Source: Psychrobacillus vulpis
GTDB lineage: Bacteria > Bacillota > Bacilli > Bacillales_A > Planococcaceae
Length of the DNA stretch: 64,000 nucleotides
Reading direction: 5' to 3'
Assembly: GCF_006861825.1 (NCBI RefSeq)
Contig: NZ_VDGI01000006.1
Span: 1 to 64,000 of the forward strand
The notes beneath the pieces are model-generated. The model had not been told where the DNA came from. It was given only the letters and a program-made list of their open reading frames with translations, and searched no databases. Made by a program: the position numbers and the translations under genes. Every line of letters begins with the position of its first letter. Position 1 is the stretch's first letter. Positions 1 to 64,000 of this stretch are shown here, in pieces.

Positions 1-7
1 AAAAAGG

Positions 8-46
8 CAATTTTTCGTTCAAAATCGAACGAAAAATTGTCTTTTT
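8..46. terminator. Bidirectional intrinsic terminator hairpin
   Basis: A perfect 13-bp stem (8-20 with 27-39) closes a 6-nt loop. It has A-rich sequence on the left and T-rich sequence on the right, so it could terminate transcription on both strands. The gene it serves lies outside the window to the left. Confidence 0.75.
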
Positions 47-81
47 TGATGGCGAGTATATAAAAAAATTAAAAGCTAAGG

Positions 82-306
82 TTTTTCAGTGCCCTCCGGA
101 AAGGGAGCCGTTTCAACGATTTTCTTATTAATTGGACTATTGGACAACCCTTCTGGCAACGTAGAATTATAGGAACTTTTTCAGTGCCCTTGAGCGAAGC
201 GAAGGAGGAGGCTCGTCGCTCGCACGCGGAAAGCGAATGCCAAAGCGCTAAATTCTCGTAGCGGCTATTTGTAGAAAATTTATTGGAATGACACTCTTTC
301 AGCGCC
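82..306. repeat. Degraded mosaic of two interspersed repeat families
   Basis: Positions 82-96 match one terminus of the inverted-repeat element seen at 8675-9197 (TTTTTCAGTGCCCTC). Positions 97-150 match one end of the 116-bp palindromic repeat (type A), including TTTCAACGATTTTCT and the flank reading TTGGACAACC. A second terminus of the first type lies near 178-192. It is followed by the right half of the type B element (193-306), whose end is altered to ACACTCTTTCAGCGCC. The block is clearly more GC-rich than its surroundings and encodes nothing. The rest of 1-580 shows only AT-rich sequence. Confidence 0.8.
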
Positions 307-580
307 TTTACAAGTCTTTTCTAATCCTAGTAAAACACTATAAACACTGGGTTAATAGTACATCAATTTTATATACTTTCTTATCTTTCAAAAAAAGAAT
401 TGCTCTATAGTCTTATGACTTAGTAGCAACTTGCGCATTTCTTGTTAGGAAGACTATCAATTAGGTATAACTATCAATTCCTCTTTTAATATTTGTCAAG
501 TAAAATGGGTGATAATAACAAATGGTATTTGACAATTTTGTGAACTCGGTGAATAATATATAGAAGAGAGGATGAGTGAA

Positions 581-814
581 ATGGAATCATACGTAAAGAT
601 GCTCACTGCTACACGATATGTAGGAGGCACAGTACTTACTATTGGAATTATTATTTTCATATATGGAGTTTTTGTAAGTGAGATGAACACTGTTACAGGT
701 ATTGGGATTGGAACAGTAATGGGGGCTGTTTTTATCTTTTTAATTGGTCTGTTTTTAGTAGTTTCTGAAGAAATGATAGTGAATTCTAGGAAGTGCAAAA
801 AAGAGTGCGCCTAA
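581..814 (+). CDS. Small two-helix membrane protein, unknown function
   Basis: This is a 77-residue protein with two hydrophobic segments (about residues 14-32 and 43-62) and a short charged tail containing two Cys (CKKEC). I do not recognise a family. The ATG at 581 is preferred over the in-frame ATG at 572, because the GAGAGGA Shine-Dalgarno sequence at 566-572 is correctly spaced for 581 and would overlap the earlier codon. It stands alone, converges on qoxD and shares a bidirectional terminator with it. It is probably an inner-membrane protein; a single-gene transcript is inferred from the context. Confidence 0.65.
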   Translation: MESYVKMLTATRYVGGTVLTIGIIIFIYGVFVSEMNTVTGIGIGTVMGAVFIFLIGLFLVVSEEMIVNSRKCKKECA

Positions 815-829
815 ATAGACGCACTCTTT
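801..829. terminator. Bidirectional terminator between the small membrane gene and qoxD
   Basis: A 9-bp stem (801-809 with 820-828, AAGAGTGCG/CGCACTCTT) overlaps the stop codon of the upstream plus-strand gene. A-rich and T-rich flanks suit termination of both that gene and the qox operon. Confidence 0.8.
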
Positions 830-841
830 ATATTTGTATAT

Positions 842-1123
842 TTACATATCCCAAATCAAAGTTAATAATGTACCGAAAATGGTGATTAACGCGATGAGTA
901 ATCCATAATATATGTTTGTATAGATAGATTTTTTGTCATTCGTTTCACCAGCATGCATGAATACAACTAACTGAAGACCAGCTTGTATAAATGCTGTAAG
1001 GAGAAGAACTGTCATACCTACAGAAAATGACATATCAGTAAAGTATACTAAAAGTGCCACCGCTGTAAGAATGAGTGAAAATACAAAGCCCATTACTTGT
1101 TTAAGAGGGAATAATTCTTTCAT
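842..1123 (-). CDS. qoxD: Cytochrome aa3 quinol oxidase subunit IV
   Basis: QoxD is the small membrane subunit of the aa3-type menaquinol oxidase and helps assembly and stability of the CuB site in subunit I. This 93-residue protein has three hydrophobic helices (about 12-30, 34-57 and 68-90), the usual size and topology for a bacterial COX4-family subunit. It is the last gene of qoxABCD, and its ATG begins one base after the qoxC stop codon. GGAA precedes the start inside the end of qoxC, so translation is probably coupled. Transcription ends at the hairpin at 801-829. Confidence 0.93.
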   Translation of the reverse strand: MKELFPLKQVMGFVFSLILTAVALLVYFTDMSFSVGMTVLLLTAFIQAGLQLVVFMHAGETNDKKSIYTNIYYGLLIALITIFGTLLTLIWDM

Positions 1124-1124
1124 A

Positions 1125-1721
1125 TTACATCATTCCTTTCAAGTAGATGAAGCTAAAGATAAAGATCCAAACAACATCTAAGAAATGCCAATAAAGAGAG
1201 AATATAAATGATTTATTAGCTGTTTCACGAGTCAGTCCACGCTTTTTAATTTGTAGGAGAATGAATAATCCCCAAAAGAATCCAAAGGTTACGTGCAAAC
1301 CATGTGTTCCTAGTGTAGTCAACAAAATAGCTGTAAAAGCACTAGTTTGTAGTGTTGCCCCTACATGCACATAGTGAACGAATTCGAAAATTTCAAAACC
1401 TAAAAATCCTGCACCAAGAAGTAGCGTGATGAAAAAGAATGCCATCGTTGCTTTTTTGTTGCCGATTCGCATGGCATGAATTCCGAGACCAATAGTAAAA
1501 CTACTTGTTAATAGTAAGATAGTTTCTATCAATACAGGTGTTATTTCAAAAATTTCTGCTCCGGTAGGACCATTGCCAGTACGATTAACTAACGTGAAAT
1601 AGGATGCGAAAAGTGTTGCAAAAAGCATGATTTCTGCACCTAGGAAAATCCAAAAACCTAAAATTTTCAAGCTATTTTCTTCTGTACTGTATTCTAGTGG
1701 AAGCGAGTTATCTACCTTCAT
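1125..1721 (-). CDS. qoxC: Cytochrome aa3 quinol oxidase subunit III
   Basis: QoxC is subunit III of the heme-copper quinol oxidase. It is a membrane protein without redox centres that stabilises proton uptake by subunit I. At 198 residues it has five predicted helices, as is usual for the bacterial five-helix form. The family signature is visible in the second half (TLGTHGLHVTFGFFWG, then YWHFLDVVWIFIFSF). The start codon overlaps the qoxB stop by four bases (ATGA), with GAGGTG as the Shine-Dalgarno sequence. Gene order and near-perfect length make the call secure. Confidence 0.95.
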   Translation of the reverse strand: MKVDNSLPLEYSTEENSLKILGFWIFLGAEIMLFATLFASYFTLVNRTGNGPTGAEIFEITPVLIETILLLTSSFTIGLGIHAMRIGNKKATMAFFFITLLLGAGFLGFEIFEFVHYVHVGATLQTSAFTAILLTTLGTHGLHVTFGFFWGLFILLQIKKRGLTRETANKSFIFSLYWHFLDVVWIFIFSFIYLKGMM

Positions 1722-3667
1722 TGTTTAGCACCTCGCAATTTTGTTTCAGTCTCTTCAATTTCCTCAACAGAGATGTATCGTCCATGATCTTTCTCAAATG
1801 ATCGGTAAGCAAGACAAGCTAAAATACCGATTAATCCAATAATGACTAGTGGCCACATGCTGAATACCATTGCAAATCCAAAGACGAAGAAGAAACAGCC
1901 CATAATAAACGGTAGACCGCTATTGTTTGGCATATGAATCTTTTCAATTTTTCCTTTGAATAATTGATGACCGTTCTTCTTAGAGTCCCAGAATGGTTGC
2001 GTTGTATTAACTTGTGGCGTAATCGCAAAATTATATTCTGGTACTGGAGTGTGAGTAGCCCATTCAAGAGAACGCGCATCCCATGGATCATTACTAATAT
2101 CTCTTGAAGCATAACGAGTACTATAGTAAATATTGTATACGAGTAAAACAAAACCAACTGCCATAATAGCTGCACCGACAAATGAAACCATATTCAATAG
2201 CCCGAATCCAGTAGATTCTGAGTAAGTGTACATACGACGTGCTTGACCATCTAAACCAGTAATATACATAGGTATGAAGGCTAAGACAAAGCCGATTGAG
2301 AGTACCCACGCTGTCCATTTACCGAGTTTCTCATTCAACATAAAGCCGAATAATTTTGGCCAATAGTAAGTGAGTCCAGCAAGCATAGCGTAAACTACTC
2401 CAGGTATGATTACGTTGTGGAAGTGAGCAACTAAGAACATCGTATTATGATATTGATAGTCAGCCGCAGACATCGCAAGCATTACTCCTGTAACTCCACC
2501 TAATGTAAATAGTGGAATGAAAAGCATTGAATATAACATTGGCGTAGTAAATTCAATTTTTCCTTTCCACAGCGTGAACAGCCAGTTAAATATTTTAACC
2601 CCTGTCGGAACGGCAATAGCCATCGTTGTAATAGAGAAAATACTGTTCGTTAATGCACCTTGACCCATCGTAAAGAAGTGATGCGCCCATACAAAGAATG
2701 ATAGTAAAGAAATTAATACCATTGATGCAACCATTGATTTATAACCATATAGGTTACGTTTTGCAAAGGTAGAAATTATCTCACTATAAAGACCGAACGC
2801 TGGTAATATTAGAATATATACTTCAGGATGTCCCCAAACCCAGAACAAGTTAGCCCAAAGCATATCCATACCGCCATTGACGGTTGTAAAAAAGTTTGTT
2901 CCAAATAATCGATCCATTGTCCCCATAGCCAGAGCTACTGTTAATACAGGGAAAGCAAAAACAATAATGACGTTGGCGATAAATGCAGACCATGTGAACA
3001 TAGGCATTTTCATTAAAGTCATACCAGGTGCTCTCATTTTAAGGATCGTCGTCATAAAGTTTATTCCCGTCAATAATGTACCGATCCCGGCTATTTGAAT
3101 AGCAATCATATAATAGTTCGTACCTACAGATGAACTAAATTCATTGCCTGCTAGTGGGAAATAAGAAGTCCATCCTGCATCAGGAGAACCACCTATTATG
3201 AATGAGAGGTTGAATAATCCCATACCCATGAAAAATAACCAGAAGCTGATTGCATTTAAGCGTGGAAATGCTACGTCGCGAGCTCCTATTTGTAATGGCA
3301 CTATGAAGTTAAAGAAGAACATAATGAACGGCATTGCCATAAATAGAATCATGACAACTCCATGAGTCGTGAAAATTTCATTATAATGCTGAGAATCTAG
3401 TAAAGTGTTGTCAGGTAGTGCTAGCTGAGAACGCATCATAATAGCGTCTACACCACCGCGGAATAGCATTAGCAGAGCTGATAGCAAATACATAATACCG
3501 ATTCGTTTATGGTCAACAGTTGTTAACCATTCGCTCCATAGGTACCCCCATTTTTTAAAATAGGTTATGCCTATGACTATTGCAATCATAGTTAGACCAA
3601 TGCCGACCATTGATGCGTATATTAAAAAGCTTGGATGTGGTACCGCAAATCTTTCAAAGAAATCCAT
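1718..3667 (-). CDS. qoxB: Cytochrome aa3 quinol oxidase subunit I
   Basis: QoxB is the catalytic subunit. It carries low-spin heme a, high-spin heme a3 and CuB, and couples O2 reduction to proton pumping. All expected ligands are visible in the 649-residue protein: His102 (THGV), the cross-linked CuB pair His280-Tyr284 in GHPEVY, the CuB pair His329-His330, and heme ligands His415 and His417 in AHFHNV. Length and about 15 helices fit the Qox type. AAGGAG precedes the ATG. It lies 65 bases downstream of qoxA and overlaps qoxC, so the genes form one operon. Confidence 0.97.
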   Translation of the reverse strand: MDFFERFAVPHPSFLIYASMVGIGLTMIAIVIGITYFKKWGYLWSEWLTTVDHKRIGIMYLLSALLMLFRGGVDAIMMRSQLALPDNTLLDSQHYNEIFTTHGVVMILFMAMPFIMFFFNFIVPLQIGARDVAFPRLNAISFWLFFMGMGLFNLSFIIGGSPDAGWTSYFPLAGNEFSSSVGTNYYMIAIQIAGIGTLLTGINFMTTILKMRAPGMTLMKMPMFTWSAFIANVIIVFAFPVLTVALAMGTMDRLFGTNFFTTVNGGMDMLWANLFWVWGHPEVYILILPAFGLYSEIISTFAKRNLYGYKSMVASMVLISLLSFFVWAHHFFTMGQGALTNSIFSITTMAIAVPTGVKIFNWLFTLWKGKIEFTTPMLYSMLFIPLFTLGGVTGVMLAMSAADYQYHNTMFLVAHFHNVIIPGVVYAMLAGLTYYWPKLFGFMLNEKLGKWTAWVLSIGFVLAFIPMYITGLDGQARRMYTYSESTGFGLLNMVSFVGAAIMAVGFVLLVYNIYYSTRYASRDISNDPWDARSLEWATHTPVPEYNFAITPQVNTTQPFWDSKKNGHQLFKGKIEKIHMPNNSGLPFIMGCFFFVFGFAMVFSMWPLVIIGLIGILACLAYRSFEKDHGRYISVEEIEETETKLRGAKQ

Positions 3668-3732
3668 ACTTTTGTAACTCCTTTCAGGAAATGTATTGCT
3701 TCACATAGAAAAAATTGTAAGTAAACTACGAA

Positions 3733-4653
3733 TTAATGATTAGAATGATGATTCGATTCCTCATCAGTATGATTCGAATCATGATGTTGATGTTCTGATT
3801 CTTCCGTATTAGAATCTTGTGAACCATGGTTATGCTCTGGCGCCGGTGAAAATTCTAAATGGGTCCCAGTGTAAGTAGAACGCCCAAGATGTCCAGGTTC
3901 TAATAGCTTATCGAATGTCTCTTCTGTAATAGGTTTTGCTGTTTCATGTACTTCTTTTACCCAATCATCGAAATCAGCTTGGGACATTGACGTAACTTGA
4001 AACGTATTTTTGGCAAATCCTTCACCACTGAAATTTGCATTTCGTCCATCGAATTCACCTTCAACGTCAGCTGCTAAATGTAACGTAGTAACCATGTCAG
4101 ACATTGCATATTTTTGTCCTCCAAGTTGTGGAATCCAGAAACTAGTGATTGGTCCAAATGAATATAGTTTAAATTCAATTGGACGATTTGCAGGAATATA
4201 TAAGTAGTTAACCGTTTCGATATTTTCTTCTGGATAACTAAAATGCCACTTCCAATTGGAAGAAGAAGCGTAAATAACTAATGGTTCTTGATCCTCATAT
4301 CCTGCTGGAGTTGCCTCTACTTCATAGTTACTTTTAACAGAAAGAATAGAAAGGAAAATTACGATTATAACTGGAATTCCGACACAAATTGCTTCCACAA
4401 TTGCATTCCCCTCAATATGAGGAGGCTCGTAATCTTTACTTTGTTTTGATGCTCTGTATTTCATTAACATAAATATTAAAATCGCGAAAACAGCAATGAC
4501 AATGGCAGACATGATCCAAATGGATAACATGATGTCATCAGCTTGAGTTTTTGCTTGTGGTCCTTTCGGATCTAAGACTAACAATGGTTCACAACCAGAT
4601 AGCACAGATCCTAAAGCTAAAAGCATTGTGAATAAAGCCCATTTCATTTTCAT
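3733..4653 (-). CDS. qoxA: Cytochrome aa3 quinol oxidase subunit II with His-rich tail
   Basis: QoxA is the subunit II lipoprotein. A signal peptide ends in the lipobox LSGC (Cys21), two helices follow (about 42-65 and 84-107), and a periplasm-facing cupredoxin-like domain spans about 115-245. The Cys/His ligands of a CuA centre are absent, which marks the enzyme as a quinol rather than cytochrome c oxidase. The last 35 residues form a low-complexity tail of His, Asp, Glu, Ser and Asn with nine His, suggesting surface metal binding (inference). AAAGGGG precedes the ATG. It is the first gene of qoxABCD. Confidence 0.95.
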   Translation of the reverse strand: MKMKWALFTMLLALGSVLSGCEPLLVLDPKGPQAKTQADDIMLSIWIMSAIVIAVFAILIFMLMKYRASKQSKDYEPPHIEGNAIVEAICVGIPVIIVIFLSILSVKSNYEVEATPAGYEDQEPLVIYASSSNWKWHFSYPEENIETVNYLYIPANRPIEFKLYSFGPITSFWIPQLGGQKYAMSDMVTTLHLAADVEGEFDGRNANFSGEGFAKNTFQVTSMSQADFDDWVKEVHETAKPITEETFDKLLEPGHLGRSTYTGTHLEFSPAPEHNHGSQDSNTEESEHQHHDSNHTDEESNHHSNH

Positions 4654-5023
4654 AGCTGTACCCCTTTCAAATTTTTTCTTGAAGTTGTGAAAACTAGATA
4701 ATCAAATAATTGATAGGACATTTACATCCGTCGTTTCTATGTTATTCCCGTATGTAAAAAAAACAATGGTAAGAAGTTACCTTCACAAAATGTTCAATTA
4801 CATTTCTCTAAAAGTTCAATGTTTGTTAACGTAATTGTAAATAATGTTTGTATATCGACAATAAATTGGATAAACATATACCTCGTGGTAATATTTTCTT
4901 TCTAGTTTTTGAGTAGTATTTTTCTTCGATATGAAGATGAAAAGAGAGATAAACGCTATAAGTTTAAATACCTACTCTTTAGGAAATACTTAGCATAAGT
5001 ATTTTATTGGAAGGTGACGATCT
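4654..5023. other. Divergent intergenic region between qoxA and yqjF
   Basis: These 370 bases are very AT-rich and must hold the promoters of the qox operon and of yqjF. A weak minus-strand candidate reads TTGTCG near 4858-4853, then 16 bases, then TACAAT. I see no convincing catabolite-responsive element or riboswitch. Apart from the palindrome listed separately, nothing else is recognisable. Confidence 0.4.
4985..5003. promoter_or_regulatory. Perfect palindrome upstream of yqjF, candidate operator
   Basis: AATACTTA and TAAGTATT form a perfect 8-bp inverted repeat around a 3-base centre (gca), ending only a few bases before the Shine-Dalgarno sequence of yqjF. A site of this shape and place suits a dimeric repressor, but no cognate regulator is adjacent. 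Confidence 0.4.
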
Positions 5024-5725
5024 ATGTGGAGAAAGCCGTGGATAATGACACAGGAATGGCATGATGTATTGTTTCTTCATTGGCCAGTTTCGCCGGAAGA
5101 CTTGCGCAATTATATTCCTTCTGAGCTAGAGCTGGACCTCTATAGCAATTGTGCATGGATCGGGTTAGTAAGTTTCCGAATAAAAGGAAATCGACCAAGG
5201 TTTATTCCTCCAATCCCTGGAGTCAGCTCTTTTTTGCAACTAAACGTACGTACATATGTCACTTATAAAGGTATGTCCGGTGTCCATTTTTTCAGTTTAG
5301 ATGTGAACAATCCCTTCGTTGTAAAAATGACGACTGTAGGAAATTTCTTACCATTCCGTCAAGGAGAAATAAGTTTGAAACGAAGTAACAATACATGGAG
5401 GTTTAATAGCTGTTTCCAACAACCAGGTATGTTTTCTGAAACGCTTTTATGTACATTTGAACCAATGTCTAATTCTATTAAGAGCAACCCATTTGAACGT
5501 TGGTTGACGGAACGTTATCATTTATGGACAATAACGAAAGAACATTTAGTTCGTGTAGATATTAGTCATTCACCTTGGGTCTTGCATGGTGTTGACGTTA
5601 CGATTGATGAAAATACCATGGCCCCATTCATCAAATGCAATAATCCAATGAATCCCCCAACCGCTCACTTTTCCAAAATGAAAAAAGCAGTTTTTTTTCC
5701 ACCAGTTCTGGAGAAGACGAAATAA
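5024..5725 (+). CDS. yqjF: YqjF family protein (DUF2071)
   Basis: This 233-residue soluble protein belongs to the DUF2071 family, of which B. subtilis YqjF is the reference member; no biochemical role is established. The opening HDVLFLHWPVSPEDLRNYIP and the central GVSSFLQLNVRTYV with GVHFFSLD are typical of the family. The fold is thought to resemble acetoacetate decarboxylase, which is family-level knowledge only. GGAAGGTGA is well spaced before the ATG. It is a single gene with its own terminator and a palindrome in the leader. Confidence 0.85.
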   Translation: MWRKPWIMTQEWHDVLFLHWPVSPEDLRNYIPSELELDLYSNCAWIGLVSFRIKGNRPRFIPPIPGVSSFLQLNVRTYVTYKGMSGVHFFSLDVNNPFVVKMTTVGNFLPFRQGEISLKRSNNTWRFNSCFQQPGMFSETLLCTFEPMSNSIKSNPFERWLTERYHLWTITKEHLVRVDISHSPWVLHGVDVTIDENTMAPFIKCNNPMNPPTAHFSKMKKAVFFPPVLEKTK

Positions 5726-5728
5726 TAG

Positions 5729-5765
5729 GCTCCAGAACAATTAAGTGTTGTTCTGGAACCTATTT
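5729..5765. terminator. Bidirectional terminator after yqjF
   Basis: A stem of about 12 bp (GGCTCCAGAACAA with TTGTTCTGGAACC, one mismatch) encloses a 7-nt loop and is followed by TATTTGT. It lies between two convergent genes. Confidence 0.75.
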
Positions 5766-5775
5766 GTACCGCCTA

Positions 5776-6438
5776 TTAGAACATATAAGGAAATTGCATA
5801 ATAATTGCTCCTGATATCATATCTGCCATTTCTAAGGCCTGCTCCTCGATTTGATCGAATAATTGAACACTCTCTTTGTACTTTTTCTGGATCATACTAA
5901 CCGCTTCATTTTTTGTTAAAGCCAAATGCGTATAAAACATTTTTTGCACTTCTTCTTTGCTTAAATACGGATTAATACTACTTAAAAACACTGCTATGTC
6001 ATCTGCATTTCGATACCATTCTTTCTCTTTTTCCTTCGCTTTTTTCGCATCTCCTTTTACTGCCGCCGTTACCAATTCTGCTGCCAGTACGAGATGCTCC
6101 ATAAGAAGTTCAGTATATCGATCTGCAGTTTGATCACCGTAAAAAGGACGGATACTATTGCCCATATCGGTTGCGTTCCTTAATAGGCGTTCTTGAACGA
6201 CCTGTAAATCTGGCAAGTTAAATACGATGCTTGTAATCGTCATCCTTGTCCAATAGACATGCTATTCCCAAAGAAGCCTATTCATATTTTCAAAATCAAC
6301 CTCGGACTTACTTATGCAACGATTATCGTAAAAGTCAGGCATTTGGTTCTGGAAGTGTCTAAATGGTAGAGAATATTGTGGGTACGGTGACCCGTAAACG
6401 GGCCATTGTGAATAAGAGGGAAATCCATAAGAATACAA
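5776..6438 (-). pseudogene. Helical-bundle family gene interrupted by an in-frame amber codon
   Basis: Reading from a TTG at 6438, well spaced after AAAAGGAGT (6448-6456), gives a protein of about 220 residues interrupted once by TAG at 6262-6264. Around the stop the frame reads LLWE-stop-HVYWTRM. The family carries LWEQHVxWTR here, so a single CAG to TAG change explains the stop. The rest continues undisturbed (SIVFNLPDL, LLRNATDMGNSIRPFYG, EKEWYRNADDIAVFLSSINP). The family is often auto-labelled acetylglutamate kinase, but it shows no amino-acid-kinase fold; its function is unknown. The N-terminus is rich in Tyr, Pro and Ser. An internal ATG at 6243 could still give a 155-residue fragment. 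Confidence 0.8.
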
Positions 6439-6802
6439 TTGATATTCACTCCTTTTATTTCTTACATTATACTGACATTTCCTGAAAAAAAGTCTGTAAA
6501 CTAGGATACTCTTAATCATTCAATTGTGTTATTAATCTTCCTATTGGAAGTTGAACAATTAAGTTTTCCGGTTTATAATAAAGAGGGAAATTTTAGAATA
6601 ATTAGAATTTTTTATTTGTAGTTAGAGAATGAAAAGATATGTGAAGAGGTATAGAATGATAGACTTTGAAATACTGGAAAAAGAATTGAAAAGGGAAAAG
6701 ATTAATAGCTTCCTAATTAATCAAAATGGAAAAAGCATTTTCGAATGGAATAATATAAGACTACTTATATCATCATATTTGATAAAGAGGGGGAGATTAG
6801 GT

Positions 6803-7369
6803 ATGGAAAGAAGGTACGAGGCCAGGCATATTTTTATGGCAATTGGAGCGTGTATAGCTTTGTTTTCACCAATTCTTTTGCTGATTGTTCCTCTATTGGT
6901 CGTAAATACTCTTTATTACAAGAGGGGAATATGGATAACATATGCGCCGGGGGAGAATTATATGGTGTTTGGTATAAGTGTATTTTTCTTAGTACTAGCG
7001 TGTGCAATGCTTTGGTATTTTGATGTTCAAAAATGGGCGATTGGTATCAGTTTAGGGTGTGTCATAGTTAGCTGTATAGTGTTTTATATTGCTTCGTTAT
7101 CGTATGTAACTTTATCAGACGAAGAAATTTCTTATCGGACACTTTTATCAAATGAGAAGCGAACATACGCATGGGAAGAGCTTGAGCAACTAGTCTATTA
7201 TGTGAAATTGCCTGAGGACGATGAAATGTCTCATTATGAATTTTATTTTAAAGATGGGGAAATGCTAACGATACGTCAAAATAGTTTAGTAACGGAAATA
7301 CAAGGGAGTTTGAATTCGAAAGTGAGGGGAATGGGAATTCCTCTTAAATATGTAGAGCCAGTTTCTTGA
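6803..7369 (+). CDS. Membrane protein with C-terminal PH-like domain, unknown function
   Basis: The ATG at 6803 is preceded by GAGGGGGA at 6787-6794 and gives 188 residues. The open frame extends upstream to 6629, but that part has no ribosome-binding site. Four hydrophobic helices (about residues 9-32, 50-67, 74-90 and so on) are followed by a soluble C-terminal region of about 80 residues. There, alternating strands (YVTLSDEEISYRTLL, YAWEELEQLVYYV) resemble the bacterial PH-like domains attached to membrane proteins. I do not recognise the exact family. It is a single gene with a perfect 13-bp terminator. Confidence 0.6.
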   Translation: MERRYEARHIFMAIGACIALFSPILLLIVPLLVVNTLYYKRGIWITYAPGENYMVFGISVFFLVLACAMLWYFDVQKWAIGISLGCVIVSCIVFYIASLSYVTLSDEEISYRTLLSNEKRTYAWEELEQLVYYVKLPEDDEMSHYEFYFKDGEMLTIRQNSLVTEIQGSLNSKVRGMGIPLKYVEPVS

Positions 7370-7387
7370 GCAAAGATGAATGAAAAA

Positions 7388-7421
7388 TTAGCCCAATAAT
7401 TTCAAAGGATTATTGGGCTAA
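7388..7421. terminator. Bidirectional terminator between 6803-7369 and tlp
   Basis: A perfect 13-bp stem (TTAGCCCAATAAT, 7388-7400, with 7409-7421) has an 8-nt loop, preceded by AAAAA and lying between convergent genes. Confidence 0.8.
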
Positions 7422-7446
7422 TCAATCGTAGGGCAAATAACTTTTA

Positions 7447-7665
7447 TTAATACCCGTTTATTCGTGATTTAGCTTCTGCGCGTATTTCATTTCGCAAATC
7501 TTCAATGCTTTCTTCCCGTCTTGCATTTTTCTCCTTAATCGCAACCAGTTCTTTCCCTTCAGCGAATTCCATTGCAAATTCTGCTGCTTCCATATTTTTA
7601 ATTGTTTTCTTTAGTCTCTCTTTATTATCAGCTGAATCATTTGGTCCTGGTTTGTGTATGGACAT
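7447..7665 (-). CDS. tlp: Small acid-soluble spore protein Tlp
   Basis: This 72-residue acidic, helical protein matches Tlp (thioredoxin-like protein), a minor SASP made in the forespore. Diagnostic features are the GPNDSADNKERLKK opening, AMEFAEGKE in the middle, and the KEKNARREESIEDLRNEIRAEA motif near the end, closing with NGY as in B. subtilis. No thioredoxin CxxC is present, as expected for Tlp despite its name. AAAGGAGG sits ideally before the ATG. It stands alone on the minus strand. Forespore (sigma G) control is known for the family, but I did not find a clear promoter here. Confidence 0.9.
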   Translation of the reverse strand: MSIHKPGPNDSADNKERLKKTIKNMEAAEFAMEFAEGKELVAIKEKNARREESIEDLRNEIRAEAKSRINGY

Positions 7666-7852
7666 TATTTTTCCTCCTTTATTTTAAAAGTCTTTCATGA
7701 GATATTATTCCCGAGATCATCAAAACTATTGGAGGATTATATTTCTAACTGTTAGATAATAAGGTAATCATAATTCTAGAAATGAATAAAAAAAGCGTTG
7801 GTTTGCCATAGTAAGGACGTATTAATATAAAAATCTAAGGGAGGACTTTACT

Positions 7853-8113
7853 GTGGAAGATCATACACAAATGAGTTGGAAAGAAGACAATGTTATTGGT
7901 CAATTACACAATTCGGTAGATAATGTAACATTAGCTGTGGGACAAGCTCTAACAAATCCAACGGAGCAGTCTATTCAAAATGCACAAAACATGATTGAAC
8001 GTGCAGATCGGTCGGTCTTAATGGCTCTTAAAAGTAGAGGGAACTTGGAGCCGGTTAGTACACTTCAGGCGCAGTTAAATCAAGACAAAGAGAAACTAAA
8101 CAGACTACATTAG
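7853..8113 (+). CDS. Small helical hydrophilic protein, unknown function
   Basis: This 86-residue protein starts at GTG with GGGAGGA eight bases upstream. It is predicted to be largely helical, with two amphipathic stretches (about 16-55 and 62-86) containing SIQNAQNMIERADRSV. It has no Cys, membrane segment or catalytic motif. It resembles in style the short Bacillus DUF families of paired helices such as DUF2564 or DUF3813, but I cannot assign it. A terminator follows, so it is probably monocistronic. Confidence 0.6.
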   Translation: MEDHTQMSWKEDNVIGQLHNSVDNVTLAVGQALTNPTEQSIQNAQNMIERADRSVLMALKSRGNLEPVSTLQAQLNQDKEKLNRLH

Positions 8114-8148
8114 ATGAACACATATAATTCTTGTAATTACCTTCTTAA

Positions 8149-8178
8149 GAGCCTGGTTTTAGTGGAATCAGGCTCATT
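8149..8178. terminator. Terminator between 7853-8113 and 8202-8576
   Basis: The 7-bp stem GAGCCTG/CAGGCTC (8149-8155 with 8169-8175) has a 13-nt loop and a modest T-containing tail. It lies between convergent genes. Confidence 0.6.
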
Positions 8179-8201
8179 TATGCATTGGAAGTTTATCCCC
8201 A

Positions 8202-8576
8202 TTAGACTACTTCCATGTCTTTTAGAGTAGTACATAAATCTGTTTCTTGTATTTTTTCTGTTGCCTCGTCTATTAAGTGTTGAAAAAACTCTTCTTCATC
8301 AAAATCTTCAGGATCAATCTCAAATCTTTCAAGCTCAATGAAAACATTTGCATTAACATCCGATTCTATCTCTACTAACTCTGAAAAAAAAAACCATGAT
8401 ATATTTTCTTCAAATAGTTTTCCGCTAATACGGAAAATTGCAGATGAAACCATAGAAGAAGGAACTGAATAATTACTTATTATACTAATAAATGTTTCCT
8501 CGTTATTTGCTGTGAAGGTAATCTCTTGATATCCAATATCGAAAAACTGTTTAAACTCTACTTTGTTCAGATTCAT
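8202..8576 (-). CDS. Acidic protein of unknown function
   Basis: This 124-residue soluble protein is very acidic, especially in its second half (FEIDPEDFDEEEFFQHLIDE). The first half alternates beta-like segments (EITFTANNEETFISIIS, MVSSAIFRISGKLF). There is no signal peptide, Cys pair or known motif, and I do not recognise a family. GGAGGG precedes the ATG at good spacing. It is a single gene on the minus strand, 100 bases from the inverted-repeat element at 8675. Confidence 0.55.
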   Translation of the reverse strand: MNLNKVEFKQFFDIGYQEITFTANNEETFISIISNYSVPSSMVSSAIFRISGKLFEENISWFFFSELVEIESDVNANVFIELERFEIDPEDFDEEEFFQHLIDEATEKIQETDLCTTLKDMEVV

Positions 8577-8674
8577 CCCTCCAAACTACTAAACTTATAA
8601 TTAGTATATAAAGTGAGATGAGAGATTATTACCTATTAATAAAATGGGCTGTTGAAGACTCCTATTCTTTCAAA

Positions 8675-9197
8675 GAGGGCACTGAAAAACCAACGTTTTT
8701 ATCATTTCAATCTTTATAAATGAAAAAATAAGGCACTTTTTGCTCGTTATTGAACAAAAAGTGCCTTATTATTTTACTTATTCTTGCTAGTTAATCGCCA
8801 TGAATGGGCTTAAATTAAGGGTTTCTTGGTTAGAAATCATTTTGCACACCACCATTAGTTAGTCACTCTATTATAAACGAAGAAGGACTTAGAAGAATAG
8901 GTGGATGCTAGTTGATTGGAGAGGAAGGCGGCGACTCCAGCCGGAATAGCAATGTTTTCTGCACCGAAAGCGAAGCGGCAGGTGCATGAGCTGAAGACCC
9001 TGGACTGAGCGTAGCGAAATTAATTTTTGCGACGAGCTTGCGCAGGAGCAAGGGAAGTGGCTGAAGCCATGCCGGCGGAAAGCGTCCGCCTGGAACGGAA
9101 ATCAACGATTTTCCAATAAAAAGAGAGTATGTGAACAACAACTTGTCATTCACCATACTCTCTATGAAATCTCTTGGAGGACTTTTTCAGTGCCCTC
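8675..9197. mobile_element. Non-autonomous inverted-repeat element (type B termini), 523 bp
   Basis: The element is bounded by perfect 15-bp inverted repeats: GAGGGCACTGAAAAA (8675-8689) and TTTTTCAGTGCCCTC (9183-9197). Immediately outside are identical 8-bp direct repeats CTTTCAAA (8667-8674 and 9198-9205), as expected of a target-site duplication. Inside are a perfect 16-bp hairpin (8727-8742 with 8755-8770), a GC-rich type C palindromic repeat (about 8912-9112) and another hairpin (9122-9131 with 9154-9163). There is no transposase reading frame. The same termini recur at 23556-23848 and 55670-55899. Duplications of 8-9 bp would suit mobilisation by an IS256-like transposase, which is inference. 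Confidence 0.8.
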
Positions 9198-9288
9198 CTT
9201 TCAAATGCATGGAATCTTTTAGAAAGTATAAGTTACTAGAAGATGGTGGCGAAATAGCTGATTTCATAGTTAGCTACGTCTTATAAAA

Positions 9289-9321
9289 AATAAAAAGACC
9301 ATATAAGGTAGACTTTTTTAT
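9289..9321 (-). terminator. Probable terminator of the MarR/ABC operon
   Basis: On the minus strand an A-rich left arm and GGTCTTTTTATTTTTT right arm can form a stem-loop with a long U tract downstream of the ABC operon. The stem is imperfect, so confidence is moderate. Confidence 0.45.
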
Positions 9322-9373
9322 TGTGTCTACGTTATACGGTACCTTTTATCTAACTGAATGTACTTTCGTATGT

Positions 9374-11236
9374 TTATATCGCTTTCTTAGTTGAAAACTG
9401 ACTATTGTATAAATCAGCGTAGAAGCCATTTTCTTCTAAAAGTTCGATATGTGTTCCTTGTTCAATTACTTTTCCTTTATGCATAACTAAGATTAAATCT
9501 GCATCCCTAATTGTAGAAAGACGATGGGCAATTACAAAACTAGTTCGCCCTTCCATTAATCGGTTCATCGCTTGTTGAATAAGCAATTCTGTTCGTGTAT
9601 CTACACTAGAAGTTGCTTCATCTAAAATCATAATAGGTGGATTGGCAAGAACTGCTCGAGCAATTGTTAAAAGTTGTTTTTGCCCTTGAGAGATATTGGA
9701 CGCTTCTTCGTTTAAAATCGTATCATAGCCATCCGGCAATGTTCGGATAAAGTGGTCGGCACGCGCCGTTTTAGCAGCTGCGAAAATTTCCTCGTCTGTT
9801 GCTCCTGTTTTTCCAAAAGCAATATTATCTTTAATCGTCCCATTGAAGAGCCAAGTGTCTTGAAGTACCATTCCAAATGTTGTGCGTAAATCAGTACGTG
9901 ATATTTTTCTAGTGTCATGTCCGTCTATTGAGATTTTTCCGCTATTTAGTTCATAAAATCTCATTAATAAATTTATCAATGTCGTTTTTCCAGCGCCAGT
10001 TGGCCCAACAATAGCAACCGTTTGACCTGGTAATACATCTATATTCATATTTTCTATTAATAGATCTTCTCCATAGCCAAAATCGACATTTTGAAATGAC
10101 ACTGCACCCTTAGCATTTTGAAGGCTTTCAAATGTAACTTCTTTTTCTTCCTCTTCTTCATCGAGCAATTCAAAGACACGTTCAGCTGCAGCAACAGTCG
10201 ATTGTATAATATTGGCGATGTTTGCTGTTTGCATTACAGGCTGTGTAAACTGGCGTGTATACGTAATAAAGGCTTGAATATCACCGATTTTAATGGCTTG
10301 CTGTGCTACTAATATTCCTCCGACTACACTTATCAGGACATAGCTAATATTTCCGATAAAAGACATCATAGGCATAATAATACCAGAGATAAATTGTGCT
10401 TTACGTCCAGCGTCATACAGTTTCTCGTTTACCTCATCAAATTCAGCAATTGCCTTTTTCTCATAACCAAATACTTTAACGACTTGGTGCCCAGTATACA
10501 TTTCTTCGATGTGACTATTCAATTGACCTAATGTGCGTTGTTGATCCGCAAAATGTTTTTGTGATCTTTTCAAAATAGGTTGGATTACAAACATAGAGAG
10601 CGGCAAACTAACGATAGAAATCAAAGTTAGTATTGGACTTATTGTGAGCATCATTATTATGATACCTACAATAGTAACAATAGAAGTAATAAACTGCGTC
10701 AAACTTTGCTGAAGCGTACTTCCTATTGTATCGATATCATTCGTCACACGACTCAATGTTTCACCGTTTGGTCGACCATCATAATATTTAAGTGGAAGAT
10801 TCTCAAGTTTGTTGTTTACATCTTCTCGTAAGTCATATACCGTTTTTTGAGCAACACTCGACATAATATATTGTTGAATATAGCTAAATAAACTACTTAT
10901 TACATACAATGCTACTAGTAGTAGAAGAAGTTTACCAATGGCATCAAAATCAATCTCAGCTCCAGGTACTCCTGTATACTTTCCATATGCACCTTCAAAT
11001 AATTCTGTAATGGCATTACCCATAATTTTAGGTCCAACGATCATAAATACAGTACTTAGAATAGCTGCGAACAATACAGCTAATAAATGATTTCGACGAG
11101 GTTTTAAGTATGTTAAAAGGCGACGTAACGTCCCTTTGAAATTTTTCGCTTTCTGTCCACCCATCATCATCATGTTTCCGCCGCCAGGTCCCATTGGACT
11201 TCCGCCTTGAGGATGTGTCTTATTTTGCTTACTCAT
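9374..11236 (-). CDS. Heterodimeric ABC exporter subunit with canonical Walker B
   Basis: This 620-residue type IV ABC exporter half has six helices (about 50-345) fused to a nucleotide-binding domain. Walker A is GPTGAGKTT (411-419), Walker B MILDE carries the catalytic Glu540, and the signature is the unusual ISQGQ (515-519). Its partner has a normal signature but a defective Walker B. The pair is thus an asymmetric LmrCD or TM287/288-like drug/lipid exporter with one consensus ATP site. The N-terminal 35 residues are Gly/Met-rich and probably cytosolic. Its ATG overlaps the partner stop by four bases. The substrate is unknown. Confidence 0.9.
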   Translation of the reverse strand: MSKQNKTHPQGGSPMGPGGGNMMMMGGQKAKNFKGTLRRLLTYLKPRRNHLLAVLFAAILSTVFMIVGPKIMGNAITELFEGAYGKYTGVPGAEIDFDAIGKLLLLLVALYVISSLFSYIQQYIMSSVAQKTVYDLREDVNNKLENLPLKYYDGRPNGETLSRVTNDIDTIGSTLQQSLTQFITSIVTIVGIIIMMLTISPILTLISIVSLPLSMFVIQPILKRSQKHFADQQRTLGQLNSHIEEMYTGHQVVKVFGYEKKAIAEFDEVNEKLYDAGRKAQFISGIIMPMMSFIGNISYVLISVVGGILVAQQAIKIGDIQAFITYTRQFTQPVMQTANIANIIQSTVAAAERVFELLDEEEEEKEVTFESLQNAKGAVSFQNVDFGYGEDLLIENMNIDVLPGQTVAIVGPTGAGKTTLINLLMRFYELNSGKISIDGHDTRKISRTDLRTTFGMVLQDTWLFNGTIKDNIAFGKTGATDEEIFAAAKTARADHFIRTLPDGYDTILNEEASNISQGQKQLLTIARAVLANPPIMILDEATSSVDTRTELLIQQAMNRLMEGRTSFVIAHRLSTIRDADLILVMHKGKVIEQGTHIELLEENGFYADLYNSQFSTKKAI

Positions 11237-12957
11237 GCGATTTCCTCCTCTGAGAGCTGTGATTCAACGATTTCCCTGTAAACACTATTACTTTCTAGAA
11301 GTTCTTTATGTGAACCAATTCCTGCGATTGCACCTTTATCTAGCACGATAATTTGATCCGCATCGACTACTGTGCTAACACGTTGTGCGACAATGATTAA
11401 TGTAGCATTTTTCGTTTCATCTTTAAGTGCTTCCCGTAAGTTAGCATCCGTTTTAAAATCTAACGCGGAAAAACTATCATCGAAAATGTAAATATCGGGT
11501 TTACGAACGAGAGCCCTTGCGATTGATATCCTTTGTTTTTGTCCACCAGAAACATTCGAGCCGCCTTGAGTAATAACAGAGTCGTATCCTTCATCCATTT
11601 CACTAATAAAGTCTTCTGCCTGTGCAATCCGAGCTGCATGTTCGATTTCTTCTTGTGTTGCATCTTTCTTCCCAAAACGAATATTTTCGTTAATCGTTCC
11701 AGAAAAGAGCAGTGCTTTTTGTGGAACAAAGCCAATTTTTGAACGCACTTCCTCTTGCGATGTATCACGAATATCGACTCCGTTTACGCGAATTGCCCCA
11801 CTAGTCACATCGTAAAAACGTGGGATTAAGTTTACAAGTGTTGACTTACCAGCACCTGTTCCTCCAATGATCGCGGTAACTTCTCCTGACTTTGCTTGAA
11901 AATGAATATTCGATAATACTGGTTCCTCGGCACCCGGATAGCTGAAAGATACGTGATCAAACTCTAAAGTTCCACGTTCTCTATCTGCAGTTTTCTCTCC
12001 TTCATTTAAAGATGTTGGTTTTTTAGAAAGTACTTCGTTAATACGATTTGCAGATACTGCTGCACGAGGCACCATAACGAACATCATTGAAGCCATGACA
12101 AGGGCGAACATAATTTGCATAATGTATTGAATAAACGCCATTAAATCACCGATTTGCATGTTACCACCGTCAATTCGAATTCCACCAAACCAAATGACTA
12201 AAACAACTGTTATATTCATAACTAACATCATAACCGGCATTAAAAATGCCATTACTTTATTTACTTTAATCGAAACTTCTGTCAGTTCCCTATTTGCTTT
12301 TTGAAGTCTTAATTTTTCTTGTTTCTCACGATTAAAAGCTCGAATTACTCGAATACCGGTTAAGTTTTCACGTAATACAAGATTTAACTTATCTAACCGT
12401 TTCTGTACAGTTTTGAATAGGGGTACACCTTTATAGAGTATTAATAAAACAGATCCTATTAACACTGGCATAGTAAGAACAATTACAAGTGATAATTTTG
12501 CATCCTTGTATACGGCCATTATGATTCCACCAACAAACATAATCGGTGCACTAATTACCATACGAAGCATCATAATAACTACTTGCTGTACCTGTGTTAT
12601 ATCATTCGTTGTTCTTGTAATAAGAGACGCCGTTCCAAATTCATCAAAATCTTGAAGGGAAAATTGCTCCACATGTTTAAACACTTTACGACGGATATCT
12701 CTACCTAAACCCATTGCTGCTTTGGAAGAGTAGAAACTCGCTACTACTGATGCGATAGCTCCAAATGCCGCAACTAAAAGCATTAACCCACCAATTTTCC
12801 AAATATAAGCTGTATCACCGATAACTACACCTTTATCGATAATATCCGACATAAGGGTTGGTAAATAAAGGTCTGCCATCGATTGTATAAAAACTAATCC
12901 TAAGACTGCTAAAACAATCCATTTGTATACTGAAAGGTTTTTCATTAGTTTAATCAT
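11233..12957 (-). CDS. Heterodimeric ABC exporter subunit with degenerate catalytic site
   Basis: This 574-residue ABC half-transporter has six helices (about 12-300) and a nucleotide-binding domain. Walker A is GGTGAGKST (365-373) and the signature VSGGQ (469-473), but Walker B ends IFDD, with Asp494 replacing the catalytic Glu. That pattern is known for the non-hydrolysing site of heterodimeric exporters. The gene overlaps the MarR gene upstream by eight bases and the partner downstream by four, so all three are translated from one message. Multidrug export is the likely role; the true substrate is not visible. Confidence 0.9.
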   Translation of the reverse strand: MIKLMKNLSVYKWIVLAVLGLVFIQSMADLYLPTLMSDIIDKGVVIGDTAYIWKIGGLMLLVAAFGAIASVVASFYSSKAAMGLGRDIRRKVFKHVEQFSLQDFDEFGTASLITRTTNDITQVQQVVIMMLRMVISAPIMFVGGIIMAVYKDAKLSLVIVLTMPVLIGSVLLILYKGVPLFKTVQKRLDKLNLVLRENLTGIRVIRAFNREKQEKLRLQKANRELTEVSIKVNKVMAFLMPVMMLVMNITVVLVIWFGGIRIDGGNMQIGDLMAFIQYIMQIMFALVMASMMFVMVPRAAVSANRINEVLSKKPTSLNEGEKTADRERGTLEFDHVSFSYPGAEEPVLSNIHFQAKSGEVTAIIGGTGAGKSTLVNLIPRFYDVTSGAIRVNGVDIRDTSQEEVRSKIGFVPQKALLFSGTINENIRFGKKDATQEEIEHAARIAQAEDFISEMDEGYDSVITQGGSNVSGGQKQRISIARALVRKPDIYIFDDSFSALDFKTDANLREALKDETKNATLIIVAQRVSTVVDADQIIVLDKGAIAGIGSHKELLESNSVYREIVESQLSEEEIA

Positions 12958-13435
12958 TCTGGCTGTTCTCCTTTATTATAGTTTCGTTTTCTAAAAACTC
13001 AGCAATATGGTGAAGTGTAGAAAGAAGATCTTCAAATTGTTTTTCACTAAGTGTATCTATAGCTGAATCTATTGTTTGATGAAAACTACCTTTTTGTAAT
13101 TTTACTTTCTTAAACAAAACAGCTCCTTTTTCAGTAAGCATTAATTGCATTTCTCGTCGATTATCTTGAACTGGCTGTCTATGAAGCCAATCGGCCTGAA
13201 CAAGACCGTCAATGGCTTGACTTAACGTGCTTTTTGGCATCTGTAATATCTCGCCTAGCTCCTTTTGAGTCATTTCTTTATGTGGTGCAATTGTCATTAG
13301 GGCAGAGTACTGTGGTATAGATAAATCATTTTCGGAAGCAGTTTTATGTACATACCGCATCAAACTCCTATTTACTTGCCAAAACGAATGCAAAAACTTG
13401 GATGATTTCATGTCAGATGGTGGAGTAGAGCTCAT
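12950..13435 (-). CDS. MarR family transcriptional regulator
   Basis: This winged-helix MarR repressor of about 161 residues carries the DNA-recognition region QKELGEILQMPKSTLSQAIDGL and wing VQDNRREMQLMLTEKG. The start at 13435 is preferred because GGAGAGG precedes it directly; the in-frame ATG at 13471 has no ribosome-binding site. It is the first gene of an operon with the ABC exporter pair, overlapping the first ABC gene by eight bases. It probably represses its own operon and is released by an exported compound, as in other MarR/exporter operons. The ligand is unknown. Confidence 0.88.
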   Translation of the reverse strand: MSSTPPSDMKSSKFLHSFWQVNRSLMRYVHKTASENDLSIPQYSALMTIAPHKEMTQKELGEILQMPKSTLSQAIDGLVQADWLHRQPVQDNRREMQLMLTEKGAVLFKKVKLQKGSFHQTIDSAIDTLSEKQFEDLLSTLHHIAEFLENETIIKENSQND

Positions 13436-13500
13436 TTTCCTTTCCTCTCCGTTCCTTATTGGATAGTTCATTTACGAACAGTCCTTGATTAGTACAGTTT

Positions 13501-13529
13501 AATTTACGCCTACATGCACATAGAGTCAA
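13501..13529 (-). promoter_or_regulatory. Sigma-A promoter of the MarR/ABC operon
   Basis: On the minus strand TTGACT (13529-13524), 17 bases and TAAATT (13506-13501) form a good vegetative promoter about 65 bases before the MarR start. Just downstream, two directly repeated CTGT-containing half-sites could be regulator contacts, but no clean palindrome is present. Confidence 0.6.
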
Positions 13530-13570
13530 GTAAAAAGATAGGGGGTTATTCACTTATTTTTACGATAGAA

Positions 13571-13608
13571 AAGAGTCAGCTATATCATTAAATAGCCGAC
13601 TCTTTTTT
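13571..13608. terminator. Terminator downstream of yunC
   Basis: AAGAGTC-GCTAT stem arms (13571-13583 with 13592-13604) pair with one mismatch on the plus strand (a G-U pair in the minus-strand RNA), with T-rich flanks on both sides. Confidence 0.75.
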
Positions 13609-13612
13609 CTTC

Positions 13613-13915
13613 TTATAACATTTTTAAGAGTGCTTCTTTGCCGATCATCCCATTTGTTATTCCAAGTTCCTCTGCTTCATACGTTATTGATTCCAATGGA
13701 GCATTAAGTAACTGATCGATTGTCTTTACACCTACAGCTCTACCTGCAATCACTTTGCGGTCTTTCAATTTTTCATTCAACAGTGCAACATCAAGCGCTC
13801 CGCACATAATGTAACCTTTATCGTTCGTTACAACAAGCAAATTTGTTTTTGGTAACTCTACAGAAATAGATAAAAATGTATGCCCGTCAATATTAATTGG
13901 CTGCAAATTAATCAT
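13613..13915 (-). CDS. yunC: YunC family protein (DUF1805)
   Basis: This 100-residue soluble protein matches the DUF1805/YunC family. Characteristic parts are the early DGHTFLSISVELPKTNLLVV strand pair, GYIMCGALDVALLNEKL, and VIAGRAVGVKTIDQLLNAPL. Its function is not established; in B. subtilis it lies near the purine/FeS yun genes, a neighbourhood not conserved here. AAAAGGAG is well placed before the ATG. It is monocistronic, with its own terminator, and divergent from the cation exchanger. Confidence 0.9.
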   Translation of the reverse strand: MINLQPINIDGHTFLSISVELPKTNLLVVTNDKGYIMCGALDVALLNEKLKDRKVIAGRAVGVKTIDQLLNAPLESITYEAEELGITNGMIGKEALLKML

Positions 13916-14084
13916 TACTATACATCGCTCCTTTTCTTTTCCTTACACTTTATGTGATTGACAGAAAAAGAGTGTTTGTTTGAACTTAAAAGAAATCATT
14001 TCGATAAAAGTTTGGTAAGAGGGTTTCTTATTTTCGAAAAAGGGAAAGATAGGGAGGAATTCATTTATATAAGAGGTGATTCTG

Positions 14085-15137
14085 TTGAATAAATTCCTTG
14101 CCATTCTTGTTTACGTTGGTGTACCACTAGTTGTAGCTGGTGCATTTCTTCATTGGTCGGATATGATTATGTTCCTGCTTTGCTGTGCAAGTATTATTGG
14201 GCTATCGGGATATATAGGTAGGGCAACAGAAAGTCTTGCTATCGTCAGTGGACCAAGGATTGGTGGATTGCTAAACGCTACATTTGGAAACGCGGTCGAG
14301 CTAATTATTTCTATATTCACATTAAAAGCTGGAATGGTTGGGATTGTACTCGCTTCGCTTACTGGGTCAGTCCTCGGTAACTTACTGCTTGTACTTGGAC
14401 TTTCCTTTTTTGCAGGAGGCATAAAATTTAAACGACAAAGATTCAGTGTACACGACTCTAGATATAATTCTGGATTGCTTATTTTTGCAATCATTGTAGC
14501 ATTTGTAATCCCAGAAGTATTTTCGATGACGATGAATCCCCAAAAGACATTGAGCTTAAGCATTGGTATTTCAGCCGTGCTCATTGCTCTTTATCTCGCC
14601 GGTCTATTTTTTAAACTCGTTACGCATCGTGGTGTATTTGCGTCACCTGACGAACAAGAAACAGAAATAGAGGAACCGGAGTGGACGAAGAGAAAATCGA
14701 TTTTGATTCTACTTTTGGCTACGGGTGTAGTCGCTTATGTGTCGGAGCAACTAGTTCATACGTTTGAAATGCTTGGTGAGAAGTTTGGTTGGACTGAATT
14801 GTTCATTGGAGTCATTATTGTGGCAATTGTTGGGAATGCGGCAGAGCATTCATCCGCAATTACGATGGCGGTTAAAAACAAAATGGATGTCTCCGTCGAA
14901 ATTGCTGTCGGTTCTACTCTACAAGTTGCTATGTTTGTAACTCCTGTTCTAGTCATCATTTCTCTTTTCATGTCAGAGCCGATGACGCTTGTTTTTACGC
15001 TGCCTGAATTGGTAACTATGATTACTGCTGCACTCCTTGTTATTAACCTTTCTAATGATGGTGAATCCAATTGGTTTGAAGGACTGACACTTTTCGCTGC
15101 GTACTTAATTATGGGAATCGGATTTTATCTTCTTTAA
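14085..15137 (+). CDS. Ca2+/H+ antiporter, CaCA family (Cax/ChaA type)
   Basis: This cation/proton exchanger of about 350 residues has eleven helices. The two inverted alpha-repeats that form the ion path are visible: GGLLNATFGNAVELIISIF in the first half and GNAAEHSSAITMAVKNKMDV in the second, each with its conserved Asn and acidic residue. A short acidic loop (EQETEIEEPE) separates the halves. The TTG at 14085 is favoured because AGAGGTGAT lies seven bases before it; the upstream GTG at 14076 overlaps that site. It is the likely counterpart of B. subtilis YfkE/ChaA, which exports Ca2+. Confidence 0.88.
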   Translation: MNKFLAILVYVGVPLVVAGAFLHWSDMIMFLLCCASIIGLSGYIGRATESLAIVSGPRIGGLLNATFGNAVELIISIFTLKAGMVGIVLASLTGSVLGNLLLVLGLSFFAGGIKFKRQRFSVHDSRYNSGLLIFAIIVAFVIPEVFSMTMNPQKTLSLSIGISAVLIALYLAGLFFKLVTHRGVFASPDEQETEIEEPEWTKRKSILILLLATGVVAYVSEQLVHTFEMLGEKFGWTELFIGVIIVAIVGNAAEHSSAITMAVKNKMDVSVEIAVGSTLQVAMFVTPVLVIISLFMSEPMTLVFTLPELVTMITAALLVINLSNDGESNWFEGLTLFAAYLIMGIGFYLL

Positions 15138-15163
15138 CTAATAAAGGGGCTGTCCATTAAGTA

Positions 15164-15281
15164 AGAAAATCGTTGAAACGGCTCCCTTTCCGCGGGCGTT
15201 GCCTCAGCCTCCTCGCTTTCGCTGTGGGGTCTTCGGCCAACGCTACTCTCGCAGGAGTGTCGCCTTTTTCAACGATTTTCT
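15164..15281 (-). repeat. Interspersed palindromic repeat, type A
   Basis: This 118-bp GC-rich unit is bounded by the inverted repeat AGAAAATCGTTGAAA/TTTCAACGATTTTCT. The interior, read on the minus strand, runs through GGCGACACTCCTGCG, a GAAGACCCC segment and CGGAAAGGGAGCC. Other copies are at 30888-31003, 23499-23917 (interrupted) and as a fragment at 97-150. Conserved outer flanks (TGTCCA on one side, TAGAAATGAAAAAGTA on the other) suggest the mobile unit is longer than the palindrome. The unit is non-coding. Confidence 0.8.
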
Positions 15282-15412
15282 AGAAATGAAAAAGTATTTG
15301 TATTAAAAAATAGACTGTATTTCATAGATAATGAACGAACAATAAATCGTTGAATCCAATTTGAATATCAAATGAATCATCATATCCATCTCCTCGGTGT
15401 TATTAGTGATGA

Positions 15413-15535
15413 TTGGAGCGGAGGGCGACGACTCCTGCGGGAATAGCGTGAGTCTTGAGACCCTGCAGGAAGCATAGCGACCGAAGAGGCTCAAGCTACG
15501 CAAGCGGAAAGCGTTCCCCCGCAGTGGAAATCAAC
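15413..15535 (+). repeat. Interspersed GC-rich repeat, type C
   Basis: The copy starts TTGGAGCGGAGGGCGACGAC and ends near GTGGAAATCAACAG. It is complementary within itself and resembles the repeats at 8912-9112, 55291-55460 and 55606-55957. An apparent 66-codon minus-strand frame here is only a by-product of the repeat. The whole stretch 15138-15785 holds repeats and hairpins but no gene. Confidence 0.7.
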
Positions 15536-15570
15536 AGTTTTCAATCAATATTTCATTTTAAATAAAAAAA

Positions 15571-15611
15571 GACTATAGGCAAATTCGATTTTATCGAATT
15601 TGTCTATAGTC
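15571..15611 (-). terminator. Orphan terminator-like hairpin
   Basis: A 19-bp stem (15571-15589 with 15593-15611, one G-U pair) closes a 3-nt loop. A T tract follows on the minus strand, yet no minus-strand gene lies upstream of it. The same core (CAAA, CGATTTTATCG, TTTGTCT) recurs at 23986-24018, so it probably travelled with the repeat block. Confidence 0.6.
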
Positions 15612-15785
15612 TGCGTTATTATCAACGGTGATACCGTTTTTTTTTTTGCTATCTTTCACTATCGGATCCAAATAAATTAAATATTTTTTAATTTTTCTAG
15701 CTTGAAATGGTAAGATAGTAACTATATAAATATATTAGCAGAATATTCAGTACTATAACGACCGCTGCTAGGGAGGAATACAATT

Positions 15786-16724
15786 ATGCATCAATCGAAA
15801 CCAATCCAATTAAATGAGAGAATCTATTTGATCGACTGCTATGATTTAGGAGTGGCTGAACGAACTGGAACGTATGTTATCCAGGAAGAAGAATTGACGA
15901 TAGTGGAAACTGGTCCAAGTCCATCTGTGAAGCATGTGAAAAAAGGATTGGAGTTACTAGGAATTTCGTTAGAACAAGTGAAGTACATAATTGTAACACA
16001 TATTCACTTAGACCACGCTGGTGGTGCGGGATTGCTCTTGAAAGAATGTCCGAATGCTAAAGTTGTTGTTCATCCGAGAGGAGCTAGACATTTAGTAGAG
16101 CCTGAAAAATTAGTTGCTGGGGCTAAAGCTGTTTATAGAGAAAAATTTTCGCAGTTATTTGAACCGGTTATCCCTGTTTCCGAAGAAAGACTGATTATTA
16201 AAAATGAAGGAGACACATTGAATATTGGTCCTACATGTCAATTAAAGTTTTTAGATACACCGGGACATGCAAAGCATCATTTTAGCATTTATGATCCGGT
16301 TAGCAATGGTATATTTACTGGAGATACAGTCGGAGTTCGTTATGAGCAGCTGATTCCTGACGGTGTTCATTTATTTCTACCATCCACATCTCCTAATCAG
16401 TTCGATTCGGATGCGATGCACAGAGCTATTAATCGTATGCAAGAAATGAACCTTGATTTCATTTACTATGGGCATTATGGAATGACAAACATCCCAAATG
16501 AAGCACTACAGCAAGTTTCTGAATGGTTAGATATTTTTGTGAGGGAAGCAAAAGCAGTTCATGCCGAACAAAAAGGATATAATGAGCTTGCACAACGATT
16601 AGTAGGTATAGTAAAGAAGTACCTTCGAGAGCAAGGGATTTCTGACAATCATGAAGTATACCGTATTATTGAGTTAGATATGGAAGTGAGTGCAATGGGT
16701 ATGATCGATTTTTTAACAAAATAA
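15786..16724 (+). CDS. MBL-fold metallo-hydrolase
   Basis: This 312-residue soluble metallo-beta-lactamase-fold hydrolase has the dinuclear zinc motif THIHLDHAGG at about residues 71-80. Further ligands follow in TPGHAKHHF (His near 161), FTGDT (Asp near 179) and YYGHYG (His near 237). The C-terminal 80 residues are helical. The substrate cannot be named from sequence. GGGAGGA precedes the ATG. It is a single gene with a long hairpin terminator; its repeat-rich upstream region shows no recognised operator. Confidence 0.85.
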   Translation: MHQSKPIQLNERIYLIDCYDLGVAERTGTYVIQEEELTIVETGPSPSVKHVKKGLELLGISLEQVKYIIVTHIHLDHAGGAGLLLKECPNAKVVVHPRGARHLVEPEKLVAGAKAVYREKFSQLFEPVIPVSEERLIIKNEGDTLNIGPTCQLKFLDTPGHAKHHFSIYDPVSNGIFTGDTVGVRYEQLIPDGVHLFLPSTSPNQFDSDAMHRAINRMQEMNLDFIYYGHYGMTNIPNEALQQVSEWLDIFVREAKAVHAEQKGYNELAQRLVGIVKKYLREQGISDNHEVYRIIELDMEVSAMGMIDFLTK

Positions 16725-16742
16725 TTATTTAGGAACGAATAT

Positions 16743-16811
16743 AAAAGACCTGTTCTTCTAATAAACACAATGAAAGATCAATCGTGTTTATGGAGAATCA
16801 GGTCTTTTTTA
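16743..16811. terminator. Long hairpin terminator after the MBL hydrolase
   Basis: AAAAGACCTG pairs with CAGGTCTTTT, and an inner stem ATAAACAC/GTGTTTAT extends the hairpin. The right arm runs into T6. It also lies downstream of the minus-strand gene at 16823. Confidence 0.8.
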
Positions 16812-16822
16812 TGAAAACTCTG

Positions 16823-17011
16823 TTATACACATTGAAAAGATACGATACTATTTAAGTCCGTTCCCCATGCTATCCATGTATAACCATTCCACATAAATCC
16901 TTGAGTTTTTAAATAATCGAAGTAAGTTGGATGGAACCAAAAAGAAGAATGGTTTACGAGCTCAATATAGGTATCGCGATTTAAGCAACCTTTGAATAAA
17001 CCTGATTCCAT
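16823..17011 (-). CDS. Small Trp/Tyr-rich hypothetical protein
   Basis: This 62-residue protein is unusually aromatic (SSFWFHPTYFDYLK, FMWNGYTWIAWG). GGAGAAGG lies ten bases before the ATG and a terminator follows, so it may be a real gene. No membrane helix or known motif is apparent and I recognise no family. It abuts the truncated antiporter remnant that begins near 17041, so it may sit at an old recombination joint. It could also be a fragment of a larger lost gene. Confidence 0.45.
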   Translation of the reverse strand: MESGLFKGCLNRDTYIELVNHSSFWFHPTYFDYLKTQGFMWNGYTWIAWGTDLNSIVSFQCV

Positions 17012-17040
17012 ATTAACAAGTCCTTCTCCGTGACGTGGAA

Positions 17041-18086
17041 TAGAAGATGGTGGGGTGGTTGGTTACACAAAAAACAAATTCCTAAACCTACACTAAGATA
17101 TATTAGTATAACAACCATTTCAGGTGTGCGAGGAGCAGTTACACTAGCTGGTGCCTTTACCATTCCATATTTTTTTAGCAAATGGTGGACCATTTCCTGA
17201 ACGTTCATTAATTATTTTCATTGCGGCAGGAGTGATATTAGTTACATTGATATTAGCAAGTATCTTCTTGCCTTTACTTGCAAAATCGGAAAAAGGAAAC
17301 ACGGAAGAACTGAAAGAGGAAATGGAAAGGTCTGCAATGATCCGTTCGGTTGATGCTGCTATTAGTACTATTCGTGAATTAATGAATGACGAAAACCATG
17401 CAGTTGCAGTATCAGTCATCACATCTTATAGTCAAATTTGAAACCGGCTGAAACATGCAAATGATGATGATACCGAACTTCTAAAACGAGCAGAAACCGA
17501 AATTCGTATGAAGGCTCTTGAAGAAGAAGCCAATTATTTAGAAAAAGTGAAAGAAGAAGGACAAATAAATCGAGAAATTATTTATTTGATGGATGAACAC
17601 ATTCATCGGATGAGAATAGCTGTTACAAACCGAATGCAATATAGAGGATTATTCATTTTGACGTTAGTAAAAAGAAGTGTATATAGTTTGAAAAAACTTG
17701 TTACATCTAAAAGCAAGCATAATCTAAAAAAACGAATGACAAAAAACAAAAACATAATTCAACTAAAAGTAGACATGTCTAAAGCTGCAATCGAGTATTT
17801 GAAAGCGCATATGACTCCTGAAAAAGAAGAAACTTACTTGCTAATTATTGGAGAATACAATGAAATGATCTTGAAATTTAAGCTTGCTAAAACAGGGGTA
17901 GATTCTGTTCATTACATGCAAGTAAAAAGGGAAATACAAGACAAAGCTTTCCAAGCAGAGCGGGATGAGATTCAGAACTTATTTGAAAATGGAGAAATAA
18001 CCCTTGAAGTCACAAGGAAGATGCGCAAACAGATTAATATTAGAGAAGCGTATTGGATGGAAGAAAATAGTGTTCACTCACATTAA
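17041..18086 (+). pseudogene. Decayed Na+/H+ antiporter (CPA1/NhaK-like), C-terminal remnant
   Basis: The reading frame from about 17050 gives WGGWLHKKQIPKP, then TISGVRGAVTLAGAFTIP, a hallmark of CPA1 sodium/proton antiporters (B. subtilis NhaK/YvgP). It shifts at a run of seven T (17170-17176); removing one T restores YFLANGGPFPERS. An in-frame TGA at 17439-17441 interrupts SYSQI-stop-NRLKH, probably a former TGG. The rest continues as the long cytoplasmic C-terminus to 18086. The first two thirds are missing. Three separate defects make this a pseudogene, although a frame starting near 17508 remains open. Confidence 0.85.
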
Positions 18087-18104
18087 ATGAATAATATATT
18101 TAAA

Positions 18105-18139
18105 GTCGTCTCTTCAAACAAAATGAAGGGGCGATTTTT
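18105..18139 (+). terminator. Terminator after the antiporter remnant
   Basis: GTCGTCTCTTCA pairs with TGAAGGGGCGAT through several G-U pairs and is followed by TTTTTA. It is the surviving terminator of the decayed gene. Confidence 0.65.
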
Positions 18140-18251
18140 ATATTGGAATAATTTTTTAACATTATTATAATTATCAAAATTAATCATTTTTTAAAAAATA
18201 GGTATTGTCGGTGATAGAATAAGTCTGCTTAAAACATAGGAGGAATAATAA

Positions 18252-18890
18252 ATGAAAAAGTCTTTATACATACTAGGAATCACAACTACTATGTTACTGG
18301 CAGGTTGTGGTGATACTGCAGAAGAGAATAATCGGGAAGTTACTACTCAACAAGATACTGCTAAAGAAGATAACAATAGTAGTAACGCAGAAAAAGCGGA
18401 ACAGAAGCAGAAAGTAGAAGAAAAAGCAGTAGGTACTCGTTCAAATCCTTTACCATTCGGAGATACAATTACAGTAACTGATTATATTTATGATGACAAT
18501 TCTAATTCATACAAATCATTACTCGAAATTACAGCTCTTGAAATGATTCGCGGGGAAGAAGCGTGGACAATCATTCATAAAGAAAATGAGTTTAATGAAG
18601 CTGCACCAGAAGGATATGAATATGCGTTAGTTAAAGTAAAAGGTTTACTAAAGGAATCTGAAACTGAAGACGATAGCTTGTATTTTTCAAGTATGAATTT
18701 TGATTTTGTTTCGAACGAAGGGGAAGTATACGACATGGTTTCTGTTGTAATTCCGAATGAATTAGATAAGGAATTGTACAGCGGTGGTTCTGGAGAGGGC
18801 TATATTACTGGTCTAGTAAGAGTTGGAGATGATTTTAAAATTTCTTATGAATCTAGTGAAGGATCTCCAGTGTTCTTTTTTGTTCAGTAA
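18252..18890 (+). CDS. Lipoprotein with DUF4352-like domain
   Basis: This 212-residue predicted lipoprotein has a signal peptide ending in lipobox LAGC (Cys19). An Asn/Glu/Lys-rich linker (to about residue 60) then leads into an immunoglobulin-like extracytoplasmic domain that starts GTRSNPLPFGDTITV. That opening and the closing RVGDDFKISYESS resemble DUF4352-type domains, whose role is unknown. AGGAGGAATAATAA precedes the ATG. A second lipoprotein gene starts 30 bases downstream, so the two probably form an operon. Confidence 0.75.
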   Translation: MKKSLYILGITTTMLLAGCGDTAEENNREVTTQQDTAKEDNNSSNAEKAEQKQKVEEKAVGTRSNPLPFGDTITVTDYIYDDNSNSYKSLLEITALEMIRGEEAWTIIHKENEFNEAAPEGYEYALVKVKGLLKESETEDDSLYFSSMNFDFVSNEGEVYDMVSVVIPNELDKELYSGGSGEGYITGLVRVGDDFKISYESSEGSPVFFFVQ

Positions 18891-18920
18891 GTAATACAAC
18901 TAATGAGTGGAGGAATTATT

Positions 18921-19532
18921 ATGAAAAAGTTTTTAGTTTTGATAACAGCAATAATGTTATTTTTAGCTGCTTGTTCATCTGAAAAAGAGGAGAACAAAGT
19001 TGAAGGAAAGAAAGATACAGAAAAAGTTGAAGATAAGGCTGTAGAAGTTGATAAAGGTCTTTTTAATGTAGAGATTACATTACCGGCTTCTTTCTTTGAA
19101 GGACAAAATATAGAAGAAGTAATAGCTGATGCAAAAAAAGATGGTGTCTCTGAAGTAACAAAAAATGAAGATGGATCCCTTACTTATAAAATGTCTAAAT
19201 CAAAACATAAAGAAATGATGGAAGAATTAGAAACAGGTTTAAAAGAATCTATGGACGAAATGAAAAATAGTGAAGATTTCGTTTCTGTTAAAGATGTACA
19301 ATCTAATAAATCGTACTCGGAATTTACAATGGTCGTGGATAAAGAAGCTTATGAAAATAGTTTTGACGGATTTGCTAGTATTGGACTAGGAATGACAGGT
19401 ATGTATTACCAATTGTTTAATGGAATAACTGCTGATAAAACCAAAGTTACAATTGATGTGAAGGATGAATCTACAGGAGAAGTATTCGATACTATTGTGT
19501 ACCCAGATGATTTAGAAGACACTGAAGAATAG
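18921..19532 (+). CDS. Lipoprotein, unknown function
   Basis: This 203-residue predicted lipoprotein has lipobox LAAC (Cys18) and a charged linker (EKEENKVEGKKDTEK). A mixed alpha/beta domain follows with NVEITLPASFFEG, a helical EEMMEELETGLKES region and an acidic end (DDLEDTEE). The ATG at 18921 has an ideal GGAGGAATTATT leader; the in-frame codon at 18903 lacks one. It follows the DUF4352-like lipoprotein closely and a strong terminator ends the pair. No motif identifies a substrate. Confidence 0.7.
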   Translation: MKKFLVLITAIMLFLAACSSEKEENKVEGKKDTEKVEDKAVEVDKGLFNVEITLPASFFEGQNIEEVIADAKKDGVSEVTKNEDGSLTYKMSKSKHKEMMEELETGLKESMDEMKNSEDFVSVKDVQSNKSYSEFTMVVDKEAYENSFDGFASIGLGMTGMYYQLFNGITADKTKVTIDVKDESTGEVFDTIVYPDDLEDTEE

Positions 19533-19565
19533 TAACTTAAAGTGTTTAATAAGTAGCATGTAACT

Positions 19566-19612
19566 AAAGCCTATAGCATAGATAATTTATATCTATGCTA
19601 TAGGCTTTTTAA
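19566..19612 (+). terminator. Strong terminator after the lipoprotein pair
   Basis: An 18-bp near-perfect stem (AAGCCTATAGCATAGAT and its complement) is followed by TTTTT. Confidence 0.85.
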
Positions 19613-19720
19613 ATTGAAATAAGAGTAGACTTATTTTTAATACAAATAATCCACTAAGTAAGACAAACACACATAGTCCAACCCGTACATAAAGTATATA
19701 AAGTGGAAGGGGGTTGTTCG

Positions 19721-20824
19721 ATGGAGAAAAAGCAAGGGTCTGTCTTGAATAGTAAGGCATCACGATCTAAATGGCATCCTTTTGAAGTATTAGGGATAGG
19801 TTTAGTAATTGCTTCATTGATAATTCTTTTATTCAATCCTAATTCATTATCTAAATTTTTTCATACGGTTATTTCAGAAGTAAAACCGATTGTAGTGGAT
19901 GTTTTTTTAACAAGTGAAATAGGAATTGCAATTATTATTAGTGTTATTTTCGGTCGCTTGATTGAGCGTTTAGGATTTACGGATGGTTTAATTCGTCTAT
20001 TTATTCCAATGATGAAGTGGCTTAAGATTAATCCATCGGTTATCATTCCAAGTGTTTATAATATTCTCGGAGATATTAATGCGGCTGGAAAGATATCTGG
20101 ACCAGTGTTAGTCAAAGCAAAAGCAACAAAAGCTGAACAAAAAATAGCGGTAGCAACAATGATTCAGTCTCCACAATCGTTTGCAACACTAGTGTTAGGT
20201 CTCATTGCACTCTCTGTATTCCATATTAATGCTTTTCCTCTCATTATTTTTTCTATTTTTCTACCGATCATCATTGTCCCATGGGTCTTATCGAGAACCA
20301 TTTATCGGGATACTAAAAAGGTTGATTTAGAAGAATTACCAAGGTTTACCCCGAAAACAAAATTTCTCGAAACTATCTTTTCATCTGCTAAAGAAGGTGC
20401 CGAACTCCTCTTTTTAATTATTATTCCCGCAGTTGCTGCTGTTTTTTTCTTTATCGGAGCATTAAAATTTTTTGGAGTATGGAATGTAATAGAATCAAGT
20501 CTATCCACCGTTTTAACATTTTTAAGTATTGAACCCGCAACTGGAATTGTTTCCATTCTTGCTGCTCCTACGCTTGCAGTTGCACAACTTGCTGAACTCG
20601 CTGGAAGTGTAGATCCAAGGCTAATAGTTGGATCTTTTGTGTTGGCAAATTCAGGTTTACCTTTATCTGTTATTCTAGGCCAAATACCTGCCACTTGGGC
20701 AGAATCCTCAGGATTGAATGAGCGCGAGGCACTAGTAGCTGCAATAATCGGAATGGTTATTCGAGTTGCAACTGCTTGCATACTTGCGTATTTCTTAACT
20801 CCATTTTTGGTGGCTAAAGGATGA
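19721..20824 (+). CDS. Nucleoside-recognition (Gate) domain membrane protein
   Basis: This membrane protein of about 367 residues has roughly nine helices and two Gate-type segments (GRLIERLGFTDGLIRLFIP near residue 85 and the matching AAVFFFIGALKFFGVWNVI region). It resembles the nucleoside-recognition family that includes the SpmA/SpmB and YjiG/YjiH types. The ATG at 19721 has GAAGGGGG upstream. Its stop overlaps the start of the amidohydrolase gene (ATGA), so the two are translationally coupled. I infer uptake or release of the compound the amidohydrolase handles; the solute itself is unknown. Confidence 0.7.
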   Translation: MEKKQGSVLNSKASRSKWHPFEVLGIGLVIASLIILLFNPNSLSKFFHTVISEVKPIVVDVFLTSEIGIAIIISVIFGRLIERLGFTDGLIRLFIPMMKWLKINPSVIIPSVYNILGDINAAGKISGPVLVKAKATKAEQKIAVATMIQSPQSFATLVLGLIALSVFHINAFPLIIFSIFLPIIIVPWVLSRTIYRDTKKVDLEELPRFTPKTKFLETIFSSAKEGAELLFLIIIPAVAAVFFFIGALKFFGVWNVIESSLSTVLTFLSIEPATGIVSILAAPTLAVAQLAELAGSVDPRLIVGSFVLANSGLPLSVILGQIPATWAESSGLNEREALVAAIIGMVIRVATACILAYFLTPFLVAKG

Positions 20825-22041
20825 CTGGTTATTTAGTTCGTGGAAAAAAGATAGTAACCGTAAGTCAAGTAGGAACGATAACTGATGGCGCTATGATAAT
20901 TGAGAACGGAAAGATTACAGCTGTTGATAAATGGGAAAATCTTCGTGAACAATATTCTTACATTCCTGTGATAGATTATTCGCAATATGTTATTACACCT
21001 TCTTTGGTTGATTGTCATACGCACTTACTCGAATTTGCACCAACTTCGCTCTATCCTGTTACTTCCGAAACTCATTTCCTTGCTGGAAAGTCTATTATTT
21101 TTCTCGCTTTATCTTCTGGGATTACAGCACTTGGTGAACAGATTTGTGGACACCCGCTTTGTAATTTCTCTATAGAAGACTATCGAAAAGCTGTCCAAGA
21201 TTTACCGATAGATATTTCATTTGCTCCAACAAGTATTTCGATTGGTTTTGATATTTTAGCTCATTTTACCTCTATAACAAAGTCACAAAGTGTAACAAAA
21301 AGAGAACTTATTGAAGCGAATTTAGTTGGTAAAATTGCACGGGAAAGTGATTATCCAGGTGAAAATATTTTCATAAATGCAACTCCGGCAAACTTTACAC
21401 AAGAAGTAGTGCCGAGAGCTGGAGAAATTATTTATTCACTCAAAGAACTGAAACAAATTACAGAAGTCTATCATCAATTAGGAGCTCAAATAGGAGCACA
21501 TGTAGCAGGCGAAGAAGGAATAGAAATGGCGTTGGAAGCGGGTATTGACGTGTTTCATCATGCACATGGAATCTCTAATGAGCAAATAGAAAAAGTGTCA
21601 TCAAAAGGTGTGAAAATTGTAGCGACTCCAATGGGTGGCACACATTTGCGACCTAATTCACCTGAAGAAATACTCCAATTTGTTGAAAAGAATATTCTAG
21701 TATCTATCGCTACAGACGCTTACTTACCTCCTTATTTAGGTGCTTCGTGGCTTCCGTTCAATAATCAATCGTTAAAAGGACCTGATGTATTAATGTTAAT
21801 TGCCCATCCAGCGATGCAACTTTTAAAAAAGCACAATTACGACGAAAATAAAATTTTAGCTTTACTTACAGCCAATCCTGCAAATGTTTTAGGTAAAGAA
21901 CATCGATTTGGCCGATTAGAGCAAGGTTTGGACGCAAACTTTTTAGTAGCAGAAGGTATTCCAGGATTAGAAATAACGGAAGTAGAAAAAATAAAAAAAG
22001 TATTTTATTTAGGAAAAAAAGTGATTGATCGAAAAGGCTAA
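20821..22041 (+). CDS. Metal-dependent amidohydrolase
   Basis: This 406-residue amidohydrolase-superfamily enzyme has the metal motif DCHTH near residue 65. Further ligands are probably in GAHVAGE (His near 226), HHAHG (His near 246) and ATDAYLP (Asp near 300). The N- and C-terminal strands form the small beta-sandwich domain typical of imidazolonepropionase and aryldialkylphosphatase relatives. It is coupled to the Gate-domain gene by a four-base overlap and ends at a terminator. The substrate is probably a cyclic amide, dipeptide or nucleoside-like compound, which is inference. Confidence 0.82.
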   Translation: MTGYLVRGKKIVTVSQVGTITDGAMIIENGKITAVDKWENLREQYSYIPVIDYSQYVITPSLVDCHTHLLEFAPTSLYPVTSETHFLAGKSIIFLALSSGITALGEQICGHPLCNFSIEDYRKAVQDLPIDISFAPTSISIGFDILAHFTSITKSQSVTKRELIEANLVGKIARESDYPGENIFINATPANFTQEVVPRAGEIIYSLKELKQITEVYHQLGAQIGAHVAGEEGIEMALEAGIDVFHHAHGISNEQIEKVSSKGVKIVATPMGGTHLRPNSPEEILQFVEKNILVSIATDAYLPPYLGASWLPFNNQSLKGPDVLMLIAHPAMQLLKKHNYDENKILALLTANPANVLGKEHRFGRLEQGLDANFLVAEGIPGLEITEVEKIKKVFYLGKKVIDRKG

Positions 22042-22052
22042 ACGCGAAAAAG

Positions 22053-22081
22053 TCAGCCATGTATGCTTGGTTGATTTTTTT
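22053..22081 (+). terminator. Terminator after the amidohydrolase
   Basis: TCAGCCA pairs with TGGTTGA (one G-U) around an 8-nt loop, followed by seven T. Confidence 0.75.
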
Positions 22082-22194
22082 ATTTTGTTAAAACAATTAA
22101 AATCTATCCAAAACATTACAATGAGATTTCGGATTATCCAATACAGTTGGGGAAATGATAATAGTGTGCAAAAAAAAAGGAGGTAATATGATTG

Positions 22195-22989
22195 ATGACC
22201 ATTGACAAAGAAATTCAAGCACTGAAAGAATTTAGCTGTAGCGATCGATGTGTGTTAAGTATTTATTTAGATACGAATCCAGCTGATCCAAGTCAACTAA
22301 AAGGAGCTTGGAAAATTCATTTGAAAAGTGGTCTAAAGCGATTAGGTGAGTATTTGGAAGCTTCGCATGATGAAAATGAAATAAAAGCATTTAATGAAGT
22401 AAAGAACAAAGTAATGCATGAAATTGAAGAGAATGGACACGTTTTGCGCAAAGGGATTGTTATTTTTGCTACTGCAAATGATGATCTATGGTCTGTTCAT
22501 TATGTACAAGTCCCAGTTAAAACAAATTTTTATTGGGAAAATCACCCTGTAACTGAACAATTCGAGTATATGTATAAAGCATATCCAGAAGCGGGGATTA
22601 TCATGCCAAGCTTCGGAGAAGTCCGTATATTGGACACTGCGATGGGTTTTGTCAGAGATGATCTAACTTTTAAATACGATCCGGTTTCAGAAGTATGGGG
22701 TGAAAAGAAAAAAGTAGATGCCAAAGGTAGACGTGCAGTTGCAGATAGTAAAAGCTCTGTTTTAGAGTCAGGCTATAAAGTAAATGTGAGTAGCTTCTTT
22801 AGAGGGATGAATACAACCATTGAGCAATTAAGGAAAAAAAGAGGTTGGCGAGAATTCCACGTAGCAGGGGAAGCAGAAATGGCGAACGCATTTACCGATA
22901 GTTTGAGGGATCTACCCGCAAGCTGTATTTACAAAAATCTAAATAACAGCAAATCAAGTGAAGTAGTGAATCAAGTATTAGAGAAATAA
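22195..22989 (+). CDS. VLRF1-family, aeRF1-type release factor-like protein
   Basis: This 264-residue soluble protein appears to belong to the bacterial VLRF1 group, relatives of archaeal/eukaryotic release factor 1 implicated in peptidyl-tRNA hydrolysis on stalled ribosomes. The opening VLSIYLDTNPADPSQLKG and KSGLKRLGEYLE are typical. In the second half, GRRAVADSKSS precedes a domain ending in FHVAGEAEMANAF, like an eRF1 middle or C domain. No GGQ motif is visible. AAGGAGGT precedes ATG/TTG options; ATG 22195 is chosen and TTG 22192 is possible. Family-level call from memory. Confidence 0.6.
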   Translation: MTIDKEIQALKEFSCSDRCVLSIYLDTNPADPSQLKGAWKIHLKSGLKRLGEYLEASHDENEIKAFNEVKNKVMHEIEENGHVLRKGIVIFATANDDLWSVHYVQVPVKTNFYWENHPVTEQFEYMYKAYPEAGIIMPSFGEVRILDTAMGFVRDDLTFKYDPVSEVWGEKKKVDAKGRRAVADSKSSVLESGYKVNVSSFFRGMNTTIEQLRKKRGWREFHVAGEAEMANAFTDSLRDLPASCIYKNLNNSKSSEVVNQVLEK

Positions 22990-23118
22990 AAGATAAGCGA
23001 TTGTTGCCAAGTTTGAATCACGTACTTGGCAACAATTTTGTTAATTTGTTCATTAAACAGTCTAAAATTTAAAAATATTGGTTACACTTATTTACAAAAT
23101 TCACCTTCTTTTCTTTTT

Positions 23119-23147
23119 GCATAAATGATTAGAATCTGCACATTCTA
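23119..23147 (+). promoter_or_regulatory. Candidate sigma-G promoter of the SASP gene
   Basis: GCATA (23119-23123), 17 bases and CATTCTA (23141-23147) match forespore promoter consensus, 24 bases before the start codon of a gene type known to be sigma G-dependent. Confidence 0.55.
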
Positions 23148-23170
23148 ATTTCACAAGGAGGTGAACAGAC

Positions 23171-23377
23171 ATGGCTAACAATAATTCAAATCAACTTCTC
23201 GTACCAGGAGTGAAACAAGCTCTTGACCAAATGAAATATGAAATTGCAACAGAATTCGGTGTTCAACTTGGACCTGATGCTACAGCGCGTGCTAACGGTT
23301 CCGTTGGCGGAGAAATTACGAAGCGTTTAGTAGCTCAAGCCCAATCACAAATGAGCGGATTCCAAAACAACCAATAA
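23171..23377 (+). CDS. Alpha/beta-type small acid-soluble spore protein
   Basis: This 68-residue SASP binds and protects DNA in the dormant spore. The GPR protease recognition site (EIATEFGV, residues 26-33) and the second conserved block ([16 protein letters not shown]) are intact, and the length is normal. AAGGAGGTGA lies before the ATG, with a plausible sigma G promoter upstream and a GC-rich terminator downstream. Which paralogue it corresponds to (SspA to SspD type) cannot be decided from one copy. Confidence 0.95.
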
Positions 23378-23387
23378 TAACATATTA

Positions 23388-23417
23388 GGCCGGTGGCAAT
23401 TTTGCTGCCGGTTTTTT
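23388..23417 (+). terminator. Terminator of the SASP gene
   Basis: CCGGTGGCAA pairs with TTGCTGCCGG (two G-U pairs) and is followed by TTTTTT. Confidence 0.8.
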
Positions 23418-23498
23418 GATGTTAATATCTTGGCTTGTACTGAGCGGTCCCTGAAAAAGTCGAGTTGCAGAAGAGGTTGTCCAATATTCCAATAAATA

Positions 23499-23917
23499 AG
23501 AAAATCGTTGAAACGTCTCCCTTTCCACGGGCGTAGCCTCAGTCTCCTCGCTTCGAGGGCACTGAAAAAGTGTCATTCAAATAAATTATCCACTAAATAG
23601 TCCTAAGAGAATTTAGCGCTTTGGCATTCCGCGGGCGAGCGACGAGCCTCCTCGGGCCAACACGATGTTGGTCATGAAGGCGTTGCCTCAGGAAGAGGCG
23701 CCCTTAGCCTTCCTTCCACTCGCTACGTGCGAGGTCTCGTCTGTCTCGCTTTCCCGCAGGAGTCTCATGCGTCGCTCTAAATTCTTTTAAATGGAATAGA
23801 GAAAATAGTTCCTATAAAAATAATAATTTTGAGTTTTTCAGTGGCCACCTCCCTTCGCTCCGGGGTCCTCGACTAACGCTATTCCCGCAGGAACGTCGCC
23901 TTTTTCAACGATTTTCT
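23499..23917 (-). repeat. Type A palindromic repeat split by a type B element
   Basis: The left part (23499-23555) begins AGAAAATCGTTGAAA and the right part (23849-23917) ends CAACGATTTTCT. Together they rebuild the same 118-bp unit seen at 15164-15281. Between them lies the element at 23556-23848. A further relic of a type B terminus (GGTCCCTGAAAAAGTCGAG) lies near 23446-23464. The stretch 23378-24053 contains no gene. Confidence 0.8.
23556..23848. mobile_element. Non-autonomous type B element inserted in a type A repeat, about 293 bp
   Basis: The left terminus AGGGCACTGAAAAA and right terminus TTTTTCAGTGGCC match the family seen at 8675-9197. The 9-bp flanks CTCGCTTCG (23547-23555) and CTCCCTTCG (23849-23857) differ at one base, consistent with an aged target duplication. 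Inside is a nested palindrome between AAGAGAATTTAGCG and the CTCTAAATTCTTTT end. It carries a segment of about 70 bp (CTCGGGCCAACACGATGTTG onward) also present in the type C repeat at 55291-55460. No protein is encoded. Confidence 0.78.
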
Positions 23918-23985
23918 AGAAATGAAAAAGTAGCGCATACAGCGTGCTTATCCGGACTCAAAGTCATAATTCAAATTTATAAGAA

Positions 23986-24018
23986 AAAGACAAACTCGAT
24001 TTTATCGAGTTTGTCTTT
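23986..24018 (-). terminator. Terminator downstream of the DUF2653 gene
   Basis: A perfect 15-bp stem (AAAGACAAACTCGAT, 23986-24000, with 24004-24018) closes a TTT loop. The minus-strand continuation is T-rich. Its core is shared with the orphan hairpin at 15571-15611. Confidence 0.75.
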
Positions 24019-24053
24019 AGTCTGAGCCCAAGGATAATTCCTTGGCTTTTAAT

Positions 24054-24344
24054 CTAAGATACAACTGCAATGATACCTTCTTCATCATCAAGTAGAAGTT
24101 CTATCCCAGCAGAAATAGGGTCAATTTGCAAAAATTCATCTATGGTTATTCGTAATGCTTCAATTAAATTTAAAGTAGTAAGAATTTCTTTCTCGTCATT
24201 TACAAAAGCTTCTGCAGTAAATCCAGACTCATCGTCGTACATTAGCTCCACTTCCACGTTTTCTGGTTCCACTTGTTTTTTACGGGAAATGTAAATGCAA
24301 ACGGCATTAATAATATTTTGTTCTGGAATAATTAGCTTCTCCAT
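24054..24344 (-). CDS. DUF2653 (YxcD) family protein
   Basis: This 96-residue acidic soluble protein matches DUF2653, whose B. subtilis member is YxcD. The conserved pattern is clear: INAVCIYISRKKQVEPENVE, then ELMYDDESGFTAEAF, and a final IELLLDDEEGIIAV. The role is unknown. The gene start lies 13 bases inside the end of the upstream Tim44-like gene, so the two are co-translated. A terminator follows. Confidence 0.85.
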   Translation of the reverse strand: MEKLIIPEQNIINAVCIYISRKKQVEPENVEVELMYDDESGFTAEAFVNDEKEILTTLNLIEALRITIDEFLQIDPISAGIELLLDDEEGIIAVVS

Positions 24345-24781
24345 GGATTTGCTTCCTCTTTTTTCTTTTTAGCTTTAAAGATGTCAAAGATTTTCTTAAT
24401 AACAACTACGATTAAAATAATTGCTGCAGCGTTAATAGCAAATCCTAAAAGAGAACCTAACATCCCCATATTTGCAAACATACTACCAAATAATAATCCA
24501 GCAATTCCACCTACAAATAAGCCTTTCATAAGACCACCAGACATGAAACCGCCTTTTTTGTTTGTAGTTGTATTCGATTTATTAGTTGCAGTCGTAGAGT
24601 CCTCTTTTTTCTTTTGAACATTAGATTTGTTAATTGTACTATTATTATTATTGTTAAAGTTTTTCTTACCAGATTTATAAGATTTAGCCTCTGCAATTGT
24701 AGAATGATCGTTGAAAACAAAGCTTCCAACAGATGAAAATACGAGTGTTGCTGTAAGTAAAGCTACTACTAATTTTTTCAA
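24332..24781 (-). CDS. Secreted/membrane protein with Asn/Lys/Thr-rich linker (Tim44-like)
   Basis: This 149-residue protein has an N-terminal signal sequence (about residues 1-30, ending near IAEAKS). A low-complexity stretch follows (about 33-78: Asn runs, Ser, Thr, Lys), then a Gly-rich segment (KGGFMSGGLMKGLFVGGIAG). One or two helices (86-105, 112-130) precede a basic end. Such proteins are often labelled Tim44-like in Bacillus. The overlap with the DUF2653 gene, seen also in relatives, points to a shared but unknown envelope role. Confidence 0.7.
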   Translation of the reverse strand: MKKLVVALLTATLVFSSVGSFVFNDHSTIAEAKSYKSGKKNFNNNNNSTINKSNVQKKKEDSTTATNKSNTTTNKKGGFMSGGLMKGLFVGGIAGLLFGSMFANMGMLGSLLGFAINAAAIILIVVVIKKIFDIFKAKKKKEEANPWRS

Positions 24782-24975
24782 CGTATATACCCTCCAGTTA
24801 TTTTATATGAGATTTTCAGTAAGTAAATTTTCTCTTACATCTATACTATATACGATTCAAAGGTGAGATAGTTTCACTTTGCATTCGTTTTTTCTCATAT
24901 TCCATAACACATGTGTCTAAAATTAGTCTAACTCTGTTAAAAAATATCATTTAAGAATAAATATGACGAGAATGA

Positions 24976-25116
24976 TTATTGGCGAATGAATTGTTCAATA
25001 ACAAGTGAACGGCGGCAAATTTCAGTTTCTAACAAAGATATGAAATCTGGAGAAAGTTTTAGTTCTTTCGCTGCAACATAAGATTCAATCAACAATTCAT
25101 CTGACATTTTACTCAT
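24976..25116 (-). CDS. sda: Sporulation checkpoint inhibitor Sda
   Basis: This 46-residue helical-hairpin protein matches Sda, which binds the dimerisation domain of sporulation kinases (KinA/KinB) and blocks phosphorelay entry while replication is active or disturbed. The diagnostic [16 protein letters not shown] and ETEICRRSL are present, and the length equals B. subtilis Sda. The start at 25116 follows GGAGGTG at good spacing; longer in-frame starts lack one. In B. subtilis sda is regulated by DnaA, and here a dense DnaA-box cluster lies immediately upstream. Confidence 0.92.
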
Positions 25117-25236
25117 AGATGATACACCTCCATTATTTAATATTAGTACCATAAGTTGTAACAAATGAGATTATATTAAAAGTTTTATTCGTTACTCTAA
25201 ATTTATCAAATAGTTTTGTTTAGAACAACCGTTCGT

Positions 25237-25598
25237 TTATCCACAGTTGATAGTGGATAACTTGTGGTTAACTTGTTTATATATACGAAAACTCTATATA
25301 ATACAATATGGATAATGTGAATAAAGTTATCCACAATAAGGAAGAAATGCGAATTTTGTCGAAACATTTTTTCGGAATACGGATTATTTAAGGCGAAATG
25401 ATTGCATAAATGTAAAATACAAGTGTTTTGCATGTTAAAAACAACTATTTATCAAAATTTTCAAACTATTTAATAGAGTTTATTAACAATTATTTATTAT
25501 TGTCCACAGCGATATGTGGATAATATGTTATTAACTTTATAAAAAATACATAAAAACCTTTACTAATAACTATATTCTTGTGTATAACTTTATCCACA
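25237..25598. promoter_or_regulatory. DnaA-box cluster upstream of sda
   Basis: There are four perfect TTATCCACA boxes: 25237-25245 (+), 25327-25335 (+), 25515-25523 (-) and 25590-25598 (+). At least five more have one mismatch: 25252-25260, 25263-25271, 25307-25315, 25500-25508 and 25579-25587. The region is very AT-rich and non-coding (25117-25724), with no dnaA or dnaN gene nearby. It therefore looks like a DnaA-titration or DnaA-controlled promoter cluster rather than oriC. Confidence 0.85.
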
Positions 25599-25669
25599 AA
25601 AACATAAATGCAAAATTAGTCGAAATTCCTATTAAACAAATGACTATTATAAAGTAGCTTTTTACACAT

Positions 25670-25695
25670 AAAAAATCGACCGCATCTGCGGACGA
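25670..25695 (-). terminator. Terminator of the SdpR/SdpI-like operon
   Basis: TCGTCCGCA and TGCGGTCGA arms (25676-25695, minus-strand reading) enclose a 2-nt loop and are followed by TTTTTT. Confidence 0.7.
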
Positions 25696-25724
25696 TGAGT
25701 TAAAAAAATATTAAGATTCAAGTT

Positions 25725-26324
25725 TTATTTCTGAGCAGAATGTAAAATTTTGTAGGAACGAAAAATTGATACTAAGATGGTAGAAAGTAAAATTGTAAAG
25801 AAAGCTACTAACATTAGAGAACCCGGTAGGAAAACACATAATAGGATTAGAATCCCTCCTATAAACAGAGGATATGAAATAGGCCTAATTAATCTATTCC
25901 AAGTTTCTTCACTTATATTTGTAAGCGGGGAAGAAGATGTACTTAATTCTACTTTAAATCGAGGTAAAGTATTTGCTGTAATGATGAGTACAACGCCTAT
26001 AATAATTGGTACTAGCAACAGTAAGTTTACTTCTCTCCCTATAGAAAGAAGAACTAGACCAATATGAAGAACAAAAAGCAATATGGAAAGTGATAAAAAA
26101 ATAGTATTGAGACCCTTTTCAAAGCGAGGAAATCCTTTTATTTTCAATCTTAAAAGAAGGTATAAATTGCCGTTAAGTAAAAGCATTGTAAACGGTATAA
26201 CAAAAAGTATTACTTCTGTTTCACCATACTGTGTACTATCTATACTCATAACTGTCACATAAGTATAAAAACTTAAACCAAAGGCAAATATCGTTAAGAA
26301 GCTGATCAATACTTTTTTAATCAT
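25725..26324 (-). CDS. SdpI-like membrane protein
   Basis: This 199-residue protein has six predicted helices. The C-terminal part (VELSTSSSPLTNISEETWNR followed by a long hydrophobic segment) matches the place of the SdpI signature, normally GIRTPWTLSNEEVW. The signature is degenerate: the Arg-Thr-Pro core is lost. SdpI gives immunity to the SdpC toxin and captures the SdpR repressor at the membrane. Its ATG overlaps the end of the SdpR-like gene by eight bases. No SdpC toxin gene is seen in the window. Confidence 0.72.
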   Translation of the reverse strand: MIKKVLISFLTIFAFGLSFYTYVTVMSIDSTQYGETEVILFVIPFTMLLLNGNLYLLLRLKIKGFPRFEKGLNTIFLSLSILLFVLHIGLVLLSIGREVNLLLLVPIIIGVVLIITANTLPRFKVELSTSSSPLTNISEETWNRLIRPISYPLFIGGILILLCVFLPGSLMLVAFFTILLSTILVSIFRSYKILHSAQK

Positions 26325-26598
26325 TGTTTTCCCCCTTAGATTGGTTAAACTGAATCATCCATTTCATCACTTCTTGAAAAACAGTAGTATTCAAAGAATA
26401 ATAAACATACTGTCCTTTTTTTGAAGCATGGACCAATTCTGCGTTTTTTAATACAGATAAATGTTGAGATATTCCAGGTTTACTCATGTCAAAATGTATA
26501 GCAATCTCACCAGCTGTTAAATCTCCAAAACGTAATAAATCAAGTATTTTTCTTCTTGTTTCATCCGATAAAGCTTTAAATAAATCATTAATTGCCAA
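26317..26598 (-). CDS. ArsR/SdpR-family autorepressor
   Basis: This 93-residue ArsR-fold winged-helix repressor is close to B. subtilis SdpR. Shared elements are ALSDETRRKILDLLRFGDLTAG, the recognition helix MSKPGISQHLSVLKNA, and KGQYVYYSLNTTVFQE. It lacks the metal-binding Cys of classical ArsR sensors. It is first in an operon with an SdpI-like membrane protein, which in B. subtilis sequesters the repressor and so controls the operon. Upstream AT-rich sequence (TTTAAGTAATTACTTAATTA, about 26618-26641) is partly palindromic and could be the operator. Confidence 0.82.
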   Translation of the reverse strand: MAINDLFKALSDETRRKILDLLRFGDLTAGEIAIHFDMSKPGISQHLSVLKNAELVHASKKGQYVYYSLNTTVFQEVMKWMIQFNQSKGENND

Positions 26599-26794
26599 AC
26601 ATGATCCACCTCATTTAAATGTTTAAGTAATTACTTAATTATTTAAATTATATCTAAAAGTGACTAAATGTCAACGATGAATAATTTGAAAATTTTAAAA
26701 AGTAAAATGCCATTCATAAAGATAAAATTATTGTGAATAGGACTACCATCAAAATGCATATCTTACATTAATCAAGTAAAGGAGAGATGAAAGA

Positions 26795-26863
26795 ATGACT
26801 AAAAAGAAGTGTAAGATATGTGGGAAGACAACAAATTCTAGATGTTCCAACTGTGGAAAATAA
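26795..26863 (+). CDS. Twenty-two-residue zinc-ribbon microprotein
   Basis: A 22-codon frame starting at ATG 26795 follows AAAGGAGAG at good spacing and ends at TAA 26863; a terminator hairpin starts six bases later. The peptide is basic and has two CxxC pairs, C6xxC9 and C17xxC20, spaced to bind one zinc ion. It is too short for usual gene calling. Signal, length, Cys spacing and terminator together argue for a real gene. Its function is unknown; nucleic-acid or ribosome binding is a guess. Confidence 0.65.
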   Translation: MTKKKCKICGKTTNSRCSNCGK

Positions 26864-26868
26864 AACAC

Positions 26869-26900
26869 CTGTGACACCTGTTTCATAACGGGTGTCATTT
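26869..26900 (+). terminator. Terminator of the zinc-ribbon microgene
   Basis: TGACACCTGT pairs with ACGGGTGTCA (one G-U) around a short loop and runs into TTTCT. Confidence 0.7.
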
Positions 26901-26932
26901 CTATTAGTATCCGAATTTATGTCATCATTAAA

Positions 26933-26973
26933 AAAATTCTCTCTTAATTTACTAATTGTAAGAGAGAATTTTT
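26933..26973. terminator. Terminator downstream of ywaF
   Basis: AAAAATTCTCTCTTA and TAAGAGAGAATTTTT form a 15-bp stem around a 13-nt loop, usable on both strands. Confidence 0.8.
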
Positions 26974-26986
26974 ATGATGCTCTTAT

Positions 26987-27733
26987 TTAATAATTTTGTT
27001 CTGCAAAGGAACTTTCTTCTTGTTTTGGAGCATCTTTATTCTGAAATCGATTCCATTTTCTAAAAATTAACCAAATAGCGACGAAGATGAAAAATGCTAC
27101 AAATTCAAGTGTGAAGATGTACCACGGATACGGGCCTAAAAAATCTAGTAAGCTTCCATTTATAGGTTTTGCACGCAAAAACATATAATTTCCTTGAACG
27201 AGAATATTAATAGCGAAGATGAATGGAAACAAAACGTTTAACGCGATCATTGTTTGAAGGACACCTCTAAAGGTAGGAACGTATCCTTTCATCCAAACAA
27301 TGTAAAAAGCTGTTAATATAATTCCGATGTGAACATAAAAGAACTGAATAAATCTGAAGTCAGGAAAATTTACTACGATGGATGGAGTTAATACGGCTTG
27401 CAGAGCACCTCCAAAGCCTGCAAAAAAAACGAAATCATAAAAATATTTGTTTCCAGTCCATAAAAGTAGAATCGAAATGAATAGACTAAAACTGCATAAA
27501 TGAAAAGGCATGGATTCCCTAATACTCCACTCGTTAGCATGGATAAGCACAAGATGATTAGAAACTTCCATTACTAATAAGGACAATGCAAAAATACGTT
27601 CTATTAGAATGGTATTCTTGAATAGAGTAGAACATTTGAATTTCAAAATAAATAAAATCAATAGACAAAATAACAATACGGATAATGCTAGTAGATGTTC
27701 AGTTGAAAACATAACAAACGTATTTTTATCCAT
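26987..27733 (-). CDS. ywaF: YwaF family integral membrane protein (TIGR02206)
   Basis: This 248-residue membrane protein has about seven helices and matches the YwaF/TIGR02206 family. The signature segments are MPFHLCSFSLFISILLLWTG, GFGGALQAVLTPS, FRFIQFFYVHIGII and a late GPYPWYIFTLEFVAFF. No biochemical role is established. It is monocistronic on the minus strand with a terminator. The C-terminus is short, charged and cytoplasmic. Confidence 0.88.
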   Translation of the reverse strand: MDKNTFVMFSTEHLLALSVLLFCLLILFILKFKCSTLFKNTILIERIFALSLLVMEVSNHLVLIHANEWSIRESMPFHLCSFSLFISILLLWTGNKYFYDFVFFAGFGGALQAVLTPSIVVNFPDFRFIQFFYVHIGIILTAFYIVWMKGYVPTFRGVLQTMIALNVLFPFIFAINILVQGNYMFLRAKPINGSLLDFLGPYPWYIFTLEFVAFFIFVAIWLIFRKWNRFQNKDAPKQEESSFAEQNY

Positions 27734-27872
27734 GTCATTTCCCCGTTCTTATTTTTCTATTTGTATGTTAATTGTACCAAAATTATCCTAATGATTTGTT
27801 TCTTATAAATGTTAAGCCAGAGAATTTTTTTAAAGGATAGAGGAAAGATAGTTATAAACCCTGTGAAAAGGA

Positions 27873-28202
27873 GTGGTTCATATAATTGTTGTTACAACAG
27901 AAAGTATTGCAAACTATAAGGTAAAGGAAGTAATTGGTCCAGTTTTCGGTTTAACAGTTAGAGCGAGAGGGATAGGAAAAGATATTGTCGCTGCCTTGAA
28001 GGGACCCATAGGCGGCGAGATTACCCAGTATACAGAGATGCTTGAAGATGCTCGTAAACAGGCGATGGATCGCATGGTATCAAATGCAAGTATAATGGGG
28101 GCGAATGCGATTATCATGATGCGCTTTGATTCAGGTGAAATCGGTCAAAATATGAGTGAAATCGTAGCTTATGGGACAGCAGTAATAGTAGAAAGGGAAT
28201 AG
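27873..28202 (+). CDS. YbjQ/UPF0145 family protein
   Basis: This soluble protein of about 106-109 residues belongs to the YbjQ (UPF0145, former DUF74) family, thought to form beta-rich pentamers and sometimes called heavy-metal-binding. Conserved parts are IVVTTESIANYKVKEV, GPVFGLTVRARGIGKD, GANAIIMMRFDSGEIG and EIVAYGTAV. The start is odd. Relatives begin MIVVTT, but here the codon at the Met position is ATA (27882-27884), nine bases after AAAAGGAG. The listed GTG at 27873 touches the Shine-Dalgarno sequence and is a poor start. The next gene follows six bases on. Confidence 0.82.
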   Translation: MVHIIVVTTESIANYKVKEVIGPVFGLTVRARGIGKDIVAALKGPIGGEITQYTEMLEDARKQAMDRMVSNASIMGANAIIMMRFDSGEIGQNMSEIVAYGTAVIVERE

Positions 28203-28207
28203 CATAG

Positions 28208-28432
28208 ATGGGGTGGATTTTATACTTATATGCAATGTTATTTATTGTAATAGTAGTCTTAATCATTTGCTCGTGGTTCATCTGGGACCGCCGTTTCAAA
28301 ACAAAACACGGACCAAACATACCGATAGGCTTCACTCGTACAAAAGAGGTTTCTTTAGATCCAACAACAAAAAAAAAGCTAGTTGTATACTTTAACTCTG
28401 AAACAGGTGAGCGTTTTTATAAGGAAGAATAA
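28208..28432 (+). CDS. Small single-helix membrane protein downstream of YbjQ
   Basis: This 74-residue protein has one N-terminal helix (about residues 2-25). A basic cytoplasmic part follows (RRFKTKHGPNIPIGFTRTKE) that ends in a predicted beta hairpin (KKLVVYFNSETGERFYKEE). It begins six bases after the ybjQ-like stop, with GAAAGGGAA as the ribosome-binding site, so the two share a transcript. I do not recognise the family. It may anchor or assist the YbjQ protein, which is inference from context only. Confidence 0.65.
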   Translation: MGWILYLYAMLFIVIVVLIICSWFIWDRRFKTKHGPNIPIGFTRTKEVSLDPTTKKKLVVYFNSETGERFYKEE

Positions 28433-28459
28433 CACCATTTGATGCAAAGAGTTATAATT

Positions 28460-28795
28460 TCATTTGTGGATATATACATTTGTACTAGTAGGTACTATAG
28501 ATGAGAGTTCTAGAACGTCCTCGTTATGCATTCGGATACAACCTTGTGAAACCTTCTTTCCAATGGATGAAGGATCGTTGGTTCCATGAATGCCATAATG
28601 AGGCTTAGATAATCCCATCCATAGAGCTCCAAAAGGTCCTCCTGGGTTAAGCTCCTTGTTAATAATAATATAATTCCCCGTTGGAGTAGGGGTTAATACT
28701 TTCCCAACTGCTATCGGGTATGTCTTCAAAAGCACACTAGCATCGTACAGTTTAAGCTGTAATTTCTTAACTGATACGTCAATCCAAAGAGTCAA
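28460..28795 (-). CDS. Short L,D-transpeptidase (YkuD fold)
   Basis: This 111-residue stand-alone YkuD catalytic domain has the active-site set [10 protein letters not shown] (His70) and [11 protein letters not shown] (Cys86), both complete. L,D-transpeptidases form 3-3 cross-links in peptidoglycan or attach proteins to it. There is no LysM, no SH3 domain and no obvious signal peptide; the protein starts [11 protein letters not shown], directly in the fold. The start is TTG, supported by AGGAG nine bases upstream. The lack of an export signal is a puzzle; spore-associated or non-classical localisation is possible. Confidence 0.88.
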
Positions 28796-28849
28796 GATAC
28801 CATCTCCTGATAAAAGTCTTACTTTATATATATGGGAAGTTATCCAGAC

Positions 28850-28879
28850 GTGACAATTAGTAGATATAGTGTATAGAAT
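28850..28879 (+). promoter_or_regulatory. Candidate promoter of an orphan short transcript
   Basis: GTGACA (28850-28855), 16 bases and TATAGAAT (28872-28879) form a vegetative-like promoter. It is followed by GGAGAG, a six-codon frame (ATG 28912 to TAA 28932) and a very strong hairpin at 28946. The unit would yield an RNA of about 105 nt. Confidence 0.35.
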
Positions 28880-28945
28880 TCTGCTATTTGTTTGATCGTT
28901 TTAGGAGAGTAATGGACAAATATTCAAAATAAGATTTCTAAATAA

Positions 28946-28990
28946 GTTTGGAGGGAAGTGACTCGGTCACTTCCCTCCAACTTAGTTTTT
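28946..28990 (+). terminator. Very strong hairpin without an adjacent plus-strand gene
   Basis: An 18-bp stem with one bulged T (AAGTTTGGAGGGAAGTGAC and its complement) closes a 3-nt loop and is followed by AGTTTTTAG. The nearest convincing plus-strand gene ends at 28432, across a minus-strand gene. The terminator therefore seems to belong to a short local transcript. Confidence 0.7.
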
Positions 28991-29059
28991 AGTACTAGTG
29001 TAAAGCTGCATAATGCGTAGAGTGTACACTAATGCACTTGCTTTTTTTATTCACTATTT

Positions 29060-29254
29060 TTATTTGGGTTCTTCAACTTCGGTATCTTCTATATTAGGAA
29101 TATCCACATCTTGTTTAATGTCTTCGTCTATTTGATTATCATCCATATTTGGGTCTTTTTCATCGTCACCACAAGCTGCAAGGATACCTACTGAAAGAAA
29201 CGCTGCTGCTCCGATTTTCCACCATTTATGTTCTGCGATTGAAATCGGCCTCAT
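29060..29254 (-). CDS. Small acidic lipoprotein, copy 2 of a tandem pair
   Basis: This 64-residue predicted lipoprotein shares the N-terminal block KWWKIGAAAFLSVG and lipobox LAAC with the gene just upstream. The mature part is a highly acidic tail (DDEKDPNMDDNQIDEDIKQD). The start at 29254 follows TGGAGGAAATTAAT. Except for an Asp-rich patch the tails have diverged. It is a local duplication; function unknown. The acidic mature part could bind cations or act as a surface spacer (inference). Confidence 0.7.
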   Translation of the reverse strand: MRPISIAEHKWWKIGAAAFLSVGILAACGDDEKDPNMDDNQIDEDIKQDVDIPNIEDTEVEEPK

Positions 29255-29294
29255 ATTAATTTCCTCCATTTATAGGTTACTAAGTTACTCTCAA

Positions 29295-29468
29295 TTATTC
29301 TCCGTCTTTATCCTCTTCTTCTAGTTCTTGTTCAATATCTTCTTCGATATTGTCATCGAGATCTGATTCATTTTTACCGTCCCCACATGCTGCCAATAAA
29401 CCTACTGAAAGAAATGCTGCTGCTCCGATTTTCCACCATTTTTGTCCTGCGATTGAATTCGTCGTCAT
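29295..29468 (-). CDS. Small acidic lipoprotein, copy 1 of a tandem pair
   Basis: This 57-residue predicted lipoprotein starts at 29468 after TTGGAGGAATTTAAG. The block QKWWKIGAAAFLSVGLLAAC is almost identical to its downstream neighbour. The mature tail is nearly all Asp and Glu (LDDNIEEDIEQELEEEDKDGE). The duplicated leaders and ribosome-binding sites are also alike, so the pair arose by tandem duplication. No terminator separates them, and they are probably co-transcribed. Confidence 0.7.
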   Translation of the reverse strand: MTTNSIAGQKWWKIGAAAFLSVGLLAACGDGKNESDLDDNIEEDIEQELEEEDKDGE

Positions 29469-29650
29469 CTTAAATTCCTCCAATTCTAGTTTTTTGTTCA
29501 GATGTTCTATTTAGTATCTACCCCATATTTCCTGATGAATAAACATATTTCATGAATCGTTTACAATACGGAGAGAAATTAGCTGTAAGAATTATAGTTA
29601 AGCTGTAACTATATTTACACTTGTTCGTATGTAAGATAGGGGGGATTGAG

Positions 29651-30601
29651 ATGTGGAAACAATTACAAGAACGACAAGCAATTTTGAAGTTTGAATTAAA
29701 TAAAAGAGCAAAAGGACTAAGAAAGCAAGAGGAGTTAGAAAAGCAACTAGAAAATGCAATTCAGCGTAAGCAACGTTATATTAAAGAATTAAAATCAGAG
29801 CAAAAAGACGTCGACAATTTAGATCGTTTTTCTTTTTTAAATATGATTCGAACGTGGACAGGAAAACTGGACGAAATTCGAGAAAAAGAGTTATCAGAAC
29901 TTGCTGCGGTAGAAGCGAAGTTTCGGGAAGTAGAAAAAATGGTCAACGATTTAGAAAAAGATGTCTCAAATAATGAAAAAGAATTACTTAAAGAGGATTG
30001 GCTAAATCTTGAGCGTAATTGGGAGCAGCTAATAATAGAAAAAGAGCAGTGGCTATTTCAAAATAACGAAGAAAGTGCAGCGAAACTAGAGAAACTATAT
30101 GAAGAAAAGTCGTTAATTGCAACCTATATTCGAGAAGTGGACGAAGCCTTAAGAGCTGGAAATAATGCAAAAACAGCATTAGAAAGTGCTTTGACAATGC
30201 TTGATAGCGCAAAAGGCTATTCTACTTGGGATACTTTTTTTGGAGGAGGTCTTATAGCGACTGCTGTTAAACATAGTAAATTAAATGATTCTGAGGATGC
30301 CATACATGCAGCACAACTTGAATTACAGCGGTTTCAGACGGAACTTTTAGATGTCCAACAAATAGACGTAGGGACGTTGGTTGTGGAAAGAGATAGTTTT
30401 GTCACTTTCGCAGATTATGTGTTTGATGATATTTTTTCTGCATGGACAACGCATTCAAAAATTCATTCTTCCCTCGAGCGTGTTGAAAGGACAATAAGTG
30501 AATTAAATAGAATCTGCAATCAGTTGATAGTTATTCAAAATGAAAGTAAACAAAAGCAACAAAAGATTGAAAGTACAATCAATGAAATATTAGAATGGTA
30601 A
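29651..30601 (+). CDS. Long coiled-coil protein, unknown function
   Basis: This 316-residue soluble protein is mostly coiled coil: residues about 1-110 and 115-185, and again 225-315. A Gly-containing break near 190-215 (SAKGYSTWDTFFGGGLIATAVKH) separates them. The break resembles a hinge with a short hydrophobic helix that could touch membranes. It is rich in Glu, Lys and Gln with no Cys, signal peptide or nucleotide motif. AGGGGGGATT precedes the ATG. I do not recognise a family; a scaffold or membrane-shaping role is only a guess. A terminator follows. Confidence 0.65.
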   Translation: MWKQLQERQAILKFELNKRAKGLRKQEELEKQLENAIQRKQRYIKELKSEQKDVDNLDRFSFLNMIRTWTGKLDEIREKELSELAAVEAKFREVEKMVNDLEKDVSNNEKELLKEDWLNLERNWEQLIIEKEQWLFQNNEESAAKLEKLYEEKSLIATYIREVDEALRAGNNAKTALESALTMLDSAKGYSTWDTFFGGGLIATAVKHSKLNDSEDAIHAAQLELQRFQTELLDVQQIDVGTLVVERDSFVTFADYVFDDIFSAWTTHSKIHSSLERVERTISELNRICNQLIVIQNESKQKQQKIESTINEILEW

Positions 30602-30695
30602 GTTCATTAGTAGTTGGGTAGTACAAAAAAATATAATCTCTGTGGATAAACATTGTGACTTTGCTCCAATATAATAAGATGAATACTCATATTAA

Positions 30696-30742
30696 GAGCC
30701 ATAAATGAATGAATCGATTCTACATCTTATGGCTCAATTTTA
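30696..30742 (+). terminator. Terminator after the coiled-coil gene
   Basis: GAGCCATAA pairs perfectly with TTATGGCTC (30696-30704 with 30727-30735), followed by AATTTT. Confidence 0.7.
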
Positions 30743-30887
30743 AAAGACAAGAAAGTATAAAAATACAATAAGTAATTTTGTTTTCTCAAGCTTACCGCTC
30801 GCTTTCCACGGGGCGAGGCGCTTCGTCGCTACGCTGTGGGAAATGAAAAACTGTCTATTTTTTAAGATTAATATTTTATTCATTTCT

Positions 30888-31003
30888 AGAAAATCGTTGA
30901 AAAGGCGACACTCCTGCGGGAATAGCGTTAGCCGAAGACCCCGCAGCGCAGCGAGGAGGCTAAGGCAACGCCCGCGGAAAGGGAGCTATTTCAACGATTT
31001 TCT
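30888..31003 (+). repeat. Type A palindromic repeat, intact copy
   Basis: AGAAAATCGTTGAAA (30888-30902) and TTTCAACGATTTTCT (30989-31003) bound a GC-rich interior (GGCGACACTCCTGCGGGAAT, then GAAGACCCCGCAGCGCAGCG, then CGCCCGCGGAAAGGGAGC). Fragments of another repeat with CGCTTTCCACGGGGCG lie at about 30790-30840. The surrounding 30602-31148 contains no gene; open frames here follow the repeat sequence. Confidence 0.85.
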
Positions 31004-31148
31004 TATCTATGGAGCTATTGAACAACTTCGTCTGGCAAAGCTTTCGGAAGACGGACAACCATTAATGCCTCTAGATAACTACCCATTTAGTAAAAAGTAA
31101 GACAAGTATGGTGTTTCATGGCAATTGAATTTAGCTAATTAACCCATA

Positions 31149-31253
31149 ATCGGATAATAGATTGTGATAATCGGATAATAACTACAAATAATCGGATGAC
31201 ACCACTGAAAAATCGGATAATAACTAGTAAATATCGGATAATACCTCTACAAG
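31149..31253. repeat. Array of five units with exact 21-bp period (core ATCGGATAAT)
   Basis: ATCGGATAAT starts at 31149, 31170, 31212 and 31233, with ATCGGATGAC at 31191, giving an exact 21-bp step each time. The 10-base core is nearly invariant and the other 11 bases vary freely. The array ends one base before a terminator hairpin. In-frame TAA and TGA codons argue against a coding repeat. Related arrays occur at 37125 and 45372. Confidence 0.9.
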
Positions 31254-31254
31254 T

Positions 31255-31293
31255 AAACCCGAGAAGCAATTAAGTTGCTCCTCGGGTTTCATT
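31255..31293. terminator. Hairpin terminator next to the 21-bp array
   Basis: AAACCCGAGAAGCAA pairs with TTGCTCCTCGGGTTT (one mismatch) around a 5-nt loop, with a T-rich plus-strand tail. The remaining sequence to the hutH stop (31294-31478) shows no gene. Confidence 0.75.
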
Positions 31294-31478
31294 TTAAAAG
31301 ATTAGAGGTTATAACTTTCACTACTCGGTAACTGTCCAAACTCCAGGGCTTTTCAACGCTCATAATAAAGCTTCATGCCACTTGAAAGGTGGCCATACAT
31401 CCTTGAAATAAAAGTTACTTACGAAAATTAACGGGAGAATTAAGATCAAAAAACAGGTGTAATAGTCTGCTTTAGATT

Positions 31479-32969
31479 TTATCTAGCAGTCTTGTCTTTC
31501 AAATAAGTATTCAATTTCTCCACATCTACGCTAAAAATTCGATCTTCTGTTATAGATGGAATAAATACACGCATTTCATGCCACTTTTCTGAAAGTGATG
31601 GTGACATGAGGTGAGCTCCACGATATTCCACACCTTGCATGGCACAAAGCGCCTCTATTGCGAGAACGCGGCGTGCATTTTGGATAATCTGATTAGCATG
31701 TCTAGCGCCAATTGTTCCCATGCTTACGTGATCTTCTTGGTTTGCAGATGACGGAATAGAGTCAACAGATGCAGGATGTGCAAGTGTTTTGTTTTCAGAT
31801 ACTAAGCTTGCTGCTGCATATTGCAGAATCATTGCCCCCGATTGAAGTCCAGGTTGTGGACTTAAAAAAGGTGGTAAGCCTTCGTTCAATTGTGGATTCA
31901 CTAATCGTTCGATCCGTCTTTCGGAAACATTGGCAAGCTCTGCAATACCGATTTTTAAGAAGTCCATTGCGAAAGCGATTGGCTGACCGTGGAAGTTTCC
32001 ACCTGAAATTACGACTTCCCCATCTTCAACTATTAGTGGGTTATCCGTAGCAGCGTTCATCTCAATTTCTAGCTTTTCTTTTACGTATGCAAGCACTTGC
32101 CAGCTAGCTCCATGGATTTGTGGGATACAACGTAAAGAATAGGCATCTTGTACACGTTTCTCACCTTGTTTCGTAACGAGTTGACTTCCTTCTAGCCATT
32201 CTAGGATACGCTGTGCTACTGCCACTTGTTCTGGATAGCCTCGGGCTTCATGAATTGCAGGATGAAAGGCGTCTGTAATCCCATGTAAAGCTTCCATTGT
32301 CATAGCGGCAATCCACTCACTTTGATAAGCAAGTGTTTCAGATTCTAACCAATTTATTACACCTTGTGCTGTCATCGCTTGAGTACCGTTTATAAGTGCA
32401 AGACCTTCTTTTGCTTCTAGCACAATTGGCTCCAATTCGTGTTTTTCCCATATTTCATTTGAAGGAATATGATTTTCACCTTCCCATACAAAGCCTTCTC
32501 CAATGAGAACAAGTGCTAAATGAGAGAGGGGAGCTAAATCTCCCGATGCGCCTAAAGACCCTTGTTGTGGAATTACTGGGTGAATTCGATTATTTACCAT
32601 ATATGCTAGGCGCTCAAGTACTTCCAAACGAATTCCGGAAAAACCTTTTAATAATGCATTCAATCGTAGTACAACCATTGCACGTGATACTATCTCATCA
32701 AAAGGCTGTCCAACTCCACATGCATGGGATCGAATGAGATGAAGCTGAAGTGCATGAACATCTGCTTCCTCAATACTTACATCACTAAATTTTCCAAATC
32801 CTGTATTGATACCGTAAACTGTTCGGTTTTCTTTCACGATATTTTCCACTGCTTTACGACTTTTTATAACAGCTTCTATCGCTTTATGATCAAGTGTAAC
32901 TTCTTCATTTTTAAATAATATGGCACGCATATCTTCAAGCGTTAGTCCATGTCCTTTTAAGCTAATCAT
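31479..32969 (-). CDS. hutH: Histidine ammonia-lyase
   Basis: HutH deaminates L-histidine to urocanate and ammonia, the first step of histidine use. The 496-residue protein contains [14 protein letters not shown], whose Ala-Ser-Gly (141-143) cyclises to the MIO electrophile. The early Tyr of VYGINTGFG (about 52) and later family blocks such as [20 protein letters not shown] and [20 protein letters not shown] are also present. The ribosome-binding site (AAAGAAAG) is weak for this gene. It is the last gene of hutU-hutI-hutH on the minus strand, 74 bases after hutI. Confidence 0.97.
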
Positions 32970-33043
32970 TTATGTTCACGTTCTTTCTTTGTTGAAGTAA
33001 TTGTCATTTAGTAGTCTATAAATATTCAGAGAGAGTAAGTGTC

Positions 33044-34303
33044 TTAACCGACAACCTTTACACCATTTTTCCAAACGGTTTTTATATGGTTTACTCCAAA
33101 TAAATATTGTAATTCTTGATAATTTTTGACGTTCCAAAGTACAACATCTGCCTGCTTTCCAACTTCTAAAGAACCTACTTTGTCCTCCATTTGAATTGCA
33201 CATGCCGCATTATATGTTGCTGCACATAGACTTTCGGCAGGTGTTAGTCGCATGGAAATACATGCTAAATTCATCACGAGTGGCATAGAGGTTGTAGGGG
33301 ATGAACCAGGATTGCAATCTGTAGAAATTGCGACAGGTACCCCAGCATCTATCATTGTTCGTCCTTTAGCTGCTGTTTCTCTTAAATACAATGCAGTAGC
33401 AGGTAATAAACAAGCAATAACACTTTGCTTAGCCATTGCTTGTATACCTTCATCAGAGGCTTTTAGTAAATGCTCTGCGGAAATTGCACCTACTTCCGCT
33501 GCAAGCTCTGCGCCTTGGTAAGGCTCAATTTCGTCCGCATGTATTTTTGGTGTGAGTCCGAGCGATTTACCAGCATCTAAAATGCGCTTAGACTGTTCAG
33601 GAGTAAAGACTCCAACTTCACAAAAAACGTCATTAAACTTCGCAAGCTTTTCTTTTGCAACAACCGGCAGCATCTCATTAATAATAAGGTCAACGTATTC
33701 GTCTTCTCGACCTTTATATTCTGTTGGCACGGCATGTGCTCCCATAAATGTCGGAATAATATCGATTGGGTGTTCTTCTTGCAATCGTTTCATTACGCGA
33801 AGTTGCTTTAACTCGGTTTCCAAATCTAGTCCGTATCCACTTTTTCCTTCAACGGTTGTAACACCGTGTGTTAAAAATGAATCTAATCTTTTGGTAGTTT
33901 GCTGAACTAGTTCGTCTTCTGTTGCTTCACGAGTCATTCGTGTAGTTGCGTGAATTCCACCGCCAGCATTCATTATTTCCATATAGGTCGCGCCTTCTAG
34001 ACGCATTTCAAACTCTCGTTCACGACTACCTCCATAGGCGATATGCGTATGTGGATCTACTAGACCAGGTGTCACGAGATGACCGGTTGCATCTATGATA
34101 TCTGCATTTTCCGCTTGCACACTGTACCTCATTTCAAGCTCCTTAGTCGTGCCAATTGCTTGAATGATCCCATTTTCAAGCCAAACGCTTCCATCTTCAA
34201 TAATTGCTAATTCGCTCATTGCTTCTTTTATACGCGGTCCTACCGTTTCATGAGCAAGTGTGACTAACTGTGATGCATGTTTGATCCAAACGGCTTTAAC
34301 CAT
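33044..34303 (-). CDS. hutI: Imidazolonepropionase
   Basis: HutI hydrolyses 4-imidazolone-5-propanoate to N-formimino-L-glutamate, the third step of the hut pathway. It is an amidohydrolase with the zinc motif PHTHIAYGG near residue 84. Substrate-binding GKSGYGLDLETELKQL and later ligands in ADEIEP, SAEHLLKAS and ISTDCNPGSSP are visible. At 419 residues it has full length. AGGAGG lies well before the ATG, and the gene follows hutU by six bases. The formiminoglutamate-hydrolysing step (HutG type) is not encoded in the window. Confidence 0.96.
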   Translation of the reverse strand: MVKAVWIKHASQLVTLAHETVGPRIKEAMSELAIIEDGSVWLENGIIQAIGTTKELEMRYSVQAENADIIDATGHLVTPGLVDPHTHIAYGGSREREFEMRLEGATYMEIMNAGGGIHATTRMTREATEDELVQQTTKRLDSFLTHGVTTVEGKSGYGLDLETELKQLRVMKRLQEEHPIDIIPTFMGAHAVPTEYKGREDEYVDLIINEMLPVVAKEKLAKFNDVFCEVGVFTPEQSKRILDAGKSLGLTPKIHADEIEPYQGAELAAEVGAISAEHLLKASDEGIQAMAKQSVIACLLPATALYLRETAAKGRTMIDAGVPVAISTDCNPGSSPTTSMPLVMNLACISMRLTPAESLCAATYNAACAIQMEDKVGSLEVGKQADVVLWNVKNYQELQYLFGVNHIKTVWKNGVKVVG

Positions 34304-34309
34304 TGTTAT

Positions 34310-35980
34310 TTATACCTCCTGTTTTATCATAGGTATGTGAACACCTTTTTCGATTGCTGTTTTTTCTGCAAGCTCGTAGCCGGCATCGACGTGGCGTACA
34401 ATTCCCATTCCTGGGTCTGAAGTAAGGACACGTTCAAGTCTTGCCTCAGCTTCTTTTGTACCGTCCGCAACGATTACCATTCCAGCGTGGAGGGAATAAC
34501 CCATTCCAACGCCACCACCATGATGTACAGAAACCCAAGTAGCTCCGCCAACAGCGTTAATCATTGCATTTAATATTGGCCAATCCGCTACTGCATCAGA
34601 TCCATCTTTCATTGCTTCAGTTTCACGGTTTGGAGATGCAACAGATCCCGAATCAAGATGATCACGTCCGATAACAATTGGAGCTTTTAACTCGCCAGAA
34701 GCGACCATATCATTAATAATTTTTCCGAAACGTGCACGTTCACCATATCCTAGCCAGCAAATACGAGATGGAAGTCCTTGGAATTGAATTTTTTCACGTG
34801 CCATTTTAATCCAGTTACATAGATGGGTGTTATAGCTAAATTCTCTTAAGATTACTTCATCTGTTTTATAAATGTCTTCAGGATCACCAGATAATGCTAC
34901 CCAACGGAAAGGTCCTTTTCCTTCACAAAACTGTGGACGGATATATGCTGGAACAAATCCTGGGAAGTCAAATGCTCGTTCAAATCCTTCGTCTTTTGCA
35001 ACTTGTCGAATATTATTACCGTAGTCGAAAGTCACTGCACCTTTATCCATCATGTCCACCATCGCGCGAACATGCTGCTCCATCGAAGCTTTGGAACGTT
35101 TTACATATTCTACTGGGTCGCTATTTCGTAAAGATGTCGCTTCCTCCAAAGTCATATTAGATGGAATATAACCGTTTAATGGATCATGAGCAGATGTTTG
35201 GTCAGTTAACACATCTGGTATGAAACCACGTGTAATCATTTCTGGTAGAATATCTGAAGCGTTACCAACAAGACCAATAGACAGAGCCTTACCTTCTTGT
35301 TTTGCTTCTTTTGCAAGTTTAATCGCTTCATCTAATGAATGCGTTTTCACATCTGTGTATCGTGTTTCGATTCTACGGTCAATGCGTGTTTCATCTACAT
35401 CGATACCGATACAAACTCCACCATTCATCGTAACTGCAAGTGGTTGAGCACCACCCATTCCTCCAAGTCCTGCAGTAAGTGTAATCGTATGCTTTAGAGT
35501 GCCGTTATAATGCTGCTTTGCTAACTCTGCAAATGTTTCATACGTACCTTGTACAATTCCTTGAGAGCCAATGTAAATCCAACTACCTGCTGTCATTTGT
35601 CCGTACATCATTAACCCTTTTTTATCTAGCTCATGGAAGTGTTCCCATGTAGCGAAGGCAGGGACTAAGTTAGAGTTTGCAATAAGTACTCGAGGTGCAT
35701 CCAAATGAGATTTAAATACAGCAACTGGTTTCCCTGACTGCACCAGTAAAGTCTCATCGTTTTCAAGTTCTTTCAACGATCGAACAATAGCGTCAAAAGC
35801 TTCCCAGTTCCGTGCAGCTTTTCCAATTCCCCCATATACGACTAGATTATCTGGATGCTCTGCAACTTCCGCGTCTAAATTGTTCATTAGCATTCGGAGT
35901 GCTGCTTCTTGAAGCCAACCTTTCGTATTTAACTCTGTTCCACGATATCGGATAACTTTCTCACTTGCTTTTCCCATCAT
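34310..35980 (-). CDS. hutU: Urocanate hydratase
   Basis: HutU converts urocanate to imidazolonepropionate with NAD+ as an electrophilic cofactor. The protein of about 556 residues has the family blocks [28 protein letters not shown] (dinucleotide binding), [14 protein letters not shown] and the late [14 protein letters not shown]. The start at 35980 is chosen because GGAGGG lies directly before it; the frame remains open five codons further. It is the first gene of the operon. The 220-base upstream region shows no clear catabolite-responsive element or antiterminator, so regulation is not readable here. Confidence 0.97.
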
Positions 35981-36202
35981 AAATCCCTCCTTCAATTTCT
36001 ATCTCTATTCTATCGAAATTTTTCAATAATTTAAGTGTTTTTGAGAAAAAAGTAAAAATTTCTCATTTGCTAATTCGGTACTTCATTAGCATACTAGAGC
36101 GCTAGAAACTACATTCTGATGAATAAGTTGAATTTTCTTATTATATTGTAACTTTTAAAACTTAAAAACGTCTGTTTATTCAAAGACAGGGGGATATTGG
36201 AA

Positions 36203-37099
36203 ATGAAAAAAGTGATTTATTACTTACTTCTTTCGAGCTTGTTTGTTTTACTTTCAGCTTGTAGTGATTCCGAGAGTATGTATACGGAAGAATCTAAAAA
36301 GGAAATGGCAAATGACTCCGCAGACTATTCGGACGAAGGGGTAATTGAGAGTGAGGAATTACCTAAAGAAGAAAGTGCTACTGCTTCCTCTGAAGTGAAA
36401 ACAGAGCGTATGATCATACACCAGGCATTTATAAGGACAAATGTGAAAGAACTTACAAAAGCACAGAGTAATATAGAGCAAAAAGTAAAGAAATATGGTG
36501 GTTACATTGTGGAGTCAAATGTATACAAAGAGGATGATCAAACTAGTAGTGGCAATATGATCGTCCGAATTCCAGAGAAGCATTTTGAGACGTTTTTATC
36601 GGATGCAGAAGGAGAGGCATCTAAGGTACTAGAGCGTAAAGTAACTGGACAGGATGTTACAGAGCAATATGTAGATTTGACATCACGTGTGAAATCAAAA
36701 AGGGTGGTCGAGGAGAGACTGCTTAAATTTATGGGAGATGCTCAAAAAACGGAAGATCTGTTAAAAATATCAGAGGACTTAGCTAAAATTCAGGAAGAAA
36801 TAGAAGTATTAGTTGGAAAGCTGCAATATCTTGAAAACCAAACCTCTTTTTCAACAATTGAGCTAACGATGATCGAAAGTCGTGTAATTGTCCCCGAAAA
36901 ATTAGATAGCGATGAATTAAATACATGGGAGAAAACTAAAAAACAATTCATCACTAGTACCAATGGATTACTTGCAGCAGGCTCTGCAATAGTTGTTTTT
37001 TTCATTGGAAACTTACCGATACTTCTCCTGATAGCTGTTCCCGTATTTGTAGCGTATTGGATTATCAAAAAAAGAAAACAAAAAAGCCAACTTCAGTAG
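36203..37099 (+). CDS. DUF4349 lipoprotein
   Basis: This 298-residue membrane-anchored lipoprotein has a signal with lipobox LSAC and an acidic linker (about residues 22-65). The DUF4349 domain has strand segments (IIHQAFIRTNVKELTKAQ, GGYIVESNVYKED, NMIVRIPEKHFETFLS), then a long coiled coil (VKSKRVVEERLLKF to LQYLENQ). A C-terminal transmembrane helix (about 262-288) and a Lys/Arg tail follow. Function is unknown; the architecture suggests a sensor or partner at the outer face of the membrane. The ATG at 36203 with AGGGGG is preferred over TTG 36197. Confidence 0.85.
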   Translation: MKKVIYYLLLSSLFVLLSACSDSESMYTEESKKEMANDSADYSDEGVIESEELPKEESATASSEVKTERMIIHQAFIRTNVKELTKAQSNIEQKVKKYGGYIVESNVYKEDDQTSSGNMIVRIPEKHFETFLSDAEGEASKVLERKVTGQDVTEQYVDLTSRVKSKRVVEERLLKFMGDAQKTEDLLKISEDLAKIQEEIEVLVGKLQYLENQTSFSTIELTMIESRVIVPEKLDSDELNTWEKTKKQFITSTNGLLAAGSAIVVFFIGNLPILLLIAVPVFVAYWIIKKRKQKSQLQ

Positions 37100-37113
37100 A
37101 AGTTGGCTTTTTC
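37080..37113 (+). terminator. Terminator after the DUF4349 gene
   Basis: AAAAAGCCAACTTC and GAAGTTGGCTTTTT form a perfect 14-bp stem with a 4-nt loop. It starts inside the last codons of the gene. Confidence 0.88.
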
Positions 37114-37124
37114 TATATGTAAAT

Positions 37125-37229
37125 GATTGATCGATTGTTAGTAGAGATTGAGCGATTAACTGCGGGGATTGATCGATTATAAGTAGGGATTGAGCGATTA
37201 TCTACAAAGATTGATCGATTTACTGTAAT
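37125..37229. repeat. Array of five units with exact 21-bp period (core GATTGATCGATT)
   Basis: Units start at 37125, 37146, 37167, 37188 and 37209, each exactly 21 bases apart. Cores alternate strictly between GATTGATCGATT (units 1, 3, 5) and GATTGAGCGATT (units 2, 4), giving a hidden 42-bp rhythm. The remaining nine bases vary. A single related unit (GATTGATTGATTA) stands at 37355. The array begins 12 bases after a terminator. No gene lies between 37100 and 37521. Confidence 0.9.
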
Positions 37230-37452
37230 AGAATGCAAAACTAGAACCGGCCCCTGTAGTAAAAATAATTCCAGATAAATAATTTACTTCCCCGGATAAA
37301 ATTATTTCTGTCCACATAGAAATCTTTATGACCGGTTAGCATTTTGATAATAGAGATTGATTGATTACCAGAAAAAGAATGCAACTCCACAATCCAGCGC
37401 CTACGTTTTTTCCTTTTCAATCTTCAAATACATAAAAATGTAAAAAATTACT

Positions 37453-37487
37453 TTGACAGACAGAGTAATTCGAAGTAATATTACTCT
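37453..37487 (+). promoter_or_regulatory. Promoter and inverted-repeat operator of the PadR operon
   Basis: TTGACA (37453-37458), 17 bases and TAATAT (37476-37481) form a near-consensus promoter. AGAGTAAT (37462-37469) and ATTACTCT (37480-37487) form a perfect 8-bp inverted repeat with a 10-base spacer that overlaps the -10 box. This suits autorepression by the PadR protein encoded next. Confidence 0.7.
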
Positions 37488-37521
37488 ATCAGATAGAATA
37501 GTTATACAAGGATGTGGCAAT

Positions 37522-37845
37522 TTGATCAGAAGTGATATTATTCGAGGACATTTGGATTCGATTATTTTGCGCTTGATTCTTGAAAAAGACAGATATGGTT
37601 ATGAAATTTCAAAAGAAATCAGCTTGCGTACAGATAACCGATTTCAAATTAAAGAAGCAACATTATATGCAGTGTTCCAGCGACTCGAAAAAAAAGAGTT
37701 AATCGAATCTTATTTAGGTGGGGTCTCACAAGGTGGTAAGAGAAAATACTATAAAATCACAATGCTTGGAAAAGCATACTTAAACGAAATCGTTACGGAA
37801 TGGAAAGAACTAAAAGAAATTATTGATTTGTTTTTGGAGGGATGA
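37522..37845 (+). CDS. PadR family transcriptional regulator
   Basis: This 107-residue PadR-type winged-helix regulator begins LIRSDIIRGHLDSIILRLI and continues with DRYGYEISKEI and the wing/dimer region KEATLYAVFQRLEKKELIES and GGKRKYYKITMLGK. The TTG at 37522 is the likely start: it gives the normal family N-terminus and lies downstream of the promoter. The longer frame from 37453 would begin inside the -35 box. It is first in an operon with two membrane-protein genes and overlaps the next by four bases. Confidence 0.85.
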   Translation: MIRSDIIRGHLDSIILRLILEKDRYGYEISKEISLRTDNRFQIKEATLYAVFQRLEKKELIESYLGGVSQGGKRKYYKITMLGKAYLNEIVTEWKELKEIIDLFLEG

Positions 37846-37847
37846 AA

Positions 37848-38246
37848 ATGAAGAAGTTGAAAATTTACGTAGATGAGTTATTCAAGGATATTCCAGAAAG
37901 CGACCAAAAGATAGCTATTAAGGAGGAGGTTTTGGAGAACCTTGAAGAGAAAGTGTTGGATTTGATTGAACAAGGAAAAGAGGAGGAAGATGCTATTAAT
38001 AAAGCAATTGTTGAGTTCGGTGATATAGAAGACTTGAAAAATGAATTCGGAGTCAAAAAACCTGTTAATAAAAATATGACAAAAATAAATTTAGCATATT
38101 CCATCTGGGGTAGTTTGTTAATAATATCGCTATTTATATTTATTAATTTTTATTATTCTCCTAGTGTTATATGGTTTGTTTATCCAACATTTGTAGTGTT
38201 GTGGTGGCCATTAACAATGTATTTTAAGTGGCAACGGTCAAAGTAA
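37848..38246 (+). CDS. HAAS-type helical domain plus two-TM module protein
   Basis: This 132-residue protein combines a cytosolic helical domain (about 1-75) with two helices. LFKDIPESDQKIAIKEEVLENLEEKV and KAIVEFGDIEDLKNEFG are typical of HAAS/DUF1700-like modules encoded beside PadR genes. The last helix ends in the motif WFVYPTFVVLWWPLTMY. That motif is repeated four more times in the next gene. In such operons the PadR protein typically controls the HAAS protein gene. GGAGGG precedes the start at 37848. Confidence 0.72.
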   Translation: MKKLKIYVDELFKDIPESDQKIAIKEEVLENLEEKVLDLIEQGKEEEDAINKAIVEFGDIEDLKNEFGVKKPVNKNMTKINLAYSIWGSLLIISLFIFINFYYSPSVIWFVYPTFVVLWWPLTMYFKWQRSK

Positions 38247-38258
38247 GGAGGAGTATTG

Positions 38259-38897
38259 ATGAAGAAATTAGACGTTGGTTTTACAGCAGCTGGAGCAACG
38301 ATGACAATCATTTTTTTACTGTTAGTCAATTATTTAACGAGTCCAAGTTATCCTTGGTTTCTTTATCCATTTTTCGTCTTATTATTAAGTGTAATTGGTT
38401 TGTATTGTGCAAAAAAAGGAAAACACAAATTACTTTCGGTATTATATAGTGCAATTATTATTGTTTTTCTTATAACGGAGAATGTACTTTATACACCTCA
38501 ATATCCTTGGTTCTTATATGCTACTTTTCCGATTTTATGGTGGCCAATCTTAGTATTTCTAGGTACTCGTGCAAAAATGATGACAACTGCATGGATTGGA
38601 AGTATGAGTATTATTTTATACTATTTAATCTTAAATACATTCCTTTCACCAGGTTACCCTTGGGTAATTTACCCGGCATTTGTCGTGCTATGGTGGCCAC
38701 TAGCGCTATATCATGCACAGAAAAAAACATACTTTAAATTTTCAATACATGCGAGCATCTTAATAATTGTCTTTTTTATTCTTGTAAATTTTATCTCCTC
38801 TCCACAAACCATTTGGGCAGTTTATCCAATCTTTTGTGTGCTATGGTGGCCACTTAGTATGTATTATTTTGTGTTTAAACGGAGAATGGAACATTGA
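38259..38897 (+). CDS. Membrane protein of four repeated two-helix modules
   Basis: This 212-residue membrane protein is built of four tandem modules of about 50 residues. Each has one helix, a short loop with Ser/Thr-Pro, aromatic pairs (YPWFLYP), a second helix and LWWPL or its variant, then a short basic turn. The third and fourth copies read YPWVIYPAFVVLWWPL and TIWAVYPIFCVLWWPL. The same module closes the preceding protein, so the operon encodes five copies. AAGGAGG precedes the ATG. It is a 2TM-type repeat protein of unknown function. Confidence 0.72.
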   Translation: MKKLDVGFTAAGATMTIIFLLLVNYLTSPSYPWFLYPFFVLLLSVIGLYCAKKGKHKLLSVLYSAIIIVFLITENVLYTPQYPWFLYATFPILWWPILVFLGTRAKMMTTAWIGSMSIILYYLILNTFLSPGYPWVIYPAFVVLWWPLALYHAQKKTYFKFSIHASILIIVFFILVNFISSPQTIWAVYPIFCVLWWPLSMYYFVFKRRMEH

Positions 38898-39040
38898 TGA
38901 ATTACTGAGTTTTAACTCATATAGAAATGATAAAAAATATTGATTGTTCGACTTGAAAATATTATTATAAAATGAGCAAAAAATGGAAATATTATTTTGG
39001 GGTAATGAACAATTAATCCCATTTAAGGGAGGTTCGTATT

Positions 39041-40291
39041 TTGGGAGAAAATGTATCAAACAGTCAATCATCTGGGTTGTTTAGCAACCGTGTTTTTCAA
39101 GCAATTATTGTTTCAGGGATGTTTTTGCAGATTGGAATTTGGGTACGTAACTTTGCGGTTTTACTATTTGTTATGGATCAGACAAACGGTGATCCTTTTG
39201 CGGTATCCATGATTTCTGTAGCAGAATTCGCCCCAATTTTTATTTTTTCATTTATAGGAGGAACGTTTGCAGATCGTTGGCGTCCGAAAAGAACAATGGT
39301 CTGGTGTGACATTTTAAGTGCAATATCTGTATTTGCAGTGCTTTTCACACTATTTTTAGGAACTTGGCAAGTGGTGTTTTTTGCAACATTGATATCTGCG
39401 ATCTTGTCTCAATTTTCTCAGCCTTCTGGTATGAAGTTATTTAAAATGCATTTGCCTGAACAACAAATACAAGCCGGAATGTCTGTTTATCAAACAATAT
39501 TTGCAGTATTTATGGTTTTAGGTCCTATTTTAGGGACTTTCGCTTTTCAATCCTTTGGGATAAATACATCCATTGCTATAACCGGTATAGCATTTATACT
39601 TTCTGCAGTAGCTCTCGCTTTTCTTCCACCTGACAGAAAAACAGAAGAAGAGATTCGAACTACCTCATTATGGCAAGAAATGAAAAGTGGAGTTAAATAT
39701 GTGTTAGGAAAGAAAGAACTAAGTTTGCTAGGTTTTTGCTTTATGGCTGCTGGACTAGGCTTAGGATTTATCCAACCCCTTTCCATCTTTCTTGTAACAG
39801 AACAACTGGGCTTACCAAAAGAAAATCTCCAATGGTTGTTTATGATTAATGGAATTGGAATGATTCTAGGTGGGGCAGGCGTGATGATGTTTGCCAAAAC
39901 AGTACCTCCACAGAGGTTGCTTGTGTTTGGAATGCTTGTCAATGGAATAGGTTTAGCAGTGTTAGGATTGTCTACAAATCTTTGGTTAACGCTAACAGCT
40001 GAGTTTTTTAATGGACTTATGCTACCGTGCATTCAAATTGGTATTAATACTATGATTTTACAAAGGACAGAAGGTGCTTTTATAGGCAGGGTCAATGGCA
40101 TTTTAAGCCCTTTGTTCACAGGTTCGATGGTTCTAACAATGAGTGCTGCTGGTATTTTGAAAGAGCAATTTTCTTTAACTTTCATTTTTGAAGGAGCGGC
40201 TATCGTATTCCTTATAGGAATGTTCTTTATTTTGCCATTGTATAACCAAAAAGTGGAATTACCTTCTAATGAACTAGCTTCAGAAAAATAG
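39041..40291 (+). CDS. MFS transporter, drug/siderophore exporter type
   Basis: This 416-residue major-facilitator protein has twelve helices. The motif between helices 2 and 3 (GGTFADRWRPKRTMVWCD) and the balanced halves resemble the MefA/enterobactin-exporter branch, which exports macrolides or siderophores. The start is TTG, eight bases after AAGGGAGG. There is no regulator beside it; the upstream PadR operon is separated by 140 bases. The substrate cannot be inferred. A terminator follows. Confidence 0.82.
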   Translation: MGENVSNSQSSGLFSNRVFQAIIVSGMFLQIGIWVRNFAVLLFVMDQTNGDPFAVSMISVAEFAPIFIFSFIGGTFADRWRPKRTMVWCDILSAISVFAVLFTLFLGTWQVVFFATLISAILSQFSQPSGMKLFKMHLPEQQIQAGMSVYQTIFAVFMVLGPILGTFAFQSFGINTSIAITGIAFILSAVALAFLPPDRKTEEEIRTTSLWQEMKSGVKYVLGKKELSLLGFCFMAAGLGLGFIQPLSIFLVTEQLGLPKENLQWLFMINGIGMILGGAGVMMFAKTVPPQRLLVFGMLVNGIGLAVLGLSTNLWLTLTAEFFNGLMLPCIQIGINTMILQRTEGAFIGRVNGILSPLFTGSMVLTMSAAGILKEQFSLTFIFEGAAIVFLIGMFFILPLYNQKVELPSNELASEK

Positions 40292-40319
40292 GAGCATTTT
40301 ATGCGCATATTCGTTTCTA

Positions 40320-40351
40320 ACATCTCTCGAAATTTCGAGGGGTGTTTTTTT
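40320..40351 (+). terminator. Terminator after the MFS gene
   Basis: ACATCTCTCGAAA pairs with TTTCGAGGGGTGT (two G-U pairs) and runs into seven T. The remaining sequence to 40518 contains no supported gene. Confidence 0.8.
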
Positions 40352-40518
40352 GTAGGAGTGATATTCATATGAAGGTGAGTAAGTATTAAAGCTAAGGCAA
40401 GCTTGAAAAACACGGCGAAACATCTGAAGGAATTAATTCTGTTTTTTCAATAGGCAGTGGAACACTGAATTAGCCTGAATAAATGCAAAAAGATATCACA
40501 GTTTCATAAAAGTATTAT

Positions 40519-40547
40519 GTATCATAAACTCTAACTTTTCATACTAT
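40519..40547 (+). promoter_or_regulatory. Candidate sigma-E promoter of prkA
   Basis: GTATCAT (40519-40525), 14 bases and CATACTAT (40540-40547) match the mother-cell sigma E consensus closely, 33 bases before the prkA start. B. subtilis prkA is a sigma E gene, which supports the reading. Confidence 0.6.
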
Positions 40548-40579
40548 GTATAAAACAGCGCCCTGAATGGAGGGAATAG

Positions 40580-42475
40580 ATGGATATTTTGAATAAGGTG
40601 AAGAGCTACAGAGAAGAAGAGAATAAATTGAAGTGGGAAGGTACTTTCGAAGATTTTTTAGACATTTTGAAGGAAAGACCCGAAGTTGCCCAAACAGCTC
40701 ATTCACGTGTTTATAGTATGATTAAAAGCTCAGGTCTAATAGAAAGAGATGGGCAAAAGCTGTACCATTTCTTTGGAAAAGAAATATTTGGACTTGAAAC
40801 AGCAATAGAACGACTTGTAGAAGAATATTTTCATCCTGCTGCTAAAAGACTAGACGTTCGGAAACGAATTCTATTATTGATGGGACCTGTTAGTGGAGGT
40901 AAATCCTCCATTGTGACTTTACTAAAGCGTGGTTTAGAACAATACTCTAGAACAGACGAGGGCGCAGTATACGCTATAAAAGGTTGCCCGATGCATGAAG
41001 ATCCTCTGCATCTAATTCCACATCATTTACGGGAAGATTTTACAGAGGAATATGGTATTCGAATTGAAGGAAGTTTATCACCACTCAATACGATGCGACT
41101 TGAAAAGGAATATGACGGACATATTGAAAATGTCATGATAGAGCGAATTTTTTTCTCAGAAGATAAACGAGTTGGAATTGGAACGTTTACTCCATCTGAC
41201 CCGAAATCACAAGATATAGCTGACTTAACTGGAAGTATTGATTTTTCAACAATTGCTGAATTCGGTTCGGAGTCAGACCCTCGTGCTTACCGTTTTGATG
41301 GAGAGTTAAATAAAGCAAATAGAGGGATAATGGAATTCCAGGAAATGCTGAAATTAGATGAGAAGTTTCTATGGCATTTATTGTCTTTAACACAAGAAGG
41401 TAATTTTAAGGCAGGGAGATTTGCTTTAATTAGTGCTGATGAGCTAATTGTCGCTCATACGAACGAAACAGAGTACCGTTCCTTTATATCGAATAAAAAG
41501 AATGAAGCACTTCATTCAAGGATTATTGTTATGCCAATTCCATATAATTTAAGGGTAAGCCAGGAAGAAAGAATATATGAAAAGATGATCAAAGAAAGTG
41601 ATATGACACATGTGCACATCGCTCCACATGCCCTAAGAGCAGCTGCTATTTTTTCCATTTTAACAAGATTGGCAGTTCCTAAAAAGCAAGGTATTGATAT
41701 TGTAAAGAAAATGCGACTTTATGATGGGGAAAGCATTGAAGGTTTTAACGAAATTGACGTAGAGGAATTGAAGAAAGAGTCTCTTAACGAGGGGATGAGC
41801 GGTATTGATCCCCGTTATGTGATTAACAGAATCTCTTCTGCAATTATTCGTAAAGAAGTGCCGGCAATCAATGCTCTGGACGTTTTACGTGCGCTGAAAG
41901 AAGGACTGGACCAACACGCTTCTATTTCACAAGAAGACCGAGAAAAATATATGAATTATATTGCAATCGCTAGAAAAGAGTATGATGAAATTGCGAAAAA
42001 AGAAGTTCAAAAAGCATTTGTGTATTCATATGAAGAATCAGCAATTACATTAATGAATAATTATTTAGATAATGTGGAGGCTTTTTGTAATAAAAATAAA
42101 TTGAGAGACCCGCTTACAGGGGAAGAAATGAACCCTGACGAGAAATTGATGCGTTCTATTGAAGAGCAAATTGGCATTTCAGAAAATGCTAAAAAAGCTT
42201 TTAGAGAGGAAATTCTTATTCGCCTCTCAGCCTACGCAAGAAAAGGAAAACGATTTGAATACAATTCCCATGAGCGGTTACGTGAAGCAATTCAGAAAAA
42301 ATTGTTTGCGGATTTAAAAGATGTTGTTAAAATTACTACTTCCAGCAAAACGCCAGATGAAACGCATCTGAAAAAAGTGAATGAGGTAATCGCTAGACTC
42401 ATTGATGAGTATGGCTACAATTCGACTTCAGCAAATGAATTATTGCGCTATGTTGGGAGCCTTCTTAATCGATAA
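40580..42475 (+). CDS. prkA: PrkA serine protein kinase/AAA+ protein
   Basis: PrkA is a 631-residue protein with an N-terminal AAA+ domain (Walker A GPVSGGKSS, residues 102-110) and a C-terminal kinase-like region. In B. subtilis it is made in the mother cell and needed for efficient sporulation; the E. coli homologue YeaG acts in starvation. The blocks KGCPMHEDPLHLIP and GIGTFTPSDPKSQDIADLTG are characteristic and the length is normal. GGAGGGAATAG precedes the ATG. It is followed by yhbH and spoVR on the same strand, although a hairpin separates it from yhbH. Confidence 0.95.
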   Translation: MDILNKVKSYREEENKLKWEGTFEDFLDILKERPEVAQTAHSRVYSMIKSSGLIERDGQKLYHFFGKEIFGLETAIERLVEEYFHPAAKRLDVRKRILLLMGPVSGGKSSIVTLLKRGLEQYSRTDEGAVYAIKGCPMHEDPLHLIPHHLREDFTEEYGIRIEGSLSPLNTMRLEKEYDGHIENVMIERIFFSEDKRVGIGTFTPSDPKSQDIADLTGSIDFSTIAEFGSESDPRAYRFDGELNKANRGIMEFQEMLKLDEKFLWHLLSLTQEGNFKAGRFALISADELIVAHTNETEYRSFISNKKNEALHSRIIVMPIPYNLRVSQEERIYEKMIKESDMTHVHIAPHALRAAAIFSILTRLAVPKKQGIDIVKKMRLYDGESIEGFNEIDVEELKKESLNEGMSGIDPRYVINRISSAIIRKEVPAINALDVLRALKEGLDQHASISQEDREKYMNYIAIARKEYDEIAKKEVQKAFVYSYEESAITLMNNYLDNVEAFCNKNKLRDPLTGEEMNPDEKLMRSIEEQIGISENAKKAFREEILIRLSAYARKGKRFEYNSHERLREAIQKKLFADLKDVVKITTSSKTPDETHLKKVNEVIARLIDEYGYNSTSANELLRYVGSLLNR

Positions 42476-42570
42476 GGAATTGGAAAAGGTTTTGGATTAA
42501 GCATTAGTACTTATAGAAAGTTACCACAAGTAGAAAATTTTATAGCTTACTTAGTAGCAAGATAAACAGG

Positions 42571-42611
42571 AAAAACAAGACTGATTAATTAACATTAGTC
42601 TTGTTTTTTTA
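42571..42611 (+). terminator. Terminator between prkA and yhbH
   Basis: AAAACAAGACT and AGTCTTGTTTT form a perfect 11-bp stem followed by T7. It indicates that yhbH-spoVR may also have its own promoter; a weak sigma E-like CATATGAT lies near 42648. Confidence 0.8.
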
Positions 42612-42678
42612 TATATATAAAGTCAATAACTTGGTCGTCTTCGCATATGATAAAAAAATTAGATAGGTGTTGATGGAA

Positions 42679-43839
42679 ATGAACGAAAAACAAGATAATC
42701 AATATGTCATCTCACAGGAAAATTGGTCACTTCACCGTAAGGGTCACCAAGATCAACAACGTCATATGGATAAAGTAAAAGAAGCTATTAAAGCTAACCT
42801 ACCCGATTTGATAAGTGAAGAAAGTATTATTATGTCGAATGGACGAGATGTGATTAAAATACCCATTCGTTCTTTGGATGAATATAAAATTCGATACAAC
42901 TATGATAAGACAAAACATGTTGGTCAAGGAGATGGCGATAGCCAAGTAGGAGATGTGATTGCTCGAGGTTCAGATGAAGGAGAAAGTGGATCAGGGCAAG
43001 GGAAAAAAGCTGGGGATCAAGCGGGGAAAGATTATTACGAAGCAGAAGTGACGATTGAAGAGTTAGAAAATGTATTATTTAACGAAATGGAGTTACCGAA
43101 TTTACAACAAAAAGAACAGGCTGATATTACAACAGATAAAGTAGAATTTAACGATATTCGAAAAAAGGGTCTTATGGGAAATATTGATAAAAAAAGAACT
43201 ATTATTACGGCCATTAAACGAAATGCCATGAAAGGAAAGGCTGAAATTTCACCAATTCATAACGATGACTTACGTTTTAAAGTTTGGGATGAAGTGATAA
43301 AACCAGAATCCAAGGCAGTTGTTCTTGCAATGATGGATACAAGTGGATCGATGGGGGCTTTTGAAAAGTATTGTGCGAGAAGTTTCTTTTTCTGGATGGC
43401 AAGATTTTTACGCTCTAAATATGAAACAGTGGAAATTGAATTTATTGCACATCATACAGAAGCTAAAGTCGTATCAGAAGAAGCCTTTTTTTCAAAAGGT
43501 GAGAGCGGAGGGACGATTTGTTCATCTGCATATTATAAAGCATTAGAACTTATTCATGAAAAGTATAATCCAGCACGATTTAATATTTATCCGGTTCACT
43601 TTTCTGATGGTGAAAATATGACTAGTGATAATGAGAAATGTGTAAAGCTTGTAAATGATCTAATGGATGTTTCTAGTATGTTTGGTTATGGAGAAGTAAA
43701 TGCACATAGCCGATATTCGACTCTAATGAATACGTATAAAACAATTGCTAATCCGAAGTTTCGTCATTATGTTTTGAAAGAAAAAAATGACGTATATGAA
43801 GCTTTGAAGAGTCTATTTAAATCCAATGTTTCAGTGTAA
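42679..43839 (+). CDS. yhbH: YhbH/YeaH sporulation protein (UPF0229)
   Basis: This 386-residue protein contains a von Willebrand A-like domain with a metal-site motif (MMDTSGSMG, near residue 222) and the late block [21 protein letters not shown] Gly/Ser/Asp-rich linker (about 85-120) precedes it. YhbH is a mother-cell sporulation protein in B. subtilis; E. coli YeaH is co-regulated with YeaG (PrkA). The ATG at 42679 is preferred because AGGTG lies nine bases before it; earlier GTG, TTG and ATG codons overlap that site. It lies 19 bases before spoVR. Confidence 0.92.
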
Positions 43840-43858
43840 ATCGGAAAGGAGTCATCTG

Positions 43859-45256
43859 ATGGATACAAAGCTTCATCATGCGATCGCTGAGATTACGGAA
43901 ATTGCATCTGGATTTGGACTTGATTATTTTCCGATGCGTTATGAAATTTGCCCTGCGGATATCATTTATACTTTTGGTGCGTATGGAATGCCGACACGTT
44001 TTACCCATTGGAGTTTTGGTAAGCAATTTCATAAGATGAAAGTGCAATACGATTTTGGTTTAAGTCAAATCTACGAACTTGTTATAAATTCGAATCCTTG
44101 TTATGCATTTTTACTCGATACGAACAGCCTCATTCAAAATAAGCTCATCATTGCACATGTGCTTGCCCATTGTGATTTCTTTAAAAATAATGTTCGTTTT
44201 TCGAATACAAGACGTGATATGGTGGAAAGTATGACAGCAACTGCTGAACGAATTGCTGGTTATGAAATGCTTTATGGTAAAGAAGAGGTAGAAAGTTTTT
44301 TAGATGCTGTATTAGCTATTCAAGAGCATATTGACCCCTCGATATTAAGGCCGAAGCAGCCAGATTTTAACTTAGAGGAAGAAGAGATAGAAGTTATAAG
44401 AAAGACACCATACGATGATTTATGGAATATAGATCAACCTTCTAAAGGAAAGTTTACATTAGTTCCAAAAAGAAAAAAATTTCCATTCAGTCCAGAGAAG
44501 GATTTACTGTTATTTATCCAAGAGCATAGTCGGGAATTGGAAGATTGGCAGCGGGATATTTTAACGATGATGCGGGAAGAGATGCTTTATTTTTGGCCAC
44601 AATTAGAAACAAAAATTATGAATGAAGGATGGGCGTCCTATTGGCATCAGCGAATAATAAGAGAAATGGATTTAACTTCTGATGAGACGATAGAATTTGC
44701 AAAATTGAATGCAAACGTAGTCCAGCCTTCTAAAACAAGTATTAATCCATATTATTTAGGATTGAAAATCTTTGAAGATATTGAAATAAGATATGATAAC
44801 CCTACAGAAGAAATGAAAAGATTAGGTGTAAAACCGAACTCGGGAAGAGAAAAAATGTTTGAAGTTAGAGAAATTGAATCGGATATTTCCTTTATACGAA
44901 ACTATTTAACAAAAGAATTGGTGAAGAAGGAAGATTTGTATTTGTTTGAAAAGAAAAATGGAAACTACCAAATAACAGATAAAGACTATGAGCATGTTAG
45001 AGACCAACTAGTTTCTATGCGTGTCAATGGAAGTTTTCCATATATCGAAGTTGAAGATGGTGACTACTCGAGAAACGGAGAACTATATTTAAAACATGGG
45101 TATGAGGGAATTGAATTAGACCCTCACTATTTAGAAAATGTACTTCCATATATTTATCAGCTTTGGGGAAGATCAGTGTACATGGAAACGGTTGTTGAAA
45201 AGAAGCCAACTCTTTATGTATATGATGGTAAAAAAGTTTCTATACGTTCATTATAA
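43859..45256 (+). CDS. spoVR: SpoVR family protein
   Basis: SpoVR is a cytosolic protein needed for normal spore cortex in B. subtilis. Its E. coli relative YcgB is co-regulated with YeaG and YeaH. The protein of 465 residues shows the family hallmarks [30 protein letters not shown], and [13 protein letters not shown] with its conserved acidic and His residues. The start at 43859 follows AAAGGAGT; the longer frame lacks a signal. Its close spacing after yhbH shows that the PrkA-YhbH-SpoVR trio is physically linked here. Confidence 0.93.
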
Positions 45257-45266
45257 GTAAATTTAT

Positions 45267-45303
45267 AAAAATGAGGTTCCGAATTAAACGGATCCTCGTT
45301 TTT
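45267..45303 (+). terminator. Terminator after spoVR
   Basis: AAAATGAGGTTCCG and CGGATCCTCGTTTT form a stem with one mismatch and a G-U pair around a 7-nt loop, ending in T5. Confidence 0.75.
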
Positions 45304-45371
45304 ATTTTATTAATCTCCTGAAGAATGATTTTGGATGACATGGCCACATTTAAATCGTTATTTTGGTTAGT

Positions 45372-45476
45372 TTGGACAATCTTATTAATAAGTTGGACAA
45401 ACACCAGTAAAGGTTGGATAATAAACGCCAAAAGTTGGACAATCATCAATAAAAGTTGGACAATGAAAAACCACTA
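45372..45476. repeat. Array of five units with exact 21-bp period (core TTGGACAAT)
   Basis: TTGGA starts at 45372, 45393, 45414, 45435 and 45456, exactly 21 bases apart. Cores are TTGGACAAT, TTGGACAAA, TTGGATAAT, TTGGACAAT and TTGGACAAT, with fillers of 12 variable bases. The core differs from that at 31149 (TCGGATAAT) only by pyrimidine changes. The array lies in the 253-base gap between the ends of spoVR and ytcD. Confidence 0.9.
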
Positions 45477-45509
45477 AAATGAAGGAAATGATCCCTCACG
45501 CTGCGGTTG

Positions 45510-45881
45510 TTATTTAAGCTTGTCGTTTAAAATACTATCCTCCAGTACGGAAAACTTGTCTCCATATACTTTCGTAATATGCACTTCTCCCCAAGCACAT
45601 AACGCATCTAAAATGCTGCCTAGACTTAAACCATATTCACTTAATTCATATTCAACTTTAGGTGGAACTTGATTGTATGCGATTCGATTAATAACACCAT
45701 CTGCTTCTAGTTCCCTTAGCTGCTGCGTTAACATTTTCTGTGTAATGTCAGGCATAAGTCGTTTCAATTCACTTGTTCTTTTCTTACCATGAGTTAAATG
45801 GCATAAAATTACACATTTCCACTTTCCACCGATTACTTCTAATGTTGCTTCAACGGAAATATTATACTTCTTTTTTTTCAT
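45510..45881 (-). CDS. ytcD: HxlR family transcriptional regulator YtcD
   Basis: This 123-residue HxlR winged-helix regulator has the family opening VEATLEVIGGKWKCVILCHL, the recognition region ITQKMLTQQLRELEADGVI and the wing YNQVPPKVEYELSEYG. Two Cys (Cys24, Cys28) near the dimer helix recall redox- or electrophile-sensing members. It is divergent from an MFS and an aldo/keto reductase gene, the same trio as ytcD-ytbD-ytbE of B. subtilis. It probably controls that pair through the palindrome at 45898-45940. Confidence 0.85.
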   Translation of the reverse strand: MKKKKYNISVEATLEVIGGKWKCVILCHLTHGKKRTSELKRLMPDITQKMLTQQLRELEADGVINRIAYNQVPPKVEYELSEYGLSLGSILDALCAWGEVHITKVYGDKFSVLEDSILNDKLK

Positions 45882-45897
45882 TTGAAATCTCCTTATT

Positions 45898-45940
45898 TAT
45901 AGGAACTAAAAAGTACCTATATAACTTTTTAGTTCCTATA
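45898..45940. promoter_or_regulatory. Perfect 17-bp inverted repeat in the ytcD-ytbD control region
   Basis: TATAGGAACTAAAAAGT (45898-45914) and its exact complement (45924-45940) flank nine bases. The site starts 17 bases before the ytcD start and lies within the 193-base divergent region. Its length suggests a pair of overlapping operator half-sites for an HxlR dimer. Confidence 0.75.
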
Positions 45941-46074
45941 TCACTTGAAAGTGCGTACTTTTATTTTTAATCCTTAGGATTCATAATAACATTTGCCGGT
46001 GGAATTACATTACATTTTCATTTTGTTCTCCGGAGATTAAATAATACAGCACTGTAAAGAAAGGATGGGGAAAA

Positions 46075-47286
46075 ATGACTTTAGATAAAAAGCGAAGTAT
46101 GTTCGCGCTACTTGCATTAGCGGTTAGTGCATTTGCAATTGGGACAACCGAATTTGTTAGTGTGGGCCTTCTTCCGCTTATTTCCAAAGATTTAGATATA
46201 TCACTTACAACAGCAGGACTTACTGTTTCCTTATACGCATTAGGGGTAATGTTTGGAGCGCCTATTATAACATCTATTACTTCAAGAATGCCTCGTAAAA
46301 CCTTATTATTATGGATCATGGTAGTCTTCATTATAGGTAACGGCATCGCTGCTAGTGCAACAAGCGTTACGTTTCTATTAATTGCTCGTGTTATTGCAGC
46401 ATTCTCACATGGAGTTTTTATGTCGATTGGATCTACTATTGCTGCTGATTTAGTACCTGAAGATCGTAGAGCAAGCGCCATTTCCATAATGTTCACAGGC
46501 CTAACTGTTGCTACTATTACAGGAGTACCATTTGGTACATTTATTGGCCAACAGTTTGGCTGGCGTTTTGCTTTTGTATCCATTGTTATAATAGGAATTA
46601 TAGGATTTATCGCAAATAGTATTCTTGTTCCATCCGATTTAAGAAAGGGTAACTCAACAACTATTCGGGACCAAGTAAAGCTCTTGACAAATAGCCGAAT
46701 ATTATTGATTTTAAGTATTACAGCACTTGGTTATGGGGGTACATTTGTCGTATTCACTTATTTATCCCCATTGCTTCAAACAATAACTGGTTTTGAACAA
46801 GGAACTGTTACGATTATTTTACTCGTTTATGGAATAGCAATTGCAATTGGCAACGTGATTGGAGGGAAACTTTCAAATAAAAATCCGATTGGTTCGTTGT
46901 TCTATATGTTTATTGCACAAGCAATAGTGCTTTTTGTTTTAACGTTTACAATTCCATTTAAAGTAGCCGGATTAGTGACTATCATCTTAATGGGTTTGTT
47001 TGCATTCATGAACGTCCCAGGGCTCCAAGTGTATGTCGTAATGTTAGCTGAACGTTTTGTTCCAAGAGCTGTTGACGTCGCATCTGCTATGAACATCGCT
47101 GCATTTAATGCAGGGATTGCAATAGGGTCTTATTTAGGTGGTGTTGTAGCAGACTCTATTGGACTTATCCATACTGCTTGGATTGGGGCATTAATGGTTG
47201 TATTAGCAGCAATATTTACTGGTATAAGTCGAGTGTTGGAAAGAAAAGACAAGCAAAGATTAAGCGTATCCAAAACACAATATTAA
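46075..47286 (+). CDS. ytbD: MFS transporter YtbD
   Basis: This 403-residue major-facilitator exporter of the AraJ/DHA1 type has twelve helices and early motifs IGTTEFVSVGLLP and SLYALGVMFGAPIITSI. Motif C-like SHGVFMSIGSTIAADLVP follows. The gene order with HxlR and aldo/keto reductase genes equals ytcD-ytbD-ytbE. AAGGATGGGG precedes the ATG. It probably exports a reactive or toxic carbonyl-type compound that the reductase also deals with, which is inference. Confidence 0.87.
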   Translation: MTLDKKRSMFALLALAVSAFAIGTTEFVSVGLLPLISKDLDISLTTAGLTVSLYALGVMFGAPIITSITSRMPRKTLLLWIMVVFIIGNGIAASATSVTFLLIARVIAAFSHGVFMSIGSTIAADLVPEDRRASAISIMFTGLTVATITGVPFGTFIGQQFGWRFAFVSIVIIGIIGFIANSILVPSDLRKGNSTTIRDQVKLLTNSRILLILSITALGYGGTFVVFTYLSPLLQTITGFEQGTVTIILLVYGIAIAIGNVIGGKLSNKNPIGSLFYMFIAQAIVLFVLTFTIPFKVAGLVTIILMGLFAFMNVPGLQVYVVMLAERFVPRAVDVASAMNIAAFNAGIAIGSYLGGVVADSIGLIHTAWIGALMVVLAAIFTGISRVLERKDKQRLSVSKTQY

Positions 47287-47306
47287 TATAAATGGAGGAA
47301 AGAGAA

Positions 47307-48149
47307 ATGATAAAAAATTTACAATCTAGAACAAAGTTGAATAACGGTGTTGAAATGCCTTGGTTTGGTCTTGGGGTATTTAAAGTAGAAGAAGGTCAAG
47401 AACTTGTAAATGCTGTAAAAACGGCTATTTTACATGGTTATCGCAGTATTGATACAGCTGCTATTTACGGCAATGAAGTCGGGGTCGGACAAGGTATCCG
47501 TAAAGCAATGAAAGAAGCAGATATTGCAAGAGAGGATCTTTTCATCACTTCGAAGGTTTGGAATTCAGAATTAGGATACGAAAAGACGATTGCAGCTTAT
47601 GAAGAAAGCTTGACTAAACTAGGCTTGGATTACTTGGATTTATATCTTATCCATTGGCCAGTCGAAGGTAAATATAATGAAGCGTGGCGAGCATTAGAAA
47701 CCCTTTATAAAGAAGGTAAAGTGAAAGCAATCGGTGTAAGTAACTTCCAAATTCATCACTTGGAGAATTTGATGAAGGACGCGGAAATTAAACCGATGGT
47801 GAATCAAGTAGAATATCATCCACGATTGACACAAAAAGAACTACAAATGTACTGTAAGGAACAAAGTATTCAACTAGAGGCATGGTCACCGCTTATGCAA
47901 GGACAATTACTCGATAACGTAGAGCTTCAGGAAATTGCCAATAAATATGGTAAATCTGTAGCTCAAATCATTCTACGTTGGGACTTACAAAATGGTGTTA
48001 TAACAATTCCAAAATCAACAAAAGAACATCGAATTACAGAAAACGCAAATGTATTTGATTTTGTATTAACAGAGGAGGATATGAAGCAAATCGATAGTTT
48101 GAATCAGAATCATCGAGTGGGACCAGATCCTGACAACTTTGATTTTTAA
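47307..48149 (+). CDS. ytbE: Aldo/keto reductase YtbE
   Basis: This 280-residue NADPH-dependent aldo/keto reductase has the catalytic tetrad: Asp and Tyr in SIDTAAIYGNE, Lys in ITSKVWN, His in LIHWPVEGKY. Coenzyme-binding IPKSTKEHRITENANVFDF is near the end. B. subtilis YtbE reduces aldehydes including methylglyoxal-type substrates. The start at 47307 has GGAGGAAAGAG before it; the frame itself opens five codons earlier. It lies 20 bases after ytbD in one operon that ends with a strong terminator. Confidence 0.9.
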   Translation: MIKNLQSRTKLNNGVEMPWFGLGVFKVEEGQELVNAVKTAILHGYRSIDTAAIYGNEVGVGQGIRKAMKEADIAREDLFITSKVWNSELGYEKTIAAYEESLTKLGLDYLDLYLIHWPVEGKYNEAWRALETLYKEGKVKAIGVSNFQIHHLENLMKDAEIKPMVNQVEYHPRLTQKELQMYCKEQSIQLEAWSPLMQGQLLDNVELQEIANKYGKSVAQIILRWDLQNGVITIPKSTKEHRITENANVFDFVLTEEDMKQIDSLNQNHRVGPDPDNFDF

Positions 48150-48191
48150 ATAATAGTGAAATTAGTTAGACAAAGAATTTGATCCACTGGG

Positions 48192-48235
48192 CACATAATA
48201 CATTACTTAAAGTGTAATGTATTATGTGTTTTTAT
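48192..48235 (+). terminator. Terminator of the ytbD-ytbE operon
   Basis: CACATAATACATTAC pairs perfectly with GTAATGTATTATGTG around a 7-nt loop, followed by TTTTTATTT. Confidence 0.88.
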
Positions 48236-48257
48236 TTAGAAGTAAATTTATATGTAA

Positions 48258-48286
48258 TTGACACTTACCTACTAGTAAGTTAGTAT
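48258..48286 (+). promoter_or_regulatory. Promoter with embedded TetR operator
   Basis: TTGACA (48258-48263), 17 bases and TAGTAT (48281-48286). The spacer holds ACTTAC-CTACTA-GTAAGT, a perfect 6-bp inverted repeat, well placed for repression by the TetR protein encoded directly downstream. Transcription would start at or within a base or two of the ATG at 48293. Confidence 0.7.
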
Positions 48287-48292
48287 GAAAAA

Positions 48293-48868
48293 ATGGAAAA
48301 TAGAAAATCACAAATCATTGAGTTAGCACTTAGGAATATACGGGAAAAGGGTTATTTATCTTTTAGCTATGATGATTTGGCTAAAGAACTTAGAGTAACA
48401 AAAGCGAGCATTCATTATCACTTTGAGAAAAAGGAGGACTTAGGTCTTGCAATATGCGCAAAATTAAGAGAAGGGCTAGAAAATTCGTTTATTCAAATAA
48501 ATGAAGTGCAGATGGATATTGAAGAAAAGCCATTGGAGTTTATTTTAAGTAGAGCAAATCAAATTAAAATAAATGAAGTATGTCCTATATCGTCTTTGCA
48601 GGCAGACTTTCATTTTCTACCAACCTCAATGCAGGAGAGTGTACGTCAATTGAGTCAGATGGAAATAGATTATCTCAAAGAATTACTTGATGAGTTAAAG
48701 AAAGATGGTAGGCTCCAACAAATACAAGATACTGAAGCATTAGCTGTCCTTCTTATCTCAAGCACGAAAGGTGCACTTCAATATAGACGTGTAGTAGGAG
48801 AAGGTTTATATTCAACAGTATTTGCTCAATTAAAACTGCTTGTAAATGGGAATATTGAAAATAGCTAA
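48293..48868 (+). CDS. TetR family transcriptional regulator
   Basis: This 191-residue TetR regulator has the helix-turn-helix YLSFSYDDLAKELRVTKAS followed by IHYHFEKKEDL. The ligand-binding half contains a Cys in KINEVCPISSLQ. There is no Shine-Dalgarno sequence, and the promoter places the 5' end at the start codon, so the message is probably leaderless. The operator in the promoter suggests autoregulation. The fabF-like gene begins 35 bases downstream with its own ribosome-binding site, so both probably respond to the same signal, perhaps a fatty acid or acyl compound. Confidence 0.85.
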   Translation: MENRKSQIIELALRNIREKGYLSFSYDDLAKELRVTKASIHYHFEKKEDLGLAICAKLREGLENSFIQINEVQMDIEEKPLEFILSRANQIKINEVCPISSLQADFHFLPTSMQESVRQLSQMEIDYLKELLDELKKDGRLQQIQDTEALAVLLISSTKGALQYRRVVGEGLYSTVFAQLKLLVNGNIENS

Positions 48869-48903
48869 ATATGAAGACATGACGAAATTATTGGAGGGAT
48901 TAG

Positions 48904-50139
48904 ATGGAACGTCGAGTTGTTGTAACAGGGTATGGAGTGGTATCACCGTTAGGAAATAATGTAGATACATTTTGGAATAGTATTAAAGAGGGTAAATCCG
49001 GTATCAAGAAAATTGAGTCTGATGAATTTAAAGAGATAAACACGCAAATCGCTGGTAGTGTAACTGACTTTCCCGCGGAAAAATACTTTGATAAAAAAGA
49101 ATTAGGTAAATATGATTTGTTCACACAGTACGCCTATGCAGCAGCAAAGCAAGCGTTAGATCAATCGCAACTTGACCTGAATACGGTTAATAAAGAACGT
49201 ATAGGTGTTTATGTAGGTTCGGGAATTGGGGGTATTAACACAACCCTTGAGAATCATAAACTGATGCTAGATAAGGGAGCAAGAAAAGTATCTCCATTTA
49301 TGGTGCCCATGATGATTAGTAATATGGCGACTGGTATTATTGCGATTAAATTCGGTTTAAAAGGTCCAAGTTTTTCTCCTGTTTCTGCTTGCGCAACGGC
49401 GAATCATGCAATTGGTGAAGCCTATTTAAATATATTACATGGTTATTCGGATGCAATAGTGGCAGGAGGAGCAGAAGCATCTATAAATCCGTTATCTTTT
49501 GCTGCCTTTTCAAGAATGAGAGCGATGTCTACTTTAAATGATTCTCCAGAAAAAGCTAGTCGTCCATTTGACAAGAATCGTGATGGATTTGTTATGTCAG
49601 AAGGGGCAGGAATATTAGTATTGGAAGAGTATGAACATGCTAAAAAGCGGGGGGCAACAATTTTAGGTGAAATTGTAGGTTATGGTTCAACAACAGACGC
49701 CTATCATATTACGTCTCCTGATTTCGATGGGGCAGCAAGAGCTATGAAGTTGGCAATAAATATGGCGCAAATTCACCCGACAGAAATTGATTATATTAAT
49801 GCGCATGGAACAAGTACACCAGAAGGAGATAAATCAGAAACGAGAGCTATTAAAGCTACTTTTGGTGCTCATGCATATGACTTGAAAGTAAGTTCTACAA
49901 AATCGATGACGGGTCACTTATTCGGAGCGGCTGGTGGCGTTGAAGCGATAATAACGCTTAAAAGTACAGTGGAAGGTATCGCACCTGCTACAATTAATTA
50001 TGAAAATTCGGATGAAGAATGTGATTTGAATTATGTTCCAAACGAAGCCGTGAAAACAGAAATAAACTATGCACTTTCAAATGGTTTTGGTTTTGGTGGA
50101 CATAATGCCGTGCTTGCTTTCAAAAAATTCATAGGTTGA
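48904..50139 (+). CDS. fabF: Beta-ketoacyl-ACP synthase II
   Basis: This 411-residue thiolase-fold elongating ketosynthase has the catalytic triad Cys163 (SACATANH), His301 (NAHGTSTPEGD) and His338 (MTGHLFGAAGG). It condenses malonyl-ACP with acyl-ACP in fatty-acid elongation. The gene is not beside fabH or acpP but behind a TetR gene. It may therefore be a second, regulated FabF used under particular conditions, such as membrane adaptation (inference). TTGGAGGGA precedes the ATG. Downstream lie two degenerate 21-bp spaced units (GCGACAAA at 50165, GCGATAAA at 50186) and a terminator. Confidence 0.93.
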   Translation: MERRVVVTGYGVVSPLGNNVDTFWNSIKEGKSGIKKIESDEFKEINTQIAGSVTDFPAEKYFDKKELGKYDLFTQYAYAAAKQALDQSQLDLNTVNKERIGVYVGSGIGGINTTLENHKLMLDKGARKVSPFMVPMMISNMATGIIAIKFGLKGPSFSPVSACATANHAIGEAYLNILHGYSDAIVAGGAEASINPLSFAAFSRMRAMSTLNDSPEKASRPFDKNRDGFVMSEGAGILVLEEYEHAKKRGATILGEIVGYGSTTDAYHITSPDFDGAARAMKLAINMAQIHPTEIDYINAHGTSTPEGDKSETRAIKATFGAHAYDLKVSSTKSMTGHLFGAAGGVEAIITLKSTVEGIAPATINYENSDEECDLNYVPNEAVKTEINYALSNGFGFGGHNAVLAFKKFIG

Positions 50140-50199
50140 TTGGGAAAGCAATTGATTTGTAAAAGCGACAAATTCAACCTTGAACGCGATAAAACCACA

Positions 50200-50240
50200 A
50201 AAAAAGAAGCTTTTTGCTATGGCGAAAAGCTTCTTTTTCC
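50200..50240. terminator. Bidirectional terminator between fabF and the SDR gene
   Basis: AAAAAGAAGCTTTT (50201-50214) pairs with AAAAGCTTCTTTTT (50225-50238), with A and T tracts on both sides. Confidence 0.85.
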
Positions 50241-50252
50241 TATTTATTTGTA

Positions 50253-51134
50253 TTAGGATCCCACAAAGTCTCCACCATCGACGTGAATCGTTTGGCCGGT
50301 CATGTAGCTAGAGTCATTAGAAGCTAAAAACACAAAAGCAGGTGCATTTTCTGCAGGTTGACCACGTCTTCCTATAGGGGTGTCATCCCCGTGTTTTTCT
50401 ACTTTCTCCTTATCAAAAGTAGCAGGGATGAGTGGTGTCCAAATAGGACCAGGAGCTACAGCATTAACGCGAATGCCTTTCTCTATCAAATTTAATGCAA
50501 GGGATCTGGTGAAGGAGGTTATTGCTCCTTTTGTTGCTGAGTAGTCAATAAGATCTGGTGATCCACGGTATGCCGTAACAGAAGACGTGTTTACAATTGT
50601 ATCTCCATTGGACATATGGGGAAGGGCTGCTTGCGTCAAATAGAACATGGAGTAAATATTCGTAGAGAACGTTTCCTGTAACTGATCAGGTGTAATGGCC
50701 AAAAAATCAGTTGTAGGGAATTGTTTTCCTGCATTATTAACTAATATATTGAGTTGACCAAATTCTTGAATGACTTGATCCACTGCATGTTGACAGTTTT
50801 CATCATCGCTCAAATCTGTTTTGATTTTTAATGCTCTAACCCCATAATATTCTATATGTTTCACTGTTTTGTCAGCGTCTTCTTGTTCATCTTCATCCAA
50901 ATAAACAATGGCGACATTCGCACCTTCTTTCGCGAAAGCAACAGATACTGCTCGACCAATTCCACTATCTCCGCCTGTAACAAGCGCAACTTTTCCCTTC
51001 ATTTTTTCAGAACCTTTATAGTTAGTGTCATCGTAAATGGGAGCAGGTGTCATTTTTTCTTCAACACCTGGTTGATGATCTTGTGTTTGTCCTAAAACTT
51101 CCTTATGAATTTTTTCATAGTTTTCAGTTGTCAT
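50253..51134 (-). CDS. SDR oxidoreductase, stress type (YhdF/YhxC-like)
   Basis: This 293-residue short-chain dehydrogenase has a typical N-terminal extension (HQPGVEEKMTPAPIYDDTNY). The NAD(P) motif TGGDSGIGRAVS and NNAGKQFP follow, with the catalytic Ser in VNTSSVTAYRGS and the YSATK pair. This extended class includes B. subtilis YhdF, YhxC and stress-induced YdaD; substrates are unknown. The start at 51134 follows GGGGAGGA; the frame itself opens six codons earlier. The 298-base upstream gap contains no supported gene. Confidence 0.87.
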   Translation of the reverse strand: MTTENYEKIHKEVLGQTQDHQPGVEEKMTPAPIYDDTNYKGSEKMKGKVALVTGGDSGIGRAVSVAFAKEGANVAIVYLDEDEQEDADKTVKHIEYYGVRALKIKTDLSDDENCQHAVDQVIQEFGQLNILVNNAGKQFPTTDFLAITPDQLQETFSTNIYSMFYLTQAALPHMSNGDTIVNTSSVTAYRGSPDLIDYSATKGAITSFTRSLALNLIEKGIRVNAVAPGPIWTPLIPATFDKEKVEKHGDDTPIGRRGQPAENAPAFVFLASNDSSYMTGQTIHVDGGDFVGS

Positions 51135-51432
51135 GGAAATCCTCCCCATCATTAATAGTGGTCAATTTCATTATTCCCTTTGTGTATGAAAAGAAACATA
51201 TTGGACTAATATATCGGAATTGTAAGTTTCATTTTTTTTATATAAGAAAAGGGTATATTGTATCGAATATAATGCAGAATGGAGTATTTATATGAAACCA
51301 ATCATTGGAGGAAATAAATTGGAATTATATAAATAGTGGATGAAGTAATTTTCATGTCTTTTGAATATGCTTATAATGCTATACTATTAAACAAATTGCA
51401 ATTATTCAAAAAATGGACAGGAGTCAGACAAA

Positions 51433-52539
51433 ATGAGTACAGCCAATTCACTATTAGAGGCATTTAAAAAAACTAAGTATCAAGTATCGGGACACGGGAA
51501 GAGAGATATTCAAATACTTAAAAGTGCATTGCAAGAGTTGGATGGTCAACAAGAAAGTGATGTGTATGGTAAAGGACAGATTATTGAAGACTTTCAAGTG
51601 AAGATGGCGAAGTACTTAGGAAAAGATACGGCAGTATTTTTCCCAAGCGGTACAATGGCACAGCAAATAGCGTTACGTATATGGTGTGATAAAAAAGGGT
51701 TGAAAAAAGTTGCTTACCATCCATTATGCCATTTAGAAATTCATGAAGAAGATGGATTAAAGGAATTGCATCACATCGAGACAGTTTTGTTAGCTAATCA
51801 AAGCAGATTAATAGAATTGGAAGATGTGTTGAGTATGGAAGAAGAAGTTGCTTGCATATTGCTTGAATTGCCTCAACGAGAAATAGGTGGTCAGTTACCA
51901 GATATCAAAACGATTGAAGAAATCTCCAAATATTGCCGTAAAAAAGGCATTAAGCTGCATTTAGATGGAGCAAGGCTATTTGAAATCCTTCCATATTACC
52001 AAAAATCAGCTGCAGAAATTTGTAGCCTTTTTGATAGTGTATATATTTCGTTTTACAAAGGAATTGGTGGGATTGCAGGAGCTATTCTTGCAGGTGATAA
52101 AGAATTCACTGAAGAATCCAAAGTTTGGAAAAGACGCCACGGAGGAGATTTAATCAGTTTGTATCCGTATATCGTAAGTGCTGATTTTTATTTTAATAAA
52201 AGATCATCCAAAATGGAGCAATACTACAAAGATGCAAAAGAGCTTGCTGAACTTTTTAATTCATGTCATTCTGTTTCGACTATGCCAATTAAACCTGTTT
52301 CAAATATGTTTCATGTTCATTTTCATGCACCAAAAGTGCAGATGGAACCTTTATTATTAGAAATATATGAGGTAACAGGTGTTGGCTTAACGGGTTATTT
52401 AAACGAAGTAACAGAAGAGTCTTGTTCTTACGAAGTAAGTATTGGTGACCAGTATGCAACTTTTCCAAAAGAAAGACTAAAAGAGGTAATGCAGTTGCTT
52501 GATATGAAAATAAAAGAAATGAAACACTTGAATAGTTAA
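51433..52539 (+). CDS. Threonine aldolase-like PLP enzyme
   Basis: This 368-residue fold-type I PLP enzyme is of the low-specificity threonine aldolase/beta-eliminating lyase group. The Schiff-base lysine is probably Lys209 in ISFYKGIGG, with the PLP-nitrogen Asp178 in KLHLDGARLFE and phosphate-binding PSGTMAQQIA near 71-80. Threonine aldolases split threonine to glycine and acetaldehyde. The C-terminal domain has unusual VTGVGLTGYLNEVTEES, so the substrate may differ. CAGGAGT precedes the ATG. It is a single gene. Confidence 0.82.
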   Translation: MSTANSLLEAFKKTKYQVSGHGKRDIQILKSALQELDGQQESDVYGKGQIIEDFQVKMAKYLGKDTAVFFPSGTMAQQIALRIWCDKKGLKKVAYHPLCHLEIHEEDGLKELHHIETVLLANQSRLIELEDVLSMEEEVACILLELPQREIGGQLPDIKTIEEISKYCRKKGIKLHLDGARLFEILPYYQKSAAEICSLFDSVYISFYKGIGGIAGAILAGDKEFTEESKVWKRRHGGDLISLYPYIVSADFYFNKRSSKMEQYYKDAKELAELFNSCHSVSTMPIKPVSNMFHVHFHAPKVQMEPLLLEIYEVTGVGLTGYLNEVTEESCSYEVSIGDQYATFPKERLKEVMQLLDMKIKEMKHLNS

Positions 52540-52637
52540 TAGTCGTCAAAAAAGACTTGCACGAGAGTACTATTCAAGTTAACTAAGAATAAAACCTTTC
52601 TATTTGCACAAATTATTTGGCATGGAGGTGAAAATTC

Positions 52638-52817
52638 ATGCCAAGAGATAAAAATCCTAGGAAATCTTTAGACCGTGAAGAATACGGATTCGGATACGAT
52701 GTTAGCCCAGATGATCTAGATGTAGTTGGACAGAATAATAAGGCAAAGCAAAAAAATGATAACGAAAATAAAGCTAAACCAAGTAATAAAAACAATCCTT
52801 CCAAATTAAATATTTAA
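52638..52817 (+). CDS. Small hydrophilic Lys/Asn/Asp-rich protein
   Basis: A 59-codon frame starts at ATG 52638 behind ATGGAGGTGAAAA (consensus Shine-Dalgarno sequence) and stops at TAA 52817, three bases before a terminator. The peptide opens with MPRDKNPRKSLDREEYGFGYD and ends in a low-complexity Lys/Asn stretch, probably disordered. It has no Cys or Trp. Size and composition recall small spore or coat-associated proteins of Bacillales, but I recognise no family. The ribosome-binding site and tight terminator make it a convincing gene. Confidence 0.68.
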   Translation: MPRDKNPRKSLDREEYGFGYDVSPDDLDVVGQNNKAKQKNDNENKAKPSNKNNPSKLNI

Positions 52818-52819
52818 CA

Positions 52820-52857
52820 TTACGGTGAGGGCACTTAGCCTTCACCGTAAAATTTTT
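52820..52857 (+). terminator. Terminator of the small hydrophilic gene
   Basis: TTACGGTGAGG pairs with CCTTCACCGTAA (one G-U) around an 8-nt loop, followed by AATTTTT. Confidence 0.8.
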
Positions 52858-52925
52858 CCTTCAGTTCTATTTCTTCTTCATTTTTCTTACATTGTAACAA
52901 CGCCAAGAAAAAAGGAGAGATTCAT

Positions 52926-53813
52926 ATGTTAATCGACGGTGTTTTTTCTGGGGGGGGATTAAAGGGTTTTGCTTTAGTTGGAGCATATCAAGTTTTGGAA
53001 GAAAAGGGGTATCGATTCAAGCGAGTTGCTGGCACGAGTGCCGGAGCTATTCTTGCAGGTTTTATAGCTGCTGGTTTTTCAAGTAAGGAGATTGAAAGTA
53101 TGTTGAATGAACTCGATGTACTTACCTTCCTTGATCCACGTAAACCAATGCTTCCTATTCCATTCATGAAATGGATTAATCTATATTGGAGACTTGGTTT
53201 ATACCAAGGAAAATCATTAGAGAATTGGTTTTTAGAGAAGTTGGCGATAAAAGGTGTATATACATTTTCCGATTTACAGCCAGGTGTATTAAAACTTGTT
53301 GCTTCTGATTTAACAAATGGTAAGATGATGGTTCTCCCTGATGATTTGGAGAATTACGGAATATCAGCAAGTAGCTTTCCGGTTGCTCGAGCATTACGCA
53401 TGAGCTGTGGAATTCCTTTTTTCTTTGAACCTGTCCGATTGAAAGTTGGTTCAGGTGATACGATAGTAGTAGACGGCGGTGTATTAAGCAATTTTCCAAT
53501 GTGGATTTTTGATAATGGAAATAAAGAGCGTCCTGTTCTTGGAATAAAACTAAGTCGTAGCTCGGATGAGTTGTCAGGACATCAGATAGACAATGGCTTG
53601 CAATTATTCGAGGCACTTTTTTCCACGATGAAAAATGCACATGATGAGCGATATATTTCTAGAAAACATGAAAAGAACATAATATTCATACCAGTGGATG
53701 ACTATAGTGCAACCCAATTTGATCTGACGGAAGAAATGAAAGACGATCTATTGGAAAAAGGGAAAAGTCGTACCATTCAATTTTTAAAAACTTGGGGAAA
53801 GTATTTTATATAA
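52926..53813 (+). CDS. Patatin-like phospholipase (YqhO type)
   Basis: This 295-residue patatin-fold serine hydrolase has the oxyanion-hole motif SGGGLKGF at residues 8-15, the nucleophile Ser38 in GTSAGA, and the catalytic Asp in VVDGGVLSNFP (about 182-192). All dyad elements are intact. The likely reaction is release of fatty acid from membrane lipid. There is no signal peptide, so it acts in the cytosol or at the inner membrane face. AAAAGGAGAG precedes the ATG. It is a single gene 70 bases before the PPOX-fold gene. Confidence 0.88.
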   Translation: MLIDGVFSGGGLKGFALVGAYQVLEEKGYRFKRVAGTSAGAILAGFIAAGFSSKEIESMLNELDVLTFLDPRKPMLPIPFMKWINLYWRLGLYQGKSLENWFLEKLAIKGVYTFSDLQPGVLKLVASDLTNGKMMVLPDDLENYGISASSFPVARALRMSCGIPFFFEPVRLKVGSGDTIVVDGGVLSNFPMWIFDNGNKERPVLGIKLSRSSDELSGHQIDNGLQLFEALFSTMKNAHDERYISRKHEKNIIFIPVDDYSATQFDLTEEMKDDLLEKGKSRTIQFLKTWGKYFI

Positions 53814-53882
53814 TACTTATTTGAATAATTACAAATAATATAGCAAGAATAAAAGGAGATGATTAGAAGGAGACGATTATGA

Positions 53883-54299
53883 ATGGTTAAAACAACAAAA
53901 GATATGGCACTTAAAATTTTGAACGATAGTATGATTGGTACAATGGCGACGATTCAAGATAATAAGCCACATTCTCGGTATATGACATTCTTTCACGATG
54001 ACTTCATAATATACACAGCAACAAGTAAAAAGACTCACAAAGTGGAAGAAGTGCAAAAGAATCCAAACACCCATATTTTGTTAGGGTATGAGGGTAAAGG
54101 ACTTGATGATGCTTTTTTAGAAATTGAAGGGACAGTTGAAGAATCACAAGAAGAGGGTATGAAAGAAAAAGTGTGGAACAAACATTTGAAGGGATGGTTT
54201 GAAGGTCCCGAAGATCCCGACCTTGTCATACTGAAAATTACTCCAACACAAATTCGTATTATGAATATAGGAGAGGCTCCTCAAATTGTGGAGTTTTAA
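53883..54299 (+). CDS. Pyridoxamine 5'-phosphate oxidase-fold protein (general stress 26-like)
   Basis: This 138-residue split-barrel flavin-binding protein is of the PNPOx-like/general stress protein 26 class. Family signs are MIGTMATIQDNKPHSRYMTFFHDDF, the strand YTATSKKTHKVEEVQKNP and the late DPDLVILKITPTQIRI. It probably binds FMN or F420-like cofactor, but the true substrate is unknown. GAAGGAGACGA precedes the start, with another out-of-frame ATG four bases earlier. The manganese riboswitch of the next gene begins about 90 bases downstream. Confidence 0.82.
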   Translation: MVKTTKDMALKILNDSMIGTMATIQDNKPHSRYMTFFHDDFIIYTATSKKTHKVEEVQKNPNTHILLGYEGKGLDDAFLEIEGTVEESQEEGMKEKVWNKHLKGWFEGPEDPDLVILKITPTQIRIMNIGEAPQIVEF

Positions 54300-54389
54300 G
54301 AAAGTAACAGTTATACAAGTATGACAATCCTAATAATTGACCCCAAAATTTATAGCATTTATACTAAAACTACAAAAGAATATTCAACT

Positions 54390-54511
54390 TCCGTTAAGGG
54401 GAGTAGCTATTCAACAAAGTCGTCAATACAGGAATCTAATCCTCGGCTTTGTTGGCAACAACAGTTGTTTGCGAGACCTTACCAATTATTTGGTAAGGTC
54501 TTTTTTTTAGA
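54390..54511 (+). ncRNA. yybP-ykoY manganese riboswitch with expression-platform terminator
   Basis: The invariant AAGGGGAGTAGC (54396-54407) is followed by the helix ACAAAG...CTTTGT, with GTCGTCAAT in the first strand and CTCGGC in the return. TTGTTTGCGAGACCTTACC then leads into a terminator (AGACCTTACCAA with TTGGTAAGGTCT, 54474-54501, then T8). This order and sequence match the yybP-ykoY class, which binds Mn2+ and switches genes on. The next gene starts at 54581. Confidence 0.88.
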
Positions 54512-54580
54512 GACGATGTAGCCAAGAATTGGTTATAACGTCTCTTTTTATTTCTTATAATTAGTAGGAGGTCAAAAACT

Positions 54581-55186
54581 TTGGGAACTTATGAAACAGT
54601 TGCAAATACAGTAATTATAGATAAGAAAAATCGACTTATAAGTTATGATAATTCTTTAGAACTTATTGGAAAAGGTAGAAGCGCATTCGTTTTTAAAATA
54701 AAATCATCAAATAAAGCATTGAAAATATTTTTCTCACATTTAAAGTACATTGCGAAAGAAGAGGCAGAAATTTACACAATCGTCCAAGGTAACTCTTATT
54801 TCCCTACTATTTATGAGTCTGGATCGAATTACATTGTTATAGATTATATTAAAGGAGTAACACTTTTCGAATGTTTGACTAAAGGAATTATCATAACCAA
54901 TACCCATATGAAGGAAATAGATTACGCATTAGCAATAGCTGCTAAAGGATTGAATCCTTCAGACATTCATTTAAAAAACATTTTTATCACATCTAAAGGT
55001 GATATAAAAATTATTGACGTTGCACGTTATAGACAAAAGAAAGAGTGTAAGCAGTGGCATAATTTAAGAAAGGCCTATTATCAGCATTACTGTAAACCCT
55101 ATTTTATTAAGAAAGTCCCTGCTCTATTCTTAAATTTAGTTTCCTTCTTTTATAAAAAAGGACTTATCCCGTTCTATAGATTATGA
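54581..55186 (+). CDS. Small protein-kinase-fold protein under a Mn2+ riboswitch
   Basis: This 201-residue soluble protein has a compact kinase fold: Gly loop IGKGRSAFVFKI (29-40), Lys48 in KALKIF, Glu60-61 in AKEEAEI, and hinge IVIDYIKGVTLFE. The catalytic loop is NPSDIHLKNIF (Asp128, Asn133) and DFG is replaced by IDVA (Asp146). It resembles bacterial Ser/Thr or Kdo/RIO-type kinases and Bacillus YrzF-like proteins. The start is TTG after TAGGAGGTC. The last 50 residues are basic and aromatic. The upstream Mn2+ riboswitch suggests the protein is made when manganese is abundant. Confidence 0.8.
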   Translation: MGTYETVANTVIIDKKNRLISYDNSLELIGKGRSAFVFKIKSSNKALKIFFSHLKYIAKEEAEIYTIVQGNSYFPTIYESGSNYIVIDYIKGVTLFECLTKGIIITNTHMKEIDYALAIAAKGLNPSDIHLKNIFITSKGDIKIIDVARYRQKKECKQWHNLRKAYYQHYCKPYFIKKVPALFLNLVSFFYKKGLIPFYRL

Positions 55187-55192
55187 AATCAA

Positions 55193-55222
55193 CAGACTGC
55201 TCATTTTACATTAGCAGTCTTC
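55193..55222 (+). terminator. Hairpin after the kinase-fold gene, lacking a full T tract
   Basis: AGACTGCT pairs with AGCAGTCT around an 11-nt loop, but only TTC follows. An almost identical hairpin with eight T stands at 56014-56041, on the far side of the repeat block. Confidence 0.6.
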
Positions 55223-55290
55223 AGCTTGTCGACAAATGCATTTTTATGAATCAAAATGTATTAAGAACATAGTGATTATTGTGCTTTTCC

Positions 55291-55460
55291 TTTAGGAATC
55301 GCTCCAGGCGGGCGCTTTCCGCGGGCTCGCGCCAAGCCTCGGGCCAACAGGATGTTGGTCATGAAGGCGTTGCCGCAGGACGCGGCGATCTTAGCCTTCC
55401 TACTTATGCCTGCGCTGTCTCGCTGTCCCGCAGGAGTCGCCGCCTTCCGCTTATTTTTAA
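55291..55460 (-). repeat. Type C GC-rich repeat carrying a shared 70-bp segment
   Basis: The outer arms (CCAGGCGGGCGCTTTCCGCGG and CCCGCAGGAGTCGCCGCCTT) are mutually complementary. The middle (CTCGGGCCAACAGGATGTTG through CTTAGCCTTCCT) is nearly identical to part of the type B element at 23556-23848. The GC content is far above the surroundings. The 55187-56183 interval has no gene. Confidence 0.75.
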
Positions 55461-55605
55461 CTTCAATAAACAGAAAAGTGGACAATTAAAGCCTTTTCAC
55501 TTGATGAGATGGGATAATCAATCCGTTATTTTTATCAGATATTTCGAGAAACATGGATTGATCACAGCATCTTCAGATTTCCACTTTCAACTTTTGAAAA
55601 ATAGG

Positions 55606-55957
55606 CAGGGCCCGCCACGGAGACTCCTGTGGGAATAGCTTGAGCTGAAGACCCCGGAGGAACGGCAGTGAGGCCACTGAAAAACTCGAGTTAATATTTT
55701 TGTAGGAACTATTTGCTGTATTTATTTAAGAGAATTTAGCGCGACGCATGAGACTCCTGCGTGAAAGCGAGACAGACGAGACCCCGCACGAAGGAGGAGG
55801 CTCGTCGCTCACCCGCGGAAAGCGAATGCCAAAGCGATAAATTCTCTTAACGACTATTTGATAGAAAATTTATTAGAATAACACTTTTTCAGTGGCCTCA
55901 ACGGCAGTGACGAGGAGGCTGAAGCCAAGCCCACGGAAAGCAAAGTGGCGGGCCCCG
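55606..55957. repeat. Type C repeat interrupted by a type B element
   Basis: GGGCCCGCCAC (about 55608) and GTGGCGGGCCC (about 55947) are the complementary ends of one palindromic repeat. Its middle is split by the element at 55670-55899. Removing that insertion and one copy of the AACGGCAGT duplication rejoins the two halves (GACCCCGGAGGAACGGCAGT to GACGAGGAGGCTGAAGCC). Confidence 0.8.
55670..55899. mobile_element. Non-autonomous type B element, 230 bp, with 9-bp target duplication
   Basis: The termini GAGGCCACTGAAAAA (55670-55684) and TTTTTCAGTGGCCTC (55885-55899) are perfect 15-bp inverted repeats. Directly outside are AACGGCAGT (55661-55669) and AACGGCAGT (55900-55908), a clean 9-bp duplication. 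The inner palindrome runs from AAGAGAATTTAGCG through GAGACTCCTGCGTGAAAGCG and GGAGGCTCGTCGCTC to CGATAAATTCTCTT. There is no coding capacity. Confidence 0.88.
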
Positions 55958-56013
55958 CTGATTCTCTTATACATCTCTATTCATTGTAAAACGAATTTGT
56001 CTAAAGTCTGAAG

Positions 56014-56041
56014 ACTGCTTATGTTAGCAGTCTTTTTTTTA
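56014..56041 (+). terminator. Hairpin terminator at the right edge of the repeat block
   Basis: GAAGACTGCT and AGCAGTCTTT arms with a 6-nt loop are followed by T8. It matches the truncated hairpin at 55193-55222. Confidence 0.7.
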
Positions 56042-56183
56042 TTTAATAGATAGCATTCTCCTATAAGGAATCGAATGCAAAAAATGAATATAATCGCTAA
56101 CAAGTGGAAATGCTGAGTACATAGATTTTGAAAAGAAATGACCCAATTTCTCCAAACGTATGTAAGAAAGGCATGTGGTACTT

Positions 56184-57686
56184 GTGAAGTTCAATAAATT
56201 AAAACGTACCATAAAAATTAGCGATAACGAGGAAACCACACAAAGTAAGAGTTCTGATTCAAATGAGAGTTCACAAGCTGAATTGTTCGTCAATCATCCT
56301 GAAGCAGATAAGACAATTGAAAAGATTAAAAACCATACAGGTCGAATAAATGATTTAATTTTCAAGAAAATTCCTACAGACGAAGGTATTGTTACAGTGA
56401 TTTATACGAGGTCACTTGTAGAAAAAATGGCTCTGCAAGTAATGATATTTGTCCCCTTGGCAAATCATATAAATCAAATTCACCAAGTTTCGGAAAAATT
56501 AGAGACAACTAATTTTCCTGAAATTCTAAATAGGCTTATCTCGGGACAAACACTGTTGTATTTTCATCATACAAACATGCTACTGTGCATTGACACATAT
56601 AGCGCTCCAACAAGATCCATTACAAATACCGAAACTGAATCAACGGTTATTGGACCTCAAGATGCATTTACGGAATCGTTAGAAACAAATATTTCTTTAG
56701 TAAAGAGACGTATTCAAAATCCAAGTTTAAAAAATGAAGCACGTACAATAGGAACAGAAACGAATACAAAGATTTCTATATTATTTATAGAAGGCATTGT
56801 AAATAAAGATAATCTTGACAAAATAAATCAACGAATTGACAAACTGCATTACCCTGCGTTCTCTGATATTTCCATATTAAAACAACTAATTGAAGATAAT
56901 CCTTTATCTCCTTTTCCGCAGTATTACATGACTGTGAGGCCAGACAGTGTTACTAATTATCTGCTAGATGGAAGAATTGCTATTTTTATGGATAATAGTC
57001 AAGCGGCAATTGTCTGTCCGACAACCTTTTTGGAAATGTTTATTTCTGTTGAAGATTATTATAATCGTTGGACAACGGCATCCTTACTTCGAATGCTTCG
57101 GTTTTTTGGGTTTTTCTTAACAATAATGATAACACCGATGTATGTTTCGGCATTAACATTCCATCCAGAAATATTACCTTATGAACTTTTGCTGAATTTA
57201 CAGGAATCGAGAAGCAAGGTTCCTTTTCCTCCTCTAATTGAAGTATTGTTTTTAGAACTAATTATCGAAGTCTTAAGAGAAGCCGGATCACGAATGCCGG
57301 CAAAGGTAGGACAAACAATTGGTATCGTAGGAGGTATTGTAATCGGAACAGCAGCAGTTGAAGCAGGGCTTATTAGCAATATACTAGTTGTGTTAGTTGC
57401 TACTTCCGCATTACTTTCTTTTTTACCACCAATTTTCTTAATGAGTAATACGAGCAGATTTGTTAGATATATTTTCATTTTATCAGCAGGTTTGTTTGGA
57501 CTATACGGACAGATGCTTGCATTTGCATGGCTCATTAGTCATTTACTAAACTTAAATTCTTTAGGAACTCCTTTTATGTCACCTGTAATTCCAAGAAAAG
57601 CAGCGGATTTAATGGATAGCATTATTCGATTTCCAATCGCATTTTTAAAAGGTAAAAAGGGGATTTCGAATTCAAAGAAAAAGTAG
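56184..57686 (+). CDS. Spore germination protein, GerA (A-subunit) family
   Basis: This germinant-receptor A subunit of about 500 residues sits in the inner spore membrane. It has a long soluble N-terminal part (about 1-240) with KTIEKIKNHTGRINDLIFKK, then IQNPSLKNEARTIGTETNTK and VRPDSVTNYLLDGRIAIF. Five or six helices follow, with PFPPLIEVLFLELIIEVLREAG and the family motif KVGQTIGIVGGIVIG. The GTG at 56184 is chosen, with AAAGG before it; GTG 56175 is an alternative. It is first in an operon of A, B and C subunit genes. The germinant is not predictable from sequence. Confidence 0.92.
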   Translation: MKFNKLKRTIKISDNEETTQSKSSDSNESSQAELFVNHPEADKTIEKIKNHTGRINDLIFKKIPTDEGIVTVIYTRSLVEKMALQVMIFVPLANHINQIHQVSEKLETTNFPEILNRLISGQTLLYFHHTNMLLCIDTYSAPTRSITNTETESTVIGPQDAFTESLETNISLVKRRIQNPSLKNEARTIGTETNTKISILFIEGIVNKDNLDKINQRIDKLHYPAFSDISILKQLIEDNPLSPFPQYYMTVRPDSVTNYLLDGRIAIFMDNSQAAIVCPTTFLEMFISVEDYYNRWTTASLLRMLRFFGFFLTIMITPMYVSALTFHPEILPYELLLNLQESRSKVPFPPLIEVLFLELIIEVLREAGSRMPAKVGQTIGIVGGIVIGTAAVEAGLISNILVVLVATSALLSFLPPIFLMSNTSRFVRYIFILSAGLFGLYGQMLAFAWLISHLLNLNSLGTPFMSPVIPRKAADLMDSIIRFPIAFLKGKKGISNSKKK

Positions 57687-57716
57687 AACGTCCTGGGAGA
57701 GTTGAGGTAGGTAATA

Positions 57717-58796
57717 GTGAGTACAAACAATCGAAAAATCTTGAATGGGTATCATGTTATTTTTTTGACGCAAAGTACAATGATTGGTACTGGAATCCTT
57801 TCACTCCCTCAAAGACTCAGTTCACTAGGTTATAGCCAAGCATTTGTCCCACTATTGTTTGGGGTAATTGCAAGTATCTCGTTATTACCTATGATTTGGA
57901 TTAGCTCTCAATATAAAAATGATAATTTATTTACTATAAATGAGAAATTATTGGGAAAACCGTTTGGAAAAAGCGTTAATTTGTTTATTGTTGTTCACTT
58001 TACTCTTTTTTTGGCAGGAATCATTAGTAATTATATGCACCTTATTCAAACGACTGCACTTTCAGAACAATCAAGTACAATTCCAGTTTTCTTTCTCTTA
58101 CTGTTACTTATTTACATAGTCAGTGGTGGTATTAAATCGATCGCTAGGTTTTGTACAATAACGTTTTTTTTAACGATACCGATGTTATATTTTTTACGTT
58201 GGGCAATTGAGAAAGGTGAACTAAGTCATTTGTTGCCTTTATTCAACTTTAATGGTAGCCAATTTTTAGATGCGTTAAAAAAAGGATATATATCAGTATT
58301 AGGATATGAGTTAATTATGTTTTATTTCCCGTATATTATAAACCAAAAGAAAGCATTAAAACATTCTTTAATAGGACTTTGGATAAGTATCATTCTTTGT
58401 TTTATAACGACTTTGGTAAGTGTGATTTATTATTCTGAGTGGCAATTGAAAAATATTGAGTATTCGGTATTACACTTGTTTAAAGCAGGGGAATTTACTT
58501 TTATAGAAAGAATCGACATAATCGGAATTACATTTTGGATATTTCTAATTTTATCATCGGCAGCTACTTATTTATGGAGTGCTAAGAAAGGAATAGATTC
58601 TCTTCGAGCTAAGAAAAAGAATTATCATACGTATTTAATAACTTTAGCTATTTTCTTATTCGTAGTAATACCATATTCAAGAGAATATCAAGACAAGTTA
58701 TTTAAACTTTCCTACCAAATTTCCTACATAATGCTGGCGTGGCCATTACTTTTGGCTGTTGTTCATTCACTTAAGAAAAAGCAGGTGAAGCAATGA
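57717..58796 (+). CDS. Spore germination protein, GerB (B-subunit) family
   Basis: This 359-residue APC-superfamily transporter-like subunit has ten helices and forms the germinant-binding part of the receptor. The N-terminus (LNGYHVIFLTQSTMIGTGIL SLP region), GGIKSIARF and GYELIMFYFPYIINQKKALK are typical. It starts at GTG after GAGGTAGG, 31 bases behind the A gene, and overlaps the C-subunit gene by four bases. The protein is hydrophobic with a short basic end. Confidence 0.92.
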   Translation: MSTNNRKILNGYHVIFLTQSTMIGTGILSLPQRLSSLGYSQAFVPLLFGVIASISLLPMIWISSQYKNDNLFTINEKLLGKPFGKSVNLFIVVHFTLFLAGIISNYMHLIQTTALSEQSSTIPVFFLLLLLIYIVSGGIKSIARFCTITFFLTIPMLYFLRWAIEKGELSHLLPLFNFNGSQFLDALKKGYISVLGYELIMFYFPYIINQKKALKHSLIGLWISIILCFITTLVSVIYYSEWQLKNIEYSVLHLFKAGEFTFIERIDIIGITFWIFLILSSAATYLWSAKKGIDSLRAKKKNYHTYLITLAIFLFVVIPYSREYQDKLFKLSYQISYIMLAWPLLLAVVHSLKKKQVKQ

Positions 58797-59908
58797 ACAG
58801 GAATCTAATATTATTTTTTGCTTCGATTTTGATCATGTCAATCTTAGTTGGTTGTACAGATAAGGAATTGAAAGTACCTTTGGAAGACGTCGGAATGGTA
58901 GGAATAATGGCATTTGACTATATCGATGAAAACTCATTTAAATTAACGGTATCGATTCCTCAATTTTCTCCGGAAGCAAAAGAGAGAGCACAAATTTTCT
59001 CTGTTACTACAGATTTGATTTCTAAAGGAATTGTTGAAATTGAAACACTTTCAGACAAAAAGGTAGTATTAAATCAATTGCGCGTCGTTCTCATAAACGA
59101 AGAATTTGCTCGTAAAGGAAATATTCAAAAAGCAATTCACCATTTATATAGAAATGCAGACGTAGGAAATAAAGTGCTTCTTGCAATTGTGAAAGAAAAC
59201 GGGGAAGAAATGTTAAAGGCGGAATACCCTGACAAACCGAATGTTAACATTTACCTAAACGACTTGTTACAACCAAGTATCAATACTGCATTTAATCCAA
59301 ATACGAATATACACGATTATATGTACACAGAAACAAATCCAGTTTTTGACACGATAGTGCCGCTACTAGAAAAAAAAGAGGGCAAAATAGAAATGGATGG
59401 AATTGCTTTATTCAAAGAAAAGCATATGCTGAAAGAATTGCCAGAGGAAGAGGCTCTTATCATTCAGGCTTTACTAGGACGTAAAAAACTTGCTCCGCTA
59501 TATCTAGAGTTAAATCAAGCTGAACAGAAAGAAGAATTAATGATGGATTTGATTAATAGTAAGGTTAGCATAAAAGGTAATAAGAATATGGAATCTCCAA
59601 AGGTATCTATTTCATTGCATATCGAAGGGACACTTGTTGAATATAGAGGAGGAAGAGAAAAAGAACTGGTAAATATAAAAGGTATTACAAAGTTAGAACA
59701 TGATATTAACAAACAAATTGAAAAAGATATTAAAGAATTTTTGGAGAAGTTAAGTGAGCTGAAGGTCGATCCAATAGGACTATCTGAAAATTTCCGGATG
59801 TATTATAAAGGAAAATGGAACAATAAATTGAAGGAAGAAGTAATTAGTAATCTACAAGTGGATGTTCAGGTGGACACTTCTATCATTAGTACTGGTACAC
59901 TGAAATGA
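58793..59908 (+). CDS. Spore germination lipoprotein, Ger(x)C family
   Basis: This 371-residue C subunit is a lipoprotein with lipobox LVGC (about residue 22) anchoring it to the outer face of the inner spore membrane. Three alpha/beta domains follow; GMVGIMAFDYIDENSFKLTV and LRVVLINEEFARKGNIQKAI are typical of domain 1 and 2 starts. DINKQIEKDIKEFLEKLSEL lies in the C-terminal domain. The start overlaps the B-subunit stop (ATGA). A strong terminator ends the operon. Confidence 0.92.
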   Translation: MNRNLILFFASILIMSILVGCTDKELKVPLEDVGMVGIMAFDYIDENSFKLTVSIPQFSPEAKERAQIFSVTTDLISKGIVEIETLSDKKVVLNQLRVVLINEEFARKGNIQKAIHHLYRNADVGNKVLLAIVKENGEEMLKAEYPDKPNVNIYLNDLLQPSINTAFNPNTNIHDYMYTETNPVFDTIVPLLEKKEGKIEMDGIALFKEKHMLKELPEEEALIIQALLGRKKLAPLYLELNQAEQKEELMMDLINSKVSIKGNKNMESPKVSISLHIEGTLVEYRGGREKELVNIKGITKLEHDINKQIEKDIKEFLEKLSELKVDPIGLSENFRMYYKGKWNNKLKEEVISNLQVDVQVDTSIISTGTLK

Positions 59909-59915
59909 GGAAATG

Positions 59916-59957
59916 AAAAGGAATGCTGCACTGTAAGTGATCAGCATTCCTTTTTTT
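59916..59957. terminator. Bidirectional terminator between the ger operon and the kinase pair
   Basis: AAAGGAATGCTG pairs with CAGCATTCCTTT around a 13-nt loop, with T7 on the plus side. Confidence 0.85.
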
Positions 59958-59962
59958 ATTCT

Positions 59963-61258
59963 TCACCCACTCATTACTAGTACGCTCATATTTTTATGAA
60001 TCTCGTTTTGTTCAAAAAGAGTAGGAGAAGAGGGGAAAGTAAATTCAAATCTAGTGCCTACACCCAATTCACTTTCTACATGAATTCTTCCATTCATAGC
60101 ATGTACAATGCTATAGACAACCATTATTCCGAGGCCAGTTCCTTTTTCTCCTTTTGTTGAATAATATGGTTCTCCTAAACGGTTTAGTTGTTCCGCCGTC
60201 ATCCCAGCTCCGGTATCTTGAACTAGAATAGTCATGTTGGATGAAGTAGACATAGTTTCTACTGTTAATACACCGCCGTTTGGCATGGCTTCTATTGCAT
60301 TTTTCATAATATTAACAAAGCATTGGTGGAACTTCTGACTATCTCCTTCGATTGCACCAGTATACGAATAGTTCGTAATTATGTGGACAGAATTCCGATT
60401 AGCTAATACTTGGAGTGATTGAATAATTTGCTGAAGTTCTTCATGTACAATGAGAGGTTCAACTAATTCAATTTCAGGTTTAGAGAAAGTTAAATAATTT
60501 TGAATAACCTGCTCCGCCGATTTTAGTTCATTTCTTAATATCGAAATGTATTGGACTCGGCTCTCTCTCGAAATAGACTCGTCTTGTAAAAGCTGAACAA
60601 AACCGATTGCTGCGGTCAATGGATTACGGATTTCGTGGCATATAGCTGCCCCCATTTGTTCTACTGTTTCAAGCCTTTTTAACTTTACAACATGTAGTCT
60701 CAACTGAATAGTTTTATAAATTTCTTCAATAAAATAGGCGATTACACCAACTCCCAATGGCTGAATGAATAAATAGGAAAACCAAACATCAAATTGGTTC
60801 ATATCCGCGAAACCCAAAGGAAACGATTGAACGAAACTAAAAAGAAATGAAACACTAACAGAAAATAGAATACGCTTTTTGGATGAGAGCTTCAAAAACC
60901 AGGGGGAAATCCGCCAAAATAAAATAGCAAGACTTCCGTAAAAAAAGATTGTTAACCAAAATCCAGTGTCAATCCCATAAAAACTTCTCACAATTATTGT
61001 CAAGGAGGCTAATAAAGGTCCGAGTCCAATATAAAGACCTCCAATTATGAATGGAATTTTCCGTAAGTCGAGTATGACATCATGACCTTCTATACGATGC
61101 GTGAATACAAAACATAGGAGTAAACTAGCAATAATATAAACTGTGGCGATAATTTGAATGGTGCGTAAACTTTCAGCTCTTTCTACCCATAACATACTAA
61201 AAAAAAGCAATACGATTAATAAGGATAAGTTAAAAAAGAAGTGTTCTATTAATTCCAA
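59963..61258 (-). CDS. Sporulation-type sensor histidine kinase (KinB-like)
   Basis: This 431-residue kinase has a six-helix 5TM-5TMR/LYT-type sensor domain (about 1-185; VILDLRKIPFIIGGLYIGLG, IVRSFYGID). The H-box is AAICHEIRNPLTA (His208), the N-box NIMKNAIEAMPNGG (Asn320), and G1 DTGAGM and G2 GEKGTGLGIMV are complete. The domain order equals KinB, which feeds the Spo0A phosphorelay. No response regulator gene is adjacent, as usual for phosphorelay kinases. The paralogue lies 86 bases upstream. Sda, encoded at 24976-25116, typically inhibits such kinases. Confidence 0.88.
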   Translation of the reverse strand: MELIEHFFFNLSLLIVLLFFSMLWVERAESLRTIQIIATVYIIASLLLCFVFTHRIEGHDVILDLRKIPFIIGGLYIGLGPLLASLTIIVRSFYGIDTGFWLTIFFYGSLAILFWRISPWFLKLSSKKRILFSVSVSFLFSFVQSFPLGFADMNQFDVWFSYLFIQPLGVGVIAYFIEEIYKTIQLRLHVVKLKRLETVEQMGAAICHEIRNPLTAAIGFVQLLQDESISRESRVQYISILRNELKSAEQVIQNYLTFSKPEIELVEPLIVHEELQQIIQSLQVLANRNSVHIITNYSYTGAIEGDSQKFHQCFVNIMKNAIEAMPNGGVLTVETMSTSSNMTILVQDTGAGMTAEQLNRLGEPYYSTKGEKGTGLGIMVVYSIVHAMNGRIHVESELGVGTRFEFTFPSSPTLFEQNEIHKNMSVLVMSG

Positions 61259-61344
61259 TGTGTTATCACTCCTAAATTACTAGCTATATTTAGAATAATA
61301 AAAATTTATCGAATACACAATATTTTTGTTGTAGTCAGAAAATA

Positions 61345-62607
61345 TTATTTACATAATATACTAGATTTATATTGCTTAAAAGTGAATTGAAAAACAGTAC
61401 CCTTACCTATTTCACTTTGAACATCAATCGTTCCCCTCATAGCACGTAAAATACTGTAAGCTACCATCATACTAAGTCCTGTTCCGGTCTCTCCCTTGGT
61501 AGAATAATATGGTTCTCCTAAACGTTTCAATTGATCATTACTCATACCTGCTCCAGTGTCTTGAATAGTAATTATCATATTACTCTTAACAACTTCTGTT
61601 TTTAGCAATAATGTACCACCGTTCGACATGGATTCAATCGAATGTTTAATAATATTAATAAAACATTGATGGAATTTCGATTGATCACCTTCAATCATTC
61701 CATGGGATGAGAAATTAGTAGATATCTCTACAGAGTAGTAGTTTGCTATTGGTTGTAGTAATTTTAGAATATGGGTTAGTTCCTTCTGGATATCTAGTTC
61801 TTCAACCGATTCAATTAATGGTTTGGAAAAGGTTAAATAATCTTGGATAATTTTTTCTGCCGCATCCAATTCCCTTTTTAATATGGAGAAATATTGCGTT
61901 TTCTTCTCTTGATCAAGAGAATCTTTGTTAAGCAATTCAACAAACCCAATGGCAGTTGTTAATGGATTTCGAATCTCATGTGAGATTGCAGCTCCCATTT
62001 GCTCAACTGCTTCTAATTTTTCTGCTTTTACCAACTGTTGTTGCAACTGAGTATTTTTTTCTGCCATTTCAATTGCATAAGAAATCATCGCAACGCCTAT
62101 TGGTTGTACGATGAGATAGGCGACTAATAAATCTAATGTAGGTTCAGATGTTTCGGGAAATAGAACAACTGTTAAGATAGCAATACTTGTAAGTAAAGTA
62201 GTGCCCGTGGAAAAAAGTACTCGGTACTTGGAAGTTAGTTTTAAAAACCATGGGGAAATAAGCCATATGGAATAACTAATCAAAGAGTAAAATGGGATTG
62301 CTAAAAAGAATCCAAAATCTATCCCATGGAATGCGCGTAAGAAAATAACAAATAAGCCTAATATAGGACTTAATCTCATATAGAGACCACCGATTAAAAA
62401 TGGAATAAGACGCAAATCTAATACTAATTCATCACTTAAACGATAGGAAAATATGTAGCAAATTGCTAGAGAAATAACAAAATAAAAAAGGGCTGTGAGT
62501 TTTAACGAACGCAGGCTATCAGATATTTTAGGATATGAAAAACAAAGAAATAGTAAGATAATTAACAAGGAGAGATTAAACAAAAAATGTACCGTTATGA
62601 TTCCCAA
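61345..62607 (-). CDS. KinB-like histidine kinase paralogue with altered ATP site
   Basis: This 420-residue tandem paralogue of the kinase downstream has the same sensor domain (LVLDLRLIPFLIGGLYMRLS, FLRAFHGID) and an intact H-box AAISHEIRNPLTT (His210). The N-box, however, reads NIIKHSIESMSNGG: the Mg-ATP-binding Asn is His322. G2 is GETGTGLSMMV, with Ser for Gly. Kinase activity may therefore be weak or lost, leaving a regulatory or phosphatase role (inference). It is first of the pair and probably co-transcribed with it. Confidence 0.87.
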   Translation of the reverse strand: MGIITVHFLFNLSLLIILLFLCFSYPKISDSLRSLKLTALFYFVISLAICYIFSYRLSDELVLDLRLIPFLIGGLYMRLSPILGLFVIFLRAFHGIDFGFFLAIPFYSLISYSIWLISPWFLKLTSKYRVLFSTGTTLLTSIAILTVVLFPETSEPTLDLLVAYLIVQPIGVAMISYAIEMAEKNTQLQQQLVKAEKLEAVEQMGAAISHEIRNPLTTAIGFVELLNKDSLDQEKKTQYFSILKRELDAAEKIIQDYLTFSKPLIESVEELDIQKELTHILKLLQPIANYYSVEISTNFSSHGMIEGDQSKFHQCFINIIKHSIESMSNGGTLLLKTEVVKSNMIITIQDTGAGMSNDQLKRLGEPYYSTKGETGTGLSMMVAYSILRAMRGTIDVQSEIGKGTVFQFTFKQYKSSILCK

Positions 62608-62724
62608 GTGTATTCCTCTTCTACTGTTTTAGGTAAATTTTACCTCGTCAAGTATTAAAATACAATACATTTATTAACTATTTAGAATAGTTATACTTAT
62701 ATATGTTTTCTCATTCCTGGCTAT

Positions 62725-63531
62725 TTATTCAATTAGATTGTTCTCATATAACTTTGCAATAATCCTTCTTTTTCGATAGAGCATCTTACCTGCTTCTGCA
62801 ATATCGTTTACAGCGGAACGATTAATAAACGCACCAAATACAAGCCCGGCAATTGGGATCATTTGAAAAAGTTTTTTCCAGCCAAATTGATCACGATAGG
62901 AGAAAACGACTTCGCGCCATCCTTGCATTTCAGATAGAATCTCTCGTTTAGCTGCTTCGTCCTGTTGATTGAACATGGACAGTTGTGTCAGAATAGCTTG
63001 TTTTCCAACAATGTCTGAAGAGACAAACTGAAGGCATTTCACAATAAATAGACGCTCTTGTTCATCATTCGGATCATAGCCATAACAAATTGCTATGTCC
63101 TGTAAAGTTTTTAACTGAATACCTAATAGGAGAGGGATATCAATTGTTAATGTAAATATTCCTCCGATACCTGTACCAGCTCCTTGTAATGTTGCAATAT
63201 TTTTTCTGTTTTTAGTTAGAATATCTACCGAGTGATCCATTTTAGAGACCGGAAGTTTTTCTACATCCTCTAGTGTTTGGACACCTAACTTAGGATAATA
63301 AGAGGGGACTTTAGATGTGGAGCTTAAATAGCTGCCGCCTGATTGTATATATTGACTGAGCTCGTCTAAAAGGACGCCAATTTTATTTTGAATGAATGTG
63401 GGAGTCCATTTATCAAGAATTTTAAATGGTAAACGCCCAAGCTTTTCCCAAAACATTAAATCATTTTGTTCCTTCTCCCAAATCTCCACTTTTTTCAATT
63501 CTTCTGATAACCATTGTTTAGAATCTAACAC
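62725..63531 (-). CDS. EcsC family protein
   Basis: This 268-residue protein is of the EcsC family; EcsC accompanies the EcsAB transporter in B. subtilis, but stand-alone paralogues of unknown role are common. Markers are LMFWEKLGRLPFKILDKWTP, a Gly-rich amphipathic stretch (TLQGAGTGIGGIFTLTIDIP LLLGIQLK region) and the late PIAGLVFGAFINRSAVNDIAEAG. The start is GTG at 63531, preceded by AGAGGAGAG. No EcsA or EcsB gene is nearby. It may associate peripherally with the membrane. Confidence 0.85.
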   Translation of the reverse strand: MLDSKQWLSEELKKVEIWEKEQNDLMFWEKLGRLPFKILDKWTPTFIQNKIGVLLDELSQYIQSGGSYLSSTSKVPSYYPKLGVQTLEDVEKLPVSKMDHSVDILTKNRKNIATLQGAGTGIGGIFTLTIDIPLLLGIQLKTLQDIAICYGYDPNDEQERLFIVKCLQFVSSDIVGKQAILTQLSMFNQQDEAAKREILSEMQGWREVVFSYRDQFGWKKLFQMIPIAGLVFGAFINRSAVNDIAEAGKMLYRKRRIIAKLYENNLIE

Positions 63532-63786
63532 GTTTATTCTCTCCTCTTTCTTTCATTACTTTTAATACGCATATTGTTTAGGAAAGTTCCATCTCTCTTC
63601 TAAAGGAATGCATATATAGTAGAAAGAGTTCAATAAACGTATTATTAGGTTGGGATCAAATTAATATGGAATTTCGTACAGAGGAAATTTAGAAGCTTGA
63701 TTAATCGAGGGATAAAACGGATCGAATGGTAAGTTAATTTATCCTTCTGTATTCTTTAGATTAAGAAAGAATTTAGAAAAAGACAA

Positions 63787-63817
63787 ATCCCACTGGCATT
63801 CATTTTTGCAGTGGGAT
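63787..63817 (-). terminator. Terminator of sspH
   Basis: ATCCCACTGCA and TGCCAGTGGGAT arms form a stem on the minus strand, followed by TTGTCTTTTTC. It lies directly downstream of the sspH stop codon. Confidence 0.75.
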
Positions 63818-63825
63818 CTGTGCTT

Positions 63826-64000
63826 TTAATGTTCCTTTAACTCGTTGACATTTACTTCTGATCTTTCTTCTAACGAATGTCTAAGATGAACAGTTGCCGT
63901 TCTTCCATCCTCATGCAATTTGTCAATCCATACGGAAACACCATTATAACTGACCTCAAATTCGGAAGGAGAAGCTACAATTTCTTGTGCACGTTGATAT
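63826..64000 (-). CDS. sspH: H-type small acid-soluble spore protein, 5' end outside the window
   Basis: The minus-strand frame from the window edge to TAA at 63826-63828 encodes 57 residues. They begin YQRAQEIVASPSEF, continue VSYNGVSVWIDKLHEDGRTATV and end VNVNELKEH. This matches SspH, a minor forespore-made SASP of about 59 residues, in its QRAxEI start, the central G(V/M)xVxI strand and the acidic end. Only about two N-terminal codons are missing beyond position 64000. A terminator follows directly. Confidence 0.85.
   Translation of the reverse strand, partial: YQRAQEIVASPSEFEVSYNGVSVWIDKLHEDGRTATVHLRHSLEERSEVNVNELKEH

What the first reader, a model, noticed from the sequence alone, without database searches (positions are those of the whole stretch)
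8675..9197. Non-autonomous mobile element family with 15-bp inverted ends and 8-9 bp target duplications
GAGGGCACTGAAAAA and its complement bound 8675-9197, flanked by CTTTCAAA on both sides. The same ends bound 55670-55899 (flanks AACGGCAGT twice) and about 23556-23848 (flanks CTCGCTTCG/CTCCCTTCG). Sizes of 523, 293 and 230 bp without a transposase indicate MITE-like elements moved in trans. The 8-9 bp duplications are typical of IS256-like transposases (established for that family; the link here is inference).
Basis: partly seen in the sequence, partly recalled or inferred. Interest (0 to 1): 0.75.

Follow-up and report, generated by a model that had tools for sequence, protein, structure and literature searches.

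The report
Hairpin-targeting IS1182 mini-transposons
The window's short repeats are transposase-less passengers of an IS1182-type insertion sequence that tends to jump into DNA hairpins; many passengers carry such hairpins themselves, so copies pile up inside one another.

Summary
In detail: elements at 8675-9197, 23555-23848 and 55670-55899 have the stated ends and 8, 8 (one mismatch) and 9 bp duplications. The genome holds 353 such ends (control 1). The autonomous partner is IS1182-family, not IS256-like: a 492-aa transposase over the NCBIfam cut-off with such an end upstream. In 52 of 80 loci of Bacillales and other relatives, such ends with 7-9 bp duplications bound an IS-sized element. 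The 523-bp element is an internally deleted IS; the others are MITEs.

Beyond the finding: in 53 such insertions the flanks outside the duplication complement each other (429 of 636 cells; 276 on re-pairing), so this IS prefers hairpin or terminator loops and duplicates the loop. In the home genome 35 of 39 short elements sit in one conserved hairpin repeat, mostly at two recurring sites. That hairpin is also MITE cargo and part of some IS leaders, and its model matches 92 of 101 family genomes, some with few or no ends.

Hairpin targeting is published for IS1182-family IS1272, which deletes stem-loops without duplication. This is a new variant. Against a pure loop rule: the commonest home site (CCTTTCCG) is not a predicted loop.

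The parts
1..96 (+). 3' end of an IS1182-family IS copy (terminator-like hairpin 1-46, right terminal repeat 82-96); the contig starts here, inside the IS
   Evidence: 12 places in the genome at 98-100% identity, at least 5 of them within 220 bases of a contig end; hairpin
97..191 (.). Rest of a type-2 hairpin MITE, interrupted at CGGAAAGG by that IS; its own terminal repeat at 177-191
   Evidence: D10
192..309 (.). Part of a type-1 hairpin element with a decayed end (11 of 15)
   Evidence: (D6)
8667..8674 (.). Target duplication CTTTCAAA, left copy
8675..9197 (-). 523-bp internally deleted IS1182: on the minus strand, left end, leader terminator-like hairpin, hairpin core region, promoter-like TATAAT, 17 transposase codons, 3' terminator-like hairpin, right end
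   Evidence: 88% identity over 406 bp to the IS leader in L033, 72% over 100 bp to the IS 3' end; translation MISNQETLNLSPFMAIN*; hairpins; promoter by eye
9198..9205 (.). Target duplication CTTTCAAA, right copy
15164..15281 (+). Uninterrupted type-2 hairpin (an intact landing site)
15431..15512 (-). Hairpin core, other subtype
23547..23554 (.). Target duplication CTCGCTTC, left copy (apex site of a type-2 hairpin)
23555..23848 (-). 294-bp type-1 MITE with Bacillaceae-1 module at its apex
23657..23723 (-). Bacillaceae-1 RNA (RF01690)
   Evidence: 66.1 bits, gathering 35
23849..23856 (.). Target duplication CTCCCTTC, right copy
23488..23932 (+). Type-2 hairpin into which 23555-23848 is inserted
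   Evidence: D4, D5, D8: 89-91% identity to 15153-15296
30910..30981 (-). Type-2 hairpin core
55661..55669 (.). Target duplication AACGGCAGT, left copy
55670..55899 (-). 230-bp type-1 MITE with hairpin core (55753-55823)
55900..55908 (.). Target duplication AACGGCAGT, right copy

Best explanation
The three elements are non-autonomous derivatives of a resident IS1182-family insertion sequence with ends GAGG(G/C)CACTGAAAAA. Its DDE transposase, made by complete copies, binds the shared ends in trans (inferred) and inserts copies with an 8-9 bp staggered joint (shown by the duplications). The preferred targets are DNA inverted repeats: in other genomes often terminator-like hairpins, cut so that the loop is duplicated and the arms stay outside (shown statistically; cleavage at an extruded hairpin is inferred). 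In this genome the main target is a high-copy conserved hairpin repeat that two of the MITE subfamilies and some IS leaders also carry. Elements therefore nest repeatedly, mostly at two positions of the hairpin. The element at 8675-9197 is an IS that lost all but about 17 codons of its transposase gene. Many full IS copies bring terminator-like hairpins near one or both ends, so insertion into a host terminator may replace what it breaks (inferred).
For: Partner IS: transposase over the family cut-off with an end upstream; such ends in all 15 fetched loci of the 17 IS1182 matches; 12 near-identical 3' ends, at least 5 within 220 bases of a contig end. Same ends and 7-9 bp duplications around IS-sized elements in 52 of 80 relatives' loci. 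Flank complementarity 429 of 636 cells against mean 276, maximum 307 of 200 re-pairings; about 14 of 53 per position at random sites. A-tract/T-tract signature 28 of 53 against 57 of 7,482 random sites. Predicted unpaired fraction 0.60 in the duplication and 0.19 in the 10 nt on either side, 0.53 and 0.53 at random sites. In at least 4 of the 53 (L121, L129, L130, L132) the flanks read, by eye, as the apex of the same hairpin core. Home genome: 43 of 50 pairs with duplication, and 35 of 39 elements up to 300 bp, inside the conserved hairpin. 27 occupied type-2 hairpins: 19 at hit positions 8-11, 8 at positions 35-42; both orientations, and 160-bp and about 240-bp elements at the same site; the tree needs 23 changes for 27 occupied. 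Strong hairpins inside the IS: 5' in 26 of 44, 3' in 22 of 44, both in 19 of 44; controls 4 and 6 of 176. Element 8675-9197 is absent between the same two genes in 6 of 6 sister species that could be scored.
Against: The commonest home site (CCTTTCCG; 22 of 39) is not predicted unpaired in the folded hairpin (mean percentile 0.43, expected 0.5), so loop choice alone does not explain it. In 25 home elements the flanks pair no better than re-paired ones (146 against about 139 of 350 cells), though many share one target, which weakens that control. Element 8675-9197 itself is not in an evident hairpin. About half of the strong ends in the sample (80 of 164) are not in a pair with a duplication. 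No complete IS is assembled in the home genome. 25 of 53 foreign sites lack the A/T-tract signature. Transposition was not observed.
Confidence: 0.85

Rival explanations
1. MITEs of an IS256-like (Transposase_mut) element.
For: 8-9 bp duplications; the genome does hold Transposase_mut matches.
Against: Those matches are 4 partial stretches on two contigs and none of their 4 loci holds such an end. The ends bound IS1182-family transposase genes in other genomes and lie beside them here.
Confidence: 0.02
2. The mobile unit is the hairpin repeat, amplified by an unknown route. IS1182 elements only use it as a safe intergenic site and acquired it by chance.
For: The hairpin model matches 92 of 101 family genomes, some with almost no IS1182 ends (G057: 0 ends, 40 matches). 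Hairpins with other outer stems are amplified in G057. 27 of 50 home hairpin cores have no recognisable end (12 of 15 or better) on either side.
Against: 9 of 50 cores are bounded by both ends (control 0.3%), and the core sits in the leader of several distinct IS1182 copies, always in the same orientation.
Confidence: 0.4
3. The clustering in hairpins is survivorship: insertions elsewhere were lost by selection, and the hairpins are simply tolerated intergenic DNA.
For: All evidence here is from surviving insertions.
Against: It does not explain two sharp positions within the hairpin, loop-centred duplication at differing terminator-like sites, or complementarity far above re-paired flanks.
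Confidence: 0.1

Closest known systems
IS1272 and TnSha1 of staphylococci (IS1182 family); PMC5678879, PMC4923244
   Same: Same transposase family as named by those authors; targets are inverted repeats and terminator hairpins without primary sequence consensus (abstract and passages read).
   Different: IS1272 deletes or replaces the stem-loop and leaves no duplication. Here the loop is duplicated and the arms remain, the product that Wan et al. draw only as hypothetical pathway c. The passages read do not describe MITEs of it.
Nested pneumococcal BOX, RUP and SPRITE elements (review PMC10969869, passages read)
   Same: Short elements, some terminator-like, that insert into one another.
   Different: Other elements and host; here the partner IS is IS1182-family and nesting is mostly at two defined positions of a conserved hairpin.
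Stem-loop repeat families such as Bhal-1 and Bhal-2 of Bacillus halodurans and Bcr1 (PMC2267715, passages read)
   Same: Bacillus-group stem-loop repeats in tens of copies.
   Different: No sequence comparison was made here; the passages read do not link them to IS1182.
Bacillaceae-1 RNA (RF01690; PMC2864571, table row seen)
   Same: Present inside element 23555-23848 and at the apex of other hairpin repeats.
   Different: It is also abundant in genomes with few of these ends (matches in 72 of 101 family genomes), so it is cargo or target here, not a defining part.

Membership tests
IS1182 family (autonomous partner) | Transposase scores over the family model's curated cut-off | tested here: met
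   NF033551: 366.9 bits, cut-off 270; DUF772 and DDE_Tnp_1 domains
IS1182 family (autonomous partner) | Terminal repeats shared with relatives | tested here: met
   GAGG(G/C)CACTGAAAAA-like ends around IS-sized elements in 52 of 80 relatives' loci; ISfinder could not be consulted
IS1182 family (autonomous partner) | Complete copy with both ends in the home genome | tested here: inconclusive
   5' part with the full gene at the end of C23; 3' parts at the ends of other contigs; assembly breaks
MITE | Short, no transposase gene, inverted ends, target duplications, ends shared with an IS | tested here: met
MITE | Moved in trans | not testable with these tools
   Needs a transposition assay
IS1272-type stem-loop replacement | Stem-loop deleted, no target duplication | tested here: not met
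   7-9 bp duplications with the arms retained
IS256 family | Transposase_mut gene between these ends | tested here: not met

The most novel reading that the evidence does not exclude
A self-amplifying landing-pad system. The transposase recognises hairpin-shaped DNA, and the MITEs carry a conserved, covarying hairpin that is itself a preferred target. Each insertion therefore adds new targets, and this feedback drove the burst seen here (353 ends, against 0-13 in the eight congeners searched).
Probability: 0.3. Interest if true: 0.7.

Novelty: new variant of a known kind. Interest (0 to 1): 0.5.

Why it matters
It links a high-copy class of intergenic hairpins, including a catalogued RNA family (Bacillaceae-1), to a specific transposon family. 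It supplies many natural examples of the loop-duplication product that Wan et al. only proposed for structure-targeting IS1182 elements. It makes a testable model for how an IS can spread with little harm: it lands in terminators or its own hairpins, and many copies bring terminator-like hairpins along.

Tried and rejected
IS256 partner: rejected.

Bacillaceae-1 RNA as a defining part of the MITE: rejected. It lies between two ends in 6 of the 30 loci fetched out of 34 matches (the locus at a contig edge, L049, was mis-centred by the script), and it is abundant in genomes with few ends.

All insertion sites as hairpin loops: only partly upheld. The CCTTTCCG site fails the unpaired test, and home-genome flanks hardly exceed re-paired flanks in simple complementarity (25 elements).

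Hairpin-bearing IS leaders as one clade: rejected on the transposase tree (5 changes, 4 forced by starred branches; AU p about 2e-42). The group was named after a first tree, which weakens the test, and gains cannot be told from losses. One search used 46 of the 60 transposases; the 14 dropped were near-duplicates, truncated or frame-broken, had little upstream sequence, or had no ends found. Hits in L121 and L132 lay in the target outside the IS and were relabelled; L130, likewise, was among the dropped.

How stand-alone hairpins in other genomes move: in 40 fetched copies, alignments read by eye showed no duplications. The four G055 copies do have IS1182-like ends. Unresolved.

Literature: searches (listings only, apart from the papers named) showed no title or abstract start describing IS1182-derived MITEs in Bacillaceae; the library holds open-licence papers only. 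Two reviews by Siguier et al., looked up by DOIs recalled from memory, are not held.

Full report
Observation. All three elements are present with the stated ends and duplications, with small coordinate corrections: 23555-23848 is 294 bp with an 8-bp duplication carrying one mismatch. The motif is far above chance in the window (14 matches against 2.24) and in the genome (353 ends against 1 control). The home sample was the window, 400 kb of contig C1, and 45 short stretches around the places on C2-C12 that one search listed (100 places on C1-C12 in all), together 538 kb. In it 65 of 153 converging pairs carry an abutting 8-9 bp duplication; with shifted flanks 28 of 22,032 do.

The autonomous partner. 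The IS1182 model finds 17 stretches in the genome. The best is a 492-aa open frame over the curated cut-off near the end of contig C23, with an end of this type upstream. The 15 stretches fetched all have at least one such end (up to 2 mismatches) in their locus of about 3 kb. The 3' end of the IS, which is also the first 96 bases of this window, occurs at 12 places at 98-100% identity, at least 5 within 220 bases of a contig end (C55, C66, C22, and C3 at both ends), as expected for a multicopy IS that breaks a draft assembly; two of the 12 face each other on C4 and may belong to a MITE. The best 80 of 248 relatives, from named Bacillales and a few other Bacillota (one record is titled Pseudomonas), were fetched at 66-81% identity. 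In 52 of these 80 loci a pair of such ends with a 7-9 bp duplication bounds an IS-sized element. The IS256 guess is not supported.

Element types. The 523-bp element at 8675-9197 matches the IS leader over 406 bp at 88% and the IS 3' end over 100 bp at 72%. Between them only MISNQETLNLSPFMAIN and a stop remain of the transposase, so it is a deleted IS. The other elements read fall into a 160-bp type without a hairpin core, a type 1 of about 230-241 bp, a type 2 of 212-230 bp, and three type-1 forms of 294-301 bp with Bacillaceae-1 RNA at the apex. Types 1 and 2 each hold a long imperfect hairpin with a shared core but different outer stems.

Target choice in other genomes. 53 insertions in 52 loci had both ends, a 7-9 bp duplication, 12-nt flanks and distinct flanks; other loci were dropped. 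One of the two in L124 lies beside, not around, the query's transposase match. Outside the duplication the flanks pair with each other: 429 of 636 cells, against a mean of 276 and a maximum of 307 when right flanks are dealt to other insertions (200 shuffles). This excludes a mere symmetric consensus as the whole cause, though a partial one exists (C-rich left, G-rich right, then A and T tracts). The A-tract/T-tract pattern of bidirectional terminators occurs in 28 of 53, against 57 of 7,482 random sites. Folding puts the duplication in the loop and the neighbours in the stem (0.60 and 0.19 unpaired; 0.53 and 0.53 at 530 random sites). In L121, L129, L130 and L132 the flanks read, by eye, as the apex of the hairpin core described below. 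Loop-only duplication is what Wan et al. (PMC5678879; abstract and passages read) list as pathway c. The IS1272 that they and Furi et al. (PMC4923244; passages read) studied deletes the stem-loop. Both cite Siguier et al. for palindromic targets in the family; I could not read that source.

Target choice in the home genome. Of 50 pairs with a duplication, 43 lie in the conserved hairpin (core-model match at E up to 1 within 30 bases of the site); 11 of the 50 are longer than 300 bp and 4 of those share an end with a shorter one. Of the 39 up to 300 bp, 35 lie in the hairpin. Among type-2 hairpins in the sample 69 are empty and 27 occupied, at hit position 8-11 (19) or 35-42 (8). Of the 15 elements of 160-162 bp at the first site, 4 lie one way and 11 the other, and 4 elements of 237-240 bp use the same site. 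The hairpin sequences are nearly all distinct (95 of 96), and the tree needs 23 changes for 27 occupied copies, so most look like separate events; the tree rests on a model of 106 positions and is weak. The 17 elements outside the CCTTTCCG site behave as loop insertions (mean percentile 0.80); the 22 at that site do not (0.43). I cannot say what makes that site attractive.

The hairpin. In an alignment of 29 copies chosen from several genera, 9 of 20 predicted pairs show double-sided changes, mainly in columns 38-41 with 110-113. Against 500 shuffles none reached the observed paired cells (93.6%, mean 86.8), double-changed pairs (9, mean 4.2), double-changed cells (44, mean 12.1) or covariation score (0.202, mean 0.086); further pair types were not unusual (158 of 500). 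Slid partners gave at most 56% paired. The structure came from the same alignment and the copies are related, so this is support, not proof. Whole outer stems also differ between subtypes while staying palindromic. The covariance model R1 matches 92 of 101 genomes of the family (at most 42 candidates scored per genome, no control genomes in this search), including some with almost no IS1182 ends. The core also lies inside the leader of several IS1182 copies, on the transposase strand in all 14 leader hits judged to lie inside the IS, one of them weak and several from one species, seemingly between a leader terminator and a TATAAT-like promoter (by eye). It is thus wider than this MITE burst. 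Whether IS1182 helped to spread it, or only exploits it, is open.

Burst. The eight congeners have 0-13 ends and the next highest family genome has 78, against 353 here. The 523-bp element is missing between the same two genes in all six sister species where both genes were in the locus; of the other 12 congeners, two matched but could not be scored and ten had no match.

Mechanism, shown and inferred. Shown: common ends, partner transposase gene, duplications, hairpin location, repeated use of two positions, hairpin cargo. Inferred: mobilisation in trans, recognition of extruded hairpins or cruciforms, and replacement of host terminators by the IS's own. Strong hairpins (stem of 12 or more) lie at the 5' side of 26 of 44 and the 3' side of 22 of 44 distinct IS, both in 19, against 4 and 6 of 176 control windows.

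Noticed in passing
window 55344-55410 and 23657-23723: Bacillaceae-1 RNA (RF01690) sits at the apex of several different hairpin repeats; 34 matches in the genome and matches in 72 of 101 family genomes. It looks like a module of repeated hairpins rather than a stand-alone RNA gene.
   Followed up: partly
window 30742-31022: An Rfam match to the Staphylococcus aureus sRNA tsr24 (51.3 bits, gathering 50) covers a type-2 hairpin repeat, hinting that tsr24 is related to such repeats.
   Followed up: no
L095 14467-14985: A type-1 MITE of 519 bp carries an internal insert with TGTACATT-like ends and its own hairpins (by eye); it looks like a second, different non-autonomous element.
   Followed up: no
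L259-L278 (G057): A congener with no IS1182 ends has many near-identical hairpin copies whose outer stem varies by paired changes (GTTACGAGCGG/CCGCTCGTAAC and GTTCCGAGCGG/CCGCTCGGAAC). What moves them is unknown.
   Followed up: partly
window 1-96: The contig begins inside an IS copy; several contigs of the draft genome end at this IS.
   Followed up: yes
window 31148-31248: Short imperfect tandem units around AATCGGATAATA (D7).
   Followed up: no
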